From Rhodospirillales bacterium URHD0017 (GTDB lineage: Bacteria; Pseudomonadota; Alphaproteobacteria; Reyranellales; Reyranellaceae), in the NCBI GenBank assembly GCA_900110395.1, contig FODP01000015.1, positions 62,001-126,000 of the forward strand: 64,000 nucleotides of DNA, given 5' to 3'. A program made the position numbers and the translations under genes. Positions 1-64,000 of this stretch are shown one piece after another. Position 1 is the first letter of the stretch, and every line of letters begins with the position of its first letter. The notes under the pieces were generated by a model. That model searched no databases, had not been told where the DNA came from, and worked only from the letters and a program-made list of their open reading frames with translations.

Positions 1-34
1 GCACATCGACGAGCGCGGCGAGCAGATCCTGCGC

Positions 35-1261
35 CTAGACCTCTGAGGCGAGTTCCAGCATCAGGTTGGCCAGCACCTGCGCGCCGGCCAGAAGGTCGGC
101 CGCCTCGGTGTGCTCCTTGACGTTGTGGCTGAGGCCCGCGACCGAGGGCACGAAGATCATGGCCGTCGGGCAGAGGCGCTGCATCATCTGCGCGTCGTGG
201 CCGGCGCCCGACGGCATGCGTCGCGTCGTGAGTCTTAGCGCGCCGGCATGGCGCTCGACACGATCGACCAAGGCCGTGTCGAAGATCACCGGCTCGAAGC
301 GCGCCAGCACCTTGGCCTCGACCTCGACGCGCTCGGCCGCGGCGACCTCGGCGATGTGCGCCGCGACGCGGGCCTCGGCCCGCTTGAGCTTTTCCTCATC
401 GGTGTTGCGCAGGTCGACAGTGAACACCGCACGGTTGGGCACGACGTTGATCAGGTTGGGCCGCAGCGACAGCGCTCCCACCGTAGCGACCTGGTCGCCT
501 CCCATCTCGCGCGCGAGCCCGCGCACGAAGACGTTGACCGAGGCTGCGAGATAGCCCGCGTCGCGTCTGAGACGCATCGGCGTCGTGCCGGCATGGTTGG
601 AGACGCCGGTCACCATGTACTCGGTCCACGAGATGCCCTGCACGCTCTCGACGACGCCGATCTGCAGCTTCTCCTCGTCGAGGATCGGGCCCTGCTCGAT
701 ATGCAGTTCGACGAAGGCATGGGGTTTCAGCGTGCCCGGCTTGGCGGCGCCGAGATAGCCGATGCGGCGCAGCTCGTCGCCGACCGCAACGCCGTCCTTG
801 TCGGTGGCGGCATAGGCCTCGTTGAGGCCGAGGCCGCCGGCATAGACCAGGCTGCCCATCATGTCGGGCTGGAAGCGCGCACCCTCTTCGTTGGTGAAGA
901 AGGCGACGGCGATCGGCCGGCGCGTCGTGGTCTTGGCCTCATTCAGCGCGCGCACGACTTCGAGGCCGGCCAGCACGCCGTAATTGCCGTCATAGCGGCC
1001 GCCGGTGCGCACCGTATCGATGTGGCTGCCGGTCATCACCGGCGCCAGGTTGTCGGTGCCGGCGCGCACGCCGATCACGTTGCCGATGGCGTCGATACGC
1101 ACGTCGAGCCCCGCCGCCTTCATCCAGCCGACCAGAAGATCGCGGCCGGCCTTGTCCTCGTCGGTGAGGGCAAGCCGCGCGCAGCCGCCGCCGTCGATGG
1201 CTCCGATCGCCGCCAGTTCGTCGAGCGCGCCGAGCAGGCGCTTTTCATCGATGAGCAACAT
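35..1261 (-). CDS. Zn-dependent hydantoinase/carbamoylase-family amidase (M20/M28 fold)
   Basis: The 408-aa product hydrolyses the C-N bond of an N-carbamoyl amino acid, allantoate or a related ureido compound in the cytoplasm. The family's metal ligands are present: GSHIDTV near residue 79, GGRYDGNYGVLAG, the NEEGARF glutamate, HIEQGPIL near residue 188 and a C-terminal SGAGHDAQ histidine. The dimerisation (lid) domain lies in between. Length is normal for the family (about 410 aa). The start ATG (MLLIDEKRLL) is followed by the expected N-terminal helix. The gene is divergent from the DsbD-like gene, and the 118 bp between them would hold both promoters. Substrate cannot be decided from sequence: allantoate amidohydrolase, N-carbamoyl-L-amino acid hydrolase and beta-ureidopropionase all fit, and no purine or hydantoin genes are adjacent. 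Confidence 0.9.
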   Translation of the reverse strand: MLLIDEKRLLGALDELAAIGAIDGGGCARLALTDEDKAGRDLLVGWMKAAGLDVRIDAIGNVIGVRAGTDNLAPVMTGSHIDTVRTGGRYDGNYGVLAGLEVVRALNEAKTTTRRPIAVAFFTNEEGARFQPDMMGSLVYAGGLGLNEAYAATDKDGVAVGDELRRIGYLGAAKPGTLKPHAFVELHIEQGPILDEEKLQIGVVESVQGISWTEYMVTGVSNHAGTTPMRLRRDAGYLAASVNVFVRGLAREMGGDQVATVGALSLRPNLINVVPNRAVFTVDLRNTDEEKLKRAEARVAAHIAEVAAAERVEVEAKVLARFEPVIFDTALVDRVERHAGALRLTTRRMPSGAGHDAQMMQRLCPTAMIFVPSVAGLSHNVKEHTEAADLLAGAQVLANLMLELASEV

Positions 1262-1379
1262 GATTTCCCCAATGACGCCAAGACCTTAGACTTGTGTACC
1301 GGACGGCGCAAAATATCACGCGCGGGTGATCCGGATTGCCTTGCAACAGCGTAGTCGGAGCGTCACTTACTAGGCTCCC

Positions 1380-3509
1380 ATGAAGCGTCTGTTCGCCCTT
1401 CTCCTGGCACTGCTCACGGCGGCTCCCGCTTTCGCCCAATCGGTGGTGCAGACCGAAAACGTGCGCGCCGAGCTTTTGGCCGATGCCTCGGCGATCAAGC
1501 CGGGCGAGCCGTTCTGGGTCGGGCTGCGCCAGACCATCCGGCCGAAGTGGCACACATACTGGAAGAACCCGGGCGATTCGGGACTGCCGACGGAGATCAC
1601 CTGGAAGCTGCCCGAGGGCGCCAAGGCCGATCCCATCGTCTGGCCGCGGCCGCACCTCTTCGATCTGAGCGGCGTCATCAACTACGGCTTCAAGGACGAG
1701 GCCACCCTGCTGGTGCGCATCACGCCGCCGGCCAACGCCTCGGGCAGCTTCAAGCTCGCCGCAGAGGCCAACTGGCTGGTGTGCGAGGACGTCTGCATCC
1801 CCGAGGACGGCAAGTTCGAACTCACCCTGCCGGTGACGGCGACCGGCGCGCCTGCACCGCCCGCCACCCGCGCGATCTTCGACAAGGCGCGCCAGCAGGT
1901 GCCGATGCAGAGCCCGTGGCCGGCGCGCTACGGCGTCGTCAAGTCGGGCGATCCCACGCTGATCGTCGAGGCCAAGGGCCTGAAGGCCGACACCATTCGC
2001 GACGTCTATTTCTTCCCGGCCGACTGGGGACCTGTCGCCAGCATGGCGAAGCAAACGGCCAGCATCGGCGCCGAGGGCATCCGCATCCCGCTGAAGCGCG
2101 GCGACGCCAAGGCCAACCTGCCCGCCGACCTTTCAGGCACCTTGGTGCTGAGCGAGAAGACAGCCGACGGCGAGGTGCGGCAGGCCTTCGACGTCACGGC
2201 CAAGCTCGATCCCAACTTCGTGCCGACCTCGTCGCTGGCCGCTGCGGGAGGCGAGCAGCTGTCGCTGGTCGAAGCCCTGCTGTTCGCCTTGCTGGGCGGC
2301 CTGATCCTGAACCTGATGCCCTGCGTGTTCCCGGTGCTCGCCATGAAGGCCGCGGCCTTCGCGCGGCTGGCCGGCCATGAGCGCAGCGCCATGCGGCGCG
2401 ACGGCGTCGCCTACACGCTGGGCGTGCTGGTGTCGTTCGCCGCCATGGCCGCGATCGTCATCGCCATCCGTACGAGCGTCGGCGATGTGAGCTGGGGCTT
2501 CCAGTTCCAGTCGCCGGTGTTCTCGCTCTTGATCGCCTATCTCTTCTTTGTCGTCGGCCTCAACCTCTCCGGCGTGTTCGAGTTCTCCAGCCGCTTCGCC
2601 GGTGTGGGCCAGGGCCTGGTGGCGCGCGGCGGCACCGCGGGCGCCTTCTTCACCGGTGTCCTGGCCGTGATCGTTGCCACGCCCTGCACCGCGCCGTTCA
2701 TGGCGGCAGCGCTGGGCTTTGCCCTCAGCCAGCCCGCGCCACAGACCGTGGCCGTGCTGCTGGCCCTGGGACTGGGACTGGCCCTGCCCTATCTCGCCCT
2801 GTCGTTGACGCCTGCGCTGCAGCGCCTGATGCCGAGGCCCGGCCCGTGGATGGACCGGCTGCGCCAGTTCCTCGCCTTCCCGATGTACGCCTCCGCCGTG
2901 TGGATGATCTGGGTGCTGACCCAGCAGACCGGCGACGACGGCGTGATCTATGCGCTGGGCGGCATGATCCTGATCGCCTTCGCCATCTGGCTGCTGAAGC
3001 TCGGCAGCGGCGCCTCGGCCGCGACCTGGCTGCGCCGCGGCCTCGCCGCCGTCGCCGTGCTGCTGGCCTTCGCCGCGGCGCTCAAGCTCGAGGACGGGTC
3101 GGCCACGGCCGCATCGGCCTCCGGCGGGCCGGCCGCCGGCGTGAACTTCGACGGCTGGGAACGCTTTTCGCGCGCTCGCATGAACGAAGCCGTTGCCGCG
3201 GGAAAACCGGTGTTCGTCGATTTCACAGCAGCATGGTGCATCACCTGCCTGGTCAACGAGCGCGTGGCGCTCGAGACGCAAGCCGTGCGCAACGGCTTTG
3301 AACAGGCCGGAGTCGTGAAACTCAAGGGCGACTGGACCAACCGCGATCCCGAGATCACATCCTTGTTGAAGGAACTGGGCCGCGCCGGCGTTCCGCTCTA
3401 TCTTTTCTGGGCCCCGGGCGCCGCGCAGCCCAAGATCCTGCCACAGGTGCTCACCGAGTCGTTGATTCTGTCCGAACTGGCCGCGCTGCCGCCGGCCGCC
3501 AAGCGCTAG
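1380..3509 (+). CDS. dsbD: DsbD/ScsB-type protein-disulfide reductase
   Basis: Transmembrane thiol:disulfide interchange protein of 709 aa that carries electrons from cytoplasmic thioredoxin to periplasmic substrates. A Sec signal peptide (MKRLFALLLALLTAAPAFA) precedes a periplasmic N-terminal domain with a C135-x3-C139 pair. The membrane domain begins near residue 295 and has the paired redox cysteines C315 (LMPCVFP) and C436 (ATPCTAP). A thioredoxin-like C-terminal domain carries C620-I-T-C623. The long N-terminal domain with CxxxC resembles ScsB/CcdA-fusion forms more than E. coli DsbD. It is followed 8 bp later by a peroxiredoxin-like gene and then a His-rich DUF3500 gene, so it probably feeds reducing power to periplasmic partners encoded in the same operon. 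The upstream start is supported by the signal peptide. Confidence 0.93.
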   Translation: MKRLFALLLALLTAAPAFAQSVVQTENVRAELLADASAIKPGEPFWVGLRQTIRPKWHTYWKNPGDSGLPTEITWKLPEGAKADPIVWPRPHLFDLSGVINYGFKDEATLLVRITPPANASGSFKLAAEANWLVCEDVCIPEDGKFELTLPVTATGAPAPPATRAIFDKARQQVPMQSPWPARYGVVKSGDPTLIVEAKGLKADTIRDVYFFPADWGPVASMAKQTASIGAEGIRIPLKRGDAKANLPADLSGTLVLSEKTADGEVRQAFDVTAKLDPNFVPTSSLAAAGGEQLSLVEALLFALLGGLILNLMPCVFPVLAMKAAAFARLAGHERSAMRRDGVAYTLGVLVSFAAMAAIVIAIRTSVGDVSWGFQFQSPVFSLLIAYLFFVVGLNLSGVFEFSSRFAGVGQGLVARGGTAGAFFTGVLAVIVATPCTAPFMAAALGFALSQPAPQTVAVLLALGLGLALPYLALSLTPALQRLMPRPGPWMDRLRQFLAFPMYASAVWMIWVLTQQTGDDGVIYALGGMILIAFAIWLLKLGSGASAATWLRRGLAAVAVLLAFAAALKLEDGSATAASASGGPAAGVNFDGWERFSRARMNEAVAAGKPVFVDFTAAWCITCLVNERVALETQAVRNGFEQAGVVKLKGDWTNRDPEITSLLKELGRAGVPLYLFWAPGAAQPKILPQVLTESLILSELAALPPAAKR

Positions 3510-3517
3510 GAGGCAAC

Positions 3518-4156
3518 ATGTCCAATCTCGTCATCGCCCGTCGTTCGCTGCTGCTGGGCAGCGCTGCTGTCGGCGTGCTGCCGGCCGTGGCCTTCGCCGA
3601 TGGTCCCGATGTCGGCAAGCCCGCGCCGCCGTTCACCGCGGTCGACAGCAACGGCAAGACCTGGTCGCTGGCCGATCTCAAAGGCAAGGTCGTGGTGATC
3701 GAGACGACGAACGATGGCTGCCCCTACGTGCGCAAGCACTACAACGCCAAGAACATGCAGGACCAGCAGCGCGAAGCCGCCGCCAAGGGCGTGGTGTGGC
3801 TGACCTCCGCATCGTCGGCCAAGGGCGAGCAGGGCTATGTCACCGCCCAGCAGGCCAACGACCTCACCAGGAGCTGGAACGCCGCGCCGGCCGCCGTGCT
3901 GCTCGACCCGCAGAGCAAGATCGCCCGCGCCTACGGCGCCACGGTGACGCCGCACATGTACATCATCGATGCCAACGGCGTGCTGGTCTACAAGGGTGGC
4001 ATCGATTCGATCCCGTCGTCGAGCACGAGCGACATCCCCAAGGCCAAGCAGTATGTGCGCGTCGCCCTCGGTGAAGTCTTGGCCGGCAAGCCGGTGACCG
4101 ATTCCTCGACACGCGCCTACGGTTGCACGCTGAAGTACCCGCGCACCTCGTCCTGA
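3518..4156 (+). CDS. Periplasmic redoxin (thioredoxin/AhpC-TSA fold, PRX-like1 type)
   Basis: The 212-aa protein has an N-terminal export signal (ARRSLLLGSAAVGVLPAVAFA) with paired arginines, suggesting Tat or Sec export. The AhpC/TSA domain follows: VGKPAPPFTAVDSNGKTW, then a catalytic loop with NDGCPYVRKHY. The loop has one cysteine followed by PYV instead of CxxC. TVTPHMYIIDANG supplies the cis-proline region. A second cysteine lies near the C-terminus (YGCTLKY). An AGGAGG Shine-Dalgarno sequence overlaps the end of the upstream dsbD-like gene, so co-transcription is very likely and the DsbD-like protein is its probable reductant. Exact substrate (peroxide or another thiol) is unknown. Confidence 0.85.
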   Translation: MSNLVIARRSLLLGSAAVGVLPAVAFADGPDVGKPAPPFTAVDSNGKTWSLADLKGKVVVIETTNDGCPYVRKHYNAKNMQDQQREAAAKGVVWLTSASSAKGEQGYVTAQQANDLTRSWNAAPAAVLLDPQSKIARAYGATVTPHMYIIDANGVLVYKGGIDSIPSSSTSDIPKAKQYVRVALGEVLAGKPVTDSSTRAYGCTLKYPRTSS

Positions 4157-4166
4157 TCATTCAGCC

Positions 4167-5258
4167 ATGCCGCACGACGGCTGGCATCCGCACGATCACG
4201 GGCACGGGCACTGGCACGGGCACCCGCACCACCATGCGCACGAGCGGCCGACGCGTCGGCTCGTGCTGGCGGCGGCCACCTTCCTGCCGTTCGGCGGCGC
4301 CAGTGCGCAGAGCGCCGATGCCCAGCAACGCATCGCCGACCAGGCCAACCGTCTTCTCGCCCTGCTCGACGAGCGTCAGCGCCGCCAGGTCCTGATCGCC
4401 TTCGACTCGGCCAACCGCCTCGACTGGCATTACATCCCGCGCAGCCGTTCGGGCCTCAGCCTGGGCGAGATGAGCGGCGCACAGGCCGATGCGGCGCGCG
4501 CCCTGTTCGCCACGGTGCTGAACGAGCAAGGACTGAAGCTGCTCGACGGCGTGCGCCTGCTCGAAGGCGTGTTACGCGAGCAACAGGGAAGCTGGCGCGA
4601 TCCCGGCCGCTACTACCTCTCGGTGTTCGGCATGCCCGGCCGCTTCCCGTGGGGCTGGCGCTTCGAGGGTCATCACCTGTCGCTGAACGTGGCGCTGCCG
4701 GCCGCGGGCCATGTCGCCGTGACGCCGTTCTTCGTCGGCGCTCATCCCGCAACGGTGCGCGACGGACCGGACAAGGGTTTCAGGCTGCTCGGCGGCGCCG
4801 AGGACCTGGCGCGCCAGATCATGACCGGCCTCAACGACGCGCAACGACGGACGGCGCTGATCGCCAACCGCTCGTTCGGCGAGATCGTGGCGAGCCCGCA
4901 GCGCGAGCAGGATCTCGGCCAGCCGCGCGGGCTCGAGCTCGGCGCCATGGACGGCCCCTCCCGCCAGCGCGTCGAGGCGTTGATGGAGACCTTCCTTGCG
5001 ACCCTGACGCCCGATCTTCTAGCCAGCCAGAAGCGGCGCGTAATGCAACAGGGCCTCGACCGCTTCCGCTTCGCCTGGGCGGGCTCGCTCACGCCAGGCG
5101 AGGCCTACTACTTCCGCGTCCATGGACCGGCGACATTGATCGAGCACGACAACACCCAGAACGGCGCCAACCACATCCATTCGGTATGGCGCGATCTCGC
5201 CGCAGATTTCGGCCACGACGCGCTGGCCGAGCACTACCGCCGCCAGCCGCACCGCTGA
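4167..5258 (+). CDS. DUF3500-family exported protein with His-rich N-terminus
   Basis: Protein of 363 aa. The first 27 residues are extremely histidine-rich (His alternating with Gly, Asp, Trp and Pro), followed by a twin-arginine-like RPTRRLVLAAATFLPFGGASAQ signal segment. The rest matches the DUF3500 pattern: QRRQVLIAFDSANRLDWHYIP, GRYYLSVFGMP, WGWRFEGHHLSLN, and a C-terminal HNTQNGANHIHSVWRDL-like block rich in His and Asn. DUF3500 has no established biochemical role. It sits third in the dsbD-redoxin operon, 10 bp after the redoxin. The His stretch before the signal peptide would stay cytoplasmic unless it folds into the exported chain; it suggests metal binding, but this is inference. 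Confidence 0.8.
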   Translation: MPHDGWHPHDHGHGHWHGHPHHHAHERPTRRLVLAAATFLPFGGASAQSADAQQRIADQANRLLALLDERQRRQVLIAFDSANRLDWHYIPRSRSGLSLGEMSGAQADAARALFATVLNEQGLKLLDGVRLLEGVLREQQGSWRDPGRYYLSVFGMPGRFPWGWRFEGHHLSLNVALPAAGHVAVTPFFVGAHPATVRDGPDKGFRLLGGAEDLARQIMTGLNDAQRRTALIANRSFGEIVASPQREQDLGQPRGLELGAMDGPSRQRVEALMETFLATLTPDLLASQKRRVMQQGLDRFRFAWAGSLTPGEAYYFRVHGPATLIEHDNTQNGANHIHSVWRDLAADFGHDALAEHYRRQPHR

Positions 5259-5344
5259 CGGGTCTTCGGATCAAATTACGCATCAAAGCCGGTTGGTCGT
5301 TCTCGCTGGCATCCGAGATGACCCATATTGTATCAGGGCCTCGT

Positions 5345-5827
5345 CTACCTCTCGAACACCAGGCAGGTGGTCGTGGCGTGCGCCAGCAACTTGCCATTGC
5401 GATCGGTCAGGCGGCCCTCGGCCGAGCCGACACGGCGGCCCATGCTCAACACCACGCCTTCGCCGCGCACCGGCCCGGTCTCGGGCGTGATCGGCCGGAT
5501 GAAGGCGATCTTGAATTCCAGCGTCGTCGAGCCGGTACCGGCGCCCGTGAGCGTGCGCACCGCGAGGCCCATGCAGGTGTCGAGCAGCGTCGCCGCCAGG
5601 CCGCCATGCACCGTGCCCTCGGGATTGAGCTGCTCGTCGGTCGGCACCGCCGTCACCACGACGCGTCCTTCCGAGGCCTCGACGACGTCGTAGCCCAGGG
5701 TGCGCGCCATGGTGTTGAGCGGCAGCGTGCCGTCGACCAGGCCGCGGACGAAGTCGAGGCCGGGCTTGGCGCGGTCCTCCGTGCTCGCCGTGCCGTAACG
5801 CTTTGCGCCTGCGCCGGTCATGGCCAT
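5345..5827 (-). CDS. PaaI-family (hotdog) thioesterase
   Basis: The 160-aa protein has a hotdog fold with the VHGGLAATLLDTCMGLA active-site helix and a PEGTVHGG lead-in typical of PaaI/YbgC-like acyl-CoA thioesterases. It would hydrolyse an acyl- or aryl-CoA in the cytoplasm. I chose the ATG at 5827 (MAMTGAGAK), because residues further upstream overlap ugpC in another frame and look non-coding; ATG 5821 is equally possible. It lies 10 bp after ugpC and is probably co-transcribed with the ugp operon, although it has no obvious role in glycerol phosphate uptake. It converges on the DUF3500 gene. Confidence 0.85.
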   Translation of the reverse strand: MAMTGAGAKRYGTASTEDRAKPGLDFVRGLVDGTLPLNTMARTLGYDVVEASEGRVVVTAVPTDEQLNPEGTVHGGLAATLLDTCMGLAVRTLTGAGTGSTTLEFKIAFIRPITPETGPVRGEGVVLSMGRRVGSAEGRLTDRNGKLLAHATTTCLVFER

Positions 5828-5837
5828 CAGGTGCCGA

Positions 5838-6932
<1,095 letters not shown>

Positions 6933-6933
6933 C

Positions 6934-7785
6934 CTATTTCTCCGTTTCGACCAGGCCGCGCACGAACTGGCGCTGCATGAACACCACGACCAGCACTGGC
7001 GGCAACGCGGCGAGCATCGCCATGGCCATCAGCAGATTCCAGCTCGGTACCGCGTCGACCACGTTGGCCTGGCGCGAGACGCCCATCACCACGGTGTAGA
7101 AGCTCTCCTTGGTCGTGATCAGCAGCGGCCAGAGATACTGGTTCCAGCCGTAGATGAACTGAATCACGAACAGGGCGGCAATCGACGTCCGGCTCATCGG
7201 CAGCAGGATGTCCCAGAAGAACCGCATCGGCGAGGCGCCGTCGACGCGCGCGGCCTCGGTGAGCTCGTCGGGGACGCTGAGGAAGAACTGCCGGAACAGA
7301 AAGGTCGCGGTGGCCGAGGCGATCAGTGGGATGATCAGGCCGGAGTAGGAATCGAGCATGCCGAGATTGGCGACCACGCCGTAGGTCGGCACGATGCGCA
7401 CCTCGACCGGCAGCATCAGGGTGACGAAGATCGCCCAGAAGAAGAACATGCGCAGCGGAAAGCGGAAATAGACGATGGCGAAGGCGGCGATGATGGAGAT
7501 CAGGATCTTCCCGATGGCCACGCCCAGCGCCATGATCATGCTGTTGGTCAGCGTGACGTAGAGCGGCACCGTGCCGGGCCGGTTCTCGTAACCTTTGACC
7601 AGGACCGTCCAGTAATTCTCGAGCAGATGCGATCCCGGCCAGATCGGCACCGGTGCGCGCAACATGGTGTCCTGGTCGTGGGTCGAGGCGACGAACGTCA
7701 TCCACACCGGGAAGGCGATGATGAGCAAGCCGACGATCACCGTGAGATGACTGAGGAAGGTCAGGAAGGGGCGATTCTCGACCAT
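6934..7785 (-). CDS. ugpE: sn-glycerol-3-phosphate ABC transporter permease
   Basis: Inner-membrane permease of 283 aa with six predicted transmembrane helices. The cytoplasmic EAA coupling loop reads [22 protein letters not shown]. The family hallmark [15 protein letters not shown] region after helix 1 identifies the MalG/UgpE side of the heterodimer. It overlaps the last base of ugpA and precedes ugpC, matching the canonical gene order. Confidence 0.94.
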
Positions 7786-8666
7786 CAGTAGTGGACCCGC
7801 CGCTCGATGAAGCGGAACTGCACGAAGGTGAGCGAGATCACCACGACCATCAGGACGACCGACTGCGCCGAGGAGCCACCGAGGTCCTGGCCGCGGAAGC
7901 CGTCGTTGTAGACCTTCCAGATCAGGATGTTGGTGGCCTGGCCCGGCCCGCCCTGGGTCAGCGAGCCGACGATGCCGAAGGTGCCGAAGAAGGCGTAGAT
8001 GATGTTGATCACCAGCAGGAAGAAACCGGTGGGCGACAGCAACGGGAAGACGATGTCCCAGAAGCGCCTGCCCGGGCCCGCGCCGTCGATCGCCGCCGCC
8101 TCGATCAGGGACTTGGGGATCGACTGCAGGCCGGCGAGGAAGAACAGGAAGTTGTAGCTGATCTGGCTCCAGACGGCGGCGAACACCACGAGCAGAAGCG
8201 CCTGGTTGCCGTTGATCACGTAATTGAACTCAAGGCCGATCGCGGCCAACGCCCAGGCAACGACGCCGACCGAGGGGTTGAACAGGAAGCCGAACAGCAC
8301 ACCGGCGACTGCCGGTGCGACGGCGTATGGCCAGACCAGGATCGTCTTGTAGACCGAGGCGCCGCGGATGATGCGGTCCGCCATCACCGCCAGAAGCAGC
8401 GAGATGGCGAGGCCGAGCGAGGCGACCAGGAAGCTGAAGACCAACGTCAGCCGCGCGGAGGCGAAGTAGCTCGGATCGCTGAACAGATGGGTGAAGTTGT
8501 CGAACCAGACGAACCTGGTGTTGCCGCCGAAGGCGTCCTCCGAAATCACCGATTGCCAGATCGCCTGTCCCGACGGCCAGAAGAAGAAGACCAGGGTGAT
8601 GACGATCTGCGGCGCCACCAGGAGGTAAGGCAGCCATCGCTCATTGAAGGTGACGCGCTTTTCCAT
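7785..8666 (-). CDS. ugpA: sn-glycerol-3-phosphate ABC transporter permease
   Basis: Inner-membrane permease of 293 aa, the MalF/UgpA-type partner of ugp[27 protein letters not shown] is the first helix; the EAA loop reads [22 protein letters not shown]. It ends in the typical short C-terminus ([11 protein letters not shown]). The gap to ugpB is 184 bp and holds a palindromic repeat, unlike the tight coupling of ugpA-ugpE-ugpC. Confidence 0.94.
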
Positions 8667-8710
8667 GGCTAGGAGACGCTGCGCACGTCATGCACACGCC
8701 AGCTCAGACT

Positions 8711-8806
8711 CCTCTCCCCCGCTAGGGGGAGAGGTTGGGTGAGGGGGCTACGCACGTCGATTCCCCCTCACCTAGCCTCTCCCCCAGCGGGGGAGAGGAA
8801 CATGAG
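8711..8806. repeat. Palindromic intergenic repeat, family A copy 1 (ugpB-ugpA gap)
   Basis: Two arms face each other around a short spacer: CCTCTCCCCCGCTAGGGGG plus GTTGGGTGAGGGGG on the left, and the complement CCCCCTCACCTAGCCTCTCC plus CAGCGGGGGAGAGG on the right. Each arm also contains a small internal palindrome. The same unit recurs at 26421-26529 and 48220-48402. It can form a long hairpin between ugpB and ugpA, where it could lower downstream expression relative to the binding protein, as REP elements do in other importer operons (inference). Confidence 0.85.
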
Positions 8807-8850
8807 GGCGATTGATGTGAGTTGGCGTGAAGGAGCCGACAAGGAGCAGC

Positions 8851-10167
8851 CTACTTGTTCTGCGCCTCGAAGCGCTTCAGCAGCTCGTTGCCGCGCTTCA
8901 CGGCTTCGTCGAGCGCGGCCTTGGCGTCCTTCTTGCCCGACCACACCTGCTCGAGCTCCTCGTCGACCACGTCGCGGATCTGCACGAAGTTGCCGATGCG
9001 CAGGCCCTTGGAATTCGCCGTCGGCGGGTTGAGCGTGAGCTCCTTTACCGCGATGTCGCGGCCGGGGAACTTCTTGTAGAAGCCCTCCTTCTCCGTCGCA
9101 TCGGCGGCGGCGGTCGTGATCGGCACGTAGCCCGTCTCCTGGTGCCACTTGGCCTGCACCGGCGTGCTCGACAGGTAGCTCATGAACTTGGCGACACCCT
9201 TGTACTCGGCCGCCGGCCGGCCCTGCAGCACCCACAGCGTGGCGCCACCGATGATGGAGTTCTGCGGCTTGGGCGCGACGTCCGGCGAGTAGGGCATCAT
9301 GGCGATGCCGACCTTGTCCTGGCCCAGCGCCTTCTCGATGCCGGCGGCGCTGCCCGACGAAGCGATGTGGAAGGCGCAGTCGCCGGCCGTGAACAGGGCG
9401 GTCGATTTGCCCTCGCGGCCGCCATAGACGAAGGTCTTGTCCTTGCCCCAGTCGGCGAACATCTGGATCAGCTTCACGCGCGGCGCGTCGTTGAACTTCA
9501 GCTCGATGTCGGTGCCGCCGAAGCCGTTGTCCTTGGTCGCGTAGGGCAGGTTGTGCCAGGCGCCGTAATTCTCGATCAGCGTCCAGGTCTGCCACTGCGG
9601 GGTGAACCCGCACTTGGCGCCGGCGGCGACGGCCTTCTTGGCCATCTCGCCGAGCTCCGGCCATGTCGCCGGCGGCTTGTTGCCGTCGAGGCCCGCCTTG
9701 GTGAGCAGCTCCTTGTTCCAGTAGAGCACCGGCGTCGACGAGTTGAACGGCATCGACAGGAGCTTGCCGTCGGTCGTCGAGTAGTAGCCGTAGACCGGAC
9801 CGATATAGGCCTTGGGATCGAACGGCTCCTTGGCGTCGGCCATCACCTGGTAGATCGGATAGACCGCCCCCTTGGCAGCCATCATGTTGGCCGTGCCGAC
9901 CTCGAACACCTGCACGATGTGCGGCGCCTGCTTGGCGCGGAAGGCGGCGATGGCCGCGGTCAGGGTCTCGGTATAGGAGCCCTTGTAGACCGGGTTCACC
10001 TTGTATTCGCTCTGGGACTTGTTGAAGCCCGCGGCGAGTTCGTTGACCGTCTCGCCGAGATTGCCGCCCATGGCGTGCCAGAACTGGATTTCCGTCTGCG
10101 CCCAGGCCATCGGCGCGCTCGCCAGGACAGCCGCCGCCGCGACGGAAGACAATAGAATCCGTGTCAT
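8851..10167 (-). CDS. ugpB: sn-glycerol-3-phosphate-binding periplasmic protein
   Basis: Substrate-binding protein of 438 aa. Signal peptide MTRILLSSVAAAAVLASAPMAWA is followed by QTEIQFWHAMGGNLGETVNEL, the UgpB family opening. The domain contains GRPAAEYKGVAKFMSYLSS and the HQETGYVPIT motif that contacts the glycerol phosphate ligand in E. coli UgpB. The ATG at 10167 is set by the signal peptide and by a strong GGGAGG Shine-Dalgarno sequence 9 nt upstream. A Pho box lies 68 nt further upstream. A longer reading frame upstream is not supported. Confidence 0.95.
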   Translation of the reverse strand: MTRILLSSVAAAAVLASAPMAWAQTEIQFWHAMGGNLGETVNELAAGFNKSQSEYKVNPVYKGSYTETLTAAIAAFRAKQAPHIVQVFEVGTANMMAAKGAVYPIYQVMADAKEPFDPKAYIGPVYGYYSTTDGKLLSMPFNSSTPVLYWNKELLTKAGLDGNKPPATWPELGEMAKKAVAAGAKCGFTPQWQTWTLIENYGAWHNLPYATKDNGFGGTDIELKFNDAPRVKLIQMFADWGKDKTFVYGGREGKSTALFTAGDCAFHIASSGSAAGIEKALGQDKVGIAMMPYSPDVAPKPQNSIIGGATLWVLQGRPAAEYKGVAKFMSYLSSTPVQAKWHQETGYVPITTAAADATEKEGFYKKFPGRDIAVKELTLNPPTANSKGLRIGNFVQIRDVVDEELEQVWSGKKDAKAALDEAVKRGNELLKRFEAQNK

Positions 10168-10234
10168 AGCCCTAAACCTCCCTAAGACCCCGCCGATGTA
10201 TCGATGGGTGCCAAGACTGCGATGTGTCTGTTTT

Positions 10235-10252
10235 ATTTCAGTCTGATGACAG
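10235..10252 (-). promoter_or_regulatory. Pho box upstream of ugpB
   Basis: On the minus strand the site reads CTGTCATCAGACTGAAAT: a perfect PhoB half-site CTGTCAT, a 4-nt spacer, and a second half-site matching 5 of 7 positions (CTGAAAT). It lies 68 nt before the ugpB start, in the right orientation. PhoB-dependent induction of ugp by phosphate starvation is established in E. coli and Rhizobiaceae, so the same control is likely here. Confidence 0.75.
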
Positions 10253-10302
10253 TCCACCAAGGCTGTGTAAAGAACGCAACCCAAATTTGTCTGTCGTATC
10301 CC

Positions 10303-10995
10303 TCAGCCGATAGCCGCCAGGATAACGTCGGGCGCGTCGGTGATGACGACGTCGACCCCCATGCCGACCAGCGCCCGTGCCACCCCGGGGTCGTCGATGG
10401 TGTAGACACCCAGCACCAGGCCGGCGTCCTTGATGGCGCAGCTCCAGGGCGCCGTCAGCCTCTCACCGTTTGTGCCGATGCCAACGGCCCCGACCGCCTT
10501 GACCCGCGCCCGCCAATTCTCGACGAACTTGCCGAGCAGCAGGGCACGCGCGAATTCCGGTGCCACCGTGCGCGCCGCGACCAGGGACTCATCCTTGAAG
10601 CTCGACAGCAACGGGGCCGGCAGGTGGGCCGGCCAGCAGCGCCGCAGCGTCTCGACCACGACGCGGCCGGTCTCGGTCTCGCGGCCGGGACAGGGCTTGA
10701 TCTCGACATCGCAGCCCAGGCCCTCCTCGCCGAAGCAGGCGATCGCCTCCTCGAAGGTCGGCACGCCCGCCGGCAACTCGGCGCGCGGTGTCTGCGCGAC
10801 CAGGCGATCGACGCCCGTGGTGCGCTTCAGCGAGTCGTCGTGCATCACGATGGGCACGCCGTCGGCGGTGAGCTTGATGTCGGTCTCGACCCAGGTGGCG
10901 CCGCGCCGGCGGGCCTCGCGGAACGATTCCAGCGTGTTTTCCGGGGAATAGGCCGCCGCGCCGCGATGGCCGATGACTTTGGGCAGTTGCAGCAT
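10303..10995 (-). CDS. Glycerophosphodiester phosphodiesterase (UgpQ-like)
   Basis: Cleaves glycerophosphodiesters to sn-glycerol-3-phosphate and an alcohol. The 230-aa GDPD TIM barrel carries the catalytic and metal residues in order: IGHRGA (HRG), PENTLESF, ETDIKLTADGVPIVMHDDSLKRTTG (E, D and H), then DVEIKP. No signal peptide, so cytoplasmic like UgpQ. I prefer the ATG at 10995 (MLQLPKVIGHRGA) over one four codons earlier. It lies upstream of ugpB on the same strand, so its product would be the substrate class handled by the importer. The Pho box is between it and ugpB, so its own control is unclear. Confidence 0.9.
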   Translation of the reverse strand: MLQLPKVIGHRGAAAYSPENTLESFREARRRGATWVETDIKLTADGVPIVMHDDSLKRTTGVDRLVAQTPRAELPAGVPTFEEAIACFGEEGLGCDVEIKPCPGRETETGRVVVETLRRCWPAHLPAPLLSSFKDESLVAARTVAPEFARALLLGKFVENWRARVKAVGAVGIGTNGERLTAPWSCAIKDAGLVLGVYTIDDPGVARALVGMGVDVVITDAPDVILAAIG

Positions 10996-11036
10996 TCGCC
11001 AATACAAAGCTAACTCGGGGCTCCTCCAATAGACGA

Positions 11037-11813
11037 ATGTCCCATCCTGTGTCGATTTTTCCCGATCAGTTCCGGCTCGATGGCCGCACTGCCCTCATCA
11101 CTGGTTCCGGCCGCGGGCTGGGCTGGGAGATCACCCAAGCACTGGCCCAGGCCGGCGCCCGGGTGCTGCTGCATGGCCGCTCGGCCGAGCGGCTGGCGCC
11201 ACGGCTCGCCATCCTGCGCAACGCGGGCTTCGCCGCCGACGCGCTCGCCTTCGACATGGCCGACCGGCCGGCAATGCGTGCGGCGGTGGAGAGCACAGGC
11301 CCGATCGACATCCTGGTCCACAATGTCGGCGAGCGTGACCGTCGGCCGTTCGCGGAGATCGAGCCGGAGGACTTTGCCCGCCTGGTCGATGTCGATCTCA
11401 TCGCCGCCCATGCGCTGGTGAAGCTGGTGGCGCCCGGCATGATCCAGCGCCGCTGGGGCCGCCTGATCCTCGTGACCTCGATCGTGGCCGACCTCGCGAC
11501 GCCTGGCGCCTCATCCTACACCGCGGCCAAGGGCGGCCTGTCGGCGCTGGCTCGCGCGCTCGCCGCCGAGCTTGGCGCCACCGGCGTCACTTCCAACGCC
11601 CTGTCGCCCGGCTTCTTCGCCACCGAGACCAACGCGGAGTACCTCGCCTCGCCGGCCGGCGAGCGTAATCGTCTGCGCTGCCCGGCGAAGCGCTGGGCCG
11701 AACCACACGAGATCGCCGGCGCCGCGCTGTTCCTCGCCTCGCCGGCGGCGTCCTACGTCAACGGCCACACGCTCACCGTCGACGGCGGCGTGTCGGCGAC
11801 GTACATGGCGTAG
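11037..11813 (+). CDS. SDR-family oxidoreductase (gluconate 5-dehydrogenase-like)
   Basis: NAD(P)-dependent short-chain dehydrogenase of 258 aa. It has the cofactor motif TGSGRGLG (23-30), HNVGERDR (the NAG position), a catalytic serine in LVTSIVAD, and YTAAKGG (YxxxK). The C-terminal DGGVSATYMA is typical of the GNO/FabG-like group. Substrate is unknown; a sugar acid or 3-oxoacyl compound is possible. Divergent from the glycerophosphodiesterase with about 40 bp between start codons. Confidence 0.87.
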   Translation: MSHPVSIFPDQFRLDGRTALITGSGRGLGWEITQALAQAGARVLLHGRSAERLAPRLAILRNAGFAADALAFDMADRPAMRAAVESTGPIDILVHNVGERDRRPFAEIEPEDFARLVDVDLIAAHALVKLVAPGMIQRRWGRLILVTSIVADLATPGASSYTAAKGGLSALARALAAELGATGVTSNALSPGFFATETNAEYLASPAGERNRLRCPAKRWAEPHEIAGAALFLASPAASYVNGHTLTVDGGVSATYMA

Positions 11814-11836
11814 GCATCATGTCGACACGCGCACCC

Positions 11837-11910
11837 TGTCATCCCGAGCGTAGCGAGGGATCTTTACTGCGGCCTGAAAGGTCCCTCGGGCTTCGCCCTC
11901 GGGATGACAC
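11837..11910. repeat. Palindromic intergenic repeat, family B
   Basis: TGTCATCCCGAG on the left is complementary to CTCGGGATGACA on the right, with an inner GCGAGGGATC/GGTCCCTCG pairing. The unit ends 3 bp before the GTG start of the permease gene. It looks like a mobile palindromic intergenic element; only one copy is visible here. Confidence 0.75.
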
Positions 11911-11913
11911 CTA

Positions 11914-13410
11914 GTGGGCTTCGCCTCCACCCAGGACGCCATCAGCCAGACCCTCGTCGCGGCGATCCTGGTCGGCGTCTTCGCGTTGCTCGCGGCCGAT
12001 CGCGTGCATCGCGTGCTGATCCCGATCGGCGCCGTCGCGGTCGTCTGGCTGACCTCCTACTTCACGCCCTTCAAGCTGATCTCGTTCGAGGCCGCCAAGG
12101 AAGCCGTCGACCTCAACGTCATCCTGCTGCTGTTCTCAATGATGGCGCTGGTCGGCGTGCTCAAGACCACCAACGTCTTCCCCTGGGCGGTCGACCGGCT
12201 GCTCGAGCGCTCGCGCGGCAATCCCAGCCGGGCGGCGCGGCTCATCATTTGGTTTACCGGCGTCTTGTCGGCGATCCTGGACAACGTCACGACCGTGATC
12301 TTCGCCTATCCCATGGCGTCGGAGATGGCGCGGCGCCTCAGGATCAACGGTGCGGCCTTCTTCCTGCCCATGGTGATGGCGGCCAATATCGGCGGCACCG
12401 CCACGCTGATCGGCGATCCGCCCAACGTGCTGATCGGCGCCGATCCGCGCACCGGTCTCGGGTTCATGGATTTCATCTATCACCTGACCGTGCCCTGCAC
12501 CTTCATGATGTTCGTGCTGGTCTGGTACAGCCGCCGGTACTACCCGGGCGACATCGGCGATGCCGCCGACGCCGACCACGCGGAAGCCGCCAGGCCCACG
12601 GGCGCGGCACTGAAGAACGTGCCGTTGCTGCGCGTGACCTGCTGGATCACGGTGCTGATCTTCGTGGGCTTCATGACCCACACCTTCACCCACATGCCGG
12701 TGGCGGTACCGGCGGTGATCGGCGTCGCCGCGATCCTGTTCGCGCAGGACTACTTTTACCTCAAGGAACACAAGCCGACGCTCGAGGAGCGCCGGCACGG
12801 CGTGCTCGACATCCTGGAGAAGGACATCGAATGGCCGACCCTGGCCTTCTTCCTTTTCCTGTTCATCCTGGTTGGTGCGGCCGTGGCGACCGGCCTGATC
12901 GAAAGCCTGGCTCATGCGCTCGCCTGGATCATCGACCGGATCTCGAAAGGGTTCGGCCTGTCGCCTCGGGCGACCTTGCTGGTGGCGGCGTTGCTGATCC
13001 TCTGGGTCTCCGGCTTCCTGTCGGCGGTGATCGACAACATTCCCTACACCGCGGTCACCATCCCGCTGGTGGCGAGCCTGCTCGGCAAGCTCGATGCCGG
13101 TCCCGACGGCCAGGTGCTGTGGTGGGCGCTGGCGCTCGGCGCCTGCCTCGGCGGCAACGGCACGCTGATCGGCGCCTCGGCCAACGTCACGGTGACGGGC
13201 CTGGCGGAGAAGGACGGCAAGCGCATCTCGTTCAACGAGTTCACCGCCTTCGGCTCGCGCGTCGCCGGGCTGACGCTTTTGATGTCGTCCGTCTATCTCG
13301 CGATGTGGCTCTATATCGGCTCGACCCTGGTGAACGTGGCCGGCGCCGTGGTGCTGATCAGCCTGTTCGCGCTGATGCGCTTGCGCAATAGCCGCCCTGC
13401 ATCGAACTGA
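11914..13410 (+). CDS. ArsB/NhaD-family ion transporter (SLC13-like permease)
   Basis: Inner-membrane carrier of 498 aa with about 12 hydrophobic segments. Two inverted pseudo-repeats carry the family pattern: VLSAILDNVTTVIFAYPMASEMA near residue 120 and FLSAVIDNIPYTAVTIPLVASLL near residue 370, plus NIGGTATLIGDPPNVLIG and LGGNGTLIGASANVTVTGLA. The double DN(V/I)(T/P)T and NP/NV re-entrant motifs mark ArsB/NhaD/citrate-type antiporters. It starts with GTG directly after a palindromic repeat, with no strong Shine-Dalgarno sequence. No arsR, arsC or arsA nearby, so Na+/H+ antiport or an organic anion is as likely as arsenite. Confidence 0.85.
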   Translation: MGFASTQDAISQTLVAAILVGVFALLAADRVHRVLIPIGAVAVVWLTSYFTPFKLISFEAAKEAVDLNVILLLFSMMALVGVLKTTNVFPWAVDRLLERSRGNPSRAARLIIWFTGVLSAILDNVTTVIFAYPMASEMARRLRINGAAFFLPMVMAANIGGTATLIGDPPNVLIGADPRTGLGFMDFIYHLTVPCTFMMFVLVWYSRRYYPGDIGDAADADHAEAARPTGAALKNVPLLRVTCWITVLIFVGFMTHTFTHMPVAVPAVIGVAAILFAQDYFYLKEHKPTLEERRHGVLDILEKDIEWPTLAFFLFLFILVGAAVATGLIESLAHALAWIIDRISKGFGLSPRATLLVAALLILWVSGFLSAVIDNIPYTAVTIPLVASLLGKLDAGPDGQVLWWALALGACLGGNGTLIGASANVTVTGLAEKDGKRISFNEFTAFGSRVAGLTLLMSSVYLAMWLYIGSTLVNVAGAVVLISLFALMRLRNSRPASN

Positions 13411-13477
13411 TACGACCTGCGGCAATGCCACCTGCCCTGCCTCCCTGTAGAACGCACAGGGAAGGAAAGGCTTCAAC

Positions 13478-14323
13478 ATGCTTCCTCCGGCAGGCATCGG
13501 TCTTCGCTCCCAGCATCTCGACGAACTGCTCAGGACCTCCAATCGGTCGGTATTCCTCGAAATGCATGCGGAGAATTATCTGCGCCCCTCTCCGTCGCTC
13601 GAAAAGGCGCTGCAGCTGCGGCGCGATTTCGAGTTCTCGGTGCACGCCGTCGGACTGTCGCTCGGTTCTGCCGACGGCATCGATGACGGACATCTCGACC
13701 GGATCGCCCAACTCGTCGAGCGACTGCAGCCGGCACTGGTTTCGGAGCATTTGTCGTGGAGCGCCTTCGAGGGGCGTTTCTTCAATGACTTGCTGCCGCT
13801 GCCCTACACGGAGGAGGCGCTTGAGATTGTCGCTCGCAACATCGGTCGCGTTCAGGACCGCCTGGGACGACAGGTTTCCATCGAAAACCCGTCGCGCTAC
13901 CTCGGCTTTCGCTGCCCGAGCCTGACCGAGGCAGAGTTCCTGGACGAACTCACGCGCCGCAGCGGATGCGGCCTGTTGCTCGACATCAACAATGTGGCCG
14001 TCACGGCGCACAATCTCGGGCTGGACCCGGCCGACTGGCTGAACGAACTGCCGGGCGAGGCGATCACTCAGTTTCATTTGGCCGGGCACACCCGGACCGT
14101 GCTCGATGACGGGTCGACGATCCTGATCGACGACCACGGCAGCCGCGTCTGCGGCGAGGTTTGGTCCTTGTTCGACGACGTTCTGCAGCGGTTCGGCCCA
14201 CGGCCGACCCTTATCGAGTGGGACACGGATATCCCTCCCCTCGACGTCCTTCTCGACGAGGCGACGCGCGCCAACGGCGCACTCCCTCGGGCGGATACGA
14301 GAGATGTTGCGCTCGCTGCGTGA
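13478..14323 (+). CDS. bufB: MNIO-family metalloenzyme (DUF692, BufB-like)
   Basis: Multinuclear non-haem iron oxygenase of 281 aa. MNIO enzymes modify cysteines of ribosomally made peptides, for example bufferins. The TIM-barrel metal ligands are present in order: EMHAENYL, VSEHLSW, SIENPSRYL, LLDINNVAVTAHN, FHLAGH, DDHGSRV and IEWDTDIP. GAGTC-like spacing is unremarkable; an AAGGAAAGG purine run precedes the ATG. It overlaps the downstream DUF2063 gene by 20 nt. In known buf operons a small DUF2282 precursor gene precedes bufB. There is no room for one here: the permease ends 67 bp upstream. A DUF2282 gene is found at 28438-28689. Confidence 0.88.
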   Translation: MLPPAGIGLRSQHLDELLRTSNRSVFLEMHAENYLRPSPSLEKALQLRRDFEFSVHAVGLSLGSADGIDDGHLDRIAQLVERLQPALVSEHLSWSAFEGRFFNDLLPLPYTEEALEIVARNIGRVQDRLGRQVSIENPSRYLGFRCPSLTEAEFLDELTRRSGCGLLLDINNVAVTAHNLGLDPADWLNELPGEAITQFHLAGHTRTVLDDGSTILIDDHGSRVCGEVWSLFDDVLQRFGPRPTLIEWDTDIPPLDVLLDEATRANGALPRADTRDVALAA

Positions 14324-15077
14324 CACCCAGGCTGCGTTCGCGGCCCATCTCGCCGGGCACGACCGCCTCGATCTTGTCGCCGCAATCGCCGGCGATCCGC
14401 GCACCGCTTTGCAGCGACTGCAGCTGCATCGGCATCATGTCGCCAGCAGCATCGGCGCCGCCCTTGCCGCGACTTTTCCAACGGTCGCGGCCGTCGTCGG
14501 CCAGGAATGCTTCGGCCTGCTCGCCAGGGACTTCACGGCCTGCACATCGCTCGCGGACCCCGTCCTCAGCCGCTACGGAGAACATTTCCACCGGTTTGTC
14601 GCCGCGAAGCAGGACATGCATGGCCTGTCGTACCTGGCGGATGTCGCGCGTCTCGACTGGGCCTTGAACGTCGCCTTCCATGCTCCGAACGAGCCTCGGC
14701 TGTCCGATGCCGACCTCGCCACCTGGCCGCAGGAGTACCTGCCGAAATTGTCGTTTCGGTTGCCAGCGGGCTCGTCGTTGGTCGAATCGGCCTGGCCAAT
14801 TGATCTGATCTGGCAAGCCTCGCAGCCCGGCACGCCAGTCGACAGGGTCGATCTTGCAGCAGGTCCGGCTCGCCTGGTGGTCTTCCGGCGCTGCGAAGAC
14901 GCTGCGTTCGCTGTGCTCGCCCCGGGCGAAGCCGTCTTCATCAAGTGCCTTTCCCGCGGCAACCCGCTGGCAACTGCAGCTCAACACGCCGCTCAGGCGC
15001 AGAGTGATTTCGATCTGGCGACGACATTCGGCAGGATGCTCGGGCTCCGCCTGCTCGGCCCCAACGCGACGACATGA
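14304..15077 (+). CDS. bufC: DUF2063 MNIO partner protein (BufC-like)
   Basis: The 257-aa protein has the DUF2063 N-terminal helical domain (MLRSLRDTQAAFAAHLAG, RLQLHRHHVASSIGAALAATFP, VGQECFGLLARDF, YLADVARLDWALN), followed by a winged second domain. In characterised systems BufC binds the precursor's leader or signal part and delivers it to the MNIO enzyme. The start overlaps bufB by 20 nt, so the two are translationally coupled. Full-length for the family. Confidence 0.87.
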   Translation: MLRSLRDTQAAFAAHLAGHDRLDLVAAIAGDPRTALQRLQLHRHHVASSIGAALAATFPTVAAVVGQECFGLLARDFTACTSLADPVLSRYGEHFHRFVAAKQDMHGLSYLADVARLDWALNVAFHAPNEPRLSDADLATWPQEYLPKLSFRLPAGSSLVESAWPIDLIWQASQPGTPVDRVDLAAGPARLVVFRRCEDAAFAVLAPGEAVFIKCLSRGNPLATAAQHAAQAQSDFDLATTFGRMLGLRLLGPNATT

Positions 15078-15116
15078 CCAGGCACTGGCACGGCCTTTGC
15101 GTTACAAGGCGTTGCC

Positions 15117-15347
15117 ATGAACCTTCGCATCCCCCGCCGCCATGGCCATTTCGTTTTCGGTGTCGTCCAGTCCGGCTTGACGTGCCTCGTCGCCGCCGGG
15201 ATCGCGAGCTATCCGGATTCGGGCACGGCCAGATTCATCGAGCACTGGCTGGCCTCGTGGTTGATCTCCTGGCTGACGATGTTGCCGGTGGTGATGCTGG
15301 CCGCTCCCGTCATCCGGGCGTTCGTCAGCCACCTGACGCGCGAATAG
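15117..15347 (+). CDS. DUF2798 small membrane protein
   Basis: The 76-aa protein has two predicted transmembrane helices (FGVVQSGLTCLVAAGIASY and WLISWLTMLPVVMLAAPVI) and the DUF2798 layout, with a short cytosolic N-terminus and a basic VSHLTRE end. Function of DUF2798 is unknown. It is 39 bp after bufC on the same strand. Buf operons often end with a small membrane protein (DoxX/BufD), so this gene may fill that place here (inference). It converges with the patatin gene, with 9 bp between stops. Confidence 0.75.
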   Translation: MNLRIPRRHGHFVFGVVQSGLTCLVAAGIASYPDSGTARFIEHWLASWLISWLTMLPVVMLAAPVIRAFVSHLTRE

Positions 15348-15356
15348 CCCGTTCCA

Positions 15357-16370
15357 CTAAAGAAACATCTCCTTGACGTCGATCGTCGAGCGCTGGCCGA
15401 TGGCGTCGAAGTGGTCCTGGATCCAGCGATCGGCCACCTCACGGCCGATCGACTTCAGGTGCAGCAGGAAGTCCATGCGGGCGTTGAGCTTGCTCGACAC
15501 GCCAAGTCCGCGCATCTGCTTCTCGGCCTCGATCCAATGGACGTGAACCCTCTTGTACTGGTTGGAGTCGAGCTTGCCGTCGTCGATCAGGTCGGTGACG
15601 AAGGAGATCGCCCGCATCTCGCGCATCAGCGATGAGTTGAAGCTGATCTCGTTCAGCCGGTTCATGATTTCAGGCGCAGTGGTCGGCACGCGGTCGCTGC
15701 CCAGCGGGTTGACCTGCACGATCAGGACGTCGGCCGCCTCGGCGCCGTAGATCAGCGGGAAGATCGCCGGATTGCCCATGTAGCCGCCGTCCCAGTAGGG
15801 ATCGCCATCTATGGTGACGGCCTGGAACAGGAAAGGCAGGCAGGCCGAGGCCAACAGCACGTCGGGCGTGATCTCGCCCGACTTGAAGACGCGCACCTTG
15901 CCGGTCTTCACGTTGCTCGCCGAGATGAAGAGCTTTACCGCGCGACAGCCTTCCAGGCGCTTGAAGTCGACCGAGTTCTCCAGCACCTGGCGCAGCGGGT
16001 TGTAGTTCATCGGGTTGAACTGGTAGGGAGACAGCATGCGGGTCAGCATGTCGAAGGCCACGAACGCTGCCGAGTGGTCGAGATTCCACCCTGTCGTGGC
16101 ACCGTCGAAGGCGCTGGGCTGCAGCGGGCCGTACTGCGCGGCCTTGCTGATGTTCTGCCAGAACATCTCCAGCGACCGCTTGGCCCCGGCCCGGCTGCCG
16201 CGGCCGATGCCGTCGGCGAACACGGCGGCGTTCATCGCCCCGGCGGAGGTGCCGGAGATCGCCTCGACCTCCAGCCGTTCCTCGTCGAGCAGCCGGTCGA
16301 GCACGCCCCAGGTATAGGCGCCGTGCGCACCGCCGCCTTGCAGGGCGAGGTTGATTCGCTTGACCTGCAT
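15357..16370 (-). CDS. Patatin-like phospholipase
   Basis: The 337-aa serine hydrolase has a Ser-Asp dyad: oxyanion loop LQGGGAHGAYTWG (9-21), nucleophile elbow SGTSAGAMN (Ser at about 42) and catalytic Asp in YWDGGYMGNP. No signal peptide. It would release fatty acids from phospholipids or acyl thioesters. It lies 10 bp after bdhA, probably in one operon. Patatin genes next to bdhA are common in alphaproteobacteria and may link lipid or polyhydroxybutyrate turnover (inference). Confidence 0.9.
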   Translation of the reverse strand: MQVKRINLALQGGGAHGAYTWGVLDRLLDEERLEVEAISGTSAGAMNAAVFADGIGRGSRAGAKRSLEMFWQNISKAAQYGPLQPSAFDGATTGWNLDHSAAFVAFDMLTRMLSPYQFNPMNYNPLRQVLENSVDFKRLEGCRAVKLFISASNVKTGKVRVFKSGEITPDVLLASACLPFLFQAVTIDGDPYWDGGYMGNPAIFPLIYGAEAADVLIVQVNPLGSDRVPTTAPEIMNRLNEISFNSSLMREMRAISFVTDLIDDGKLDSNQYKRVHVHWIEAEKQMRGLGVSSKLNARMDFLLHLKSIGREVADRWIQDHFDAIGQRSTIDVKEMFL

Positions 16371-16380
16371 GGCAGCCTCC

Positions 16381-17163
16381 TCAGTGCGCCGTCCAACCGC
16401 CGTCCATCGGCAGCGCCGCGCCCGTCACCGAGGCGCCGTTGTCCGAGCACAGGAACAGGGCGAGAGCCGCGAGCTCGGCCACCTCGACGAAGCGCTTGTT
16501 GGGTTGGTTCTTCAGCAAGACGTCATTGATCACCTGGTCGCGCGGGATGCCGTGCGCCTTGGCCTGATCGTCGATCTGCTTCTCGACCAGCGGCGTGCGC
16601 ACATAGCCCGGGCAGATCGCATTGCAGGTAATGCCGTCCTCGGCCGTTTCCAGCGCCGTCACCTTGGTGAGGCCGAGCACGCCATGCTTGGCCGCGACAT
16701 AGGCTGCCTTGTAGGGCGAGGCGACCAGGGCATGCGCCGAGGCAACGTTGATCACGCGCCCCCAACCACGCCCGCGCATGCCCGGCAGCACCAGCTTGGT
16801 GGCGTGAAAGGCCGAGCTGAGGTTGATTGCCATGATGGCGTCCCACTTCTCGTCGGGGAATTCCTCGATCGGCGCCACATGCTGGATGCCGGCGTTGTTG
16901 ACCATGATGTCGACGGCGCCGAACGTGTCGGCGGTCTGCCGCACCATGTGCTCGATCGCCTTGGGCTTGCTCATGTCAGCCGGCGAATAGACGATCTTGG
17001 CGTTGGTGCGATGGGCAAGCTCCGAACGTGTCTTCTCGATCTGGGTGGCCTCGCCGAAGCCGTTCAGCACGACGTTTGCGCCCGCGCGTGCGAAAGCCTC
17101 GGCGATGCCGAGCCCGATGCCGCTCGTGGAGCCCGTGACGATGGCGGTCTTGCCTTGAAGCAT
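16381..17163 (-). CDS. bdhA: D-3-hydroxybutyrate dehydrogenase
   Basis: Converts (R)-3-hydroxybutyrate to acetoacetate with NAD+. The 260-aa SDR has TGSTSGIGLGIA, the NNAGIQHVAPIEEFP block typical of BdhA, AAYVAAKHGVLGLTK (YxxxK), and CPGYVRTPLVEKQIDDQAK, which forms the substrate lid in this enzyme. The ATG at 17163 (MLQGKTAIVTG) gives normal family length; the 15 codons upstream lack SDR similarity. First gene of a two-gene operon with the patatin. Confidence 0.93.
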   Translation of the reverse strand: MLQGKTAIVTGSTSGIGLGIAEAFARAGANVVLNGFGEATQIEKTRSELAHRTNAKIVYSPADMSKPKAIEHMVRQTADTFGAVDIMVNNAGIQHVAPIEEFPDEKWDAIMAINLSSAFHATKLVLPGMRGRGWGRVINVASAHALVASPYKAAYVAAKHGVLGLTKVTALETAEDGITCNAICPGYVRTPLVEKQIDDQAKAHGIPRDQVINDVLLKNQPNKRFVEVAELAALALFLCSDNGASVTGAALPMDGGWTAH

Positions 17164-17231
17164 GTGCAATCTCCTGTGATCCGGTGATCGCACTCTCGCG
17201 TCACGCACGCTTCAGCTGAAATGCCGAGTGC

Positions 17232-17903
17232 CTACCGATTCGATAGCGCGTGCGCATTGCGCATGTCTTCCAGCGAGGCGAGCAGTGAGTCGGGATCGGG
17301 CCAGCGCGAGGGGTCGACGTCGCTGAAGGCGAAGGCGACGCGCGCGCTCGGCTCGACGACGAACACCGCAGGCACCGGCAGGCGCCAGATCGGCTCGTGG
17401 TGCATCGCCGGAAAGTCACGGCCGCGCGATCGATGGATGCGGACGTGTCCGGGCGAGAGCTCGTAGGTGAGCCCGCACATGCGGGCAAAGCCGTTGGCCG
17501 GATCGGCGAGCAGAGGATAGCGAACGCCGCGCTTGGCCGCCGTGCCCGCGATCAGCTCGCGCCCGCCCGGCATGACGCCGACCGCCGTGGCGCCCAGCGC
17601 TTCGATCGCCGGCCGTGCGTCCTCGAGCGCCAGCATGGTGAGCTCGCAATAGGGGCACCAGCCGCCGCGGAACAGCGCCAGCACCAGCGGCCCGCGATCC
17701 AGCAGCTCGCCCGAGGTCCAGATCCGGCCGGAACCGTCCTCCAGGACAAAGTCAGGCAAGGGGTCGCCGACACCGAGGCCGTCCTCCGCCACCCGCATCA
17801 TGCGCAGGCGGTCGAGTTCGTCCTCGATCTCGGCGCGCTCATGCGGTGGAAGCTCCGCCATGTGCCGGCGGCTGAGCTCGAGCAGCGTTTGGGACAGCGA
17901 CAT
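17232..17903 (-). CDS. Peroxiredoxin-like protein (PRX-like2/SelL-related), Cys form
   Basis: The 223-aa thioredoxin-fold protein has catalytic motif FRGGWC83-P-Y-C86. It begins MSLSQTLLELSRRHMAELPP, then GDPLPDFVLEDGSGR, and ends with an LPVPAVFVVEPSARVAFAFSDVDPSRWPDP block characteristic of PRX-like2. No signal peptide. A paralogue at 24532-25185 has a UGA codon exactly at position 83. I chose ATG 17903 by alignment with that paralogue. Divergent from the LysR gene, with palindromic operators in between, so the LysR protein probably regulates it. Reaction: thiol-dependent peroxide reduction is likely but untested. Confidence 0.88.
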   Translation of the reverse strand: MSLSQTLLELSRRHMAELPPHERAEIEDELDRLRMMRVAEDGLGVGDPLPDFVLEDGSGRIWTSGELLDRGPLVLALFRGGWCPYCELTMLALEDARPAIEALGATAVGVMPGGRELIAGTAAKRGVRYPLLADPANGFARMCGLTYELSPGHVRIHRSRGRDFPAMHHEPIWRLPVPAVFVVEPSARVAFAFSDVDPSRWPDPDSLLASLEDMRNAHALSNR

Positions 17904-17941
17904 TCGGACTGAAGTGTGGGGCAGGGCCTGAACCGCGGGAA

Positions 17942-17979
17942 ATACCTTCCGGTATGGCTGTCCATAGCCACAGGCTATG
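17942..17979. promoter_or_regulatory. Candidate LysR-type operator between peroxiredoxin and lysR
   Basis: Two palindromes lie in the divergent intergenic region: ATACC-TTCC-GGTAT (17942-17955) and CATAGCC-ACA-GGCTATG (17963-17979). The second contains the LTTR box pattern T-N11-A (TAGCC...GGCTA). Location 44 bp upstream of the lysR start and 39 bp upstream of the peroxiredoxin gene fits autoregulation plus control of the divergent gene. Confidence 0.65.
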
Positions 17980-18022
17980 ATGGCTTGAGGCACAATGGGC
18001 GGGCCTGCGGGGGACCCTTGCC

Positions 18023-18907
18023 GTGGAAATGCATCAGATCCGCTACTTCCTGGCCGTCTGCGAGACGCTGAACTTCACGCGCGCGGCCGAGGCCTGCAAC
18101 GTCTCGCAGCCGTCGCTGACCCGCGCCATCAAGGGCCTCGAGGACGAGCTGGGCGGGCCATTGTTCCGCCGCGAGCGCAACAACACGCACCTGACCGGGC
18201 TGGGCGAGATGATGCGCCCGCACCTGTCGCAGGTCCTGATCGAGACCGACGCCGCCAAGGAACGCGCCAAAAGCTTCGCCAGGCTCGACGACGTCGAGCT
18301 CAAGCTCGGCATGATGTGCACCATAGGGCCGCGCCGTTTCGTGCCCTTCCTCCAGGCCTTCCGCGAACGCCATCCCAAGGTCAGGCTGGTGGTGCAGGAT
18401 GGCTCGCACGTGCAGCTGCAGGAGCGGCTGGCGCAAGGCGAGCTCGATGTCGCCGTCTATGGCCAGCCCGAGGCGATCGACGAGCGTTTCCACGCACGCC
18501 GCCTCTATGACGAGCGCTTCGTGATCGGCGTCGGCCCCGGCCATCCCTTCGACGGCCAGAACGCCGTGCGCGTCGCCGACCTCAATGGCCAAGCCTACGT
18601 CAATCGCCTGCAATGCGAGTTCTTCGACCATGCCGGCCGCGTGTGGCGCGAGCACGGCTCGAAGGTGAAGATGGTGTTCCGCTCCGACCGCGACGACTGG
18701 GTGCAGGCGATGGCGATGGCCGGCCTGGGCTTCAGCTTCATTCCCGAGCATGCGGTGACGATGCCCGGCCTGCGCGTACGCCCACTGATCGATCCCGAGA
18801 TCGCCCGTACCATCCAGGTCGTCACCGTGCGCGGCCGTCCGCACGTCCCGGCCGTCGGCACGTTCGTCCGCGAGATTTTAGCCTTTCCCTGGGCCAACGC
18901 GGCGTAG
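18023..18907 (+). CDS. LysR-family transcriptional regulator
   Basis: The 294-aa protein has an N-terminal winged HTH (MHQIRYFLAVCETLNFTRAAEACNVSQPSLTRAIKGLE) and a LysR substrate-binding domain (DVAVYGQPEAID, FVIGVGPGHPF, MAGLGFSFIPEHAV). GTG 18023 or ATG 18029 may be the start; ATG gives the more usual MHQIRYF opening. It probably controls the divergent peroxiredoxin-like gene; ligand unknown. A large inverted repeat begins at its stop codon and may end transcription. Confidence 0.9.
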   Translation: MEMHQIRYFLAVCETLNFTRAAEACNVSQPSLTRAIKGLEDELGGPLFRRERNNTHLTGLGEMMRPHLSQVLIETDAAKERAKSFARLDDVELKLGMMCTIGPRRFVPFLQAFRERHPKVRLVVQDGSHVQLQERLAQGELDVAVYGQPEAIDERFHARRLYDERFVIGVGPGHPFDGQNAVRVADLNGQAYVNRLQCEFFDHAGRVWREHGSKVKMVFRSDRDDWVQAMAMAGLGFSFIPEHAVTMPGLRVRPLIDPEIARTIQVVTVRGRPHVPAVGTFVREILAFPWANAA

Positions 18908-19026
18908 CGACTCCAGTCGCGCGTCTTCTCATGCTCTTCTGGACCGCGCATCCTGCGCGCTCATGAGTCATGAGCGCGCAGGATGCGCGCGGTCCAGATG
19001 ACTCATGACGGGACTGGAGTCGCGCG
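18907..19026. repeat. Nested inverted repeat after lysR
   Basis: Inner arms 18939-18966 and 18968-18997 are complementary over about 28 nt, with one 2-nt insertion (CTGGACCGCG...GCGCTCATGA) and a 1-nt loop. Outer arms GACTCCAGTCGCGCG (18909-18923) and GACTGGAGTCGCGCG (19012-19026) are partly complementary and partly direct. The whole could form a long cruciform or hairpin. It lies between lysR and the cupin gene and may act as a terminator, but it looks like an inserted palindromic element. Confidence 0.75.
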
Positions 19027-19123
19027 CCTCCCAATCCAGCTATCGATTCAATTCCCACTCGGTATTTCAAACGCATCGAACGGACGGCGATGCTGCGTGC
19101 GCTTCAACCGCACGGAGATACCG

Positions 19124-19582
19124 ATGTTCCTTCGCAGTGTTCTGCTTTCGACGGTGATCGGCGCCAGCCTGATCGCCCCCGCCTTCGCCGGCGAATGCCC
19201 GGCCGACAAGATGAAGGCCGACGCCACCAAGCCGGTCACCACCGCCGCCAAGGGCGTGACCGACAAGGTCTTGTCGCAGATCGACCTTTCGGCTGAGAAG
19301 GTGGCGCTGAAAGGCCATCTGATGCGCGTGCGCAAGCTGGAGATCCAGGCGGGCGGCATCGTGCCCTGGCACAGCCACGAGGAGCGGCCGGCGCTGATCT
19401 ACGTCGCGTCCGGCGAGATCTACGAATATGCCAGCAACTGCGCCGTGCCGATCCTGCACAAGGCGGGCGAGGTGGCACGCGAGACCCACGCCACGGCGCA
19501 CTGGTGGAAGAACGACGGCAAGACGCCGGTGGTGCTGCTGTCGTTCGACATCCAGCACGATCCCAACGACCACAACATGTGA
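19124..19582 (+). CDS. Secreted cupin-domain protein
   Basis: Protein of 152 aa. Signal peptide MFLRSVLLSTVIGASLIAPAFA fixes the ATG at 19124. The single cupin domain has the metal-binding WHSHEERPALIYVASGEIYEY motif (HxH, E) and a second His in ETHATAHWWKND. Probably a periplasmic metal-binding cupin of unknown substrate. It is followed 16 bp later by an MFS exporter on the same strand. Confidence 0.85.
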   Translation: MFLRSVLLSTVIGASLIAPAFAGECPADKMKADATKPVTTAAKGVTDKVLSQIDLSAEKVALKGHLMRVRKLEIQAGGIVPWHSHEERPALIYVASGEIYEYASNCAVPILHKAGEVARETHATAHWWKNDGKTPVVLLSFDIQHDPNDHNM

Positions 19583-19598
19583 TCGGAAGGACCGGATC

Positions 19599-20819
19599 AT
19601 GTCAGGTGCCCTGCGCGCGTTCACGATCGGGCTGACGGCGTTCCTCACGGTCGTCGATCTGTTCGCGACGCAGGCCATCCTGCCTGCGCTCACCGCGGCC
19701 TACGGCGTGACACCGGCCGCGATGGGCTTCGCCGTGAACGCCACCACCATCGGCATGGCGCTGGGCGGGCTGGGCGTGGCCCTGTTCGGCCGGTCGATCG
19801 ACCGCCGGCGCGGCATCCTGCACAGCCTCGCGATCCTGTCCGTGCCGACGGCGCTGCTCGCCACGATGCCCAGCCTGCCGGCCTTCACCTTGCTGCGCAT
19901 CGCGCAAGGGCTCTGCATGTCGACCGCCTTTGCGCTGACGCTCGCCTATCTCGGCGAGCACACCAGTGCTGCGGATACCGCCAGCGCCTTTGCCGCCTAT
20001 ATCACGGGCAACGTCGCCTCCAACCTGTTCGGCCGGCTGCTGGCCGCGGGCGTGGTCGATCACCTGGGCCTCGCCGCCAACTTCTGGGTGTTCGCCGCCC
20101 TCAATCTCGGCGGCGCGGTGCTGGTCTGGTTCACCGTCGAGCGCACGCCGCCGATGCGCCAGACGGACATGAGCCACGGCTCGCCGTTCTCGAGCTGGCT
20201 GGTGCACCTTGCCAACCCGGCGCTGCGCGCGACCTTCGCCATCGGCTTCCTCATCCTGTTCGCCTTCATCGGCACCTTCACCTACGTGAACTTCGTGCTG
20301 GTCCGGCCGTCTTTCGGCATCGACATGATGATGCTGGGCGTCGTCTATTTCGTGTTCCTGCCGTCGGTCGTCACGACCCCGCTCGCCGGCCGCGCCGTCG
20401 CGCGCTTCGGCACGCGGCCTGTTCTGTGGACCTCTTTCGCGGTGGCGATCGCGGGCCTCCCGCTGATGCTGAGCGCCAGCCTGGGCGCCCTCCTGCTGGG
20501 CCTCGCCCTGGTCGCGGTCGGCACCTTCTTCGCCCAGGCCACCGCGACCGGTTTCGTCGGTCGCGCCGCCACGATCGATCGCGGTGCCGCAAGCGGCCTC
20601 TATCTCGCGAGCTATTTCCTGGGCGGCCTTTCGGGCAGCGCCGTGCTGGGCCAGGTCTTCGACCGGCTGGGCTGGACGGTCTGCGTCGTCGGCATCGGCA
20701 TCGCGCTGGGCTTGGGCGCGCTGTTCTCGACCAGGCTCATAGCCGCTGGCCATCGAGGCGATGCCGCATCGGCATTTCAGCTCGTCCGGGCCGACCGTCA
20801 TGGTGGCTCCACCCCATAG
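19599..20819 (+). CDS. MFS transporter
   Basis: Inner-membrane carrier of 406 aa with about 12 transmembrane segments. It has a motif-A-like GVALFGRSIDRRRGILHS between helices 2 and 3, and FGRLLAAGVVDHLGLAANFWVFA in the motif-C region. Closest in look to YnfM/AraJ-like drug:H+ antiporters. The start ATG 19599 is preceded by GGAAGGACCGG. In an apparent operon: cupin - MFS - DUF302 - patatin. Confidence 0.85.
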   Translation: MSGALRAFTIGLTAFLTVVDLFATQAILPALTAAYGVTPAAMGFAVNATTIGMALGGLGVALFGRSIDRRRGILHSLAILSVPTALLATMPSLPAFTLLRIAQGLCMSTAFALTLAYLGEHTSAADTASAFAAYITGNVASNLFGRLLAAGVVDHLGLAANFWVFAALNLGGAVLVWFTVERTPPMRQTDMSHGSPFSSWLVHLANPALRATFAIGFLILFAFIGTFTYVNFVLVRPSFGIDMMMLGVVYFVFLPSVVTTPLAGRAVARFGTRPVLWTSFAVAIAGLPLMLSASLGALLLGLALVAVGTFFAQATATGFVGRAATIDRGAASGLYLASYFLGGLSGSAVLGQVFDRLGWTVCVVGIGIALGLGALFSTRLIAAGHRGDAASAFQLVRADRHGGSTP

Positions 20820-20832
20820 AAGGAGACTTCAA

Positions 20833-21333
20833 ATGTCGAACTGCTTCACTCACGCCTGCGCGGCTGCCCTGCTCGCCTTTTCCCTGATGGCGGGCTCCGC
20901 CCAGATGGCGCAGGCCGAAGGCGTCAAACCCGCGGCGTCCCCGTCGGGCGTCATTGCCGCCAGGAGCGCCTACGGCATGGAAGAGACCGTCGCGCGTCTC
21001 AAGAGGGACGTCGCCGCCAAGGGCATCACCTTCTTCCAGGAGATCGACCAGGCCGCACTGGCGGCCAGGGCCGGCATCGCGCTTAAGCCGTCGATGCTGC
21101 TGATCTTCGGCAACCCGCCGCTCGGCACGCAGTTCATCACCGCCAACCCGCAGGCCGGTCTCGACTGGCCGGTGCGCATGCTGGTCTATCGCGACGACGC
21201 AGGTGCGGTGTGGGTGGCCTATACCGACTTCGACTGGATCGCCAAGCGGCACGGCGTGACCGCGCGCGATGCGCAGTTCCACATGGCATCCGAGGTCGCC
21301 GCCTCGATCGCCTCGAGCGTCGCTTCCCACTGA
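20833..21333 (+). CDS. DUF302 exported protein
   Basis: Protein of 166 aa with signal peptide MSNCFTHACAAALLAFSLMAGSAQMAQA. The DUF302 domain follows: ETVARLKRDVAAKGITFFQEIDQAALAARAG, LLIFGNPPLGTQFITANPQAGLDWPVRMLVYRD. The ATG at 20833 is 8 nt after AGGAGA. DUF302 proteins are periplasmic and often accompany redox or metal stress genes; their molecular function is unknown. Confidence 0.85.
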   Translation: MSNCFTHACAAALLAFSLMAGSAQMAQAEGVKPAASPSGVIAARSAYGMEETVARLKRDVAAKGITFFQEIDQAALAARAGIALKPSMLLIFGNPPLGTQFITANPQAGLDWPVRMLVYRDDAGAVWVAYTDFDWIAKRHGVTARDAQFHMASEVAASIASSVASH

Positions 21334-21354
21334 CGACCGACGCGGAGACCAGCC

Positions 21355-22512
21355 ATGAACGCCATGACCCCTGTCCCCACGTCGCCGACGCAGGCTGTGA
21401 CCGCGCCGGCCCGGGAGCGCCCGATCAAGGAACAGGTGGTCCTGGTGCTTCAGGGCGGCGGCGCGCTGGGCGCCTACCAGGCCGGCGTCTATCAAGCGCT
21501 GATGGAAGGCGGCATCGAGCCCGATTGGGTGATCGGCACGTCGATCGGCGCCATCAACGGCGCTCTCATCGCCGGCAACGAGCCTGCCAACCGCATCGCC
21601 CGCCTGCGCGAATTCTGGGACGGCGTCGGCCGCAAGGAGGCGATCGACCAGCTGTGGCCGTCATCGATCTTCGGCAATGCGCTGGCCAACTTCGCGACCG
21701 TCGCATCGGGTATTCCGGGCTTCTTCACGCCCAACCCGCAGGCGATCTGGGGTCCGACGTTTCCGCTTGGCATCGAGAAGGCGTCGTACTACTCGACCGA
21801 TCCGCTCAGGGAAACGCTTGGGCGGCTGGTCGACTTCGATTGCCTCGGCCGGCGGCGCGTCCGGCTGTCGGTGGGCGCGGTCAATGTCCGGACCAGCGAG
21901 ATGCGCTATTTCGACTCCCAGGCGATGCCGCTTGCCGCCCAGCACATCATGGCGTCGGGCGCGCTGCCGCCGGCCTTTCCGGCAATCACGATTGAGGGCG
22001 AGTCCTACTGGGACGGCGGCATCTATTCGAACACGCCGATCGAGGTCGTGCTCGACGACGTGCCGCGGCGCAACTCGCTGATCTTCTCGGTCAACGTGTG
22101 GCAGCCGAGCGGCGACCGCCCGACGACCATCCAGCAGGTCATGGCGCGCCACAAGGACATCCAGTTCGCCAGCCGGGGCAAGAGCCACGTCGCCCGCCAG
22201 GCGCAGATCCATCGCCTGCGCCATGTCGTGCGCGAGCTCGCCAACCGCCTGCCGCCCGAGCTGCGCGCCGATCCCGTCGTGCAGGACCTGGCCGAATACG
22301 GTTGCGGCACGCTGATGCACCTGGTGCGCCTGCTGTCGCCGCGGCTGGACGGCGAGGACCACACCAAGGACATCGATTTCACGCGCTCAGGCATCGAACG
22401 CCGCTGGCAGGCCGGTCACGACCATGCCCGCAAGGTGCTGGCCGAAAAGCCCTGGGAGCGGCCGGCCGACACGCTGGCCGGCGTCGTCATCCACGAAACG
22501 ACCGATGGGTAG
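21355..22512 (+). CDS. Patatin-like phospholipase with C-terminal DUF3734
   Basis: Serine acylhydrolase of 385 aa. It has oxyanion loop LQGGGALGAYQAG, nucleophile GTSIGAING and catalytic Asp in YWDGGIYSNTP. The C-terminal about 100 aa (DIQFASRGKSHVARQAQIHRLRHVVREL and DFTRSGIERRWQAGHDHA) match DUF3734, which marks the group of patatins often linked to polyhydroxybutyrate and acetoacetate metabolism. The second patatin in the window, not closely similar to the one at 15357 outside the core motifs. End of the cupin-MFS-DUF302 gene run. Confidence 0.9.
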   Translation: MNAMTPVPTSPTQAVTAPARERPIKEQVVLVLQGGGALGAYQAGVYQALMEGGIEPDWVIGTSIGAINGALIAGNEPANRIARLREFWDGVGRKEAIDQLWPSSIFGNALANFATVASGIPGFFTPNPQAIWGPTFPLGIEKASYYSTDPLRETLGRLVDFDCLGRRRVRLSVGAVNVRTSEMRYFDSQAMPLAAQHIMASGALPPAFPAITIEGESYWDGGIYSNTPIEVVLDDVPRRNSLIFSVNVWQPSGDRPTTIQQVMARHKDIQFASRGKSHVARQAQIHRLRHVVRELANRLPPELRADPVVQDLAEYGCGTLMHLVRLLSPRLDGEDHTKDIDFTRSGIERRWQAGHDHARKVLAEKPWERPADTLAGVVIHETTDG

Positions 22513-22525
22513 CTGCTGCGATGCG

Positions 22526-23455
22526 TCAGCGGGCGCCGCGCCTCTGGAACAGTCCCACCGTCGTCAGCAGCCCGAGCGTGACCAGGCCGAGTCCGGTCAT
22601 CTGCAGCACGCTCGGGATTTCGCCGACGATGGGGATGCCGATCAGGACCGATACCGCCGGCACGATGGCGGGAAACAGCACAGCGCGGCTCACGCCCAGC
22701 AGCATCACCGCCTGGCTGTAGGCCACCATGGTGACGGCGCCCTGCAGGCCGCCCTGCACCAGACCCTGGAAGGCAAGCAGGCCGAGGGGCAGCGCAAGCA
22801 GGTGGGCCGTGCCGGCCAGGGCAAGGTAGGCGGGAGTTACGATCACGAACGAGAGGACGGAAACCACGGCCGTCGCGCGCAAGGCCGGCACGCGCCAATG
22901 GCGCAGCAACAGGGTGAAGCCCGCCCACAATATGCTCGAGGCAAAGAACATGAGATCGCCCAGCCAGGCGCGCTCGCCGCTCGGCCGGACCAGCCCGTCC
23001 CAGCCGATCAGCACGATGCCGGCCAGCACCACAGCGGCGCCGACCAGGTGGTTGCGGCCGACCCGCTCGCGCAGGAACAACGCCGCGCCGATGGTGCTGA
23101 CGATCGTCACCGTCGATGGCGCAATGACCGCGCCATGCGCCAGCGGTGCGAAGCCGTAGCCGCCGGTCTGCAGCAGCGCGAACGGCGCGCCGCCCAGCAG
23201 CGTCAGCACGAGGGCGCGCCGCCGGCCGATGCCGGCGAGGTCGAAGAAGCCGAAGCGCAGCAGCAGCGGCAGCATGATCGCACCGGCGACGATGAAGCGC
23301 GCGAAGATCATGTCGACCGCCAGCAGGCCGCCCAGGATGCCGGCGCGGGCCGCCACGAAGGACAGCGAGGCGCCCAGCGCCATGGTCGCGCCGCACAGGA
23401 AGCCCCAGCGTTCGCGTTTCGCTACGCGCGCCGTATCACTGGTCATATCGGCCAT
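22526..23455 (-). CDS. DMT-family (EamA) transporter
   Basis: The 309-aa protein has ten predicted transmembrane helices in two EamA repeats (GFLCGATMALGASLSFVAARAG and LGDLMFFASSILWAGFTLLLRHW). Probably a metabolite or drug exporter. I chose the ATG at 23455 (MADMTSDTAR); the longer form adds a non-hydrophobic segment. Divergent from the TetR gene, with a 24-bp imperfect palindrome between them, so TetR probably controls it too. Confidence 0.87.
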   Translation of the reverse strand: MADMTSDTARVAKRERWGFLCGATMALGASLSFVAARAGILGGLLAVDMIFARFIVAGAIMLPLLLRFGFFDLAGIGRRRALVLTLLGGAPFALLQTGGYGFAPLAHGAVIAPSTVTIVSTIGAALFLRERVGRNHLVGAAVVLAGIVLIGWDGLVRPSGERAWLGDLMFFASSILWAGFTLLLRHWRVPALRATAVVSVLSFVIVTPAYLALAGTAHLLALPLGLLAFQGLVQGGLQGAVTMVAYSQAVMLLGVSRAVLFPAIVPAVSVLIGIPIVGEIPSVLQMTGLGLVTLGLLTTVGLFQRRGAR

Positions 23456-23495
23456 CAAACAGCCGCTAGCACGGGCCGGGCCGGCCAACCAAAGA

Positions 23496-23519
23496 ATTCT
23501 GTAGCGTGCGATACAAAAT
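23496..23519. promoter_or_regulatory. Candidate TetR operator
   Basis: A 24-bp imperfect palindrome with outer arms ATTcTGTA and TACAaAAT: 7 of 8 outer pairs match around the 8-nt centre GCGTGCGA. It lies between the divergent EamA (start 23455) and TetR (start 23536) genes. The 17 bp to the TetR start fits autorepression. Confidence 0.55.
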
Positions 23520-23535
23520 GGCGCTTACATGCGCC

Positions 23536-24126
23536 ATGGCCCGTCTGAAAGCCTTTGACGAGGGTCGCGCCCTCGACGTCGCCGTCGACTGCTTCTGGAT
23601 GCGCGGCTACGAGGCGACTTCGGTGCGCGATCTCGCCGACGCCATGGGGATCGGCGGCACCAGCCTGTACAACGCCTACGGCGACAAGCGCGCGCTCTTC
23701 GCGCGCTCGCTGGAGCGCTACGCGGAACGATCCATGCGCGATCGCATCGCCCGGCTGGAGGCGGCGCACAAGCCGAAGGAAGCCATCGCCGCCTTCATCG
23801 CCGAGATCATCGATCGTTCGCTGAAGGATCCCGACCGCAAGGGCTGCATGCTGGTGAACTCCGCACTCGACGTTGCGCCACACGATGCCGAGATCGGCAA
23901 GGTCGTCCGCGGCTATCTCGACGAGATTCGCGGCTTCTTCCAGCGCAACATCGAAGCGGCGCGCAAGGCGGGCCAGGTCCCGCGTCGCGTCGATCCCGAA
24001 GAGATGTCCGGCCATCTGCTGGGCGTGGTGGCGGGCATTCGCGTCCTGGCGCGGACCGGCGCCAAGCGGCGCCTCCTGGAAGGCGTGGCGCGGCCGGCCC
24101 TCCGGCTGCTCGAGGCGACGCGATGA
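23536..24126 (+). CDS. TetR/AcrR-family regulator
   Basis: The 196-aa repressor-type protein has an N-terminal HTH (ALDVAVDCFWMRGYEATSVRDLADAMGIGGTSLYNAYGDKRALFARSL). The C-terminal ligand domain contains DRKGCMLVNSALDVAPHD, a pattern with one Cys seen in the YxaF/RutR-like branch. It heads the operon with DUF1330, the UGA-containing peroxiredoxin-like gene and the GrdB-like gene, and is divergent from EamA. ATG 23536 (MARLKAFDEGR) is the best start; upstream codons overlap the operator. The inducer is unknown; electrophile or thiol stress is a reasonable guess given the operon. Confidence 0.88.
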   Translation: MARLKAFDEGRALDVAVDCFWMRGYEATSVRDLADAMGIGGTSLYNAYGDKRALFARSLERYAERSMRDRIARLEAAHKPKEAIAAFIAEIIDRSLKDPDRKGCMLVNSALDVAPHDAEIGKVVRGYLDEIRGFFQRNIEAARKAGQVPRRVDPEEMSGHLLGVVAGIRVLARTGAKRRLLEGVARPALRLLEATR

Positions 24127-24527
24127 TCGACCATCTCAACGCGCCGGTGCTCAAGGCGCTGCCCGACGACACGCCGGTCACCATGCTGAACCTGATGCGG
24201 TTTCGCGAGCGCTCGCTCGACGGCAACGGCAGCGGCTGGGATGCTTACCTGCGCTACAGCAAGCTCACCATCAGGCTGATCAAGGCACAGGGCGGCACGA
24301 TCGTCTGGGCTGGCGATGCCGAGGCCGTCGCGCTGGGCGCGCCCGACCGGCATCGTTGGGACTATGTCGCCCTGGTGCGCTATCCCTCGCGCGCCGCCTT
24401 TCTCGCCATGATGAATTCGCCGCAATACGCCGTGGCCAACGTCGAGCGCGAGAATGGCTGCGCCGACCACGCCATCGTCGCAATGCGCGAGACCTACAAC
24501 GGGCTCGGCTCTTCACCAAAGGAGTAG
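24123..24527 (+). CDS. DUF1330-family protein
   Basis: The 134-aa protein with a ferredoxin-like dimeric alpha/beta-barrel fold: VTMLNLMRFRE, the WDAYLRYSKLTIRLIKAQGGTIVWAGDAEAV core, and WDYVALVRYPSRAAFLAMMNSPQY. It overlaps the tetR stop by ATGA. The AAAGGAG Shine-Dalgarno sequence of the next gene sits within its last codons, showing tight operon structure. No enzymatic role is established for DUF1330. Confidence 0.85.
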   Translation: MIDHLNAPVLKALPDDTPVTMLNLMRFRERSLDGNGSGWDAYLRYSKLTIRLIKAQGGTIVWAGDAEAVALGAPDRHRWDYVALVRYPSRAAFLAMMNSPQYAVANVERENGCADHAIVAMRETYNGLGSSPKE

Positions 24528-24531
24528 GACC

Positions 24532-25185
24532 ATGTCATTGGCAGAAAAGCTGGCGGCGACCCGCGCCGCATCCGAGACACGCATTCCTCCCGACCGTCAG
24601 GCCATCATGGAGCGGGCGACTGAGGACCTGCGGCGATCGGGCATCCTCGACCGCATCGTGAAGGTCGGCAGCGCGGCGCCGTCGTTCGAGCTCACCGGCC
24701 ATGACGGCCGGCGCATCGACTCGAGCGAGCTGCTCGCCGGCGGTCCGATGGTCCTGTCCTTCTTCCGAGGATCCTGGTGACCCTACTGCCGGCATGAGCT
24801 GGATGCTCTGCAAAGCGTTTGCGCCGACGTCCTGGCCCTCGAGGCTTCCCTTGTCGTGATCTCGCCCGAACTGCCGGAGCGCACGGCGGACATGGCCGCC
24901 AAACAAAAGCTCACCTTCCCGATCGTATGGGACGAGATGTCGAGGGTGGCCGAGGCGTTCGGCCTCGCCTTTACGCTGCCCGACGACCTGCGGCAGGTCT
25001 ATCTCGGGTTCGGCAACGATCTTGCCGTCCGCAACGGCGATCCATCGTGGCGCCTGCCGATGCCAGCGCGCTTCGTGATCGACGGTGGCGGCATCGTGCG
25101 ATCGGTCGAAGCCGACCCGGACTACCGATTCCGCCCCGAGGCGGAAGCAACGCTCGAGGTCTTGCGAAAGGTCGTTGCCGGTTAG
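24532..25185 (+). CDS. Candidate selenoprotein: PRX-like2/SelL-related peroxiredoxin with Sec83
   Basis: Read through one in-frame TGA (24778-24780) this is a 217-aa protein. It starts MSLAEKLAATRAASETRIPP after an AAAGGAG Shine-Dalgarno sequence. GSAAPSFELTGHDGR and FFRGSW precede the UGA, followed by P-Y-C86-RHELDAL. The tail ISPELPERTADMA, FPIVWDEMSRVAEAFGLAF, WRLPMPARFVIDGGGIVRSVEADPDYRFRPE is intact to the TAG stop. The UGA is the first position of the family's C/U-x-x-C motif, and the paralogue at 17232-17903 has Cys at the same residue number, 83. No other lesion in 134 downstream codons. A hairpin with a G-first loop lies 15 nt after UGA. UxxC/UxxU selenoproteins are established for this family. 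A single nonsense mutation in a pseudogene is the alternative; the second UGA gene next door argues against it. Confidence 0.87.
24787..24812 (+). promoter_or_regulatory. Candidate bacterial SECIS hairpin, gene 1
   Basis: TGC (24787-24789) pairs with GCA (24810-24812). After a 1/2-nt internal loop, GGCAT (24791-24795) pairs with ATGCT (24803-24807, one G-U). The 7-nt apical loop GAGCTGG starts with G. The loop begins 15 nt after the UGA, at the edge of the known spacing range for bacterial SECIS elements (about 16-37 nt). Found by eye; not folded by computation. Confidence 0.65.
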
Positions 25186-25211
25186 GCGGCGCGACGGGAG
25201 GAGGATTGGCC

Positions 25212-26378
25212 GTGGTCAAGCGTCTCAGCGACATGCCGGAGGTCGAGGCCGCGCACCTGCGGCGCATCGAATGCCCGACCTATGACGACACGCCTGCGCT
25301 GGCCGGAAAGCCGCTCAGCGAGCGACGTGTCGTCCTCATTTCGACGGCCGGGCTGCACAGGCGTGGCGACCGGCCGTTCCGCCCCGGCGACGGCAGCTAT
25401 CGCGTCATCCCGGCCGACACGGCGGCCAACGCGCTGGTGATGAGCCACATCTCGGTCAACTTCGACCGCACCGGCTTCCAGCAGGACATGAATGTCGTCT
25501 TCCCGATCGACCGCCTGCGCGAGCTGGTGGCCGAGGGCAGCGTCGGTGCGATGGCGTCCGTGCACTATTCCTTCATGGGCGCCTTCCCGCCAGCCGCCGC
25601 CGAGCCGCATGCGCAGCACCTCGCCGGCCTCCTGAAGGCCGACCAGGTCGATGCGGCGCTCCTCGTCCCGGTTTGACCCGCCTGCACGCGCGCCGTGGGC
25701 GCGCTGGGCCATTTCCTCGAGCGGCAGGGCATTCCCACCACGGGTATCAGCCTTGTCCGTGAGCACACCGAGATCGTTCGCCCGCCGCGCGCGCTGTGGG
25801 TCACTTTCGAGCTCGGCCGGCCGCTCGGCATCCCCGACGACCCGCCGTTCCAGCGCCGTGTCGTCAAAGCCGCCCTCGACCTGCTCGAACGCACCGACAG
25901 CCCGCTGATCGCCGACTTCCCCGAACACGTGCAGGAGCCGGCCGACTTCAGCGGTTGGGCCTGTCCGATCAACCTCGCGCCCAGCGTGGTCGACTCGCTC
26001 ACGGGCGAGATCGACCGGCTCGCAACCTGGTACGACCGCGCCGTCGCGCGGCAAGGTCGCACCACAGTCGGCGTCTCGGGGCTCGACATGCCATCGGCCG
26101 GTGCGTTGGTCACGAAGGCATTGGAGGGGGTGCTGCCGTCGGCGCAGCGGCTCAAGGAAGCGATCGACGACCTGCGCGCCTACTACCTCGAGGCAGCGTC
26201 GGCCTTTCCCGATGCCGGCTCGGCCGTCACGCGCAAGAAGTGGTTCTGGGAGGAGACGAAGCTTGCCGCCGCGATGCTGGCCCTGCAGCCAAAGCTCGCG
26301 GCCAGCGACGACCAGCAGCACAAGATCCTCGGCAACCTGACCTTGATCCCGGCGACCGAACGGCACCGACTCGGCTAG
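25212..26378 (+). CDS. Candidate selenoprotein: GrdB-like (glycine/sarcosine/betaine reductase B family) with Sec155
   Basis: Read through one TGA (25674-25676) this is a 388-aa protein. It starts at GTG 25212 after a GGGAGGAGG Shine-Dalgarno sequence. Family blocks: RVVLISTAGLHRRGDRPF, SYRVIPADTAANALVMSH, SVNFDRTGFQQDMNVVFPID, then VDAALLVPV-U155-P-A-C158-TRAVGALGHFLE, followed by GIPTTGISLVREHTEIVRPP and WVTFELGRPLGIPDDPPFQ. In this family the residue at this position is Sec or Cys in a UxxC motif. The family includes clostridial GrdB; this aerobic-type homologue has no GrdA/GrdC partners nearby, so its substrate is unknown. The last about 150 aa (after residue 240, AACP-INLAPSVVDSL) are a C-terminal extension I cannot assign. 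Last gene of the TetR operon. Confidence 0.87.
25688..25704 (+). promoter_or_regulatory. Candidate bacterial SECIS hairpin, gene 2
   Basis: A perfect 7-bp stem GCGCGCC (25688-25694) / GGCGCGC (25698-25704) with loop GTG. The loop starts with G and begins 18 nt after the UGA codon. Spacing and the leading G agree with bacterial SECIS features. The high GC of the region means such stems can arise by chance, so this is supporting evidence only. Confidence 0.6.
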
Positions 26379-26420
26379 CGGCACTTCCTCTCCAGCGAAG
26401 CTGCCAGAGAGTGGACACGA

Positions 26421-26529
26421 CTCATGTTCCTCTCCCCCGCTAGGGGGAGAGGCTAGGTGAGGGGGCTTCGAAGGCTGTCTGTGACCCCCTCACCCAACCT
26501 CTCCCCCCTAGCGGAGGAGAGGAGCATGA
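26421..26529. repeat. Palindromic intergenic repeat, family A copy 2
   Basis: It shares CTCATGTTCCTCTCCCCCG, CTAGGGGGAGAGG and TAGGTGAGGGGG with the other copies, and ends with the inverted arm CCCCCTCACCCAACCTCTCC and GGAGAGGAGCATGA. It fills most of the 192 bp between the convergent GrdB-like and NDH-2 genes and can form a bidirectional terminator-like hairpin. Confidence 0.85.
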
Positions 26530-26570
26530 ACGATGAGTCCGCTCCCTAGCAGCGAAGTGGGGAGGAAGAG

Positions 26571-27821
26571 TCAATGTGAACCTGGGCCGGTGATCAGGCG
26601 CGCGCCGGACTGGAAGGTGAAGTAGGACCACAGCCAGTCGAGCATCACGACCGTCCGGTTTCTGAAGCCGATCAGGAACGACACATGGACGGCGCTCCAC
26701 AACAGCCAGGCCAGCGTGCCGTCGAGCTTGATCCAGCCCAGGTCGGCGACGGCGGCGCGGCGGCCGATGGTCGCCATGGTTCCCCAGCTGCGGTAGCGGA
26801 ACGGCCGTGGAGGAACCTTGCCTGAAATCGCGGCGCGCAAGCGGCGCGCAACGTAGGCGCCCTGTTGCTTGGCGACGGGCGCGAGACCAGGCAGCGGCTT
26901 GCCGGCAGCGTCGACCGCGCAGGCCGTGTCGCCGATGCAGGAGATCTCGGGATGACCCGGCACAGTGAGATTGGGCCCGACCACGACCCGGCCGGCACTA
27001 TCCTTGGCCACGTCCAGCCAGTGCGCCGCGGCGGAGGCCATCACGCCTGCGCCCCACACGATCGTGGCCGCGGCCAGCCGCTCCTCGCCGATGGCCACGC
27101 CCTCGCGGTCGCACTGCGTGACGGCGGCGCCGAGCCTGACCTCGACGCCGAGCTGCTGCAGGACGTCGCCTGCCGCGTTCCCCAGCATCGCCGGAAAGGT
27201 CGGAAGCAGGCGCTGGCCTGCTTCGACCAGCACGACGCGTGCATCGGCCGGATCGATGTTGCGGAAGTCCCGACGCAACGCCACGCGCGCCAGCTCGGCA
27301 ATGGCGCCGGCCATCTCCACGCCGGTCGGTCCGCCGCCGATGACAACGAAAGTCAGCAGCCGGCGACGCAATTCGGAACAGCTTGTCGCCTCTGCCTCCT
27401 CGAACGCGGTCAGCAGGCGGCGACGGATGCCGATGGCATCCTCGATCTTCTTCAGGCCTGGAGCGGCACTTTCCCAGTCATCGCGGCCGAAATAGGAATG
27501 CCGGGCGCCCGTCGCCAGGACCAGATGGTCGTAGGCGATCGTGCCCTGCTCGACCGTGACCAGGCGGCGCTCCTTGTCGATGCCGCCGACCTTGCCGAGA
27601 ATGACCCGCACATTGGCGGCGCCCCGCAGGATGGCCCGGATGGGCGACGCGATCTGCGCCGGCGACAGGCCGGCCGTCGCCACCTGGTAGAGCAGCGGCT
27701 GGAAGAGGTGATAGTTGCGCCGGTCGATGACAGTGACGTCGACGGCGGCACCGGCCAAGCCGTGAGCGGCGGCAAGGCCGCCGAAGCCCGCGCCGACAAT
27801 GACGATGTGCGGCCTGGCCAT
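26571..27821 (-). CDS. ndh: Type II NADH dehydrogenase (NDH-2)
   Basis: Non-proton-pumping NADH:quinone oxidoreductase, 416 aa, membrane-associated. The FAD motif is IVGAGFGGLAAAHGLAG (6-22). RNYHLFQPLLYQVATAGLSPAQIA is the NDH-2 signature. A second Rossmann motif FVVIGGGPTGVEMAGAIAELA binds NADH. DTACAVDAAGKPLPGLAPVAKQQG is the FAD-proximal AQxA-like region (here AKQQG). The hydrophobic C-terminus anchors it. It is 16 bp after doxX on the same strand, likely one operon: bufA - doxX - ndh. Confidence 0.92.
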   Translation of the reverse strand: MARPHIVIVGAGFGGLAAAHGLAGAAVDVTVIDRRNYHLFQPLLYQVATAGLSPAQIASPIRAILRGAANVRVILGKVGGIDKERRLVTVEQGTIAYDHLVLATGARHSYFGRDDWESAAPGLKKIEDAIGIRRRLLTAFEEAEATSCSELRRRLLTFVVIGGGPTGVEMAGAIAELARVALRRDFRNIDPADARVVLVEAGQRLLPTFPAMLGNAAGDVLQQLGVEVRLGAAVTQCDREGVAIGEERLAAATIVWGAGVMASAAAHWLDVAKDSAGRVVVGPNLTVPGHPEISCIGDTACAVDAAGKPLPGLAPVAKQQGAYVARRLRAAISGKVPPRPFRYRSWGTMATIGRRAAVADLGWIKLDGTLAWLLWSAVHVSFLIGFRNRTVVMLDWLWSYFTFQSGARLITGPGSH

Positions 27822-27837
27822 GACGACCTCCTCGAGG

Positions 27838-28311
27838 CTACTTGCGACCGAACAGGTTGAAGGCGACCAGCCGGTCGATTGACAGCTTGCCGGCGCCGCG
27901 GCTCAGGACATAGGCCAGGATCGACGCCCACATCAGGTGCTCCGGCCAGTTCTCCGGATAGACGAGGAACTGGATCACCAACGTCATCGTGAGCAGCGCC
28001 GCCGCGCCCAGGCGGGCGAAAACGCCCAACACCAGCAGCACCGGCGCGCCGAGCTCCACGGTGGTGCCCATGTAGGCCGCAATCTCTGGCGGCAGCAGCG
28101 GCAAGCGGTATTCGTCGCGAAACAGATTGATCGCCGTGTCGAAGCTTTCGAGCTTGTTCATGCCCGAGCGAAAGAAGGTGACGCCGACGGCCAGCCGCAT
28201 GCCGAGCTCGATCAGCGACAAGGGGAAGCGGCCGGCGGTGGTACGCAGCATGTCGAGCCGGGCAATCAGGCCGTTGTCGTACCGCAGGGGATCGAATGTG
28301 GTGCTGGTCAT
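27838..28311 (-). CDS. DoxX-family membrane protein (BufD-like)
   Basis: The 157-aa protein has four predicted transmembrane helices. LIELGMRLAVGVTFFRSGMNKLESFDTA is the DoxX opening; LPPEIAAYMGTTVELGAPVLLVLGVFARLGAAALLTMT is the core. DoxX proteins are the usual fourth gene of bufferin operons. Here it follows the DUF2282 gene after 126 bp that contain no gene, where bufB and bufC would normally be. Confidence 0.88.
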   Translation of the reverse strand: MTSTTFDPLRYDNGLIARLDMLRTTAGRFPLSLIELGMRLAVGVTFFRSGMNKLESFDTAINLFRDEYRLPLLPPEIAAYMGTTVELGAPVLLVLGVFARLGAAALLTMTLVIQFLVYPENWPEHLMWASILAYVLSRGAGKLSIDRLVAFNLFGRK

Positions 28312-28437
28312 GGTGGCCTCTCGGAAGATGGTTCGGCCGCCGGCCTGGCCGTATCGGAGACGGACCGGATTCGGGGCGGGTTGGTGCCGGTGCCCGTTCC
28401 GAACGGATCCAGGCGCGGCGGCCGATGCGGTGGTGAG

Positions 28438-28689
28438 CTAGCCCTTGACGGAGTTGAGCGAGCCGCCCGCGATCTTCTCGCAGGTGCCCTTCGGGACGGC
28501 GAGCCAGGCGCTGGCTTCGTGGTCCTTCTTCGAGGTGCCGGCACACGACGAGGTCGCGGTCTGGCAGTCGTTCTTGCCGGCCTTGGCGACGCCGTAGCAT
28601 TTCTCGGTCGTCGGCCCCTGGGCTTGGGCCTGTGCGGCCAGAAGCAGGGCCGCGCTGAGCGCGGCGGCGATGGTCAGGGTGGGTTTCAT
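28438..28689 (-). CDS. bufA: Bufferin-type precursor (DUF2282, BufA)
   Basis: The 83-aa protein has Sec signal peptide MKPTLTIAAALSAALLLAAQAQA. The DUF2282 core follows: TEKCYGVAKAGKNDCQ, SSCAGTSKKDHE and VPKGTCEKI, with four cysteines. In Caulobacter this family is the substrate of the MNIO enzyme BufB with BufC; the cysteines become copper-binding heterocycles and the product is periplasmic. ATG 28689 follows AGGAG. It is first in an operon with doxX and ndh. The matching bufB/bufC are at 13478-15077, not here. Confidence 0.92.
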   Translation of the reverse strand: MKPTLTIAAALSAALLLAAQAQAQGPTTEKCYGVAKAGKNDCQTATSSCAGTSKKDHEASAWLAVPKGTCEKIAGGSLNSVKG

Positions 28690-28893
28690 GATGACGTCTC
28701 CTGAAGTGAGTGTCCCTTTCGGGTGCAGGCACACTGCCGGGAGACCGGCCGCGACTGAAATATCGACTGCCTATGGGATCGATGCGCCACCTCTATGCAT
28801 GCATTGCGGTGTCAATTCGACGCCCCCAGGCAACCGTTTGTCGGATCGCGGCTTTCCTACATCCGGGTCGATGGTTCAGCATCGATCGAAAGG

Positions 28894-28927
28894 GACGAAT
28901 GCGGTTCTCCGACGAATGCGGTTCTCC
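28894..28927 (+). repeat. 17-bp tandem duplication at a start codon
   Basis: GACGAATGCGGTTCTCC occurs twice in direct tandem (28894-28910 and 28911-28927). It duplicates the ATG of the DUF4142 gene. Because 17 is not a multiple of 3, the first ATG, which is the one close to the AAAGGGA Shine-Dalgarno-like sequence, is out of frame with the gene. Confidence 0.95.
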
Positions 28928-29491
28928 ACTGTGTCAGCAATCGCGATCGCCATCGGTGTGATGCCTATCGCGCCCGCATTCGGGCAACCGAGTTCACGCA
29001 CCAGCTCGATCTATCCGGGCCCGGGCAATGCCTCGCGCATGCAGGAGGGGCCGGATCATGATTTCGCCATGACCGCCGCCGTCTTCGCCAAGTTTTCTGT
29101 AGTCGCCGGCCGATTGGCGACGATGGAGGCACAGGACGCCCGGCTGAGGGAGCTCGCCGAGCTCATGGCCAAAGACTACGCGGCCGCCCTTGGCCGCCTC
29201 CGGACCGCGGCAGGCAACGCCGACATTACCCTGCCAGCCGCGATAGGACCGAACGAGATCTATCAGACAAGGATCGCAGCCGTCCGGAATCGGAAAGGCG
29301 CTGCCTTCGACCGCGCCTATTGCCTCGAGCAAGTTGAAGCGCTTCGGGAGGCGGAGGCCATGCTGCGGTCCTACGCCGCGACAGGCGGCAATGGGCAGCT
29401 CAGACTATGGGCGACAAGGACGATCAGCCTGGTGCAGCAGCACGAACGGAGCCTGCAGCAGATCTTGACGAGCGGCGACGATAGTTCCTGA
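28916..29491 (+). CDS. DUF4142 exported protein
   Basis: The 191-aa protein has signal peptide MRFSTVSAIAIAIGVMPIAPAFG. The DUF4142 ferritin-like helical domain has DHDFAMTAAVFAKFSVVAGRLA, ARLRELAELMAKDYAAALGRL and GAAFDRAYCLEQVEALREAE. Periplasmic; function unknown, often in stress-related settings. ATG 28916 gives the signal peptide, but the likely Shine-Dalgarno sequence is displaced by the tandem duplication. ATG 28871 is in frame and could start a longer form without a clear ribosome site. Divergent from bufA. Confidence 0.83.
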   Translation: MRFSTVSAIAIAIGVMPIAPAFGQPSSRTSSIYPGPGNASRMQEGPDHDFAMTAAVFAKFSVVAGRLATMEAQDARLRELAELMAKDYAAALGRLRTAAGNADITLPAAIGPNEIYQTRIAAVRNRKGAAFDRAYCLEQVEALREAEAMLRSYAATGGNGQLRLWATRTISLVQQHERSLQQILTSGDDSS

Positions 29492-29520
29492 AGTCCGGCG
29501 TGCAGGACCGATTTGGTCGT

Positions 29521-30708
29521 TCAGGCGCTCTTTGTGAACAGCTCAGCCAGCGTCCGCACCGCCTGCTCGGCCTCGGCGCGATCGGGCGCCTCGTTGATGT
29601 CGCCGTAACCCTGGTTCTCGCCGCCGGCGAAGGACTGGACGACCAGCCCGTCGCGCCGCGGCACGGTCAGCACATGGCGGTAGACCAGGCCATACCGCAC
29701 CTCGGGCTGCGGGATCAGCCGCGCGATCTGGCCGCGCACCGGCACCAGGCTCTCGTCTCGCCACAGCGCCCGCGCACCGAAGCCCGTGCAGTTGATGACC
29801 ACCGGCTTGCCCAACGCGGCGATCTGCGCGGGCGTCCGGAAGTCGGCGCGCCGGAACTGGCCGCCGGCGATGAAGAAGTCGTTCATCAACGTGTGGCCAT
29901 AGTCGGCGATGTTGAACACCATGATCTCGCCCCGTGAAACCGACGTCGCCTTGAATGGCGTGGCATCGGCCGGCACGCGGCGCCAATTCGGCGTCAGGTC
30001 ACGGATGCGACGGGCGTAGCTCACGAATCCCACCGGCGGGATGGCGGCGCTGCCGCCCGTGTTGCTGCCAGTATTGCTGCCAGTATTGCTGCCCGTGGTG
30101 CCGCGTGGCGTGTCGTCGGAAACCGCGTACTGGTCGATCCATTCCACCGGCGTGCCCGGGAGACCGAGATAGTTGCGATGCGCCTTGAAGGCGGTGCGCG
30201 CCATCTCCTCCCATACGGTGCCGAGGTTCGCCGCCGCGGCATGGGCGAGGGCAATGCGCGAGTCGGGCGTCCACTCGCCGGTGGCGCGGGCCGACGTCGT
30301 CTCGGTCAGCTGATCGCGGGCATAGATCGTGACGCGCGCGCCGGCGCGCTGCGCCAGGATCGCCGAAGTGAGCCCGAGCGCGCCGCAACCGATCACCGCC
30401 ACGTCGGCCGGACTGGCCTGCATGGCGAGCCGCACGGCGCGGGCGCTCGACCCCCAGGACAGCGACCAGCCGCTGCCACCGTGGCCGTAGTTGTGCACGA
30501 CCAGCACATTGCCCAGGCGCTCGGTCTCGACGCGTGGACCGGCGGGACGGAAGGGACGCAGGCAGACAGCGATATCGATGATGCGGTCGGCGCGGGCGCG
30601 AATGGGCGCCAGCGGCGGACTGGGCTCGAAGGACGAGTCAGGCTTCGTCGAGCAGCCCGCCAATGCGGCGGCCAACGAGGTCTGCAGCAGTCCACGGCGG
30701 TTCAACAT
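29521..30708 (-). CDS. D-amino-acid-oxidase-like FAD protein with permuted segment order (lipoprotein)
   Basis: The 395-aa protein has N-terminal twin-arginine/lipobox MLNRRGLLQTSLAAALAGC (Cys19 lipidated). The next segment, AVCLRPFRPAGPRVETER then LVVHNYGHGGSGWSLSWGSS, is the C-terminal signature of D-amino-acid oxidases. Only after it comes the FAD Rossmann motif VAVIGCGALGLTSAIL, which in the family is N-terminal. The rest follows normal order: TSARATGEWTP, VVINCTGFGARALW, VPVRGQIARLI, then FAGGENQGYGDINEAPD, and the chain ends where the GLRPxRP segment would follow. It looks like a circular permutation. A 12-bp triple repeat encodes (TGSN)3. Probably acts on a D-amino acid at the membrane; substrate unknown. 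Confidence 0.85.
   Translation of the reverse strand: MLNRRGLLQTSLAAALAGCSTKPDSSFEPSPPLAPIRARADRIIDIAVCLRPFRPAGPRVETERLGNVLVVHNYGHGGSGWSLSWGSSARAVRLAMQASPADVAVIGCGALGLTSAILAQRAGARVTIYARDQLTETTSARATGEWTPDSRIALAHAAAANLGTVWEEMARTAFKAHRNYLGLPGTPVEWIDQYAVSDDTPRGTTGSNTGSNTGSNTGGSAAIPPVGFVSYARRIRDLTPNWRRVPADATPFKATSVSRGEIMVFNIADYGHTLMNDFFIAGGQFRRADFRTPAQIAALGKPVVINCTGFGARALWRDESLVPVRGQIARLIPQPEVRYGLVYRHVLTVPRRDGLVVQSFAGGENQGYGDINEAPDRAEAEQAVRTLAELFTKSA
30061..30096 (-). repeat. Three-copy 12-bp in-frame repeat
   Basis: Units GTTGCTGCCAGT, ATTGCTGCCAGT and ATTGCTGCCCGT encode Thr-Gly-Ser-Asn three times on the minus strand, within the oxidase gene. It adds a flexible loop between WIDQYAVSDDTPRG and the SAAIPPVGF strand. 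Copy number may vary by slippage without shifting frame. Confidence 0.85.
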
Positions 30709-30751
30709 CACTCTCCTGGCATCTGAGCTTGTGGCTGCGTAGTCTGCCCGA

Positions 30752-31204
30752 ATGAGAAGAGCAGGTCTTGCATTGCTGACGATGGCCCTCGCCGGGCAGG
30801 CGCATGGACAGACCGCGGACGCGTTGACCTGCGGTACGCTGAAAGGCGAGTCCGCCCGGACGGCCTCGGCCTCGCAGTGGACGATCTCCGGACCGTCAGG
30901 GAAAACCACGGAAACAGGTGTCCTGCGCAGCGGCCCGCGCTTCGAATGCATCGCCGGCGCCATCCTGGTCATGGAGTTCACCTCCACGGCAGGATACTCC
31001 GTCTTCGAAGCCTATTTCCCGGACGGCACCAACATCGCCTATGGCCGCCAACAGATCGACCGCCGCGGCGGTCGCATCGTCCTGCCCGTCCAGGCAAAGA
31101 TGCGGATGGCAGCGCCGTATCGCGCCGCGTTCGACTATCACTGCAAGCTCGACATGCCGGCAGATCCGATTTCATCCGCCGCGCGCGCGGACTGCATATT
31201 CTAG
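30752..31204 (+). CDS. Hypothetical exported protein
   Basis: The 150-aa protein has signal peptide MRRAGLALLTMALAGQAHG. Four cysteines in the mature part (TCGTL, FECIA, YHCKLD, ADCIF) suggest two disulfides in the periplasm. No family recognised. The mature sequence looks like a small beta-rich fold (SVFEAYFPDGTNIAYGRQQID). Divergent from the oxidase gene with 43 bp between starts. Confidence 0.7.
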   Translation: MRRAGLALLTMALAGQAHGQTADALTCGTLKGESARTASASQWTISGPSGKTTETGVLRSGPRFECIAGAILVMEFTSTAGYSVFEAYFPDGTNIAYGRQQIDRRGGRIVLPVQAKMRMAAPYRAAFDYHCKLDMPADPISSAARADCIF

Positions 31205-31304
31205 GGGGGGAACTTGCACGATGCGTCGTCCTGACAAGGGCCTCCGACTGACAGCGTCCAGACTATTGCAAAGCTGGGCGACCGGGGATCGACGCAAGCT
31301 GCCG

Positions 31305-31658
31305 ATGCCGCCGAAGCGAAAGCTGCTTCAGGCTACCCATCTCCAGGGCGATAAGGCCGTCGAAGCCATTTGCGCCGTGATCGGCCGCATCCCCAAGGGC
31401 TGGGTTGCGACCTATGGCCAGGTCGCCGCGATGGCCGGCATGCCGAGGCGTGCCCGCCTTGTCGGGCGTGTCCTTCAGCGCCTTGACCCAGGAACCAAGA
31501 TCCCGTGGCACCGTGTCGTCAACGCCAAGGGCGAGGTGTCCTACAGCCTGTCCCGCAATGGCGGCGATATTGTCCAGCGGCGCTTGCTGGAGAAGGAAGG
31601 CATCAAATTCGACGCCAGCAACCGCCTGGACCTGGAGCGCTGCCGCTGGCGCGACTGA
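31305..31658 (+). CDS. Alkyltransferase-like (Atl/MGMT-fold) protein
   Basis: The 117-aa protein has the C-terminal domain of O6-alkylguanine-DNA alkyltransferase: AVIGRIPKGWVATYGQVAAMAG, RLVGRVLQRL, then IPWHRVVNAKG. The active-site motif PCHR is PWHR here, the hallmark of Atl proteins, which bind alkylated guanine and recruit nucleotide-excision repair instead of repairing directly. ATG 31305 gives typical Atl length; an upstream ATG at 31221 would add 28 residues. Stands alone between unrelated genes. Confidence 0.9.
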   Translation: MPPKRKLLQATHLQGDKAVEAICAVIGRIPKGWVATYGQVAAMAGMPRRARLVGRVLQRLDPGTKIPWHRVVNAKGEVSYSLSRNGGDIVQRRLLEKEGIKFDASNRLDLERCRWRD

Positions 31659-31691
31659 GCCCCAGGGCACCTGACGACTGGCTCCGCGGGG

Positions 31692-31982
31692 TCAGCGGGT
31701 CAGGTTGTATTGGTAGTCCTCACGCGAACTGCCTTCGGCCCGCAGCCCTGGCGGCATCGGCGCGCGGGTGAGGTTGACCTTGGCGTGTGCATCGAGCGCA
31801 GCCTGGTCGGACCACAATTCCAGCAGCGCGAGTTTGTCGGGGTTCAGCACACTCTGAAAGACCTCGAACTGTTCGCAGCCGGGTTCCTTCGCGACGTCGG
31901 CGCAGCGCTGCCGGAAGGCCTGCGCGAGTTCCGCCCCTTTGCCCGGGGCCGCATTGATTGAGACGACCAGTCGAACTTTCAT
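31692..31982 (-). CDS. Antibiotic-biosynthesis-monooxygenase-domain (ABM) protein
   Basis: The 96-aa protein with a dimeric ferredoxin-like fold: MKVRLVVSINAAPGKGAELAQAFRQRC, then GCEQFEVFQSVLNPDKLALLELWSDQAALDAHA. ABM domains include heme- and quinone-modifying oxygenases, but many have no known role. Single gene, converging with the Atl gene. Confidence 0.85.
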   Translation of the reverse strand: MKVRLVVSINAAPGKGAELAQAFRQRCADVAKEPGCEQFEVFQSVLNPDKLALLELWSDQAALDAHAKVNLTRAPMPPGLRAEGSSREDYQYNLTR

Positions 31983-32073
31983 GGCGTATCCCTGTGCGAA
32001 TGACGTGCAACAGTAATTGCCCCGGCTTGCCGCGCGTCAAGCGGAGTGCCGCTGCACAGAGAAGTAGGATCGA

Positions 32074-33525
32074 TCAGGTCACCCGGAAGTTCTTGAACTG
32101 CCAGGGATCGGTCCTGTCGAGGTCCTCGGGGAACAGGCCGTCGCGACCCTTGAGCGGCGTCCAGTCGCTGTACTTGCCGACGACGGGCCCGAGATAGGGC
32201 ATGCAGATCTCGAGGTTGCGATCGAAATCCATCTCGTCGGCCTCGACGATGCCGCGGTCGGGATTCTCGAGCGCCCAGATGATGCCCGACAGGACAGGCG
32301 CGCAGACCTGGATCGAGGTCGCGTTGTTGTAGGGCGTGAGCTCGCGCGTCTCGTGGATGTCGAGTTGCGAGCCGTACCAGTAGGCGCCCTTCTCGTGGCC
32401 CATCAGCAGCACGCCGAGCTCGTCACGGCCGTCGGTGATCTCCTCGACGATCAGGCGCTGCTTCTTCTGCTGGTGCAGGTTCTTTCCGGCGCATTCGTGC
32501 ATGGACATGATCGCCTGGTCGCACGGATGGTAGGCGTAGTGCACGGTCGGCCGGTAGACGACGTGCTGGCCCTGGCGCAGCGAGAAATAGTCGGCGATCG
32601 AGATCGATTCGTTGTGGGTGATGATGAAGCCGTGGAACGGCCCCTCGATCGGCGTCCAGGTCCGCACGCGGGTGGTCAGGCCCGGCCGATTGAGGTAGAT
32701 CGCGGCGTCGCAGCCGAACTCGTGGCGCGCGCCGTCCGGCGGCAGACCCTTCTCATGGGTGCCCCAGCCCATCTCGGCGGGCTGGCTGCCCTCCGACACG
32801 AAGCCGTCGATCGACCAGGTGTTGACGAACTCGCCGACCTTCTTGGGCTTCTTGGAGACCTGGGTGTCGCGCTCGGCGATGTGGATCACGCTGACGCCGA
32901 GATCGCGCGCCAGTTCGCCCCAGCCCTCGCGGGTGATCGGCTTCACCACGCCCTTGCCGGTGTCCTTGGCGAGGTTGACCAGCGCCTTCTTGACGAAATG
33001 CGAGACCAGGCCAGGGTTGGCGCCATGGGCGATCACGGCCGTCGGCCCACCGCGGTACTTCGGCACCAGCTTCAGCATGTTCTCGCGCAGCGCATAGTTG
33101 GAGCGCAGCGAGACCGACAGGCTGGTGTCGGTATAGCCGCCCGGCCAGGGCTCGATGCAGGTATCGATATAGAAGGCGCCCTTCTCCTGGCAGAGCTCGA
33201 CCAAGGCGGTCGAGGCCACTTCGACCGAGAGGTTGACGACGAAGTCGCCCTTGGAGAGTCGCTTGTCGAGCGTCTGGCGGAAGTTTTCCTGGGTCAGGCG
33301 CTTCCTGATGAAGGTGATGCCGAACTTCTTCAGCTCCTTCAGGCCGCCGCGGTCCTCGGCCGAGATGACGGTGATCTGCTCGGGCTTGATGTCGAGGTGC
33401 CGGAAGATCAGGGGCAGCACGCCCTGGCCGATCGACCCGAAGCCGATCATGACCATGCGGCCGGAGAACGAAGCGTACTTCCTGGAGAGCTTCTTCTTGC
33501 CCTTGCGCGCGACTTTCTTCGCCAT
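32074..33525 (-). CDS. hss: Homospermidine synthase
   Basis: Makes sym-homospermidine from two putrescines using NAD+ as a prosthetic hydride carrier. The 483-aa protein has an N-terminal Rossmann motif (RMVMIGFGSIGQGVLPLIFRHL), EDRGGLKELKKFGI, EKGAFYIDTCIEPWPGGY and HGANPGLVSHFVKKAL, which match the saccharopine-reductase-like Hss family. The ATG at 33525 (MAKKVARKGKKK) gives a lysine-rich N-terminal tail. It follows the ornithine decarboxylase gene, which supplies putrescine. Confidence 0.93.
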   Translation of the reverse strand: MAKKVARKGKKKLSRKYASFSGRMVMIGFGSIGQGVLPLIFRHLDIKPEQITVISAEDRGGLKELKKFGITFIRKRLTQENFRQTLDKRLSKGDFVVNLSVEVASTALVELCQEKGAFYIDTCIEPWPGGYTDTSLSVSLRSNYALRENMLKLVPKYRGGPTAVIAHGANPGLVSHFVKKALVNLAKDTGKGVVKPITREGWGELARDLGVSVIHIAERDTQVSKKPKKVGEFVNTWSIDGFVSEGSQPAEMGWGTHEKGLPPDGARHEFGCDAAIYLNRPGLTTRVRTWTPIEGPFHGFIITHNESISIADYFSLRQGQHVVYRPTVHYAYHPCDQAIMSMHECAGKNLHQQKKQRLIVEEITDGRDELGVLLMGHEKGAYWYGSQLDIHETRELTPYNNATSIQVCAPVLSGIIWALENPDRGIVEADEMDFDRNLEICMPYLGPVVGKYSDWTPLKGRDGLFPEDLDRTDPWQFKNFRVT

Positions 33526-33564
33526 TTCAGCGTCCCTGCCTTGTCCAATAAGGTCGATAAACGG

Positions 33565-33592
33565 CGACGGGGCCTTTCTCAAGGCCCCGTCG
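33565..33592 (-). terminator. Intercistronic hairpin between decarboxylase and hss
   Basis: A perfect 12-bp stem, CGACGGGGCCTT and its complement AAGGCCCCGTCG, around a 4-nt loop. It lies 25 bp after the decarboxylase stop and 39 bp before the hss start. The U-tract on the minus strand is weak (CCGTTTATCG), so it may be a partial terminator or mRNA stabiliser instead of a full stop. Confidence 0.55.
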
Positions 33593-33617
33593 GTTCGTTC
33601 CGGTCGGAAACGAGGAC

Positions 33618-34748
33618 TTAGATGCAGATCGCCTTGAGCGGCGCAAAGCCGTTGAAGGCGACCGACGAGTACGTGGTCGTATAGGCGCCGGTGGCCAGGA
33701 TCTCGACCTTGTCGCCGGACTTCAGCGACAGCGGCAGCTTGTACTCGGTCTTTTCATAGAGGATGTCGGCTGAGTCGCAGGTCGGGCCGGCCAGCACCAC
33801 CGGTCCCACGCGCGTGCCGTCGCGGGCCGTGCGCAGGCGGTACTTGATGCTCTCGCCCATGGTCTCGGCGAGGCCCGAGAACTTGCCGATGTCGAGGTAG
33901 ACCCAGCGCTTGCGGTCGTTGGCCGCCTTGCGCGAGACCAGGACGACCTCGCTCTGGATCACGCCGGCGTCGCCCACCATGGAGCGGCCCGGCTCGATGA
34001 TCACCTCGGGCATGCGGTTGCCGAAGTGGCGCACCAGCGCGCGGGTCACCGCCTCGCAGTAGGCCTCGATCGAGCTGACCTCGGCGCGATAGCGCGCCGG
34101 GAAGCCGCCGCCCAGGTTGACCATACGCAGGTCGACGCCCTCTTCGGCGAGGGCGAAGAACATCTGCGAGACCTGGCCCAGCGCCTTGTCCCACTGCTCG
34201 AGGTCGGTCTGCTGGCTGCCGACATGGAAGGAGATGCCGTAGGGGTCGAGGCCCCAGTCCTTGGCCTTGCGCAGCAGGTCCTTGGCCATCTCCGGCGCGC
34301 AGCCGAACTTCTTGCTGAGCGGCCACTCGGCGCCGCCGCAATCGACCAGCACGCGGCAGAACACGCGCGCACCCGGCGCGACGCGGCTGAGCTTCTGCAG
34401 CTCGGCCTCGCTGTCGAAGGCGAACAGGCGCACGCCCTGCTGGTAGGCCCAGGCGATGTCCTTTTCCTTCTTGATGGTGTTGCCGAAGGAGACGCGATCC
34501 ATCGCCACGCCGGTCTGCTGGATCAGCTCGATCTCGCCGCGGCTCGCGGTGTCGAACTTGGAGCCGAGGTTGGAGAGACGCGACAGGATCTGCGCGGCCG
34601 GGTTGGCCTTCACGGCATAGAAGATGTGGGCCGCGGGCAGCAGCTCACGCATGCGCCGGAAATTGTTCTCGACCACGTCGAGGTCGATCACCAGGCATGG
34701 CGTCTCGGGCTGCTGCTCTCGGAGATAACGAAAGATACGCTCGGTCAT
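33618..34748 (-). CDS. Group III PLP-dependent ornithine/lysine decarboxylase
   Basis: Decarboxylates ornithine to putrescine in the cytoplasm. The 376-aa alanine-racemase-type fold has the PLP lysine in FYAVKANPAA (about 50-59), SFGNTIKKEKDIAWA, HVGSQQTD, VNLGGGFPARY, the phosphate-binding EPGRSMVGD, and the catalytic Cys in GPTCDSADILYE with the DxxD-like ornithine site. Length fits eukaryote-type ODC. Lysine may also be accepted. ATG 34748 (MTERIFRYL) is preferred to one 7 codons earlier. It is in an operon with hss and has a structured leader. Confidence 0.92.
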   Translation of the reverse strand: MTERIFRYLREQQPETPCLVIDLDVVENNFRRMRELLPAAHIFYAVKANPAAQILSRLSNLGSKFDTASRGEIELIQQTGVAMDRVSFGNTIKKEKDIAWAYQQGVRLFAFDSEAELQKLSRVAPGARVFCRVLVDCGGAEWPLSKKFGCAPEMAKDLLRKAKDWGLDPYGISFHVGSQQTDLEQWDKALGQVSQMFFALAEEGVDLRMVNLGGGFPARYRAEVSSIEAYCEAVTRALVRHFGNRMPEVIIEPGRSMVGDAGVIQSEVVLVSRKAANDRKRWVYLDIGKFSGLAETMGESIKYRLRTARDGTRVGPVVLAGPTCDSADILYEKTEYKLPLSLKSGDKVEILATGAYTTTYSSVAFNGFAPLKAICI

Positions 34749-35000
34749 CGCTGGGGGGGTCCCCGTCAATCAGGTCAAAAGGCTGGTTCGGTGGAAATGT
34801 CGAACGGGACGTACGGCGCCAAAGGGGCAGCGTGCGTCAGCCGATACTCGACGGGGTCTCTGTCCGCTGCAGGAGCGGAAGGGCGAACGAGGCGGCCCGG
34901 TCAGAACTCACCGGGCAAATGACGGAATGGCGGGGAGCACGCCCCGCGCGGTAAGCAAACATATCAGAAGCTCCTTCCCGGACCCGGCTCGAAGCCGGCG
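34749..35000 (-). promoter_or_regulatory. Structured 5' leader of the decarboxylase operon (speF-leader candidate)
   Basis: Reading on the minus strand: a hairpin CCGGCT-CGA-AGCCGG (34984-34998), then a strong Shine-Dalgarno sequence, a 41-codon ORF, and two more hairpins inside it, CGGGG-N6-CCCCG (34931-34946) and GCCCGGT-N8-ACCGGGC (34895-34916). Alphaproteobacterial ornithine decarboxylases of this COG are known to carry the conserved speF leader RNA; the position and gene match, but I did not test the covariance model. No other gene is visible in 34749-35161. Confidence 0.5.
34837..34962 (-). CDS. Leader ORF upstream of ornithine decarboxylase (41 aa)
   Basis: ATG at 34962 follows AAGGAG with an 8-nt spacing, one of the best ribosome sites in the window. 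The peptide starts MFAYRAGRAPRHSVICPVSS and is arginine-rich at its start. Its stop is 88 nt before the decarboxylase start, and its coding region contains two of the leader hairpins. In enterobacteria a short peptide, SpeFL, senses ornithine by ribosome arrest upstream of speF; an analogous role here is inference. No sequence similarity to SpeFL is claimed. Confidence 0.5.
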   Translation of the reverse strand: MFAYRAGRAPRHSVICPVSSDRAASFALPLLQRTETPSSIG

Positions 35001-35161
35001 CTGCCAAAAAGAACACTTTCCGTCGTTGCGTAACCACTATGGGCCAGCGGCACGTGCGTTGGGCGTCTTGAATTCGTAAATACAACTAATCGACGCGGTT
35101 ACAAGGAGATTCTGCCCCTGCAGGCAAATTTTTGTGTGTCTTGTGTTCCGAAGTCCACAAC

Positions 35162-36385
35162 TCAGGTGCGTGGCAACGTCGAGCGTGGCAGTCGGATCCA
35201 CGCCGCGAGCACGGTGAAGGGAACCAGCGAGGCCGCCGAGAGGATCAGCGCGGCCTGCGTACCGAGCAAGGTGGCGATCTTGCCCCACAGCAGCGAGCCC
35301 ACGACCATCGAGCCAAAAAACACCATCTGGTGTACCGCCATGCCCCGCGCCCGCATGAAGTTGGGCAGGATCATCTGCACGGACGCGCCGTTGTTGGCGA
35401 TGACGGTGATCCAGCAGGCGCCCGAGAGCGCCACGCAGGCGCCGACGACGTAGGGCGTCATGACGAGGGCAGCGACCAATGTGGCGAAGGCGTGCACGCC
35501 CATTGCCCAGATGTTGGCACGATCGGGCCCGAGCAGGCGGTTGATCAGTGGCATCATCATGGCGGCGGCCACCGCGCCGACGCCGAACACGCCGTAGAGG
35601 ATGCCGAAGGCGAACTCGTCGAGCCCCAGCTCGAAGCGGCCGATCACCGGCAGCAAGGTGCCGATGGCGATGCCCGGCGTGAAGAAGCAAAGGCCGCGGG
35701 CGAAAACGGCCTTGAGCTCCGCCGAGTTGCGCACGAAGGCCACGCCGAACCGGGCGGCCTCGACGAAGCCTTCGCGGCGCTGGCTGGCGCGGGCTTCGGC
35801 GCTCCTCTTCCAGGTCGACATGGCGAAGACGACGCCGATGTAGGTGGCGGCGTTGATGGCGAAAAGAAGGAAGACGCCGACCAGGCTGAGCAGGATCTGC
35901 CCGATCACCGGCCCGACGGTACGGGCGAGATTGAAGCCCGCGCTGTTGAGCGCGATCGCCGGCCGAAGCTGAGAGCCTGAGACGATCTCGGGAACGATGG
36001 CGTGCCAGGCCGGGGCGTTCATGGCGTTGCCGAGGCCTATGCAGAAGGTCAGCCCGAGCAGGGTCCAGTGGGTCAGAAGACCGAAGAAGGCCAGCACCGC
36101 CAGGGTCGCGGCCACGCCCATCATCCAGAACTGGCAGACGATGATATAGAGGCGCCGGTCGAAGCGGTCGGCCAGGATGCCGGCGAAGAAGCAGAACAGG
36201 AACATCGGCAACGTGCCGGAGGCTGCCAGCAAGGCGACGAAGATCGGCTCGGCGGTCAGGCTGGTCATTTCCCAGGCGGCACCGGTCGAGGCCATCCAGC
36301 CGCCGGTGTTGGAGAGCAGGTTGGCGATCCACAGGGCCAGGAAGGCGCGGTTGGCGAGCGGCGCGAAAGCCGCCGGTTGGCTCAC
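35162..36385 (-). CDS. MFS transporter (EntS/MFS_3-like)
   Basis: The 407-aa exporter has 12 predicted helices. FAPLANRAFLALWIANLLSNTGGWM is the MFS_3 opening; CFFAGILADRFDRRLYIIV is motif A. It starts with GTG at 36385, which overlaps the GNAT gene's stop (GTGA), so the pair is translationally coupled. Substrate unknown; the family includes siderophore and macrolide exporters. Confidence 0.87.
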   Translation of the reverse strand: MSQPAAFAPLANRAFLALWIANLLSNTGGWMASTGAAWEMTSLTAEPIFVALLAASGTLPMFLFCFFAGILADRFDRRLYIIVCQFWMMGVAATLAVLAFFGLLTHWTLLGLTFCIGLGNAMNAPAWHAIVPEIVSGSQLRPAIALNSAGFNLARTVGPVIGQILLSLVGVFLLFAINAATYIGVVFAMSTWKRSAEARASQRREGFVEAARFGVAFVRNSAELKAVFARGLCFFTPGIAIGTLLPVIGRFELGLDEFAFGILYGVFGVGAVAAAMMMPLINRLLGPDRANIWAMGVHAFATLVAALVMTPYVVGACVALSGACWITVIANNGASVQMILPNFMRARGMAVHQMVFFGSMVVGSLLWGKIATLLGTQAALILSAASLVPFTVLAAWIRLPRSTLPRT

Positions 36386-37527
36386 AGCACCTTCTCGTAG
36401 ATGCGGTGCGTCTTGTAATGCACCCCGCCGACCGAGCGGATGATGTTGTTGGTCGCCTTGTTGTCCTCGAGGATCCAGCCCAGCTCGGCGCTGGTCTTGC
36501 CCAGCCGCTTGCCGTTGGCCCTGAGGTGGTCGATCGCCATCATGGCGAGCCCCGCCCCCATCAGCGGATGATTGCGGAACTTCTTCTTCACGCCCATCAG
36601 CGGCACGCGCGTGCTGCCGACGCCCGCGATCTTGAGGCGCCACAGCAGCTTGGCGAGATTGATGGGGTTCAGGCTGCCGTTGAACTCCGCGATCGCCTCG
36701 TTGAGGTTGGTCAGCGCCACGATGAAGGCGACGGCCTCGTCGTCGACCTCCACGAACACCGCAAGCTCAGGCACGATCACCGGCCCGAAGGCCTTCGAGG
36801 CATGGTCGATCTCGGCCTGGGTGAAGGGCACGAACCCCCAGTTGTCGCTCCAGGCGTCGTTGAAGATGCCGACCAGCGTCCTGACCTCGGCGTCGAACAT
36901 CTTCATGTTGGCGGTGCGCACCTTGACCCGGCCGGCCATGCCGGCGCGCGCCATCAGCTTGGCGCCGATCGTCTCGGGCGCGTTCTGGACGTCGTAGTCG
37001 TAGGAGAACAGGTCCTTGATCTTGGCGTAGCCGCAGGCCTCGACACGCGGCCCGGCGTAGGGCGGGTCATAGGGCACCAGCAGCACCGGGCGGCTGTCGA
37101 AGCCCCAGACCAGCAGGCCGACTTCCTCGTTGACCGAGAGGCTGAACGGCCCGGTCGCCCGCTTCAGCCCCTTGGCCCTCAGCCAATTCTCGGCCGCTCC
37201 AAACAGAGCGGCGAAGATCGCCGGATCGTCCTCGGCAGCGAGGCAGCCGAAATGGCCGGTGTCGTCGGCGTAGCGTTCCAGGTAGGCGCGGTCGACCTGG
37301 GCGGCAATGCGGCCGACGACTCGGCGGCCGCGGCGGGCCAGGAAGAACTGGACCTCGACATGGCCGAACAGCGGGTTCTTGCCCGGTGTGAAGGCTTCGC
37401 GCCGCTCGGCGTCGAGATGCGGGATGTAGCCCTTGTGACCGGCATAGAGCCGCTTGGGCAGGTTGATGAAGGCTTTGAGGTCTGACTTGCCGGCGACCGG
37501 CGTCACGACGATGTCGGAAGAGGCCAT
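36382..37527 (-). CDS. GNAT-superfamily (YghO-like) protein; possible ceramide synthase
   Basis: The 381-aa protein has DLKAFINLPKRLYAGHKGYIPHLDAERREAF, then PLFGHVEVQFFLARRGRRVVGRIAAQVD as the GNAT core, and GPFSLSVNEEVGLLVWGFDSRPVLLVPYDPPYAG. It has the long form seen in many alphaproteobacteria, often mis-named dATP pyrophosphohydrolase. Bacterial ceramide synthase in Caulobacter belongs to the GNAT superfamily, and a ceramide cluster lies 6-11 kb away, so an N-acyltransferase of sphingolipid synthesis is possible. It is between a phosphoesterase and an MFS gene in one operon. Function is unproven. Confidence 0.75.
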   Translation of the reverse strand: MASSDIVVTPVAGKSDLKAFINLPKRLYAGHKGYIPHLDAERREAFTPGKNPLFGHVEVQFFLARRGRRVVGRIAAQVDRAYLERYADDTGHFGCLAAEDDPAIFAALFGAAENWLRAKGLKRATGPFSLSVNEEVGLLVWGFDSRPVLLVPYDPPYAGPRVEACGYAKIKDLFSYDYDVQNAPETIGAKLMARAGMAGRVKVRTANMKMFDAEVRTLVGIFNDAWSDNWGFVPFTQAEIDHASKAFGPVIVPELAVFVEVDDEAVAFIVALTNLNEAIAEFNGSLNPINLAKLLWRLKIAGVGSTRVPLMGVKKKFRNHPLMGAGLAMMAIDHLRANGKRLGKTSAELGWILEDNKATNNIIRSVGGVHYKTHRIYEKVL

Positions 37528-37534
37528 TACCCGC

Positions 37535-38455
37535 TCAGGCTACCATGGCGAGCGGCTGGCCACTGTGGAACGAGAGCCGCCCGTCGGGCTCGCAGCCTGC
37601 GCCATCGGCGCGCAGGGCGCGCAGCTCCACGTCGAACCGCCAGCCATTCGCTTCACGCGTGATGCGAATCAAGTGCCAGCGGGCGCGGCCGTACTTGCTG
37701 CCGGGCGCGGCCGAGGCCGAGGTCACGCCGATCACGGGAACCGGCCCGGTGGGCCCCGCGATCTGCGCCACCTCGCTGCGGTGATTGTGGCCATGCAGCA
37801 CGAGCTCGCAGCCCGCGCGGCGGATCATCGCCTGGAATGCCGCGGCATCGGTCAGCCGCTTGTAGCGGCTTTCGCTGGTGAGCGGCGGGTGATGGATCAG
37901 CACGACGCGGCAAAGCCCCTCGCGGCCGAGATCGGCCAGTAGCTTCTCCGTTTTGGCGATCTGCGCGGCGCCCAGCGTCCCCGTTGCCAGCAGCGGCGGC
38001 TTGGGAACCCCGCTCGAGAGGCCGACCAGAGCCAGCGGTCCGCGGCGGCGAAGCGTCGGGAAGACGTCGAACCCCGTTGCCGCCGGCTGGCCGTCGCCCG
38101 CGACGTAGGCACCCCACAGGCCGAGGCTCCGCGGCCAGGCGGTGGCGACATAGACGTCGTGATTGCCGGGAATGACGGTCACGTCCTTCGGCGTGCCGAG
38201 CGTGCCCAGCCACTCGGCGGCGCGGCTGAACTCCGTCGGCAGAGCAATGTTCACCAGATCGCCGGTCAGCGCGATATGGTCGGGCTTCTCGGCCTTGATG
38301 TCGGCCACGACGCCCGCCAGCGCCTCTGGCACGTGCAGGTGCACGCGGTTGCGCCACCAGTTGATGTAGCCCGTGGCGCGCTTGCCCAGCAGCTCCATGG
38401 CGCGCGCCGGCGGCATCGGCAGATGCGGATCGGAAAGATGGGCGAGCGTGAACAT
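37535..38455 (-). CDS. Metallophosphoesterase (calcineurin-like)
   Basis: The 306-aa protein has the dinuclear metal motifs: HLSDPHLP (DxH), LTGDLVNIA (GDxxN), VIPGNHDVY (GNHD), VVLIHHPPLTS and LHGHNHRSEV (GHxH). No signal peptide. Acts on an unknown phosphoester, possibly cAMP-like (CpdA-type) or a lipid pyrophosphate (LpxH/YbbF-like). First gene of a three-gene run with the GNAT-like and MFS genes; 7 bp to the next start. Confidence 0.88.
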   Translation of the reverse strand: MFTLAHLSDPHLPMPPARAMELLGKRATGYINWWRNRVHLHVPEALAGVVADIKAEKPDHIALTGDLVNIALPTEFSRAAEWLGTLGTPKDVTVIPGNHDVYVATAWPRSLGLWGAYVAGDGQPAATGFDVFPTLRRRGPLALVGLSSGVPKPPLLATGTLGAAQIAKTEKLLADLGREGLCRVVLIHHPPLTSESRYKRLTDAAAFQAMIRRAGCELVLHGHNHRSEVAQIAGPTGPVPVIGVTSASAAPGSKYGRARWHLIRITREANGWRFDVELRALRADGAGCEPDGRLSFHSGQPLAMVA

Positions 38456-38549
38456 GCAGTTAGGGCGCTTTCAAAGCGCAGGATAGCGCGGGCTGGCGGC
38501 CCAGGTCACGCCGGCCGCCTTATCCATTGGCATCCAACGCTACCGCCCC

Positions 38550-38723
38550 CTAGCGCGGTTGCCTTTCAACCCCGGTCCGGGCGGCTCCTGCCGTGCCGAT
38601 CGATATTGCTTCCCGAACTTCGGCCACAAGGCGCTCGAGCACCTCCCGCTTCTGCGGATCGGTCTCCACACTGAGCGCGTTGAGGAAGAGCTTCAAGTTC
38701 TGTTCTCGAACGAACCTCTCCAT
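38550..38723 (-). CDS. Small conserved-type protein (57 aa)
   Basis: It begins MERFVREQNLKLFLNALSVE, then a heptad-like PQKREVLERLVAEVREAI helix. ATG 38723 is 6 nt after GGAGGG. Similar short helical proteins are widespread in Hyphomicrobiales (MExFVxRxNIxxxxxxL pattern), with no known function. Encoded alone between the phosphoesterase and the exporter operon. Confidence 0.65.
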   Translation of the reverse strand: MERFVREQNLKLFLNALSVETDPQKREVLERLVAEVREAISIGTAGAARTGVERQPR

Positions 38724-38919
38724 CCGTCCCTCCTGCACCCCCGTGCCATAGGAACGACGTCCTTCTACGGTTCATCGGGCCGGCTCGACAAGGCTCCGGC
38801 ACGCATGTCAGCGGTGGATGGCGCCAAACGAGCCGGCGCGCCGGGCACGGGACTTGACCGAGGTCAAAGCCGACGGGGCGGGGCCTACTAAGCTCGCCGG
38901 CACCCTCAAGGAGCGGCGG

Positions 38920-39930
38920 ATGACCCTTTCGAAGCGGCACGCGGCGGTCGCGGTGGCCGGGCTAGCGGCCCTGATCGTTCTGGCGGTCGCCGGGCGCGCC
39001 CTGTCGTCCTGGCCGTGGTCGCCGCCGGCCAGCGACCAGCTCACTCTCTACGGCAATGTCGACATCCGCCAGGTCGACATGGCCTTCCAGGCGATCGGGC
39101 GGGTGCAGGAGCTGCGCGTCGAGGAAGGCGATTCGGTGAAGGCCGGCGATACGCTCGCCCTGCTCGACCCCGACACCTATCGCGACCTCGCGGACCTGGC
39201 GCGGGCCCGCGTCGAGGCCCAGCGCGTCGCCCTGCAGCGGCTGCAGACGGGCAGCCGGCCCGAGGAGATCGCGCGCGAGAAGGCGTCGGTCGAAGCCTCC
39301 CGCGCCGCCGTCATCGACGCCGAGCTGCTGCTCAAGCGGCGGACCGAACTGCTCAAGACCGGCAATGTCTCGCGCGAGCTCTATGACGAGGCCAAGAACG
39401 CCTACGACACCGCGCGGGCGCGTCTCGACGTGGCCAGCCAGGTTTCCCGCCTCACCGAGATCGGCCCACGTCAGGAGGACATAGACCAGGCCAAGGCGAT
39501 GCTCAGCGCCCAGCAGGCGACGCTCTCGATGGCCGAGCAGCGGTTGGCCGACACCCAGCTCAAGTCGCCCTCCGATGCCATCGTGCTCAGCCGCATCGTC
39601 GAGCCGGGCGCCATGGTGGGACCCAACACGCCGGTCTACACGCTGGCGCTCACCGACAAGATATGGGTGCGCACCTACATCTCCGAGCCGGATCTCGGCC
39701 GCATCAAGCCGGGGATGGCGGTGAAGATCGCCACCGACACCGATCCCGACCGCGCCTACGACGGCTGGATCGGCTTCATCTCGCCGACCGCGGAGTTCAC
39801 GCCCAAGACCGTCGAGACGACCGAGCTGCGCACGCAGCTCGTCTATCGCCTGCGCGTGTTCGTCCGCAATCCCGACGCCCGGCTGCGCCAGGGAATGCCC
39901 GTCACGGTCCGTGTCCCTCTCGGAAACTGA
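38920..39930 (+). CDS. HlyD-family membrane fusion protein (YbhG-like)
   Basis: Periplasmic adaptor of 336 aa. One N-terminal transmembrane helix (AAVAVAGLAALIVLAVAG), a lipoyl-like half (LYGNVDIRQVDMAFQAIGRVQELRVEEGDSVKAGD), a long coiled-coil hairpin rich in Arg, Ala and Glu (about residues 95-195), then the second lipoyl half and a beta-barrel (SDAIVLSRIVEPGAMVGP). ATG 38920 follows AAGGAG. The LYGNVDIRQV opening is typical of YbhG partners of YbhFSR exporters, and the next three genes are that ABC set. Confidence 0.9.
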   Translation: MTLSKRHAAVAVAGLAALIVLAVAGRALSSWPWSPPASDQLTLYGNVDIRQVDMAFQAIGRVQELRVEEGDSVKAGDTLALLDPDTYRDLADLARARVEAQRVALQRLQTGSRPEEIAREKASVEASRAAVIDAELLLKRRTELLKTGNVSRELYDEAKNAYDTARARLDVASQVSRLTEIGPRQEDIDQAKAMLSAQQATLSMAEQRLADTQLKSPSDAIVLSRIVEPGAMVGPNTPVYTLALTDKIWVRTYISEPDLGRIKPGMAVKIATDTDPDRAYDGWIGFISPTAEFTPKTVETTELRTQLVYRLRVFVRNPDARLRQGMPVTVRVPLGN

Positions 39931-41662
39931 CGCGGTGGCCGGGCCGCCTCCCGCCGTCATCATCGACGGCGTCGTCAAGCGGTTCGGCGCCAGCACCGCG
40001 CTGCAGGACGTCTCGGCTGCGATCGCGCCGGGCGCCATCACCGGACTGGTCGGGCCGGACGGCGCCGGCAAGACGACGCTCTTGCGCCTGATCGCCGGCC
40101 TGCTCGAGCCCGATGCCGGCAGCATAACCGTGCTTGGCAGCGACAGCGTCACCGGCGTCGCGCGGTTCCAGCGCGACATCGGCTACATGCCGCAGCGCTC
40201 CGGGCTCTACGAAGACCTGACGGTCGGCGAGAACCTTCGGCTTTGCGCCGACCTGCATGAGCTCGACGACGAGACGCGGGGCGAACGGCTGGCCGCCCTG
40301 CTCGGCTTCACTCGCCTGTCGCCGTTCGTCAACCGGCTGGCCGGGCAGCTCTCGGGCGGCATGAAGCAGAAGCTGGCGCTCGCCACGGCCCTGCTCGCCC
40401 GGCCGCGGCTGCTCCTGCTCGACGAGCCGAGCGCCGGCGTCGACCCGGCATCGCGGCGCGAGCTGTGGCGAATCGTCAGAGAGATGGCGGGAGAAGGCGT
40501 TGCCGTCATCTGGAGCACCACCTACCTCGACGAGGCCGAGCGTTGCGACCGCTTCCTCCTGTTGCAGAATGGCCGGCTGCTGGCCTCGGGAGCGCCCGAG
40601 AGCTTCACCGGCGGGCTCAGCGACCGCACCTTCCTGCTCGACCTTCCCGACAGCGGGCGCCATCGCGCTCAGCGCCGGGCCGCCCGGCATCCCGCAGTCG
40701 CCGACGCCACCATCCAGGGCGGCAGCCTGAGGCTGGTGCTGCGCCAGGGAGCGGCCGCGCCGCCGCCCCAGGCGCTGGGTGCCGCGGCGCTGCGGCCGGT
40801 GCGGCCGCGCTTCGAGGACGCTTTCGTCAGCCTGCTGCAGGGCGACGCCACGGCGCCCGACGAGGAGCCCGCTCCCGGCACCGTCGTGCCGGCGGACGGA
40901 GCGACCATCGTCGCGCAGGATCTCACCTGCGATTTCGGGCGGTTCCGCGCCGTCGATCATGTCAGCTTCAGCGTGGCGCCGGGCGAGATTTTCGGCCTGC
41001 TGGGTCCCAACGGCGCGGGCAAATCGACGACCTTCCGCATGCTCTGCGGCCTGCTGGAGCCGACCGAGGGTAGCGCGCGCGTCGCCGGCGTCGACCTCGG
41101 TCGCGCCCGCGCCGCCGCGCGGGAACGCATCGGCTACATGTCGCAGCGCTTCTCGCTCTACGCCAACCTTTCGGTGCGCGACAATCTCGACTTCTTCAGC
41201 GGCGTCTACGGTCTGTCCGGCAGCCGCCGCGCGCGCCGTATCGCGTGGGCCACGGAGAGTTTCGAACTCGGCGCCGTGATCGATGCCGAGGCCGGCGGCC
41301 TGCCGCTGGGCTTCAAGCAACGGCTGGCGCTCGCCTGCGCCCTGCTGCACGAACCGCGCGTGCTTTTCCTCGACGAGCCGACCTCCGGCGTCGATCCGCT
41401 GATGCGGCGCGCCTTCTGGCAACGCATCGGTTCGCTCGCCGACCAGGGGGTCACCATCCTGGTGACGTCGCACTTCATGGACGAGGCGGAGTACTGCGAT
41501 CGGCTGGGCATCGTCTATGCCGGCAAGCTGATCGCGACGGGCCGCCCCGACGAGCTGAAGCGCCGGTTCGGCGGCCCCGGCCGGGCCGAGCCGACGCTGG
41601 AGGACGCCTTCGTGGCCCTGATCGACGCCCACGACGATCGCGCAGGCGCGAGGCCGTCGTGA
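39911..41662 (+). CDS. Tandem-ATPase ABC exporter subunit (YbhF-like)
   Basis: The 583-aa protein has two nucleotide-binding domains. First: Walker A GPDGAGKTT and signature LSGGMKQK, with Walker B LLLLDEPSAGVDP. Second: Walker A GPNGAGKST, with Walker B VLFLDEPTSGVDP and a degenerate signature (LPLGFKQR instead of LSGGQ), which is also typical of YbhF. It starts with GTG 39911, overlapping the hlyD gene by 20 nt. Powers the two permeases downstream. Confidence 0.9.
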   Translation: MSLSETDAVAGPPPAVIIDGVVKRFGASTALQDVSAAIAPGAITGLVGPDGAGKTTLLRLIAGLLEPDAGSITVLGSDSVTGVARFQRDIGYMPQRSGLYEDLTVGENLRLCADLHELDDETRGERLAALLGFTRLSPFVNRLAGQLSGGMKQKLALATALLARPRLLLLDEPSAGVDPASRRELWRIVREMAGEGVAVIWSTTYLDEAERCDRFLLLQNGRLLASGAPESFTGGLSDRTFLLDLPDSGRHRAQRRAARHPAVADATIQGGSLRLVLRQGAAAPPPQALGAAALRPVRPRFEDAFVSLLQGDATAPDEEPAPGTVVPADGATIVAQDLTCDFGRFRAVDHVSFSVAPGEIFGLLGPNGAGKSTTFRMLCGLLEPTEGSARVAGVDLGRARAAARERIGYMSQRFSLYANLSVRDNLDFFSGVYGLSGSRRARRIAWATESFELGAVIDAEAGGLPLGFKQRLALACALLHEPRVLFLDEPTSGVDPLMRRAFWQRIGSLADQGVTILVTSHFMDEAEYCDRLGIVYAGKLIATGRPDELKRRFGGPGRAEPTLEDAFVALIDAHDDRAGARPS

Positions 41663-42792
41663 CGGGCGCGCGCCTTCCGGGGCGTCGCTTTCGCGGCCTC
41701 CTGCGCAAGGAGTTCGTGCAGATCGTGCGCGACCCCTCGTCGATCGCCATCGCGCTCGTCATGCCGATCGTCCTGCTGCTGCTGATCGGCTACGGCATCT
41801 CGCTCGACGCGCGCGACGTGCGCTTCGGTCTGGTCGACGAGAACCCCAGCGTCGAATCGGCAAGCCTCTACCACAGCTTCGCCAGCACGCGGTATTTCAG
41901 GCCAACGCGGTTCGTCGACGCCCGGCAAGCCGAAGCGGCGCTGATGCGCGGCGACATCGCGGGCTTCGCCGTGCTGCGCGGTGACTTCGCGCGAAAGGTC
42001 GCCGATCCCCTGCAGCCGGCCGAGATCGGCATCTTCGTCAACGGCGTCGACGCCAACAATGCCCGAGTCGTGATCGGCTACGCGCTGGGCACCATCGAGA
42101 ACTGGGCATCCGCCTATCGCAGGCATCGCGGCCAGAAGGGCGCGCCGGCAGTGACGCTGGAGCAGCGCTACTGGTTCAACCCCGAAATCCGCAGCGCCAA
42201 CTTCATCGTGCCCGGCCTGATCGCCATGGTCATGACCATGATCGGCGCCCTGCTGACCGCCCTGGTGGTCGCCCGCGAATGGGAGCGCGGAACCATGGAG
42301 GCGATGATGGTGTCGCCGGCGAGCATGCCGGAGATCATCATTAGCAAGCTCTGCGCCTACTTCGTGCTGGGGCTGGGCGGGCTGGCCGTATCGGTCGGGC
42401 TCGGCATCTTCGTCTTCGGGGTGCCGTTCCGCGGCTCGTTCCCGGTGCTCCTGCTCATGTCCTCGGTCTTCCTCGTCGTCTCCCTGGCCATGGGGCTGGT
42501 GATCTCGACCGTGGCGCGCAGCCAGTTCGTCGCCGCCCAGCTCGCCTTCCTGATCACCTTCATGCCCGCGCTGATCCTGTCGGGCATGATGTTCGACATC
42601 GCCAGCATGCCGGGCTGGCTGCAGGCCGTGACCACGGTGTTCGCTGCCCGCTATTTCGTGTCGGGCCTGCAGACGCTGTTCCTGGCCGGCACCGTGTGGC
42701 CGATCCTGCTGCCCGACCTTCTGGCTCTGGTCGGCTTCGCCGTCCTGTTCCTGGGCGTGGCCATCGCGCGCACGCGGCGGAGCCTGGAGTAG
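41659..42792 (+). CDS. ABC-2 type permease (YbhS-like)
   Basis: The 377-aa protein begins GTG 41659, overlapping the ATPase stop (GTGA). FRGLLRKEFVQIVRDPSSIAIALVMPIVLLLLIGYGISLDAR is the ABC-2 opening: an amphipathic helix and then TM1. A large periplasmic domain (residues about 50-175) precedes five C-terminal helices, with WERGTMEAMMVSPASMPEIIISK as coupling region. Confidence 0.9.
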   Translation: MTGARLPGRRFRGLLRKEFVQIVRDPSSIAIALVMPIVLLLLIGYGISLDARDVRFGLVDENPSVESASLYHSFASTRYFRPTRFVDARQAEAALMRGDIAGFAVLRGDFARKVADPLQPAEIGIFVNGVDANNARVVIGYALGTIENWASAYRRHRGQKGAPAVTLEQRYWFNPEIRSANFIVPGLIAMVMTMIGALLTALVVAREWERGTMEAMMVSPASMPEIIISKLCAYFVLGLGGLAVSVGLGIFVFGVPFRGSFPVLLLMSSVFLVVSLAMGLVISTVARSQFVAAQLAFLITFMPALILSGMMFDIASMPGWLQAVTTVFAARYFVSGLQTLFLAGTVWPILLPDLLALVGFAVLFLGVAIARTRRSLE

Positions 42793-42797
42793 CGGCG

Positions 42798-43904
42798 ATG
42801 TGGTGCCGCATCCGCTCGCTGATCGTCAAGGAATTCCTGATGCTGTGGAAGGACCGCAAGAGCCGCTTCGTGCTCCTGGTCCCGCCCATCATCCAGCTGG
42901 TGCTGTTCGCCAATGCCGCGACGTTCGAGGTGCGCGACGTGGCGCTCGGCGTCTGGCAGGAGGACCGCGCCGGGCCGGCGACCGAGCTGGTGCGCCGCTT
43001 CACCGGGTCGGGCACCTTCCGGATCGCCGCCGCCTACGACAATCCGCGCGCCGCCGAGGACGACATCGCCGCCCAGCGCGTCAAGGCGGTGCTGCATGTC
43101 GGCCAGGGCTTCTCGGCCGACATCGCCGCCGGCCGGCCGGCGCGCCTGCAGCTCCTGCTCGACGGCCGGCGCTCCAACAGCGCGTTGATCATCCAGAACT
43201 ACGCCGCCGCCATCATCGAGCGCTTCAATCTCGAGCATATCCCGCCCGGCGCGCGCGGCGCCGGCCTGGAGATCCAGACCCGCGCCTGGTTCAACGCCAA
43301 CTTCGAGAGCCGCTGGTTCATCCTGCCCGGCCTGGCGGTGCTGCTGACCATGGTCGCCACGCTGCTGATCACCGCCCTGTCGGTCGCGCGCGAGCGCGAG
43401 CTCGGCACCTTCGACCAGTTGCTGGTGACGCCGCTCCGGCCGATGGAGATCCTGGTCGGCAAGACCGCGCCCGCCCTGTGCGTGGGCTTCGTGGAGGCCA
43501 ACGTCATCGCCGCCATCGCGGTGGGCGCCTATGGCGTGCCGTTCGTCGGCGACATCCTGCTGTTCGATGCCGGCATCGTGCTGTTCGTGCTGTCGGCGAT
43601 CGGCATCGGGCTGGTGATTTCCTCGATCGCCAAGACCCAGCAGCAGGCGATCCTCGGCGTGTTCCTGCTGCTGTCGCCCTTCACCGTCCTGTCCGGCTTC
43701 ACCACGCCGATCGCCAACATGCCGCAATGGTGCCAGGCGCTGACCTACGTCAACCCCATCCGCTACATGATCGCCCTGTCGCGCGGCGTATTCCTGCAGG
43801 ACCTGACATGGTCGCTGGCCTGGCCGATGTTGTGGCCGATGATGGTGATCGCCGCGGTGACGTTGGGCTACGCCACCTGGCTGTTCGCCCGCAAGCTCCA
43901 GTAG
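42798..43904 (+). CDS. ABC-2 type permease (YbhR-like)
   Basis: Second permease half, 368 aa. It starts MWCRIRSLIVKEFLMLWKDRKSR at ATG 42798, 5 bp after the YbhS-like stop. Same architecture: TM1, periplasmic domain, then five helices with ERELGTFDQLLVTPLRPMEILVGK. The set may export a drug, lipid or cation; it converges on the ceramide genes with only 4 bp between stops, but that does not show a shared function. Confidence 0.9.
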   Translation: MWCRIRSLIVKEFLMLWKDRKSRFVLLVPPIIQLVLFANAATFEVRDVALGVWQEDRAGPATELVRRFTGSGTFRIAAAYDNPRAAEDDIAAQRVKAVLHVGQGFSADIAAGRPARLQLLLDGRRSNSALIIQNYAAAIIERFNLEHIPPGARGAGLEIQTRAWFNANFESRWFILPGLAVLLTMVATLLITALSVARERELGTFDQLLVTPLRPMEILVGKTAPALCVGFVEANVIAAIAVGAYGVPFVGDILLFDAGIVLFVLSAIGIGLVISSIAKTQQQAILGVFLLLSPFTVLSGFTTPIANMPQWCQALTYVNPIRYMIALSRGVFLQDLTWSLAWPMLWPMMVIAAVTLGYATWLFARKLQ

Positions 43905-43908
43905 GCCT

Positions 43909-45132
43909 TCAGCGCGCGCCGGCGGCGCGCAGCTGCTTGTCGGGAAGGACGCCGAACTGGCGGCCGATGCCGGTCATGACCTCGACCATGTGGTCGAGCT
44001 GCTCCTTGGTATGCACGGCGCAGAGCGAGCAGCGCAGCAGCGACACGCCGTTGGGCGTGGCCGGCGGCACGGCGACGTTCACATAGATGCCGGCATCGAG
44101 CATGGCGCGCCAGAAGCCGATGGCGGTCATGCGGTCGGGCAGATGGACGCCCACCACCGGACCATGCTCGGGGCCGAGCGTGAAGCCCTGCGCCTTCAGC
44201 CCGTCGTAGAGCGTGGCAACGTTGTCCCAGAGCTGGGTGCGCAGCTCGGGCCTGGCCTTCACCACGCGCAGCGCCTGGCGCACCGAGGCCACGATCGAGG
44301 GCGGCAGCGAGGCGGTGAACATGTAGGAGCGCACCGTGACGCGCAGGATGTCGAAGTCCGGGTCGTCGGACACGCAGTAGCCGCCGATCGCGCCCAGGGT
44401 CTTGGAGAAGGTGCCGACGATGAAATGACAGTCGTCGAGCACGCCCGCCTTCTCGCACAGGCCGCGGCCGTGCTCACCGAGCGCGCCCAACGAATGGGCC
44501 TCGTCGATCAGGACATAGGCGCCGTATTTCTTGCAGACGTCGACGAACTCGCGCAGCGGGGCGCTGTCGCCCAGCATGGAATAGATGCCTTCCAGCACCA
44601 CGACGCGGTTGCCGGGCTTGTCGCCGAGGCGGCGCAGGCGGGCCTCCAAGCTGGTGGGATCGTTGTGCTTGAAGCGCACGACCTCGGCCTGGGTCATCTT
44701 GCAGGCGTCGTAGATCGAGGCGTGGCTGTCGGCGTCGATCAGCAGGAAGTCGCCCTGGCCGGCCAAGGTCGCGATCACGCCGAGATTGGCCTGGTAGCCG
44801 GTCGTGAAGACCATGCAGTGCTTCTTGCCGTAGAACTCGGCGATCTCCTTCTCGAGCGCCACGTGCTCGGAGTAGCTGCCGTTGGCGATGCGCGAGCCGG
44901 TCGTGCCGGTACCCTCGGCACGGATCGCCTCGATGGCGGCCTCCATGCAGGAGGGATCGAAGGTCAGGCCGAAGTAGTTGTTGGTGCCGACCAGCAGCGT
45001 CTCGCGGCCGTTGATGATCGCCTTGGTCGGCGACAGCACGCGCTCCATGCGGATCTGGAACGGGTCGTAGCCGGTCGTGCGGACGTCGCGATACGCCTCG
45101 AGCAAGCCGGCATGGCGGTCGAAGAGACCCAT
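43909..45132 (-). CDS. spt: Serine palmitoyltransferase
   Basis: Condenses serine with an acyl thioester to 3-ketosphinganine (PLP, cytoplasm). The 407-aa alpha-oxoamine synthase has LLVGTNNYFGLTFDP, GTGTTGSRIANGSY, DADSHASIYDAC, DEAHSLGALGEHGRG and the PLP lysine in GTFSKTLGAIGGYC. ATG 45132 (MGLFDRHAGLLEAYRDV) fits bacterial SPT. It follows the acyl-carrier-protein gene by 4 bp and is last in aasR-cerR-acp-spt. Could in principle be another AOS enzyme (KBL, ALAS, BioF), but gene context decides for SPT. Confidence 0.9.
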   Translation of the reverse strand: MGLFDRHAGLLEAYRDVRTTGYDPFQIRMERVLSPTKAIINGRETLLVGTNNYFGLTFDPSCMEAAIEAIRAEGTGTTGSRIANGSYSEHVALEKEIAEFYGKKHCMVFTTGYQANLGVIATLAGQGDFLLIDADSHASIYDACKMTQAEVVRFKHNDPTSLEARLRRLGDKPGNRVVVLEGIYSMLGDSAPLREFVDVCKKYGAYVLIDEAHSLGALGEHGRGLCEKAGVLDDCHFIVGTFSKTLGAIGGYCVSDDPDFDILRVTVRSYMFTASLPPSIVASVRQALRVVKARPELRTQLWDNVATLYDGLKAQGFTLGPEHGPVVGVHLPDRMTAIGFWRAMLDAGIYVNVAVPPATPNGVSLLRCSLCAVHTKEQLDHMVEVMTGIGRQFGVLPDKQLRAAGAR

Positions 45133-45136
45133 GTGA

Positions 45137-45487
45137 CTAGGCCTGGGTGCGGAGGTCCCGGATCGTGTCGGCGAGTTGGTCGACGGTATGGATCTCGGCA
45201 ATGACGCTCATCGGAATCGAGACGTCGAAGCGGTCCTCGAGTTCCATGACCATGTCCATGATCGCCAGCGAATCGATGGTGAGGTCCTTGGCGATCACCG
45301 TCTCGCCCGTGATCGGCTTTTCGCCGGTCTGGTAGGGTTCGAGATGGGCGCAGATCTCCGAAATCACCTCGGCCCGCGAAATGCCGCGCGTCAGGGTGAG
45401 GGTATCGGCGATGCCGTCGTTTTCGACGGTCAATTGGTGTGCGGTGCGCAAAAGCGGCTCCAAGGGTCTCGGGGTAAGACAACGCAT
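45137..45487 (-). CDS. Acyl carrier protein of the ceramide cluster
   Basis: The 116-aa protein has the phosphopantetheine site in KDLTIDSLAIMDMVMELEDRFDVSIP (DSL serine). It carries the fatty acyl chain from the acyl-ACP synthetase to SPT, as the dedicated ACP does in Caulobacter. The N-terminus is longer than a typical ACP (about 35 residues before the first helix); ATG 45487 is the most upstream ATG in the coding-like region, and a later start is possible. Confidence 0.85.
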   Translation of the reverse strand: MRCLTPRPLEPLLRTAHQLTVENDGIADTLTLTRGISRAEVISEICAHLEPYQTGEKPITGETVIAKDLTIDSLAIMDMVMELEDRFDVSIPMSVIAEIHTVDQLADTIRDLRTQA

Positions 45488-45539
45488 GAGTGCCAGAAAG
45501 GGCGATTCCTTGTGAAATGACAATTTGTTACGCCGTATT

Positions 45540-46475
45540 TCACAAGCTCTGGAGCCATCCCTGCCGCCGGTACCACAAGATCGTCTCGGCGAAGCCGGTT
45601 GCCAGATCGAAGCGCGGACGGAACCCCAGCGCCGCGGCAAGCCGCCGATCGTGGGTCGTCCAGTCGCTATGAAAAATTTCGTTTACCTTGCCCGGCGTGA
45701 GGATCTGCACGGAACCGCCCAGCGAATGGCCGATCGCATTGACCCGGGCGATGGTCGCCATGACCGCGCGCGGCACGGCGAGCGACAAGGGCGTGCGACC
45801 GAGCGCGCGGCCGGCAGCGTCGGCCATGTCGCGGTAGGTGTAGCCGCCTTCCTTGCCGTCATCGATTTCGTAGGTCGAAGGGGACGACGGCTGGTCGAGG
45901 GCAAGGGCCAGCGCCTCGGCGAGGTCGGCGACATGGATCAGCGACAGCCGGGCACCGGCCACCTTGGGCCGCGGTGCAAGACCGCGGGCGACAGCCTTGA
46001 AGTAGGCCAGGGTCTCGCGGTCGCCAGGCCCGTAGACCGCCGGTGCACGCACCGTGAGCCAAGGTCCCGATCGACCGGCGACCACCTCCTCCGCCGCGCG
46101 CTTGCTGGCGGCATAGGACGAGAGCTGCGGCTCGCGCGCCGCCAGTGACGACAGAAGAAGGAACCGGGCTTCGGGGGCGAGCGCCGACAACAGCGCCGTG
46201 CCGTCGCGGTTGACGGCCATGAAGTCGGACGGCTGGCGCGCCTTTATGAGGCCGGCGGCGTGGACGACGGCATCGGCGCCGTCGACCAGGCGTTTGAGCG
46301 CGGCCTGGTCCGAAAGCTCGCCCAAAACCATGTCGGCGGCGACACCCTCGAGCGACGGCAGCGGCGACCAGCGGCGCACCAGGAGGCGGAGCTTGAAGCC
46401 GCGACGGGCAAGGGCGGCAACGAGATGAGAGCCGACGAAACCGGTGACGCCGGTCACTGCGACCCGTTTGCTCAT
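45540..46475 (-). CDS. cerR: NAD(P)-dependent epimerase/reductase, CerR-like (3-ketoceramide reductase)
   Basis: The 311-aa extended SDR has GVTGFVGSHLVAALARRGF (cofactor motif), LLLSSLAAREPQLSSYAASKRAAEE (YxxxK) and VRAPAVYGPGDRETL. In Caulobacter the corresponding gene CerR reduces the keto group of 3-ketoceramide. ATG 46475 is 10 bp after the acyl-ACP synthetase stop. Identification relies on gene order more than on sequence. Confidence 0.85.
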   Translation of the reverse strand: MSKRVAVTGVTGFVGSHLVAALARRGFKLRLLVRRWSPLPSLEGVAADMVLGELSDQAALKRLVDGADAVVHAAGLIKARQPSDFMAVNRDGTALLSALAPEARFLLLSSLAAREPQLSSYAASKRAAEEVVAGRSGPWLTVRAPAVYGPGDRETLAYFKAVARGLAPRPKVAGARLSLIHVADLAEALALALDQPSSPSTYEIDDGKEGGYTYRDMADAAGRALGRTPLSLAVPRAVMATIARVNAIGHSLGGSVQILTPGKVNEIFHSDWTTHDRRLAAALGFRPRFDLATGFAETILWYRRQGWLQSL

Positions 46476-46485
46476 CGGGGCTTTG

Positions 46486-48201
46486 TCACGCCGCGGCGGT
46501 CTTGTCCGCGCCTTTGGGGGGCGCGTACAGGCCGGCCAGGTAGTTGGCCTTGGCGCGCGAGCGCGAGAGTTTGCCCGACGAGGTGGTCGGCAGGCCCATC
46601 GACGGCGGCACCAGCACGACGTCGCAGTCGACGGCGATCGCCTCGCGCACCGCCTGCGCAACATCGCTGGCCAGCGTCTGGCGGCCCTCCTCGCCCGACA
46701 CGCGAGCCAGCACCGCGACGACGACACGCTCGCCGCCATCTTCGCTGTCTGGGCCGTCGACCGAGAAGGCCACCGAATCGCCATTCTTGACGACGCGGCG
46801 CGTCTCGATCGCCCATTCGATGTCCTGCGGCCAGATGTTGCGGCCGTTGACGATGATCAGGTCCTTGGCGCGGCCGGTGACGACCACTTCGCCGTCGAGC
46901 GTGTAGCCGAGATCGCCGGTGTCGAGCCAACCGTCCACAAGCACCTCGCGCGAGGCTTCGGGCTCGCCGTAGTAGCCCGGCATGACGCTGGGACCGGCGA
47001 CGAAGATGCGGCCGACTTCCCGCTCGCCTAGCACCTGGCCGGCTTCGTCGCGCACTTCCAGGCGATGGCCCGGCAGCACCTTGCCGCACAGCACGAAGCG
47101 GCGGGTCCGGCGGCCGCCGTCGGTCGTCATGGTGTCGGTGCGTACGCCGGTGCCGTGCGGACTGAACGTGATGGCGAGGCAGACCTCGGCCATGCCGTAG
47201 CTCGGGATGAAGGCCTTGCGGTCAAAACCGCTCTTCTCGAACGTCGTGGCGAAGCGGTCGAGCACGTCGGGACGGATCATGTCGCCGCCGATGCCGGCAT
47301 GGCGCCAGCACGACAGGTCGAGATCGTCCGGCTGGTTGGATGCGCGGCGCGTGGCGAGGTCGTAGCCGAAGCTCGGGCTGTAGGCGATGGTGCCGCGATT
47401 CTTCGAGATGAGGTTCAGCCACTGCGTCGGCCGGCGCGCGAAGTCGCGCGGCGTCAGGTAGTCGAGCGAGAGCTGGGTCGAGAGCGGCGCCATCAAGAAG
47501 CCGATCAGGCCCATGTCGTGATAGAGCGGCAGCCAGCTCGCGGCGCGATCGCCCGGCACGACCTCCAGGCCGGCCGGCCCGGTGATGCCGGCGAGGTTGG
47601 CCATCAGCGCGGCCTGGGTGATCTGCACGCCGTGCGGATGGCGCGTGCTGCCCGACGAGAACTGGATGTAGCAAAGGTCGGCCGGGCCGAGCGGACGCAG
47701 GGCGACCTGCTTCTCCGGCAGCGCGTCGACCACCGACATCCCACCGTGCAGCCGCACCGCCGGGAACTGGCCGGCGGCGTCGGCCAGGAAGCCCGCCAGG
47801 TCTTCGATGCCGATGGCTGCCACCGCACCCGAGGCCGCGAGCTGGCGGCGCAGCTGGTCGAGATAGGCGTCCTTGCCGCCGATGCCGACCGGCACCGACA
47901 CCGGCACCGGCAGCAGCCCGGCATACTGCGCGCCGAAGAAGGCATCGAAGAAACCCGGCCAGGTGTCCGCCGTAACAAGAATGCGCTCGCCGGGTGCGAA
48001 CCCCGCGCCGATCAGGCGGCGCGCCGTCACCTGGGCGCGCTCGCGGATCTCGCGCCACGGCAAGGCCGAGAGAATCTCACCCCGGACACTATAAAAGGTG
48101 ACCCCGGTTTGCCCTTGGGCGGCATAGTCCAGCATCTCGGGCACCGAGCGAAAATCGGCGCGCCGCAAGGCTAGCTGCAAATTGCGGGTGGGCAGGGTCA
48201 T
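46486..48201 (-). CDS. Fatty acyl-AMP ligase / acyl-ACP synthetase (AasR-like)
   Basis: Activates a fatty acid as acyl-AMP and loads it on the cluster's ACP. The 571-aa ANL enzyme has YIQFSSGSTRHPHGV (P-loop), SWLPLYHDMGLIGFL, PSYGMAEVCLAITF, DGWLDTGDLGYTLDGEVVVTGRAKDLIIVNGRN, and a C-terminal SSGKLSRSRAKANYLAG with the catalytic lysine. The FAAL-like layout and position match Caulobacter aasR. First gene of the ceramide operon; ATG 48201. Upstream is a palindromic repeat with a homopolymer. Confidence 0.9.
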   Translation of the reverse strand: MTLPTRNLQLALRRADFRSVPEMLDYAAQGQTGVTFYSVRGEILSALPWREIRERAQVTARRLIGAGFAPGERILVTADTWPGFFDAFFGAQYAGLLPVPVSVPVGIGGKDAYLDQLRRQLAASGAVAAIGIEDLAGFLADAAGQFPAVRLHGGMSVVDALPEKQVALRPLGPADLCYIQFSSGSTRHPHGVQITQAALMANLAGITGPAGLEVVPGDRAASWLPLYHDMGLIGFLMAPLSTQLSLDYLTPRDFARRPTQWLNLISKNRGTIAYSPSFGYDLATRRASNQPDDLDLSCWRHAGIGGDMIRPDVLDRFATTFEKSGFDRKAFIPSYGMAEVCLAITFSPHGTGVRTDTMTTDGGRRTRRFVLCGKVLPGHRLEVRDEAGQVLGEREVGRIFVAGPSVMPGYYGEPEASREVLVDGWLDTGDLGYTLDGEVVVTGRAKDLIIVNGRNIWPQDIEWAIETRRVVKNGDSVAFSVDGPDSEDGGERVVVAVLARVSGEEGRQTLASDVAQAVREAIAVDCDVVLVPPSMGLPTTSSGKLSRSRAKANYLAGLYAPPKGADKTAAA

Positions 48202-48219
48202 GGAAGGGCGGTCTCCTAG

Positions 48220-48402
48220 CTCATGTTCCTCTCCCCCGCTAGGGGGAGAGGTTAGGTGAGGGGGCGGCAAAAGCTCGTGCATTTCCCCCCCCCCCCCCCC
48301 CCCCCCCCCCCGGGGGGGGGGGGGGTGGGGGGGGGGGGCGGCAAAAGCTCGTGCATTCCCCCTCACCCAACCTCTCCCCCTAGCGGGGGAGAGGAGCTTG
48401 AG
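48220..48402. repeat. Palindromic repeat, family A copy 3, with duplicated spacer and homopolymer
   Basis: Left arm CTCATGTTCCTCTCCCCCG... and right arm ...GGGGGAGAGGAGCTTGAG as in the other copies. The spacer CGGCAAAAGCTCGTGCATT occurs twice (48265-48283 and 48339-48357), separated by 27 C, 14 G, one T and 12 G. The C-run and G-run are themselves complementary. Elements 1 and 2 lack any such tract. Confidence 0.85.
48285..48338. repeat. Homopolymer tract C27-G14-T-G12
   Basis: Twenty-seven consecutive C (48285-48311), then fourteen G, one T (48326) and twelve G. No coding role. It may be an assembly or sequencing artefact at a hairpin, or a real slippage product. Confidence 0.95.
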
Positions 48403-48420
48403 GGCCGCGATTGGGCCAAG

Positions 48421-48449
48421 TTGACACACCTCCACCCCGGTAAGATAGT
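48421..48449 (+). promoter_or_regulatory. Sigma-70-like promoter of argD
   Basis: TTGACA (48421-48426) with 17-nt spacing to GATAGT (48444-48449). A perfect -35 box and a 4/6 -10 box. Transcription would start near 48457, about 70 nt before the argD start. Confidence 0.55.
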
Positions 48450-48528
48450 GCCCGGCCCCGCTCAACCTCGGTAAATCCGTCACGGAGCCGAGGCCGAAGA
48501 GCGGGTCATTTCTTTTGTGGAGGGTCTC

Positions 48529-49737
48529 GTGATTACGGCTGTGATGCCGACGTACGGTCGCAAGGACGTCGTGTTCGAACGCGGAGAGGGCAACTATCTC
48601 TACGCGGCGGACGGCCGACGTTACTTGGACTTTACCTCCGGCATCGCCGTGAACGCGCTGGGCCACTGCCATCCCACGCTGGTCAAGGCACTGACCGAGC
48701 AGGGCCAGAAGCTGTGGCACACCTCCAACCTGTTCCGCGTCGGCAACGGCGAGAAGCTGGCCCAGCGGCTGGTCGAGAACTCGTTCGCCGACACCATGTT
48801 CTTCTGCAACTCGGGGGCCGAGGCGATCGAGGGCGGCATCAAGCTGATACGCAAGTACCAGTTCATGAACGGCCACCCCAAGCGCTACAAGATCATCTGC
48901 TTCCAGGCGGCGTTCCACGGCCGCCTCCTGAACGCGCTCGCCGCCACCGGCAACGAGAAGTACCTCGAGGGCTTCGGCCCGCCGGCGCCCGGCTACAAGC
49001 ACGCGCCGCTCAACAACACCAACGTCGTGCGCGACATGGTCGACGACGAGACCGCCGGCATCCTGGTCGAGCCGATCCAGGGCGAAGGCGGCATCCGCGC
49101 CACGACCACGCAGTTCCTCAAGGACCTGCGCGCGATCTGCGACGAGTTCGGCCTGCTGCTGTTCTACGACGAGATCCACACGGGTTTCGGCCGTACCGGC
49201 AAGATGTGGGGCTACGACTGGTCGGGCGTGAAGCCCGATGTCGCGGCGATCGCCAAGGGCATGGGCGGCGGCTTCCCGATCGGCGCCTTCATGGCGACCG
49301 AGAAGGCGGCGGTCGGCATGGTGCCGGGTACGCACGGCTCGACCTACGGCGGCAATCCGCTGGCGACGGGCGTGGCCAATGCGGTGCTCGACGAGATCCT
49401 CAAGCCCGGCTTCATCGACGCCGTGCGTGAGAAGGGTGAGTACCTCAAGGGCCAGCTCGAGGGCCTCGTGAAGAAGCATCCCAAGGTCTATGTCGAGCAG
49501 CGCGGCATGGGCTTCCTGCAGGGCATCCAGTGCACCCCGGCCGTGCCGGCGGGCGACATGGTGAACCGCCTGCAGTCGCTCGGCATGCTGGTGCCGCCGG
49601 CGGGTGAGAACGTGATCCGCGTCTTCCCGGCGCTGATTGCCGACAAGGCGGCGATCGACGAGGGCATCGACATCCTGAGCAAGGCCGCGCAGTCGTTCGA
49701 GGCCGCACTTCAAGGTGTAACCAGGGCCGCAGAGTAG
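48529..49737 (+). CDS. argD: Acetylornithine aminotransferase
   Basis: Class III PLP aminotransferase of arginine synthesis, about 402 aa. It has MPTYGRKDVVFERGEGNYLYAADGRRYLDFTSGIAVNALGH, FFCNSGAEAIEGGIKLIRKY, LLLFYDEIHTGFGRTGKMW and the PLP lysine in AAIAKGMGGGFPIGAF. GTG 48529 lies 4 nt after GGAGGG; GTG 48517 (in frame) and ATG 48544 are alternatives. Next in line is argF (3 bp). Confidence 0.93.
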   Translation: MITAVMPTYGRKDVVFERGEGNYLYAADGRRYLDFTSGIAVNALGHCHPTLVKALTEQGQKLWHTSNLFRVGNGEKLAQRLVENSFADTMFFCNSGAEAIEGGIKLIRKYQFMNGHPKRYKIICFQAAFHGRLLNALAATGNEKYLEGFGPPAPGYKHAPLNNTNVVRDMVDDETAGILVEPIQGEGGIRATTTQFLKDLRAICDEFGLLLFYDEIHTGFGRTGKMWGYDWSGVKPDVAAIAKGMGGGFPIGAFMATEKAAVGMVPGTHGSTYGGNPLATGVANAVLDEILKPGFIDAVREKGEYLKGQLEGLVKKHPKVYVEQRGMGFLQGIQCTPAVPAGDMVNRLQSLGMLVPPAGENVIRVFPALIADKAAIDEGIDILSKAAQSFEAALQGVTRAAE

Positions 49738-49740
49738 GCC

Positions 49741-50667
49741 ATGTTGACGCCGAAACATTTCCTCGACCTCGACCAGGTCGATCCGAAGACGCTTCGCCAG
49801 ATCCTCGATCACGGCAAGGCGATGAAGAAGGCGCGCTCCAACGGCGGTCACGACAAGCCGTTGGGCGGCAAGACGCTCGCCATGATCTTCGAGAAGCCCT
49901 CGACACGCACCCGCGTGTCGTTCGAGGTCGGCATGCGCGAGCTCGGCGGCCAGACGATCATGCTGGGCCGTACCGACACCCAGCTCGGCCGCGGCGAGAC
50001 CATCGCCGACACCGCGCGCGTGCTCAGCCGCTACGTCGACATCATCATGATGCGCACGACGGTCGAGGAGAAGCTCCTCGAGATGGCGAAGTACGCGACC
50101 GTGCCGGTGATCAACGGGCTCACCGACAAGACGCACCCGTGCCAGCTGATGGCTGACGTGATGACCTTCGAGGAGCATCGCGGCGACATCCAGGGCAAGG
50201 CAATCGCCTGGTCGGGCGACGGCAACAACATGGCGACAAGCTGGATCCACGCCGCCGTGCAGTTCGACTTCGAGCTGCGCGTGGCCTGCCCGCCCGAGCT
50301 CAAGCCGCCGGCCGACGTGCTGGCGTGGGCCGAGAAGTCGAAGGGCCAGATCACCATCGGCCACGACCCCGAGTCGATCGTGCGCGGCGCCGACTGCGTC
50401 GTCACCGATACCTGGGTGTCGATGGGCGATGAGGATCCCGACAGCCCGGGCGCCGCACGACGACACAACCTGCTGCGCGGCTACCAGGTCGACAAGCACC
50501 TGATGGCGCAGGCCAAGAAGGACGCGATCTTCATGCACTGCCTGCCGGCGCATCGCGGCGAGGAAGTCACGATCGACGTGATCGACGGGCCGCAGTCGGT
50601 GGTGTTCGACGAGGCGGAGAACCGCCTGCACGCGCAGAAATCCATCCTCGCCTGGTGTCTTTCCTGA
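49741..50667 (+). CDS. argF: Ornithine carbamoyltransferase
   Basis: Joins carbamoyl phosphate and ornithine to citrulline. The 308-aa protein has [16 protein letters not shown] (carbamoyl phosphate site, STRT), [28 protein letters not shown]-type SMG loop and [14 protein letters not shown] (ornithine site HCLPA). It overlaps hslO (TGATG). Confidence 0.96.
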
Positions 50668-51659
50668 TGGCCTCGTCGGAAGACCCCCGCTCTTCCGACG
50701 ACAGGTCCGCGCAAGATGGCGCCCTGCCCTTCCAGCTCGATGCGCTGGGCGTGCGTGGCCGGCTGGTTCGGCTCGGACCTTCATTGGACGCAATCATCGA
50801 GCGCCACGGCTATCCCTTGGCCGTGGCGCGGCCGCTCGCCGAGGCGATGGTGCTGTGTGCGGCCCTGGCGACGTCGCTTAAATACGACGGCATCTTCACC
50901 TTGCAGATCTCGGGCGACGGGCCGATCAGGTTGCTTGTCACCGACCTCACCACCGACGGCGCGCTGCGCGGCTATGCGCAGTTCGATTCCTGGAAGCTCG
51001 CCGTGGCCTTGGGGGCGGGCAACAATGGCATACCGCAGGGGGGCGACGCGCCGGAAGGCTATGTGCCGAAACTGTTCGGCCGCGGCCGCCTCGCCTTCAC
51101 CGTCGACCAGGGCCAGCACACCCAGCGCTACCAGGGCGTGGTGCCACTCGAAGGCGCGACCTTGGCCGACTGCGCCCACACCTATTTCCGCCAGTCCGAG
51201 CAGTTGCCGACCGGCATCAAGATCGCGGCACGACGCACCAGCGAGAACGGGACGCACCATTGGCGCGCTTCGGCGCTGATGGTGCAGCAGATGCCGGAGT
51301 TCGATGCCGGCCGCATCGACGTCGACCGCGAGCAGCGCGAGGACGACTGGCGCAAGGCCGTGATCCTGATGGCCTCGGCGACCGAGGCCGAGATGCTCGA
51401 TCCGAATCTGCCGGCGATGACCCTGCTGCACCGCCTGTTCCACGCCGAGCAGGCCCGCCTGTTCGCCCGCCGGCCCTTCGTCGCGCGCTGCCGCTGCAGC
51501 CGCGAACGCATCGACCGCGTCCTGCGCTCGATCAAGCGCGAGGAGCTCGACGACCTGCGCGACAAGAACGGCCGCGTCGCGGTGAAGTGCGAGTTCTGCT
51601 CGACCGAGTACACCTACGACGACGGCGACCTCGACCGGATCTACGCCTCGGCAGCGTGA
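50667..51659 (+). CDS. hslO: Redox-regulated chaperone Hsp33
   Basis: Holdase chaperone activated by disulfide formation, 330 aa. The C-terminal zinc switch has CRCSRERI and VKCEFCSTEY (CxC...CxxC) complete. N-terminal core: LCAALATSLKYDGIFTLQISGDGPIRLLVTDL and GRGRLAFTVDQG. Start ATG 50667 overlaps the argF stop (TGATG). The argD-argF-hslO order is common in alphaproteobacteria. Confidence 0.95.
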   Translation: MASSEDPRSSDDRSAQDGALPFQLDALGVRGRLVRLGPSLDAIIERHGYPLAVARPLAEAMVLCAALATSLKYDGIFTLQISGDGPIRLLVTDLTTDGALRGYAQFDSWKLAVALGAGNNGIPQGGDAPEGYVPKLFGRGRLAFTVDQGQHTQRYQGVVPLEGATLADCAHTYFRQSEQLPTGIKIAARRTSENGTHHWRASALMVQQMPEFDAGRIDVDREQREDDWRKAVILMASATEAEMLDPNLPAMTLLHRLFHAEQARLFARRPFVARCRCSRERIDRVLRSIKREELDDLRDKNGRVAVKCEFCSTEYTYDDGDLDRIYASAA

Positions 51660-51917
51660 GCGACCCGGCGCCGGGTTTGCGCAGTTTCCGCAGTTTGCGC
51701 TACCCCCTCCGCCCGGCGCGACGGGCGATGAGCCGTGGCCGACCAGACGAGTATCGGTATTGCCGTCGAGCGGTGATGCCACGCGCATTGGTGTGAGAGC
51801 CTGTGTAGACGTCATGGCGCTGCCCCGTCGCAGCGCGGTGACCGTCGCCAACCAGTATGAGCGCCGCGTCCGGGAGTGTCAATAACTAAAGTAACTGGCC
51901 GAGCACCCAAGTATTGA

Positions 51918-52739
51918 TCAGGGCAGCAGGTCGCGGATTTCATCCAGCATTTCTGGCACGCCGAACGGCACGATCATCAGCGCGTCGTCGAAGCCGAGAT
52001 CGGCAATGCGGCGCAGACGATCGCGGGCTTCGGACTTGCCGCAGACCAGTGTCGTCTTGGCGTGCGCGATCAGCGGATGCGCAGGCGGATCGGGACGCAA
52101 GTCGGTGAAGATGTTGGCGAGGATGGCGCGCTTGCCACCGGCCTTGCGGAACATGTCCAGGCCGATCGGCAGGTCGTCCGGGGACGCGTATATCCCTGAC
52201 GCGATCCAGCCGTGGCAGTGCCTGGCCGCGAGGTTGATCCAGCGGGGGCTTCGCCAGGCGCCGAGATAAACCGGCGGGCCCCCTTCCGTGCCCGGCCAAA
52301 CGGAAAGGGCGGGTCCGTAGACCGGTTCGCCCGCCCATACCTTGCGCATCACCGCGAGATGGTCCGGCAACATCTTGAAGCGGCGCTCATAGTCGATCTG
52401 CACGGCGTCGAAATCGTGCCTGGTCGACCCACTGCCGACACCGAAGCGGAAGCGACCGCGCGACAACAGGTTGATGGTCTGGGCGCGATGCGCCTGCTCG
52501 ACCGGATGGCGCAGCGGGACCTGCGTCACGCAGGTGCCCAGCTCGATGCGCTCGGTCGTCTGGCAGAGCGCGCTGAGGAAGAGCAGGGGATCGAGCGTGG
52601 CGCTGCCGCGGGCGAAGGCATCGGTGGTCCATAGCCCGGCGAAGCCCAGCGCCTCGACACGTGCCGCGAAGGCGATGGAGCGCTCGAAAAGTCCATCGGC
52701 TTCATGGGCGGTGGGAATGGCAACGATGCCGAATCGCAT
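51918..52739 (-). CDS. LLM-class flavin-dependent oxidoreductase
   Basis: The 273-aa luciferase-like TIM barrel has FGIVAIPTAHEADGLFERSIAFAARVEALGFAGLWTTD, LGTCVTQVPLRHPVEQAHRAQTIN and FRFGVGSGSTRHDF. Cofactor FMN or F420 cannot be decided. It is 45 bp downstream of the peptide-type ABC importer ATPase on the same strand, so possibly co-expressed and acting on the imported compound (inference). Confidence 0.87.
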   Translation of the reverse strand: MRFGIVAIPTAHEADGLFERSIAFAARVEALGFAGLWTTDAFARGSATLDPLLFLSALCQTTERIELGTCVTQVPLRHPVEQAHRAQTINLLSRGRFRFGVGSGSTRHDFDAVQIDYERRFKMLPDHLAVMRKVWAGEPVYGPALSVWPGTEGGPPVYLGAWRSPRWINLAARHCHGWIASGIYASPDDLPIGLDMFRKAGGKRAILANIFTDLRPDPPAHPLIAHAKTTLVCGKSEARDRLRRIADLGFDDALMIVPFGVPEMLDEIRDLLP

Positions 52740-52784
52740 GGCAGCTCCTCGATGGTTTGGCGCCCTGCGCCGCGCGAGCGTCGT

Positions 52785-54822
<2,038 letters not shown>

Positions 54823-54839
<17 letters not shown>

Positions 54840-55680
54840 GCGGATCGAGCCAGTCGCGAAAGCCGTCGCCCATGAAGTTGAACGCCATCACCACCGTCAG
54901 TATGGCCAGCCCCGGAAAGGTCGCCACCCACCATTGCTGCACCAGCTCACGCCCTTCGCCGACCATCGAGCCCCATTCCGGTGTCGGCGGCACCGTGCCC
55001 AGGCCGAGAAAGGACAGCCCGGCAAACACCAGGATGGCGTTGCCGAGGTCGAGGGTGACCAGCACGACCAGCGGCCCGACGGCGTTGGGGATGATCTGGC
55101 GCAACAGGATGTGGGCCGGGCCGAAGCCGATCGACTGCGCCGCCTCGACGTATTCCATGGAGCGCTGCGAAATCACCAGGCTGCGGGAAAGCCGGGCGAA
55201 TTTCGGCCACCACACCACCAGCATCGCGATGACGGTGTTCACCGTGCCGATCCCGAGCGCGGCAGCGATAGCCATCGCCAGGATGATGGGCGGGAAGCAG
55301 AAGACCAGGTCGGTCAGCCGCATCAGGCCTTCTTCCGCCCAGCCTCGCGCATAGGCCGCGACGGCGCCGAGCAGCGTGCCGAACAGCGCCCCCACCAGCA
55401 CCACCACCATGCCGACGGTAAGCGACACGCGGGCGCCATAGATGACACGCGTCGCCACGTCGCGCCCCAGCGCGTCCGTGCCCAGCCAGTTGCTGGCCGA
55501 CGGCGGCCGCAGGCGCATCGCCACATCGACGAAGTTCGGATCGTACGGCGTGATCCATGGTGCGAAGATCGCCGCGAGGACCCAGGCAACGATGATCACC
55601 GCGCCGAACGACGCCAGTCCGTAGCGACGCAGCCACCGGGTGCGCGGCGAGGCGATCGCGGGGAGAGCGATGTCGCTCAT
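54823..55680 (-). CDS. Peptide-type ABC importer permease (DppC-like)
   Basis: The 285-aa permease has about six helices, SFGAVIIVAWVLAAIFAPWITPYDPN at the N-terminus, GTDALGRDVATRVIYGARVSL, and the EAA loop YVEAAQSIGFGPAHILLRQIIPN. It overlaps the DppB-like stop (ATGA) and the ATPase start. Confidence 0.93.
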
Positions 55681-56690
55681 TTCTTCACCACGCGCGGATC
55701 GAGCAGGGCGTAGGACATGTCGACCAGGAAGTTCACCAGGACGAAGATCGCCGCAACGATGGCGGTGACGGCCATGATGGCCGGGAAGTCGACCGTCACC
55801 GCGCTGCGGAAGGTGTAGCGGCCGAGGCCGGGCCAGGAGAACACGGTCTCTGTCATCACCGCGCCAGCCAGCAGGTTGGCGTAGGCAAGACCGCCCAGCG
55901 TCACCACCGGCAGCATGGCGTTGGGCAAGGCATGGCCGACGACGATCCGCCGCCCGCGCAGGCCCTTGGCCTTCGCCACGCGCACATAGTCCTGCGACAG
56001 CGCCTCGAGCATGGCGGCGCGCGTGGTGCGAGTGATCAGGCCGAGCGTGGCCGCGGCGAGCACGAAGGACGGCAGCACCAGATGCGCCGCAGCGTCATGG
56101 AACGTCTCCCAGTCGCCCTGCAGCGCGGTGTCGATCAGCAGCAATCCGGTGATGCGGTCGGGCGGAAACGAGACCGCATCGAGCCGCCCCGGACCGGGCG
56201 CCCAGTTCAGCTGGCCATAGAATATCGCAAGCGCAATGAAGGCCAGCCAGAAGGTCGGTGCCGAGACGCCGACAAGCGAGACCGCACGGGCGATATGATC
56301 GATGACGGTATCCCGCCGCACGGCCGCCAGCACGCCGAGCGGCAGCCCGACCAGGATGGAAAGGATGAAGGCGACCGTCGCGAGCTCGAGGGTGGCGGGG
56401 GCGTAGTCGATGATGTCCTGCAGCACCGGCCGGCGCGACGAGATCGATACACCGAGATCGCCATGCACCAGCCGTTGGAGGAACAGCCAGTATTGCTGCC
56501 ACAGCGGCAGGTCGAGGCCCCACCGGGCACGGAACTCCGCCACCTGCGCCGGGTCGGAGGCCGCCATGTCGCCGAGCGCCGTCAGCACCGGATCGCCGGG
56601 CACGGTGTTGGCGATCAGGAAGATGACGAGGGTGGCGAGCAGCACCATGGCCACCGAGACCACCAGGCGCGAGACGACATAACGGATCAT
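55677..56690 (-). CDS. Peptide-type ABC importer permease (DppB-like)
   Basis: The 337-aa permease begins MIRYVVSRLVVSVAMVLLATLVIF. TVPGDPVLTAL is the DppB GDP motif; EALSQDYVRVAKAKGLRGRRIVVGHALPNAMLPV is the EAA loop. It is 256 bp after the binding-protein gene, with a palindromic repeat in between. Confidence 0.93.
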   Translation of the reverse strand: MIRYVVSRLVVSVAMVLLATLVIFLIANTVPGDPVLTALGDMAASDPAQVAEFRARWGLDLPLWQQYWLFLQRLVHGDLGVSISSRRPVLQDIIDYAPATLELATVAFILSILVGLPLGVLAAVRRDTVIDHIARAVSLVGVSAPTFWLAFIALAIFYGQLNWAPGPGRLDAVSFPPDRITGLLLIDTALQGDWETFHDAAAHLVLPSFVLAAATLGLITRTTRAAMLEALSQDYVRVAKAKGLRGRRIVVGHALPNAMLPVVTLGGLAYANLLAGAVMTETVFSWPGLGRYTFRSAVTVDFPAIMAVTAIVAAIFVLVNFLVDMSYALLDPRVVKK

Positions 56691-56713
56691 GCGGCATCAC
56701 CCCTGCGCCACAT

Positions 56714-56941
56714 CATGTTCCTCCCTGCGCGAAGCGCGGGGAGGTGGCCCGAAGGGCCGGAGGGGTCATGAGCGACACACGTGGAGCTTGGAAAATAAGT
56801 CATATCTACGCTGAGGATCCGCGATCACATCTCAGGCTCTGCATTGGAAGAATATGGACGAACGCTTCGGCTGTGGCCCATGACCCCTCCGCCCCCTACG
56901 GGGGCACCTCCCCAAAGCAAGCTTTGGGGAGGAGCACGATG
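56714..56941. repeat. Palindromic intergenic repeat, family C
   Basis: Left part (56714-56770): CATGTTCCTCCCTGCGCG, then GAGGTGGCCCGAAGGGCCGG. Right part (56879-56941): CATGACCCCTCCGCCCCC, then CACCTCCCCAAAGCAAGC. Complementary outer elements GGAGGGGTCATG/CATGACCCCTCC and GGGGAGGTG/CACCTCCCC. The 108 bp between them look unique and non-coding. It lies between the binding-protein and permease genes. Confidence 0.75.
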
Positions 56942-56946
56942 TCGCA

Positions 56947-58611
56947 TCAAGCCGGCTTGGCTCCGCCCAGCTCGGCCATCCAGCCGGCCGCCGTCAATTT
57001 CAGGCCGGTCACGTTCTTGCGCACCGCCACCTGGTAGACCGGCTGAATCAGCACGAAGTGATGGGCGGCATCGACCATCGCCTCCTGGTATTTCTTGTAG
57101 AGCGCTGCGCCCTTCGCCAAGTCTCGTTCCGCGCCGGCGTCGGCCACCAGCTTGCGGACATCGTCGGGCACCTTCCAGTGCACACGGCCGGCCACGCGGT
57201 TGATCGTGGCGCTGCTCCACAGCCAGTTCTCCGGTGCCGGCGGGTTCCAGAAGGTCAGCGCCGCCTCGAGCTTGCCGCCCAGGTACATGGTCCGCATGTT
57301 GACCTGGTCCATCGGCGTCAGCTCGGCCTTGATGCCGACGCGCGCCAGGTCGGACTGCAGCTTCTGCGCCAGGTTCTGGTAGCCGACGCCGGCGATCGCC
57401 GCGTTGCCATAGGACAGCGCGAACTTGAATCCGTCCGGCATGCCGGCCTGCGCCAGCAACTGCTTGGACTTCGCGAGGTCTTCGCGGAAGCCAATCTCCT
57501 TGGTCAGGGCCTCGGTCGAGCCGTTGACGCCGACCGGCAGGAAGCTCACGGGGCGGACGGCTTTGCCGCCGATGAGGTTCTTGATGATGCCGTCATAGTC
57601 GATGGCGTAGCCGATGGCCTGCCGCGCCAGCTTGTTCTGCAGCGCCGGGTTCGTCGGCGCCTCGACCACGGCCATGTAGATGAAGTCGAGGCTGGTCATG
57701 CCCTCGATGGAGATGTTGGGATCGTCCTTCAGCGTGGCGATCTGTTCTGGAATGAGATTGAACGCCACATCGACGTCGCCGCGCTGGATGGCGAGGAGCT
57801 GCGCGGCACTCTCGCTCATGTGGCGGATCAGAACGCGGTCGTAGCCGGGAGTCCCCTTCCAGTAGTTCGGGTTCTTCACCATCTGGATCTGCTGGTTGCG
57901 CTGCCAGCCGGTCAGGCGGTACGGGCCCGTGCCGGCGGAATTCTCATTCAGCCAGGGGGTGGCCTTGTCCTTCTCCTTGGCGTCCGGCGCATCGGTGCCG
58001 CCATTGGCGATCACCACCTCCTTCTCGAGCACGCCGAAGGCCGGGGTGGCGATGATGGTCATCAACGGCAGCGACGGGTCCTTCAGCACGATGTCGACGG
58101 TGTGAGGGTCGACGACCTTCACCTCCTCGATGTGCGAGATGTACTGCCAGGGCTGGTCCTTGATGTTGAGCTGCCGGGTGAAGGAGAAGCGGACGTCCTC
58201 GGCGGTCATCGGCTTGCCGGAGGAAAACTTCACATCGGTGCGCAGCTTCAGCCGCACCGTCTTCCCGTCAGGCTGGTAGGCCCACTCGGTGGCCAGCGCC
58301 GGCTTCAGGTTGACCGAATCACCCGGGTCGAAGGTGACCATGCCGTCATAGGCGGCATGGGTCGGCAGCGGGTTGGAATACTGGTAGACGCGCACCGGGT
58401 CGAGGCCGGTGGCATCGCTGATATCCAGCGCGATGACCAGGGTCCCGCGCCGCTGGGCACTTTGCGCTGCGGCCGGGCGGGCGCTCTGCAGCACGGCCGC
58501 CAGCAGGCCGCCTGCACCCAAGACCATGAATCCACGGCGATCAAATGTAGGTTCTGCCGTGGCGGCTTCGTCGGAACCGGTGCTGGTGGCGTCTGCGTCT
58601 TTGACGGTCAT
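56947..58611 (-). CDS. Peptide-type ABC importer substrate-binding protein
   Basis: SBP family 5 (PF00496), 554 aa. A long N-terminal region with FDRRGFMVLGAGGLLAAVLQSARPAAA is a Tat signal, so the protein folds in the cytoplasm before export. ALDISDATGLDPVRVYQYSNPL, PALATEWAYQPDGKTVRLKLRTDVKFSSGKPMTAEDVRFSF and GTGPYRLTGWQRNQQIQMVKNPNYW are family blocks. First gene of the importer operon. Substrate may be a peptide, nickel complex, opine or other compound. Confidence 0.92.
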   Translation of the reverse strand: MTVKDADATSTGSDEAATAEPTFDRRGFMVLGAGGLLAAVLQSARPAAAQSAQRRGTLVIALDISDATGLDPVRVYQYSNPLPTHAAYDGMVTFDPGDSVNLKPALATEWAYQPDGKTVRLKLRTDVKFSSGKPMTAEDVRFSFTRQLNIKDQPWQYISHIEEVKVVDPHTVDIVLKDPSLPLMTIIATPAFGVLEKEVVIANGGTDAPDAKEKDKATPWLNENSAGTGPYRLTGWQRNQQIQMVKNPNYWKGTPGYDRVLIRHMSESAAQLLAIQRGDVDVAFNLIPEQIATLKDDPNISIEGMTSLDFIYMAVVEAPTNPALQNKLARQAIGYAIDYDGIIKNLIGGKAVRPVSFLPVGVNGSTEALTKEIGFREDLAKSKQLLAQAGMPDGFKFALSYGNAAIAGVGYQNLAQKLQSDLARVGIKAELTPMDQVNMRTMYLGGKLEAALTFWNPPAPENWLWSSATINRVAGRVHWKVPDDVRKLVADAGAERDLAKGAALYKKYQEAMVDAAHHFVLIQPVYQVAVRKNVTGLKLTAAGWMAELGGAKPA

Positions 58612-58776
58612 TGAATTTCCTCTCCAGTGGCTCCCCTCCGGCCTTATCGCCCAGCTTCCGCGCGATGGCCAGCGGCCCGCGACGTCGAACATCGCAGGCC
58701 GAACGAACCGGGCGATCGCGCGAGCACAAGACGCGCTTGTTCCCATGTGAAAAATCGGGAGCGGCGTGGCCAGAAG

Positions 58777-61416
58777 GTGAAGCTCAACGGCGACGCCTTC
58801 CGCCAACTATGGAAACCGCTTAGGCTCCGCCAGCTACCGGGGGGCAGTCACTTGAGCCAGACACCGTCGCAATGGGAGAATCCGACCACCAACACGCCGT
58901 CCATCCTCCAGCTGCAGTTCGGGCCGTGGGGCGAGGACATCCCCGGCGACGGGCTGGAATATTGCGGCCCGACCGCCACGCTGATGGCGATCTACTATCT
59001 CTACAACAACAACTTCACCCAGCTGGCACCGGCGGCCTACGGCGGAGAGGATGACAAGAACGCGACCAACCTCGAGCTGGTGCTCGGCGGGTTGATGCAG
59101 ACCTCTTCGAGCGGCGGCACGACCGCCGGCATGCAGCCCGGCGTCTGGGCCTATCTCGCCGCCTGCGGAATTTCCGGCAACCCAAAGAGTCTTGCCTCGA
59201 GCAGCAAGCCCGACCTCGCGTGGTTCACGAGCCAGCTCGGGCCCAACGTCGAGTCCGATCCCGACGTCATCGTGCTGGCCAACTTCTCGGTCGGCTGGTT
59301 CCAGCAGCAGGGCACGTCCTCGACCTACAAGAGAACGGGCGGTCATTTCCTGACGCCGCTGGTTGTCCCGGGATCGGACAACCAGCTAGTACTCAACAAC
59401 CCCGCACCCTCGACCTTCGTCAAAGGGGCGCGATCGGCCTTGGACAATCCGCAGACCGTGACGGTCTCCCCGATACCGGCAGACATAACCTTGCTGAATC
59501 AGGAGGGGCACACGATCAGCGATCCCACATCGTACAGCCAGGTCATCACGGCCATCCTGGGGCCGGACTCGGGAACGGGCATGCTCGCGGTGATCACCGG
59601 CGGCTCCGCCTGGTCCATTCCGGCGACCGATCTGCCGACCGACGGCTGGCAGCCGGCGCCCTGGCAGCTCTCGGCAGACCAGACGATCAACACCAACGGC
59701 GGTAACTTGACCGTCCGGTCCCAATTGCAAGGCAGCTTCTCCCTGACCAAGTCGGGGCCGGGCACGCTCACGCTCCAGCAAGCAAGCCAGTTGACCGAGC
59801 CGACCACGGTCTCGGGCGGCTATCTCGGCAGCCAGCAAACCGATGGCACGCCGTTCGGCTCCACATCGATGATCGTGTCGACCGGCGGTGTGCTGCAGTT
59901 CTCGCCCTCCGGGTCGGCAACGATCGCGTCGGCTGAGAACGCCGCCAGCTTCACGGCCGGCGGCGGTGCCGCGACATTGCAGCTCGCCGGCACCAACTCG
60001 TTCAAGGTCACCATCGGCGGCTACAACGACAGCAGCACCCCGAATATCCAACGGGAGCCCGGCGGCACCCTGCTGATCGCACCGGGTAGCGGAGTAGAGG
60101 CGTTCGGTTGGCAATCCGACGCGCAACAGGTGTTCGTCGCCGGCAAGAAGGCAAACCTGCCTGTCGTTCTGTCGAGCGGCATGGTGGCCCCCTGGCTGCT
60201 TGGCGTGAATAACGACGCGGCAAGTTCAGCCAGCTTCCTGACCTATGACTCGAGCTCAGGGTTCCAGCTGCCGACCGCGACGTCCTCGATCGCGGTGATC
60301 ATCGCCGACGCGAAGAGCGACATGATCTACCAGGTCGTGAACCTGCAAACGCTCGATGCCGGCGCCATCCAGGTCGCGGCGCTGCAGATGAACCTCGGCG
60401 GCATCTACGGCCAGGGCACCTTGCTGGTCGGCAGCCAGCAGAGCGGCGACGTCGCCGGCGTGATCCTGAATTGCGCCCTGCTGGGGATCAGCACGCTGGC
60501 GTTCGGCGAAGCGGAGGCCGTGATCTACACCAGCGGCATCATCGGCGCCGGCACGGTCACGTCGGTCATCAAGGGCTTGGGCGGCCTGACCGTGTGTGGC
60601 CCGGGCTGGCTTACTCTCCTGGGCAACAGCGCGAGCACCCTGTCGGGAACGATCAACGTCAACTCGGGCGGGCTAGGCGCCGCAGGCCCGGGCGCGACCG
60701 GCTCGGCCGACATCTCGGTCAACGCCGGCAGCACGCTGCTGGTCGCCGCTGCCGTGCCCGGCACGGTAACGGTGCAGCAGTACGGCACGCTGTACCTCGC
60801 TGGCGGCACCGTTGCCGGAGCGCTGACCATCGAGTCGATCGGCTCGACCTCCGATCTGCCCGGCGGCACGCTGCAGGGCTACGGCACCGTCAGCGGGACG
60901 GCCACGATCGGCGGCATCATCCAATGTGGGCCGACCGTGGGGCTGATCACCTTCAGCGGCGACGCCACGATCTCGAATGAGTCGGCTTTCTACTGGCAGC
61001 TGCAAAGCCCGTGCGACAACGGCACGTCGACGCCGGGTACCGGGTGGAATGCCCTCCAATTCCTGACGCCCGGCTCGTCCATCGGCGCGGACGGGGCGGT
61101 GCGGATCTTCCTCGATTTCAGTGTCATCGGCGGGGATCCGGACAGCGGCATCAACCCGACGTTCTGGGAGAGCGATCTGACCTGGACGATTGCCACCTTT
61201 CCCTCCGGCGCGACGCCGAACTGCTCGATGACGCACGGCAATTTCATCTATACCTCGGGCGCCTTCTGCGTCTGCGTGACGGGCAATGTCGTCAACCTGA
61301 TGTGGAAACCGGGCGAGACCGAGTGGAATTGGTGTTACGCCACCGGCACGGCGCGCGGTTCGGTGCGGCCACAGGAGAGCTGCTCGGCGATGCGCAGGGC
61401 GGCGGACGGCGTCTGA
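58777..61416 (+). CDS. C39-like cysteine peptidase domain fused to a beta-repeat region
   Basis: About 879 aa. LEYCGPTATLMAIYYLYNN carries a papain-type CGPTA nucleophile, GGHFLTPLVV supplies His and LVLNNPAPSTF supplies Asn, as in C39/C39_2 peptidases. After residue about 300 come low-complexity Gly/Ser/Thr-rich stretches: LTKSGPGTLTLQQASQLTEPTTVSGG resembles a passenger-associated repeat of autotransporters, with IKGLGGLTVCGPGWLTLLGNSASTLSGTINVNSGGLGAAGPG later. No signal peptide or autotransporter beta-barrel is visible. The start is uncertain: GTG 58777 and TTG 58852 are options. Divergent from the importer SBP. Codon use is similar to neighbours, though the protein is Asn/Thr-rich. Function unknown. 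Confidence 0.7.
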   Translation: MKLNGDAFRQLWKPLRLRQLPGGSHLSQTPSQWENPTTNTPSILQLQFGPWGEDIPGDGLEYCGPTATLMAIYYLYNNNFTQLAPAAYGGEDDKNATNLELVLGGLMQTSSSGGTTAGMQPGVWAYLAACGISGNPKSLASSSKPDLAWFTSQLGPNVESDPDVIVLANFSVGWFQQQGTSSTYKRTGGHFLTPLVVPGSDNQLVLNNPAPSTFVKGARSALDNPQTVTVSPIPADITLLNQEGHTISDPTSYSQVITAILGPDSGTGMLAVITGGSAWSIPATDLPTDGWQPAPWQLSADQTINTNGGNLTVRSQLQGSFSLTKSGPGTLTLQQASQLTEPTTVSGGYLGSQQTDGTPFGSTSMIVSTGGVLQFSPSGSATIASAENAASFTAGGGAATLQLAGTNSFKVTIGGYNDSSTPNIQREPGGTLLIAPGSGVEAFGWQSDAQQVFVAGKKANLPVVLSSGMVAPWLLGVNNDAASSASFLTYDSSSGFQLPTATSSIAVIIADAKSDMIYQVVNLQTLDAGAIQVAALQMNLGGIYGQGTLLVGSQQSGDVAGVILNCALLGISTLAFGEAEAVIYTSGIIGAGTVTSVIKGLGGLTVCGPGWLTLLGNSASTLSGTINVNSGGLGAAGPGATGSADISVNAGSTLLVAAAVPGTVTVQQYGTLYLAGGTVAGALTIESIGSTSDLPGGTLQGYGTVSGTATIGGIIQCGPTVGLITFSGDATISNESAFYWQLQSPCDNGTSTPGTGWNALQFLTPGSSIGADGAVRIFLDFSVIGGDPDSGINPTFWESDLTWTIATFPSGATPNCSMTHGNFIYTSGAFCVCVTGNVVNLMWKPGETEWNWCYATGTARGSVRPQESCSAMRRAADGV

Positions 61417-61447
61417 TCTGTCGAGATCTGCTGCCCGCGAAAGCCGG

Positions 61448-62664
61448 CTAGCGCAGCCGCGGGCCGGGGTCGAGTCCGAGGAAGGCGCGGCCGCCGATCG
61501 GATACCACTCCGGAGCGAGCGTCGCTGCCTGGCCGACCACCTGCAGGTCGCGCCACACTTCGGCCAGGCGACTCTCGGTCTTGAACGAGGTGCTGCCGCC
61601 GTGCCTGAACATCAGGTCCATCGCCTGGCGCGCGCAGTCGCCGGCATGCACTGCGGCGAGCCGGCAGCGGGCGCGCTGCTCGAGCTGGTCTCGCGGCCCT
61701 CGGCGAGCGCATTCCACAGCTCCGCGATCATCGCGTTGCGATAGATGCGTCCGGAATTGAGGATGGCATCGGCGCGCCCGACCGCATCCTGCACCTGCGG
61801 ATTGTCGCACAGCCGGCCGGTGCGGCCGCGCGGCGTCTTGTCGGCGGCAAGCTCGACGAGCGCGTTGATGCCGGCACGCGCCAACCCGGTGATCACCGCG
61901 CATTGGTGCGGCCCGACCCAGGCCTGGGCCGGCAGGGCGTAGGTGATGCCCGGCCAATGTCCCCACTGATTGTCGAGCGGCACGCCGGCATGGATCATCG
62001 TGCGCCGCTCCGGCAGAAAGAAATCGCTCACCGTCCAATCGAAGCTCCCGGTGCCGCGCAGCCCGCTCACCTCCCAGCTGCCGGGAATGACCTCGACCTC
62101 GGCGCGCGGGAACAGGCCGCGCCAGAACATGCCGCCGTCGTCGCGGCGGCGCGGCTGGCCGTCGTCGAGAATCTGGAAGCTGCCCAGCATCCAGGCGGCT
62201 TCGTGGCAGCCGCTGCCGAAGGTCCAGCGCCCGCTGACGCGATAGCCGCCCTCCACCGCTACCGCCTGGCCGCCGCCCTGCACCGCGGTGCCGGCAATCA
62301 CGGTGCGATGGCCCTTCGGATAGATCTCCTGCACGCCGTCGTCCGGAAGGCCGAGCGTGACCAGCGAGCCGACGCCGTTGTTCGCGACGTTCCAGCCGAC
62401 CGAGCCCGCGCCTTCGGCCAGAAGCTCGACGACGCGGATGTAGGTCAGCGGATCGGCCTGCAGGCCGCCGAGCGACCGCGGCAGCAGGAGGCGGTAAAAG
62501 CCCGCCGCGTGCATCTGCTCGACCAGCTCAGGCGACAGGCGCTGCTCGCGCTCGATCTCGTCGTGGTAGTGGCGCACCGTGGGCTTGAGCGCGGCGGCCG
62601 CCTGTACCACCGGCTGGGCATCGATGTCGGCCGGCAAGCGGCGGTCTTCGACTATGGTCTGCAT
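61448..62664 (-). pseudogene. Acyl-CoA dehydrogenase-like flavoprotein, frameshifted
   Basis: Reading from ATG 62664 (MQTIVEDRRLPADIDAQP), about 330 residues follow the ACAD/HpaB-like flavoprotein pattern: EQMHAAGFYRLLLPRSLGG, SVGWNVANNGVGSLVTLG, YRVSGRWTFGSGCHEAAWMLGS, GSFDWTVSDFFLPERRT. Near 61685-61695 the frame is lost after LWNALAEGRETS; the +1 frame continues LEQRARCRLAAVHAGDCARQ and then MDLMFRHGGSTSFKTESRL to the stop at 61448. One base is missing (or two extra). Either a recent pseudogene or a sequencing error; both parts are otherwise intact. Adjacent to MmgE/PrpD. Confidence 0.85.
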
Positions 62665-62711
62665 CGGCACCTCCTGTCGCCCACCGCGGGTCGCGACGGG
62701 CACGAGTGGCT

Positions 62712-64000
62712 CTATGAAGCATGCATCCGCAACGGCTCGATCAACTCTCCCATCGTCTTCCAGTCTTCGCAGCGATCCACCACCGCTTCGATCGCGTCGA
62801 TCCCCGCGGGCGTCAGGTGTGACGCCGCCAGTTCGCGATACTTTGCGCGAACCGGCGCCTCCGGATCCGGCTTCAACGTGTCGCGCACGGAAGCCTCGCG
62901 CGCCGCCGTGGCGCTGCGCCCATCCTTCAAGGTCAGCGTTACCCGGGCGGGCCTGAGCGTCGGCGTGCTGCGCGCCGTCATCGCCGGATCCTCTGAGATC
63001 CGCACCAGCGGCCGCAGCCTGGCGATGACCGGATCCTCGAGCGCGCTGTCGTCGATATCGGCGAAGCCCAGGCCGCCGCGCGCGATCAGCACCGCCGCTG
63101 CATGCGGCAGGGAATATTTCGACGCAAAGTAATTCGGCGGCGCCGGATTGCGCATGACCGAGGCGAAGGCGAAGGTCTGCACGTCGATCAGCGCGACCTC
63201 CTCCGGCTTCGGCTTCAGCACGGCCAGCGTCTCGGCCAGGCTATCCAGCGCCGCATGGATCGGATTGCAGCAGGCGTAGAAGCGGAAATAGTTCTCCAGG
63301 ATCTCCCAGCGCCGACCCATGTCGTCGGTCAGCTTCGCAGGCTCGAAGCCCGCACTAACCATCATGCCGGGCGCCTCCTCGATCGCGTCGTCCAGCGCTG
63401 TGTAGCCGGCCGCTGCCATCTCCGGCGCCAGCGTCGCGGCCACTGCCCCGAGACCCCCCGGCAGGTTCAGCGTCGTGCCGCCCATGACGGTGTTGTTGTA
63501 GCTCGCCGTCATCAACATGCTGGTCGCGATACGCATCGCCAGGCTGACGCCTGCGCCGTCCAGCCCATGGAGCCGTGCACCGCCCGCCGCCGCACCGAGC
63601 AGCGAGAGCTGTCCGTTGGGGTGCGAGACGACGCGCTGCACATAGCCGCGGTTCAGGCGGCCTGCCACTTCGTAGCCCAGCACGAAGGCGCCCAGCATGG
63701 CGCGCCCGCCCAAGCCGCGCTGCTCGGCGATCGCCAGGACGCCCGGCAGGATATGCGGCGCCGGCTGAAGGCCGCGCACGCCTTCGCACAGTTCCACCGA
63801 CCGCGCGGCAATGCCGTTGAGCAGCGCCGCGGTCCGGGTGTCGGTCTGCGGCAGTCCGTCGGCGAGGATCGTCGCGCCGCGGCCGGCGCCCGCCATCAGC
63901 CGTTTGCGCAGCTCGATCACCTCGGGCCGGGCGGCGCCGGCCAAGGTCACGGCGATCGTGTCGAGCAGGACGAGCTTCGCGCGGCGGTGCACCGCCTCCG
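62712..64000 (-). CDS. MmgE/PrpD-family protein (5' end outside window)
   Basis: At least 429 codons are visible. VHRRAKLVLLDTIAVTLAGA is the N-terminal part of the family, and about 20-25 residues should lie before it beyond 64000. GIAARSVELCEGVRG, the MMTASYNNTVMGGTTLNLPGG block and FYACCNPIHAALDSLAETL are family features (2-methylcitrate dehydratase/cis-aconitate decarboxylase/iminodisuccinate epimerase superfamily). The GTG at 63992 is in the middle of the family domain, so not a likely start. Probable role in dehydration of a carboxylic acid; substrate unknown. Confidence 0.88.
   Translation of the reverse strand, partial: EAVHRRAKLVLLDTIAVTLAGAARPEVIELRKRLMAGAGRGATILADGLPQTDTRTAALLNGIAARSVELCEGVRGLQPAPHILPGVLAIAEQRGLGGRAMLGAFVLGYEVAGRLNRGYVQRVVSHPNGQLSLLGAAAGGARLHGLDGAGVSLAMRIATSMLMTASYNNTVMGGTTLNLPGGLGAVAATLAPEMAAAGYTALDDAIEEAPGMMVSAGFEPAKLTDDMGRRWEILENYFRFYACCNPIHAALDSLAETLAVLKPKPEEVALIDVQTFAFASVMRNPAPPNYFASKYSLPHAAAVLIARGGLGFADIDDSALEDPVIARLRPLVRISEDPAMTARSTPTLRPARVTLTLKDGRSATAAREASVRDTLKPDPEAPVRAKYRELAASHLTPAGIDAIEAVVDRCEDWKTMGELIEPLRMHAS

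Follow-up and report, generated by a model that had tools for sequence, protein, structure and literature searches.

Two neighbouring genes, each containing an in-frame UGA codon, were confirmed in the genome of Rhodospirillales bacterium URHD0017, and comparison with related genomes supports their interpretation as a pair of predicted selenoprotein genes lying behind a TetR-family regulator. The window, by which is meant the whole stretch of 64,000 nt that was analysed, carries on its forward strand genes for the TetR-family regulator (23536 to 24126; PF00440 and PF16925 over cut-off), a DUF1330 protein (24123 to 24527; PF07045 over cut-off), a peroxiredoxin-like (PRX) protein of 217 residues, hereafter gene 1 (24532 to 25185; PF00578 over cut-off), and a GrdB/PrdB-like protein of 388 residues, hereafter gene 2 (25212 to 26378, starting with GTG at 25212; PF07355 over cut-off). 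The first two genes overlap by 4 bp, and gaps of 4 and 26 nt follow between DUF1330 and PRX and between PRX and the GrdB-like gene; together the four would form one operon for two selenoproteins. A gene for an EamA-family transporter (22526 to 23455; PF00892 over cut-off) is found on the reverse strand, and between it and the TetR gene is a 24-bp inverted repeat, ATTCTGTAGCGTGCGATACAAAAT (23496 to 23519), a candidate TetR operator which ends 16 nt before the ATG of the regulator at 23536; an alternative in-frame GTG upstream, at 23506, would overlap the repeat. As EamA is transcribed divergently it falls outside the operon proper, and in this respect the sequence-only reading, which had named it with the TetR-controlled pair, is to be qualified, while the conserved company of TetR, DUF1330 and EamA and the common operator-like site were borne out.

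The TGA at 24778-24780 corresponds to U83 of gene 1 and that at 25674-25676 to U155 of gene 2; each is the only in-frame stop before the terminal TAG and each opens a UxxC motif (WUPYC and VUPAC, respectively), exactly as had been read from the letters of the window. A search of 61 genomes, 37 of them of the same genus (own genome included), recovered gene 1 orthologues from 20 genus genomes at 71-100% identity and full-length gene 2 from 24 at 75-100% identity, with exactly one TGA in every copy. The codon was identical in 20/20 and 24/24 of these, respectively, again with the window's own genome included, and the UGAs are therefore not due to chance. A 25th match to gene 2 (G036) is a fragment that lacks the UGA site. 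Within the genus, no full-length orthologue had a stop elsewhere, so the decay that would have spoken against selenoproteins was not seen among complete copies; a few short fragments are less clear and could be decayed or cut copies, namely a 33-residue piece of gene 2 together with a distant PRX match carrying TAA (G033), a 43-residue PRX-like piece with TAA (G012) and an extra PRX piece of 41 residues (G029). Relatives in the plasmid collection were all below 60% identity.

A search of the class (289 genomes, E up to 1e-25) gave gene 1 homologues in 36 genomes outside the genus, and the codon was read in all of them; 11 have TGA at the site and 25 have Cys. In two of the former (G316 and G159) the match extends over a TAG that marks the end of the gene, at query residue 216 and 215, respectively. 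The long form of the GrdB-like gene has TGA in 19 of the 21 loci read and a Cys codon in two (G173 and G179), neither of whose genomes gave a selB match; one of the 19 (G071) contains a second in-frame stop, TAG at residue 273, in addition to its TGA. In the Cys homologues a TGC or TGT codon sits precisely where the UGA is found, as seen in the alignment with Cys and Sec homologues that had first been proposed.

Absence of the selenocysteine machinery had been named as grounds for rejecting the proposal, but the genome of the window contains all of it: selA (565 bits), selB (448.6 bits), selD (377 bits) and a tRNA-Sec (71.5 bits; ARAGORN anticodon tca), and selB shares a contig with a formate dehydrogenase gene that itself has one TGA (1432.9 bits). 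Within the genus, selB was over cut-off in 36/37 genomes (own included), the exception being G018, and a tRNA-Sec match above 70 bits was obtained in 35/37, the exceptions being G007 and G018. Only matches above 70 bits were counted since weaker ones occurred in all 14 control genomes, five of them over cut-off. In G018, which is 89% complete, both TGA genes are present, yet neither selB nor a tRNA-Sec match above 70 bits was found; G007, in which no tRNA-Sec match above 70 bits was found, is 73% complete. Beyond the genus, selB accompanied the TGA form of gene 1 in 11/11 genomes, as against 4/25 of those with only Cys forms (G282, G051, G129 and G071). In addition, selA or selB was found in 9/22 outside-genus loci around the long GrdB-like gene and in 2/13 around PRX homologues (the labels selB, selA and selD in these loci having been confirmed on one, one and two members, respectively), a distribution consistent with selenoprotein genes that go along with the Sec trait. 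Reassignment of UGA throughout the genome was considered and excluded, as UGA also terminates 16 of the 20 genus PRX orthologues.

The protein sequence beyond each UGA is under selection. When 12 codons at the UGA were skipped, pN/pS for gene 1 was 0.29 before and 0.33 after the codon (189 pairs of 20 sequences), and for gene 2 it was 0.18 and 0.28 (212 pairs of 22/24 sequences); such similar values on the two sides indicate purifying selection on the stretch after the UGA. Synonymous change, expressed as observed over expected, was 0.71 across gene 1 and 0.43 in the 12 codons following its UGA, with corresponding values of 0.73 and 0.32 for gene 2. These post-UGA stretches rank 9/206 and 5/377 for low synonymous change in their respective genes, the lowest of all beginning at codon 88 in gene 1 and at codon 154, beside the UGA, in gene 2.

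A SECIS-like hairpin is predicted within each constrained stretch. That of gene 1 (24792 to 24811, forward strand; GCA-U-GAGC UGGAU GCUC-UGC) has a bulged U and a loop, UGGAU, 19 nt after the UGA in which G is the second base. Its codons CAT, GAG, CTG, GCT and CTG show zero synonymous change among 20 orthologues, and variation is seen in the codon of the loop and in the one preceding CAT; the four upper-stem pairs are kept in 21/21 sequences with no compensatory double change, and when the 48 nt that follow the UGA in the gene 1 of the window itself are folded, a different structure has the lowest energy. The hairpin of gene 2 (25688 to 25704, forward strand; GCGCGCC GUG GGCGCGC) has the loop GUG 18 nt after the UGA. 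Of the two G-first loops originally described, at 15 or 18 nt, the one in gene 2 therefore holds, and the one in gene 1 is replaced by UGGAU at 19 nt. Double changes that preserve pairing were seen at 4/6 consensus pairs of the gene 2 hairpin, all contributed by five paralogues in a set of 29 sequences. For a slightly different six-pair structure of gene 2, three of five measures lay beyond all 500 shuffles and the remaining two were reached by 174 and 458 of the 500. A SECIS hairpin directly after the UGA is thus indicated for the GrdB-like gene by synonymous constraint and covariation, with mixed results from the shuffle measures. Synonymous codons were also shuffled in three different stretches. 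Among the 21 gene 1 sequences p<0.05 was obtained for 2, 17 and 0, a result that depends on the stretch chosen; the corresponding numbers were 23, 11 and 2 for the 24 gene 2 sequences and 4, 0 and 0 for the five paralogues. Among gene 1 homologues from outside the genus, the mean fold was -10.5 kcal/mol for 10 Sec forms versus -4.5 for 14 Cys forms (one-sided Mann-Whitney p 0.0006, not corrected for relatedness), and the four upper pairs of the gene 1 hairpin form in 9/10 of the former versus 2/14 of the latter. Judged from these sequence comparisons, SelB and tRNA-Sec almost certainly decode both UGAs, helped by the predicted hairpin just downstream.

Gene 1 is assigned to the AhpC/TSA family (PF00578, 89.3 bits versus a gathering score of 26), and the best-scoring solved relatives of its profile are peroxiredoxins. 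The TxxC motif is taken here to define peroxiredoxins. In an alignment of the PRX profile with the 2ywn sequence group, the Sec of gene 1 falls opposite the Thr of this motif, so that the canonical Thr is replaced, and the Cys that closes UPYC aligns with the Cys of the solved proteins, which we take to be the peroxidatic Cys; CPYC is the classical glutaredoxin motif. The sequence-only reading was right that both families have known Sec members; its SelL label for gene 1 was discarded, as the SelL-related model NF040769 scored 38.9 bits, far below its curated cut-off of 120.

Gene 2 is less easily classified. PF07355 matches it with 32.4 bits (gathering score 22) over residues 80-152 only, and all five NCBIfam reductase models that match fall below their cut-offs, among them the PrdB equivalog TIGR04483 (103.4 bits against a curated 300) and the GrdB subfamily model TIGR01918 (44.8 against 65.45). 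Beyond about residue 230 the NCBIfam and Pfam scans gave no family match, and no protein of solved structure was matched by the GrdB-like profile at E up to 1. We therefore place gene 2, on its sequence, in a long GrdB/PrdB-like subfamily that scores below every NCBIfam cut-off; an assignment as D-proline reductase was rejected on the TIGR04483 score.

The history of the Sec codon was examined in trees of both families. In a first PRX tree of 52 rows all 31 Sec rows fell on one side of a single branch (96/95), which suggested one origin of Sec for the whole family. This idea was dropped since a second tree of 46 rows, to which were added eight Cys loci and a distant Sec form (L319 in G231; WUPYC, 35% identical), needs another Sec change for the latter; the Sec clade of the window nevertheless stays together there (18 rows, 98/96). 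The directions of Sec/Cys change should be considered with caution, as the branches of both PRX trees are long and the root was placed at the midpoint. In the GrdB-like tree (45 rows) the two Cys rows share one branch.

The inverted repeat is unlikely to be fortuitous, with 0.00 such repeats expected in the window by shuffling. A matching repeat was found at a near-constant place (within 2 nt) before TetR in all 32 upstream regions scored, with best matches of 19-24 of 24 positions compared with at most 16 in shuffled upstreams, although the pattern was drawn from the same upstream sequences on which it was scored. The 32 regions include L080 and L082; L178 was left out because its TetR gene is cut at the contig end. 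When 592 kb were scanned with up to four mismatches, the site occurred in 31/42 loci, among them 29/29 in which TetR is present together with its upstream region. The 11 loci without it comprise six with a GrdB-like gene and no TetR, two at contig ends (L178 and L179), a fragment (L187) and two from other families (L185 and L186). One extra match with four mismatches was seen in each of L153 and L158, and at 4-5 mismatches similar matches also appeared at unrelated places in other loci. In a member of another family (G093), PRX and a divergent TetR gene of 60% identity are separated by a palindrome that departs from the pattern at three positions. Given the TetR_N domain of the regulator and the conserved palindrome before its gene, as expected of a TetR repressor, this footprint very probably marks the operator to which TetR would bind.

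The site was also found beside module genes that have moved. In the other two of the 31 loci it is followed directly by module genes without an intervening TetR, PRX in G006 and DUF1330-PRX in G007. Two copies are present in L079, where the gene order is changed. In G001 the DUF1330 gene is absent from the operon and found elsewhere behind a copy of the site with a HAD-like gene, adjoining a luciferase-like monooxygenase; in G011 EamA, which adjoins TetR in many relatives, occupies a different place, where a glutathione S-transferase (GST) gene lies on the other side of the site. The GST, HAD-like and luciferase-like neighbours were each seen in a single relative. Searched genome-wide with up to two mismatches, the pattern matched in 19/37 genomes (23 of the 37 genus genomes and 14 others; the reversed-pattern control gave 0-3 matches per strand and genome), and in the genome of the window its sole match is the site described here, against one for the control. 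Three candidates were rejected: the match in G005 (L301) had no module gene within 3 kb by tblastn, that in G041 (L291) adjoins a TetR only 32% identical, and those in G043 were equalled or exceeded by control matches. Further matches to the pattern were noted in G050, G006 (C139) and G020 (C160). The site and the relocated genes beside it support a single putative regulon.

Within this regulon the pairing of the two selenoprotein genes is facultative. Of the 20 genus genomes with gene 1, nine have gene 2 next to it (the window and eight other loci) and 11 do not, one of these (G036) having gene 1 at a contig end. Gene 2 lies behind TetR without gene 1 in 9/24 loci, and in 6/24 no TetR occurs in the region read. 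Three further contigs (L077, L078 and L079) carry the full gene set; L080 and L082 were left out of the tally. The pair had been put forward as a TetR module, and this is supported with the correction that the pairing is not obligatory.

Several other explanations of the locus have to be weighed. One might hold that the UGAs simply end translation, or that they stem from sequencing errors or from the decay of pseudogenes, since they are in-frame stop codons with GTG or TTG codons available downstream, but the comparative data contradict it: the same codon recurs in 20 and 24 genomes, purifying selection is seen on both sides, homologues with Cys at the position come mostly from selB-less genomes, and neither TAA nor TAG occupies the site in any row read, so this reading deserves practically no credence. 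It is also improbable that two independent selenoprotein genes merely happen to lie beside a TetR that controls only the exporter. Such incidental adjacency would account for the occurrence of either gene without the other, for the 6/24 gene 2 loci which lack both TetR and repeat site, and for the failure to find the pair together in the 35 outside-genus loci read; against it, TetR precedes gene 2 in 18/24 loci, that of the window being counted, and PRX in most loci where the latter is alone, the site stands directly before the TetR-less genes in G006 and G007 and twice in the rearranged L079, and the genes of the window are tightly packed, with their 4-bp overlap and 4-nt gap.

The remaining alternatives concern function. 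With its TIGR04483 score of 103 bits and a PF07355 match over cut-off, the GrdB-like protein could be imagined as a component of a D-proline, glycine or betaine reductase, the operon feeding an amino-acid pathway; the shortfall in all five NCBIfam models and the lack of PrdA, GrdE, GrdA or GrdC among the eight neighbouring window proteins scanned make this similarly improbable. A more serious alternative, if still an unlikely one, keeps the same selenoproteins and TetR control and assigns them to peroxide or oxidative-stress defence, with PRX as a thiol peroxidase and the GrdB-like protein as its redox partner. The peroxiredoxins among the solved relatives of PRX favour it, as does the usual reading of Prx-like UxxC selenoproteins as redox proteins (PMC13188914). 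Set against these are the replacement of the TxxC Thr by Sec, as in thiol-disulfide oxidoreductases, and the combination of TetR with an exporter, which would suit a small organic ligand better than peroxide.

Selenocysteine-containing members of both protein families are already known. The Sargasso Sea and GOS metagenomes have yielded Prx-like and PrdB proteins with UxxC (PMC1088965, PMC2398784), and both kinds are listed in a 2026 review (PMC13188914). Gene 1 resembles the Prx-like thiol:disulfide oxidoreductase selenoproteins (PF00578, UxxC; Table 1 of the review) in its AhpC/TSA family, in having Sec first in UxxC and in its many Cys homologues, but differs in carrying UPYC within an alphaproteobacterial TetR regulon; for the peroxiredoxin-like family cd02970 the review gives UxxS. 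Gene 2 is homologous to PrdB/GrdB (TIGR04483, PF07355) over about residues 30-230, with Sec in UxxC, and differs from them in its length, its unclassified C-terminal part, its scores below all NCBIfam cut-offs and the want of a partner subunit among the neighbours scanned. Neighbouring Sec genes with a likely joint function, which the present pair recalls by its adjacency, include grdA-grdB, prdB-prdC, frhA-frhD-hdrA, Prx/SelW-like, Prx/Prx-like, Prx-like/AhpD-like, SAO and Tso; neither section 9 of PMC13188914 nor the relevant passage of the GOS paper names a Prx-like and PrdB/GrdB-like pair, or TetR, and the pair is likewise absent among the neighbouring selenoprotein pairs given in the accessible text of PMC5029168, PMC12013277 and PMC8124441. 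A further parallel is the farACEB operon, in which a GrdB-like selenoprotein is proposed to cleave the C-F bond of fluoroacetate by Sec attack (PMC10838667). It is inducible, has a transporter and would direct Sec at an electrophilic carbon, but it belongs to an anaerobe and its four genes include a GrdE-like and a radical SAM protein and have no Prx, DUF1330 or TetR. Among the best matches listed for broad queries of the open-access literature, no description of the pair or of the regulon was found, in agreement with the first reading, which knew of none for the pair with TetR, DUF1330 and EamA.

Our preferred explanation is that of a TetR-controlled operon for two selenoproteins, their UGAs decoded as Sec, which serves reductive detoxification, and taken as a whole it is somewhat favoured. 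Without ligand, TetR on the 24-bp repeat would repress the operon and the divergent EamA exporter, and a small molecule would free it. With Sec in place of Thr, the PRX site would become a UPYC selenol/thiol centre, which may reduce disulfides or peroxides with thiols. By analogy to GrdB, the Sec of the GrdB-like protein may make a nucleophilic attack on an electrophilic carbon or heteroatom bond, the adduct then being resolved by thiols or by PRX. Detoxification is hinted at by the exporter and the TetR, and by the enzymes encoded beside the site in single relatives (GST, HAD-like and monooxygenase), and it is tentatively proposed that the genes form a module which, once induced, detoxifies some reactive compound by reduction. 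A fuller version is speculative and, in such detail, quite doubtful. In it, an electrophilic or halogenated compound would be the signal for TetR and would be cleaved via a selenoether by the Sec of the GrdB-like protein; PRX would then restore the enzyme at the expense of thiols, and EamA would expel either the substrate or the product.

To our knowledge, most bacterial selenoproteins have no known role. The conserved regulator, operator-like site and exporter around these two provide a handle, by which the inducer may lead to the class of substrate, and the 24-bp inverted repeat before TetR and before the relocated module genes is a new observation here. The PRX and GrdB-like families also offer an apparent gain of Sec from Cys, Cys forms in selB-less genomes and split copies of the regulon. 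If the proposed function is true, a GrdB-type protein would here be at work outside the amino-acid reductase systems and unaccompanied by the partners that it has in glycine or proline reductase, a role new for the family.

The window also holds a Cys-containing, peroxiredoxin-like paralogue of the selenocysteine (Sec) peroxiredoxin-like gene (17232-17903, minus strand), which carries a WCPYC motif, lies 7 kb from the Sec gene and shares approximately 32% identity with it. Its neighbours are an SDR gene, a patatin gene and a divergent LysR gene, a cluster whose synteny is kept in several relatives, where the GrdB-like gene adjoins it, whether TetR is present or absent. The candidate TetR site is likewise found before other genes, preceding a GST gene with EamA on the opposite side in genome G011 (locus L308) and a HAD-like and DUF1330 pair in genome G001 (L293). 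Four copies of a GC-rich palindrome, CCTCTCCCCC-N4-GGGGGAGAGG, were observed in the window (at 8711, 26429, 48228 and 48371) against none expected from shuffling, and the copy found 3' of the GrdB-like gene is enclosed by longer inverted arms.

In genome G231, a second, distant homologue of the peroxiredoxin-like gene (L319) has a TGA at the UPYC position and was placed outside the window's Sec clade; this Sec form is likely to represent a separate Sec event. In genome G071 one in-frame TAG lies within the match of both the long GrdB-like gene (L232, query residue 273) and the Cys peroxiredoxin-like homologue (L314, query residue 173), and no in-frame TAG was found in the selB match of this genome.

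Loci from other families of Alphaproteobacteria (L243, L244, L248, L249, L252, L255, L256, L257 and L261) combine selA or selB with the long GrdB-like selenoprotein gene in one stretch of no more than 19 kb, in which a gene for SelD or an oxidoreductase-SelD fusion is often present as well. The window's own genome contains two further GrdB-like paralogues with an in-frame TGA (contig C29, 310164-311027, and contig C20, 538807-539484), which are approximately 30% identical, a TAG also falling inside one of the two matches. With these and formate dehydrogenase counted in, there are therefore perhaps five selenoprotein candidates in this genome.
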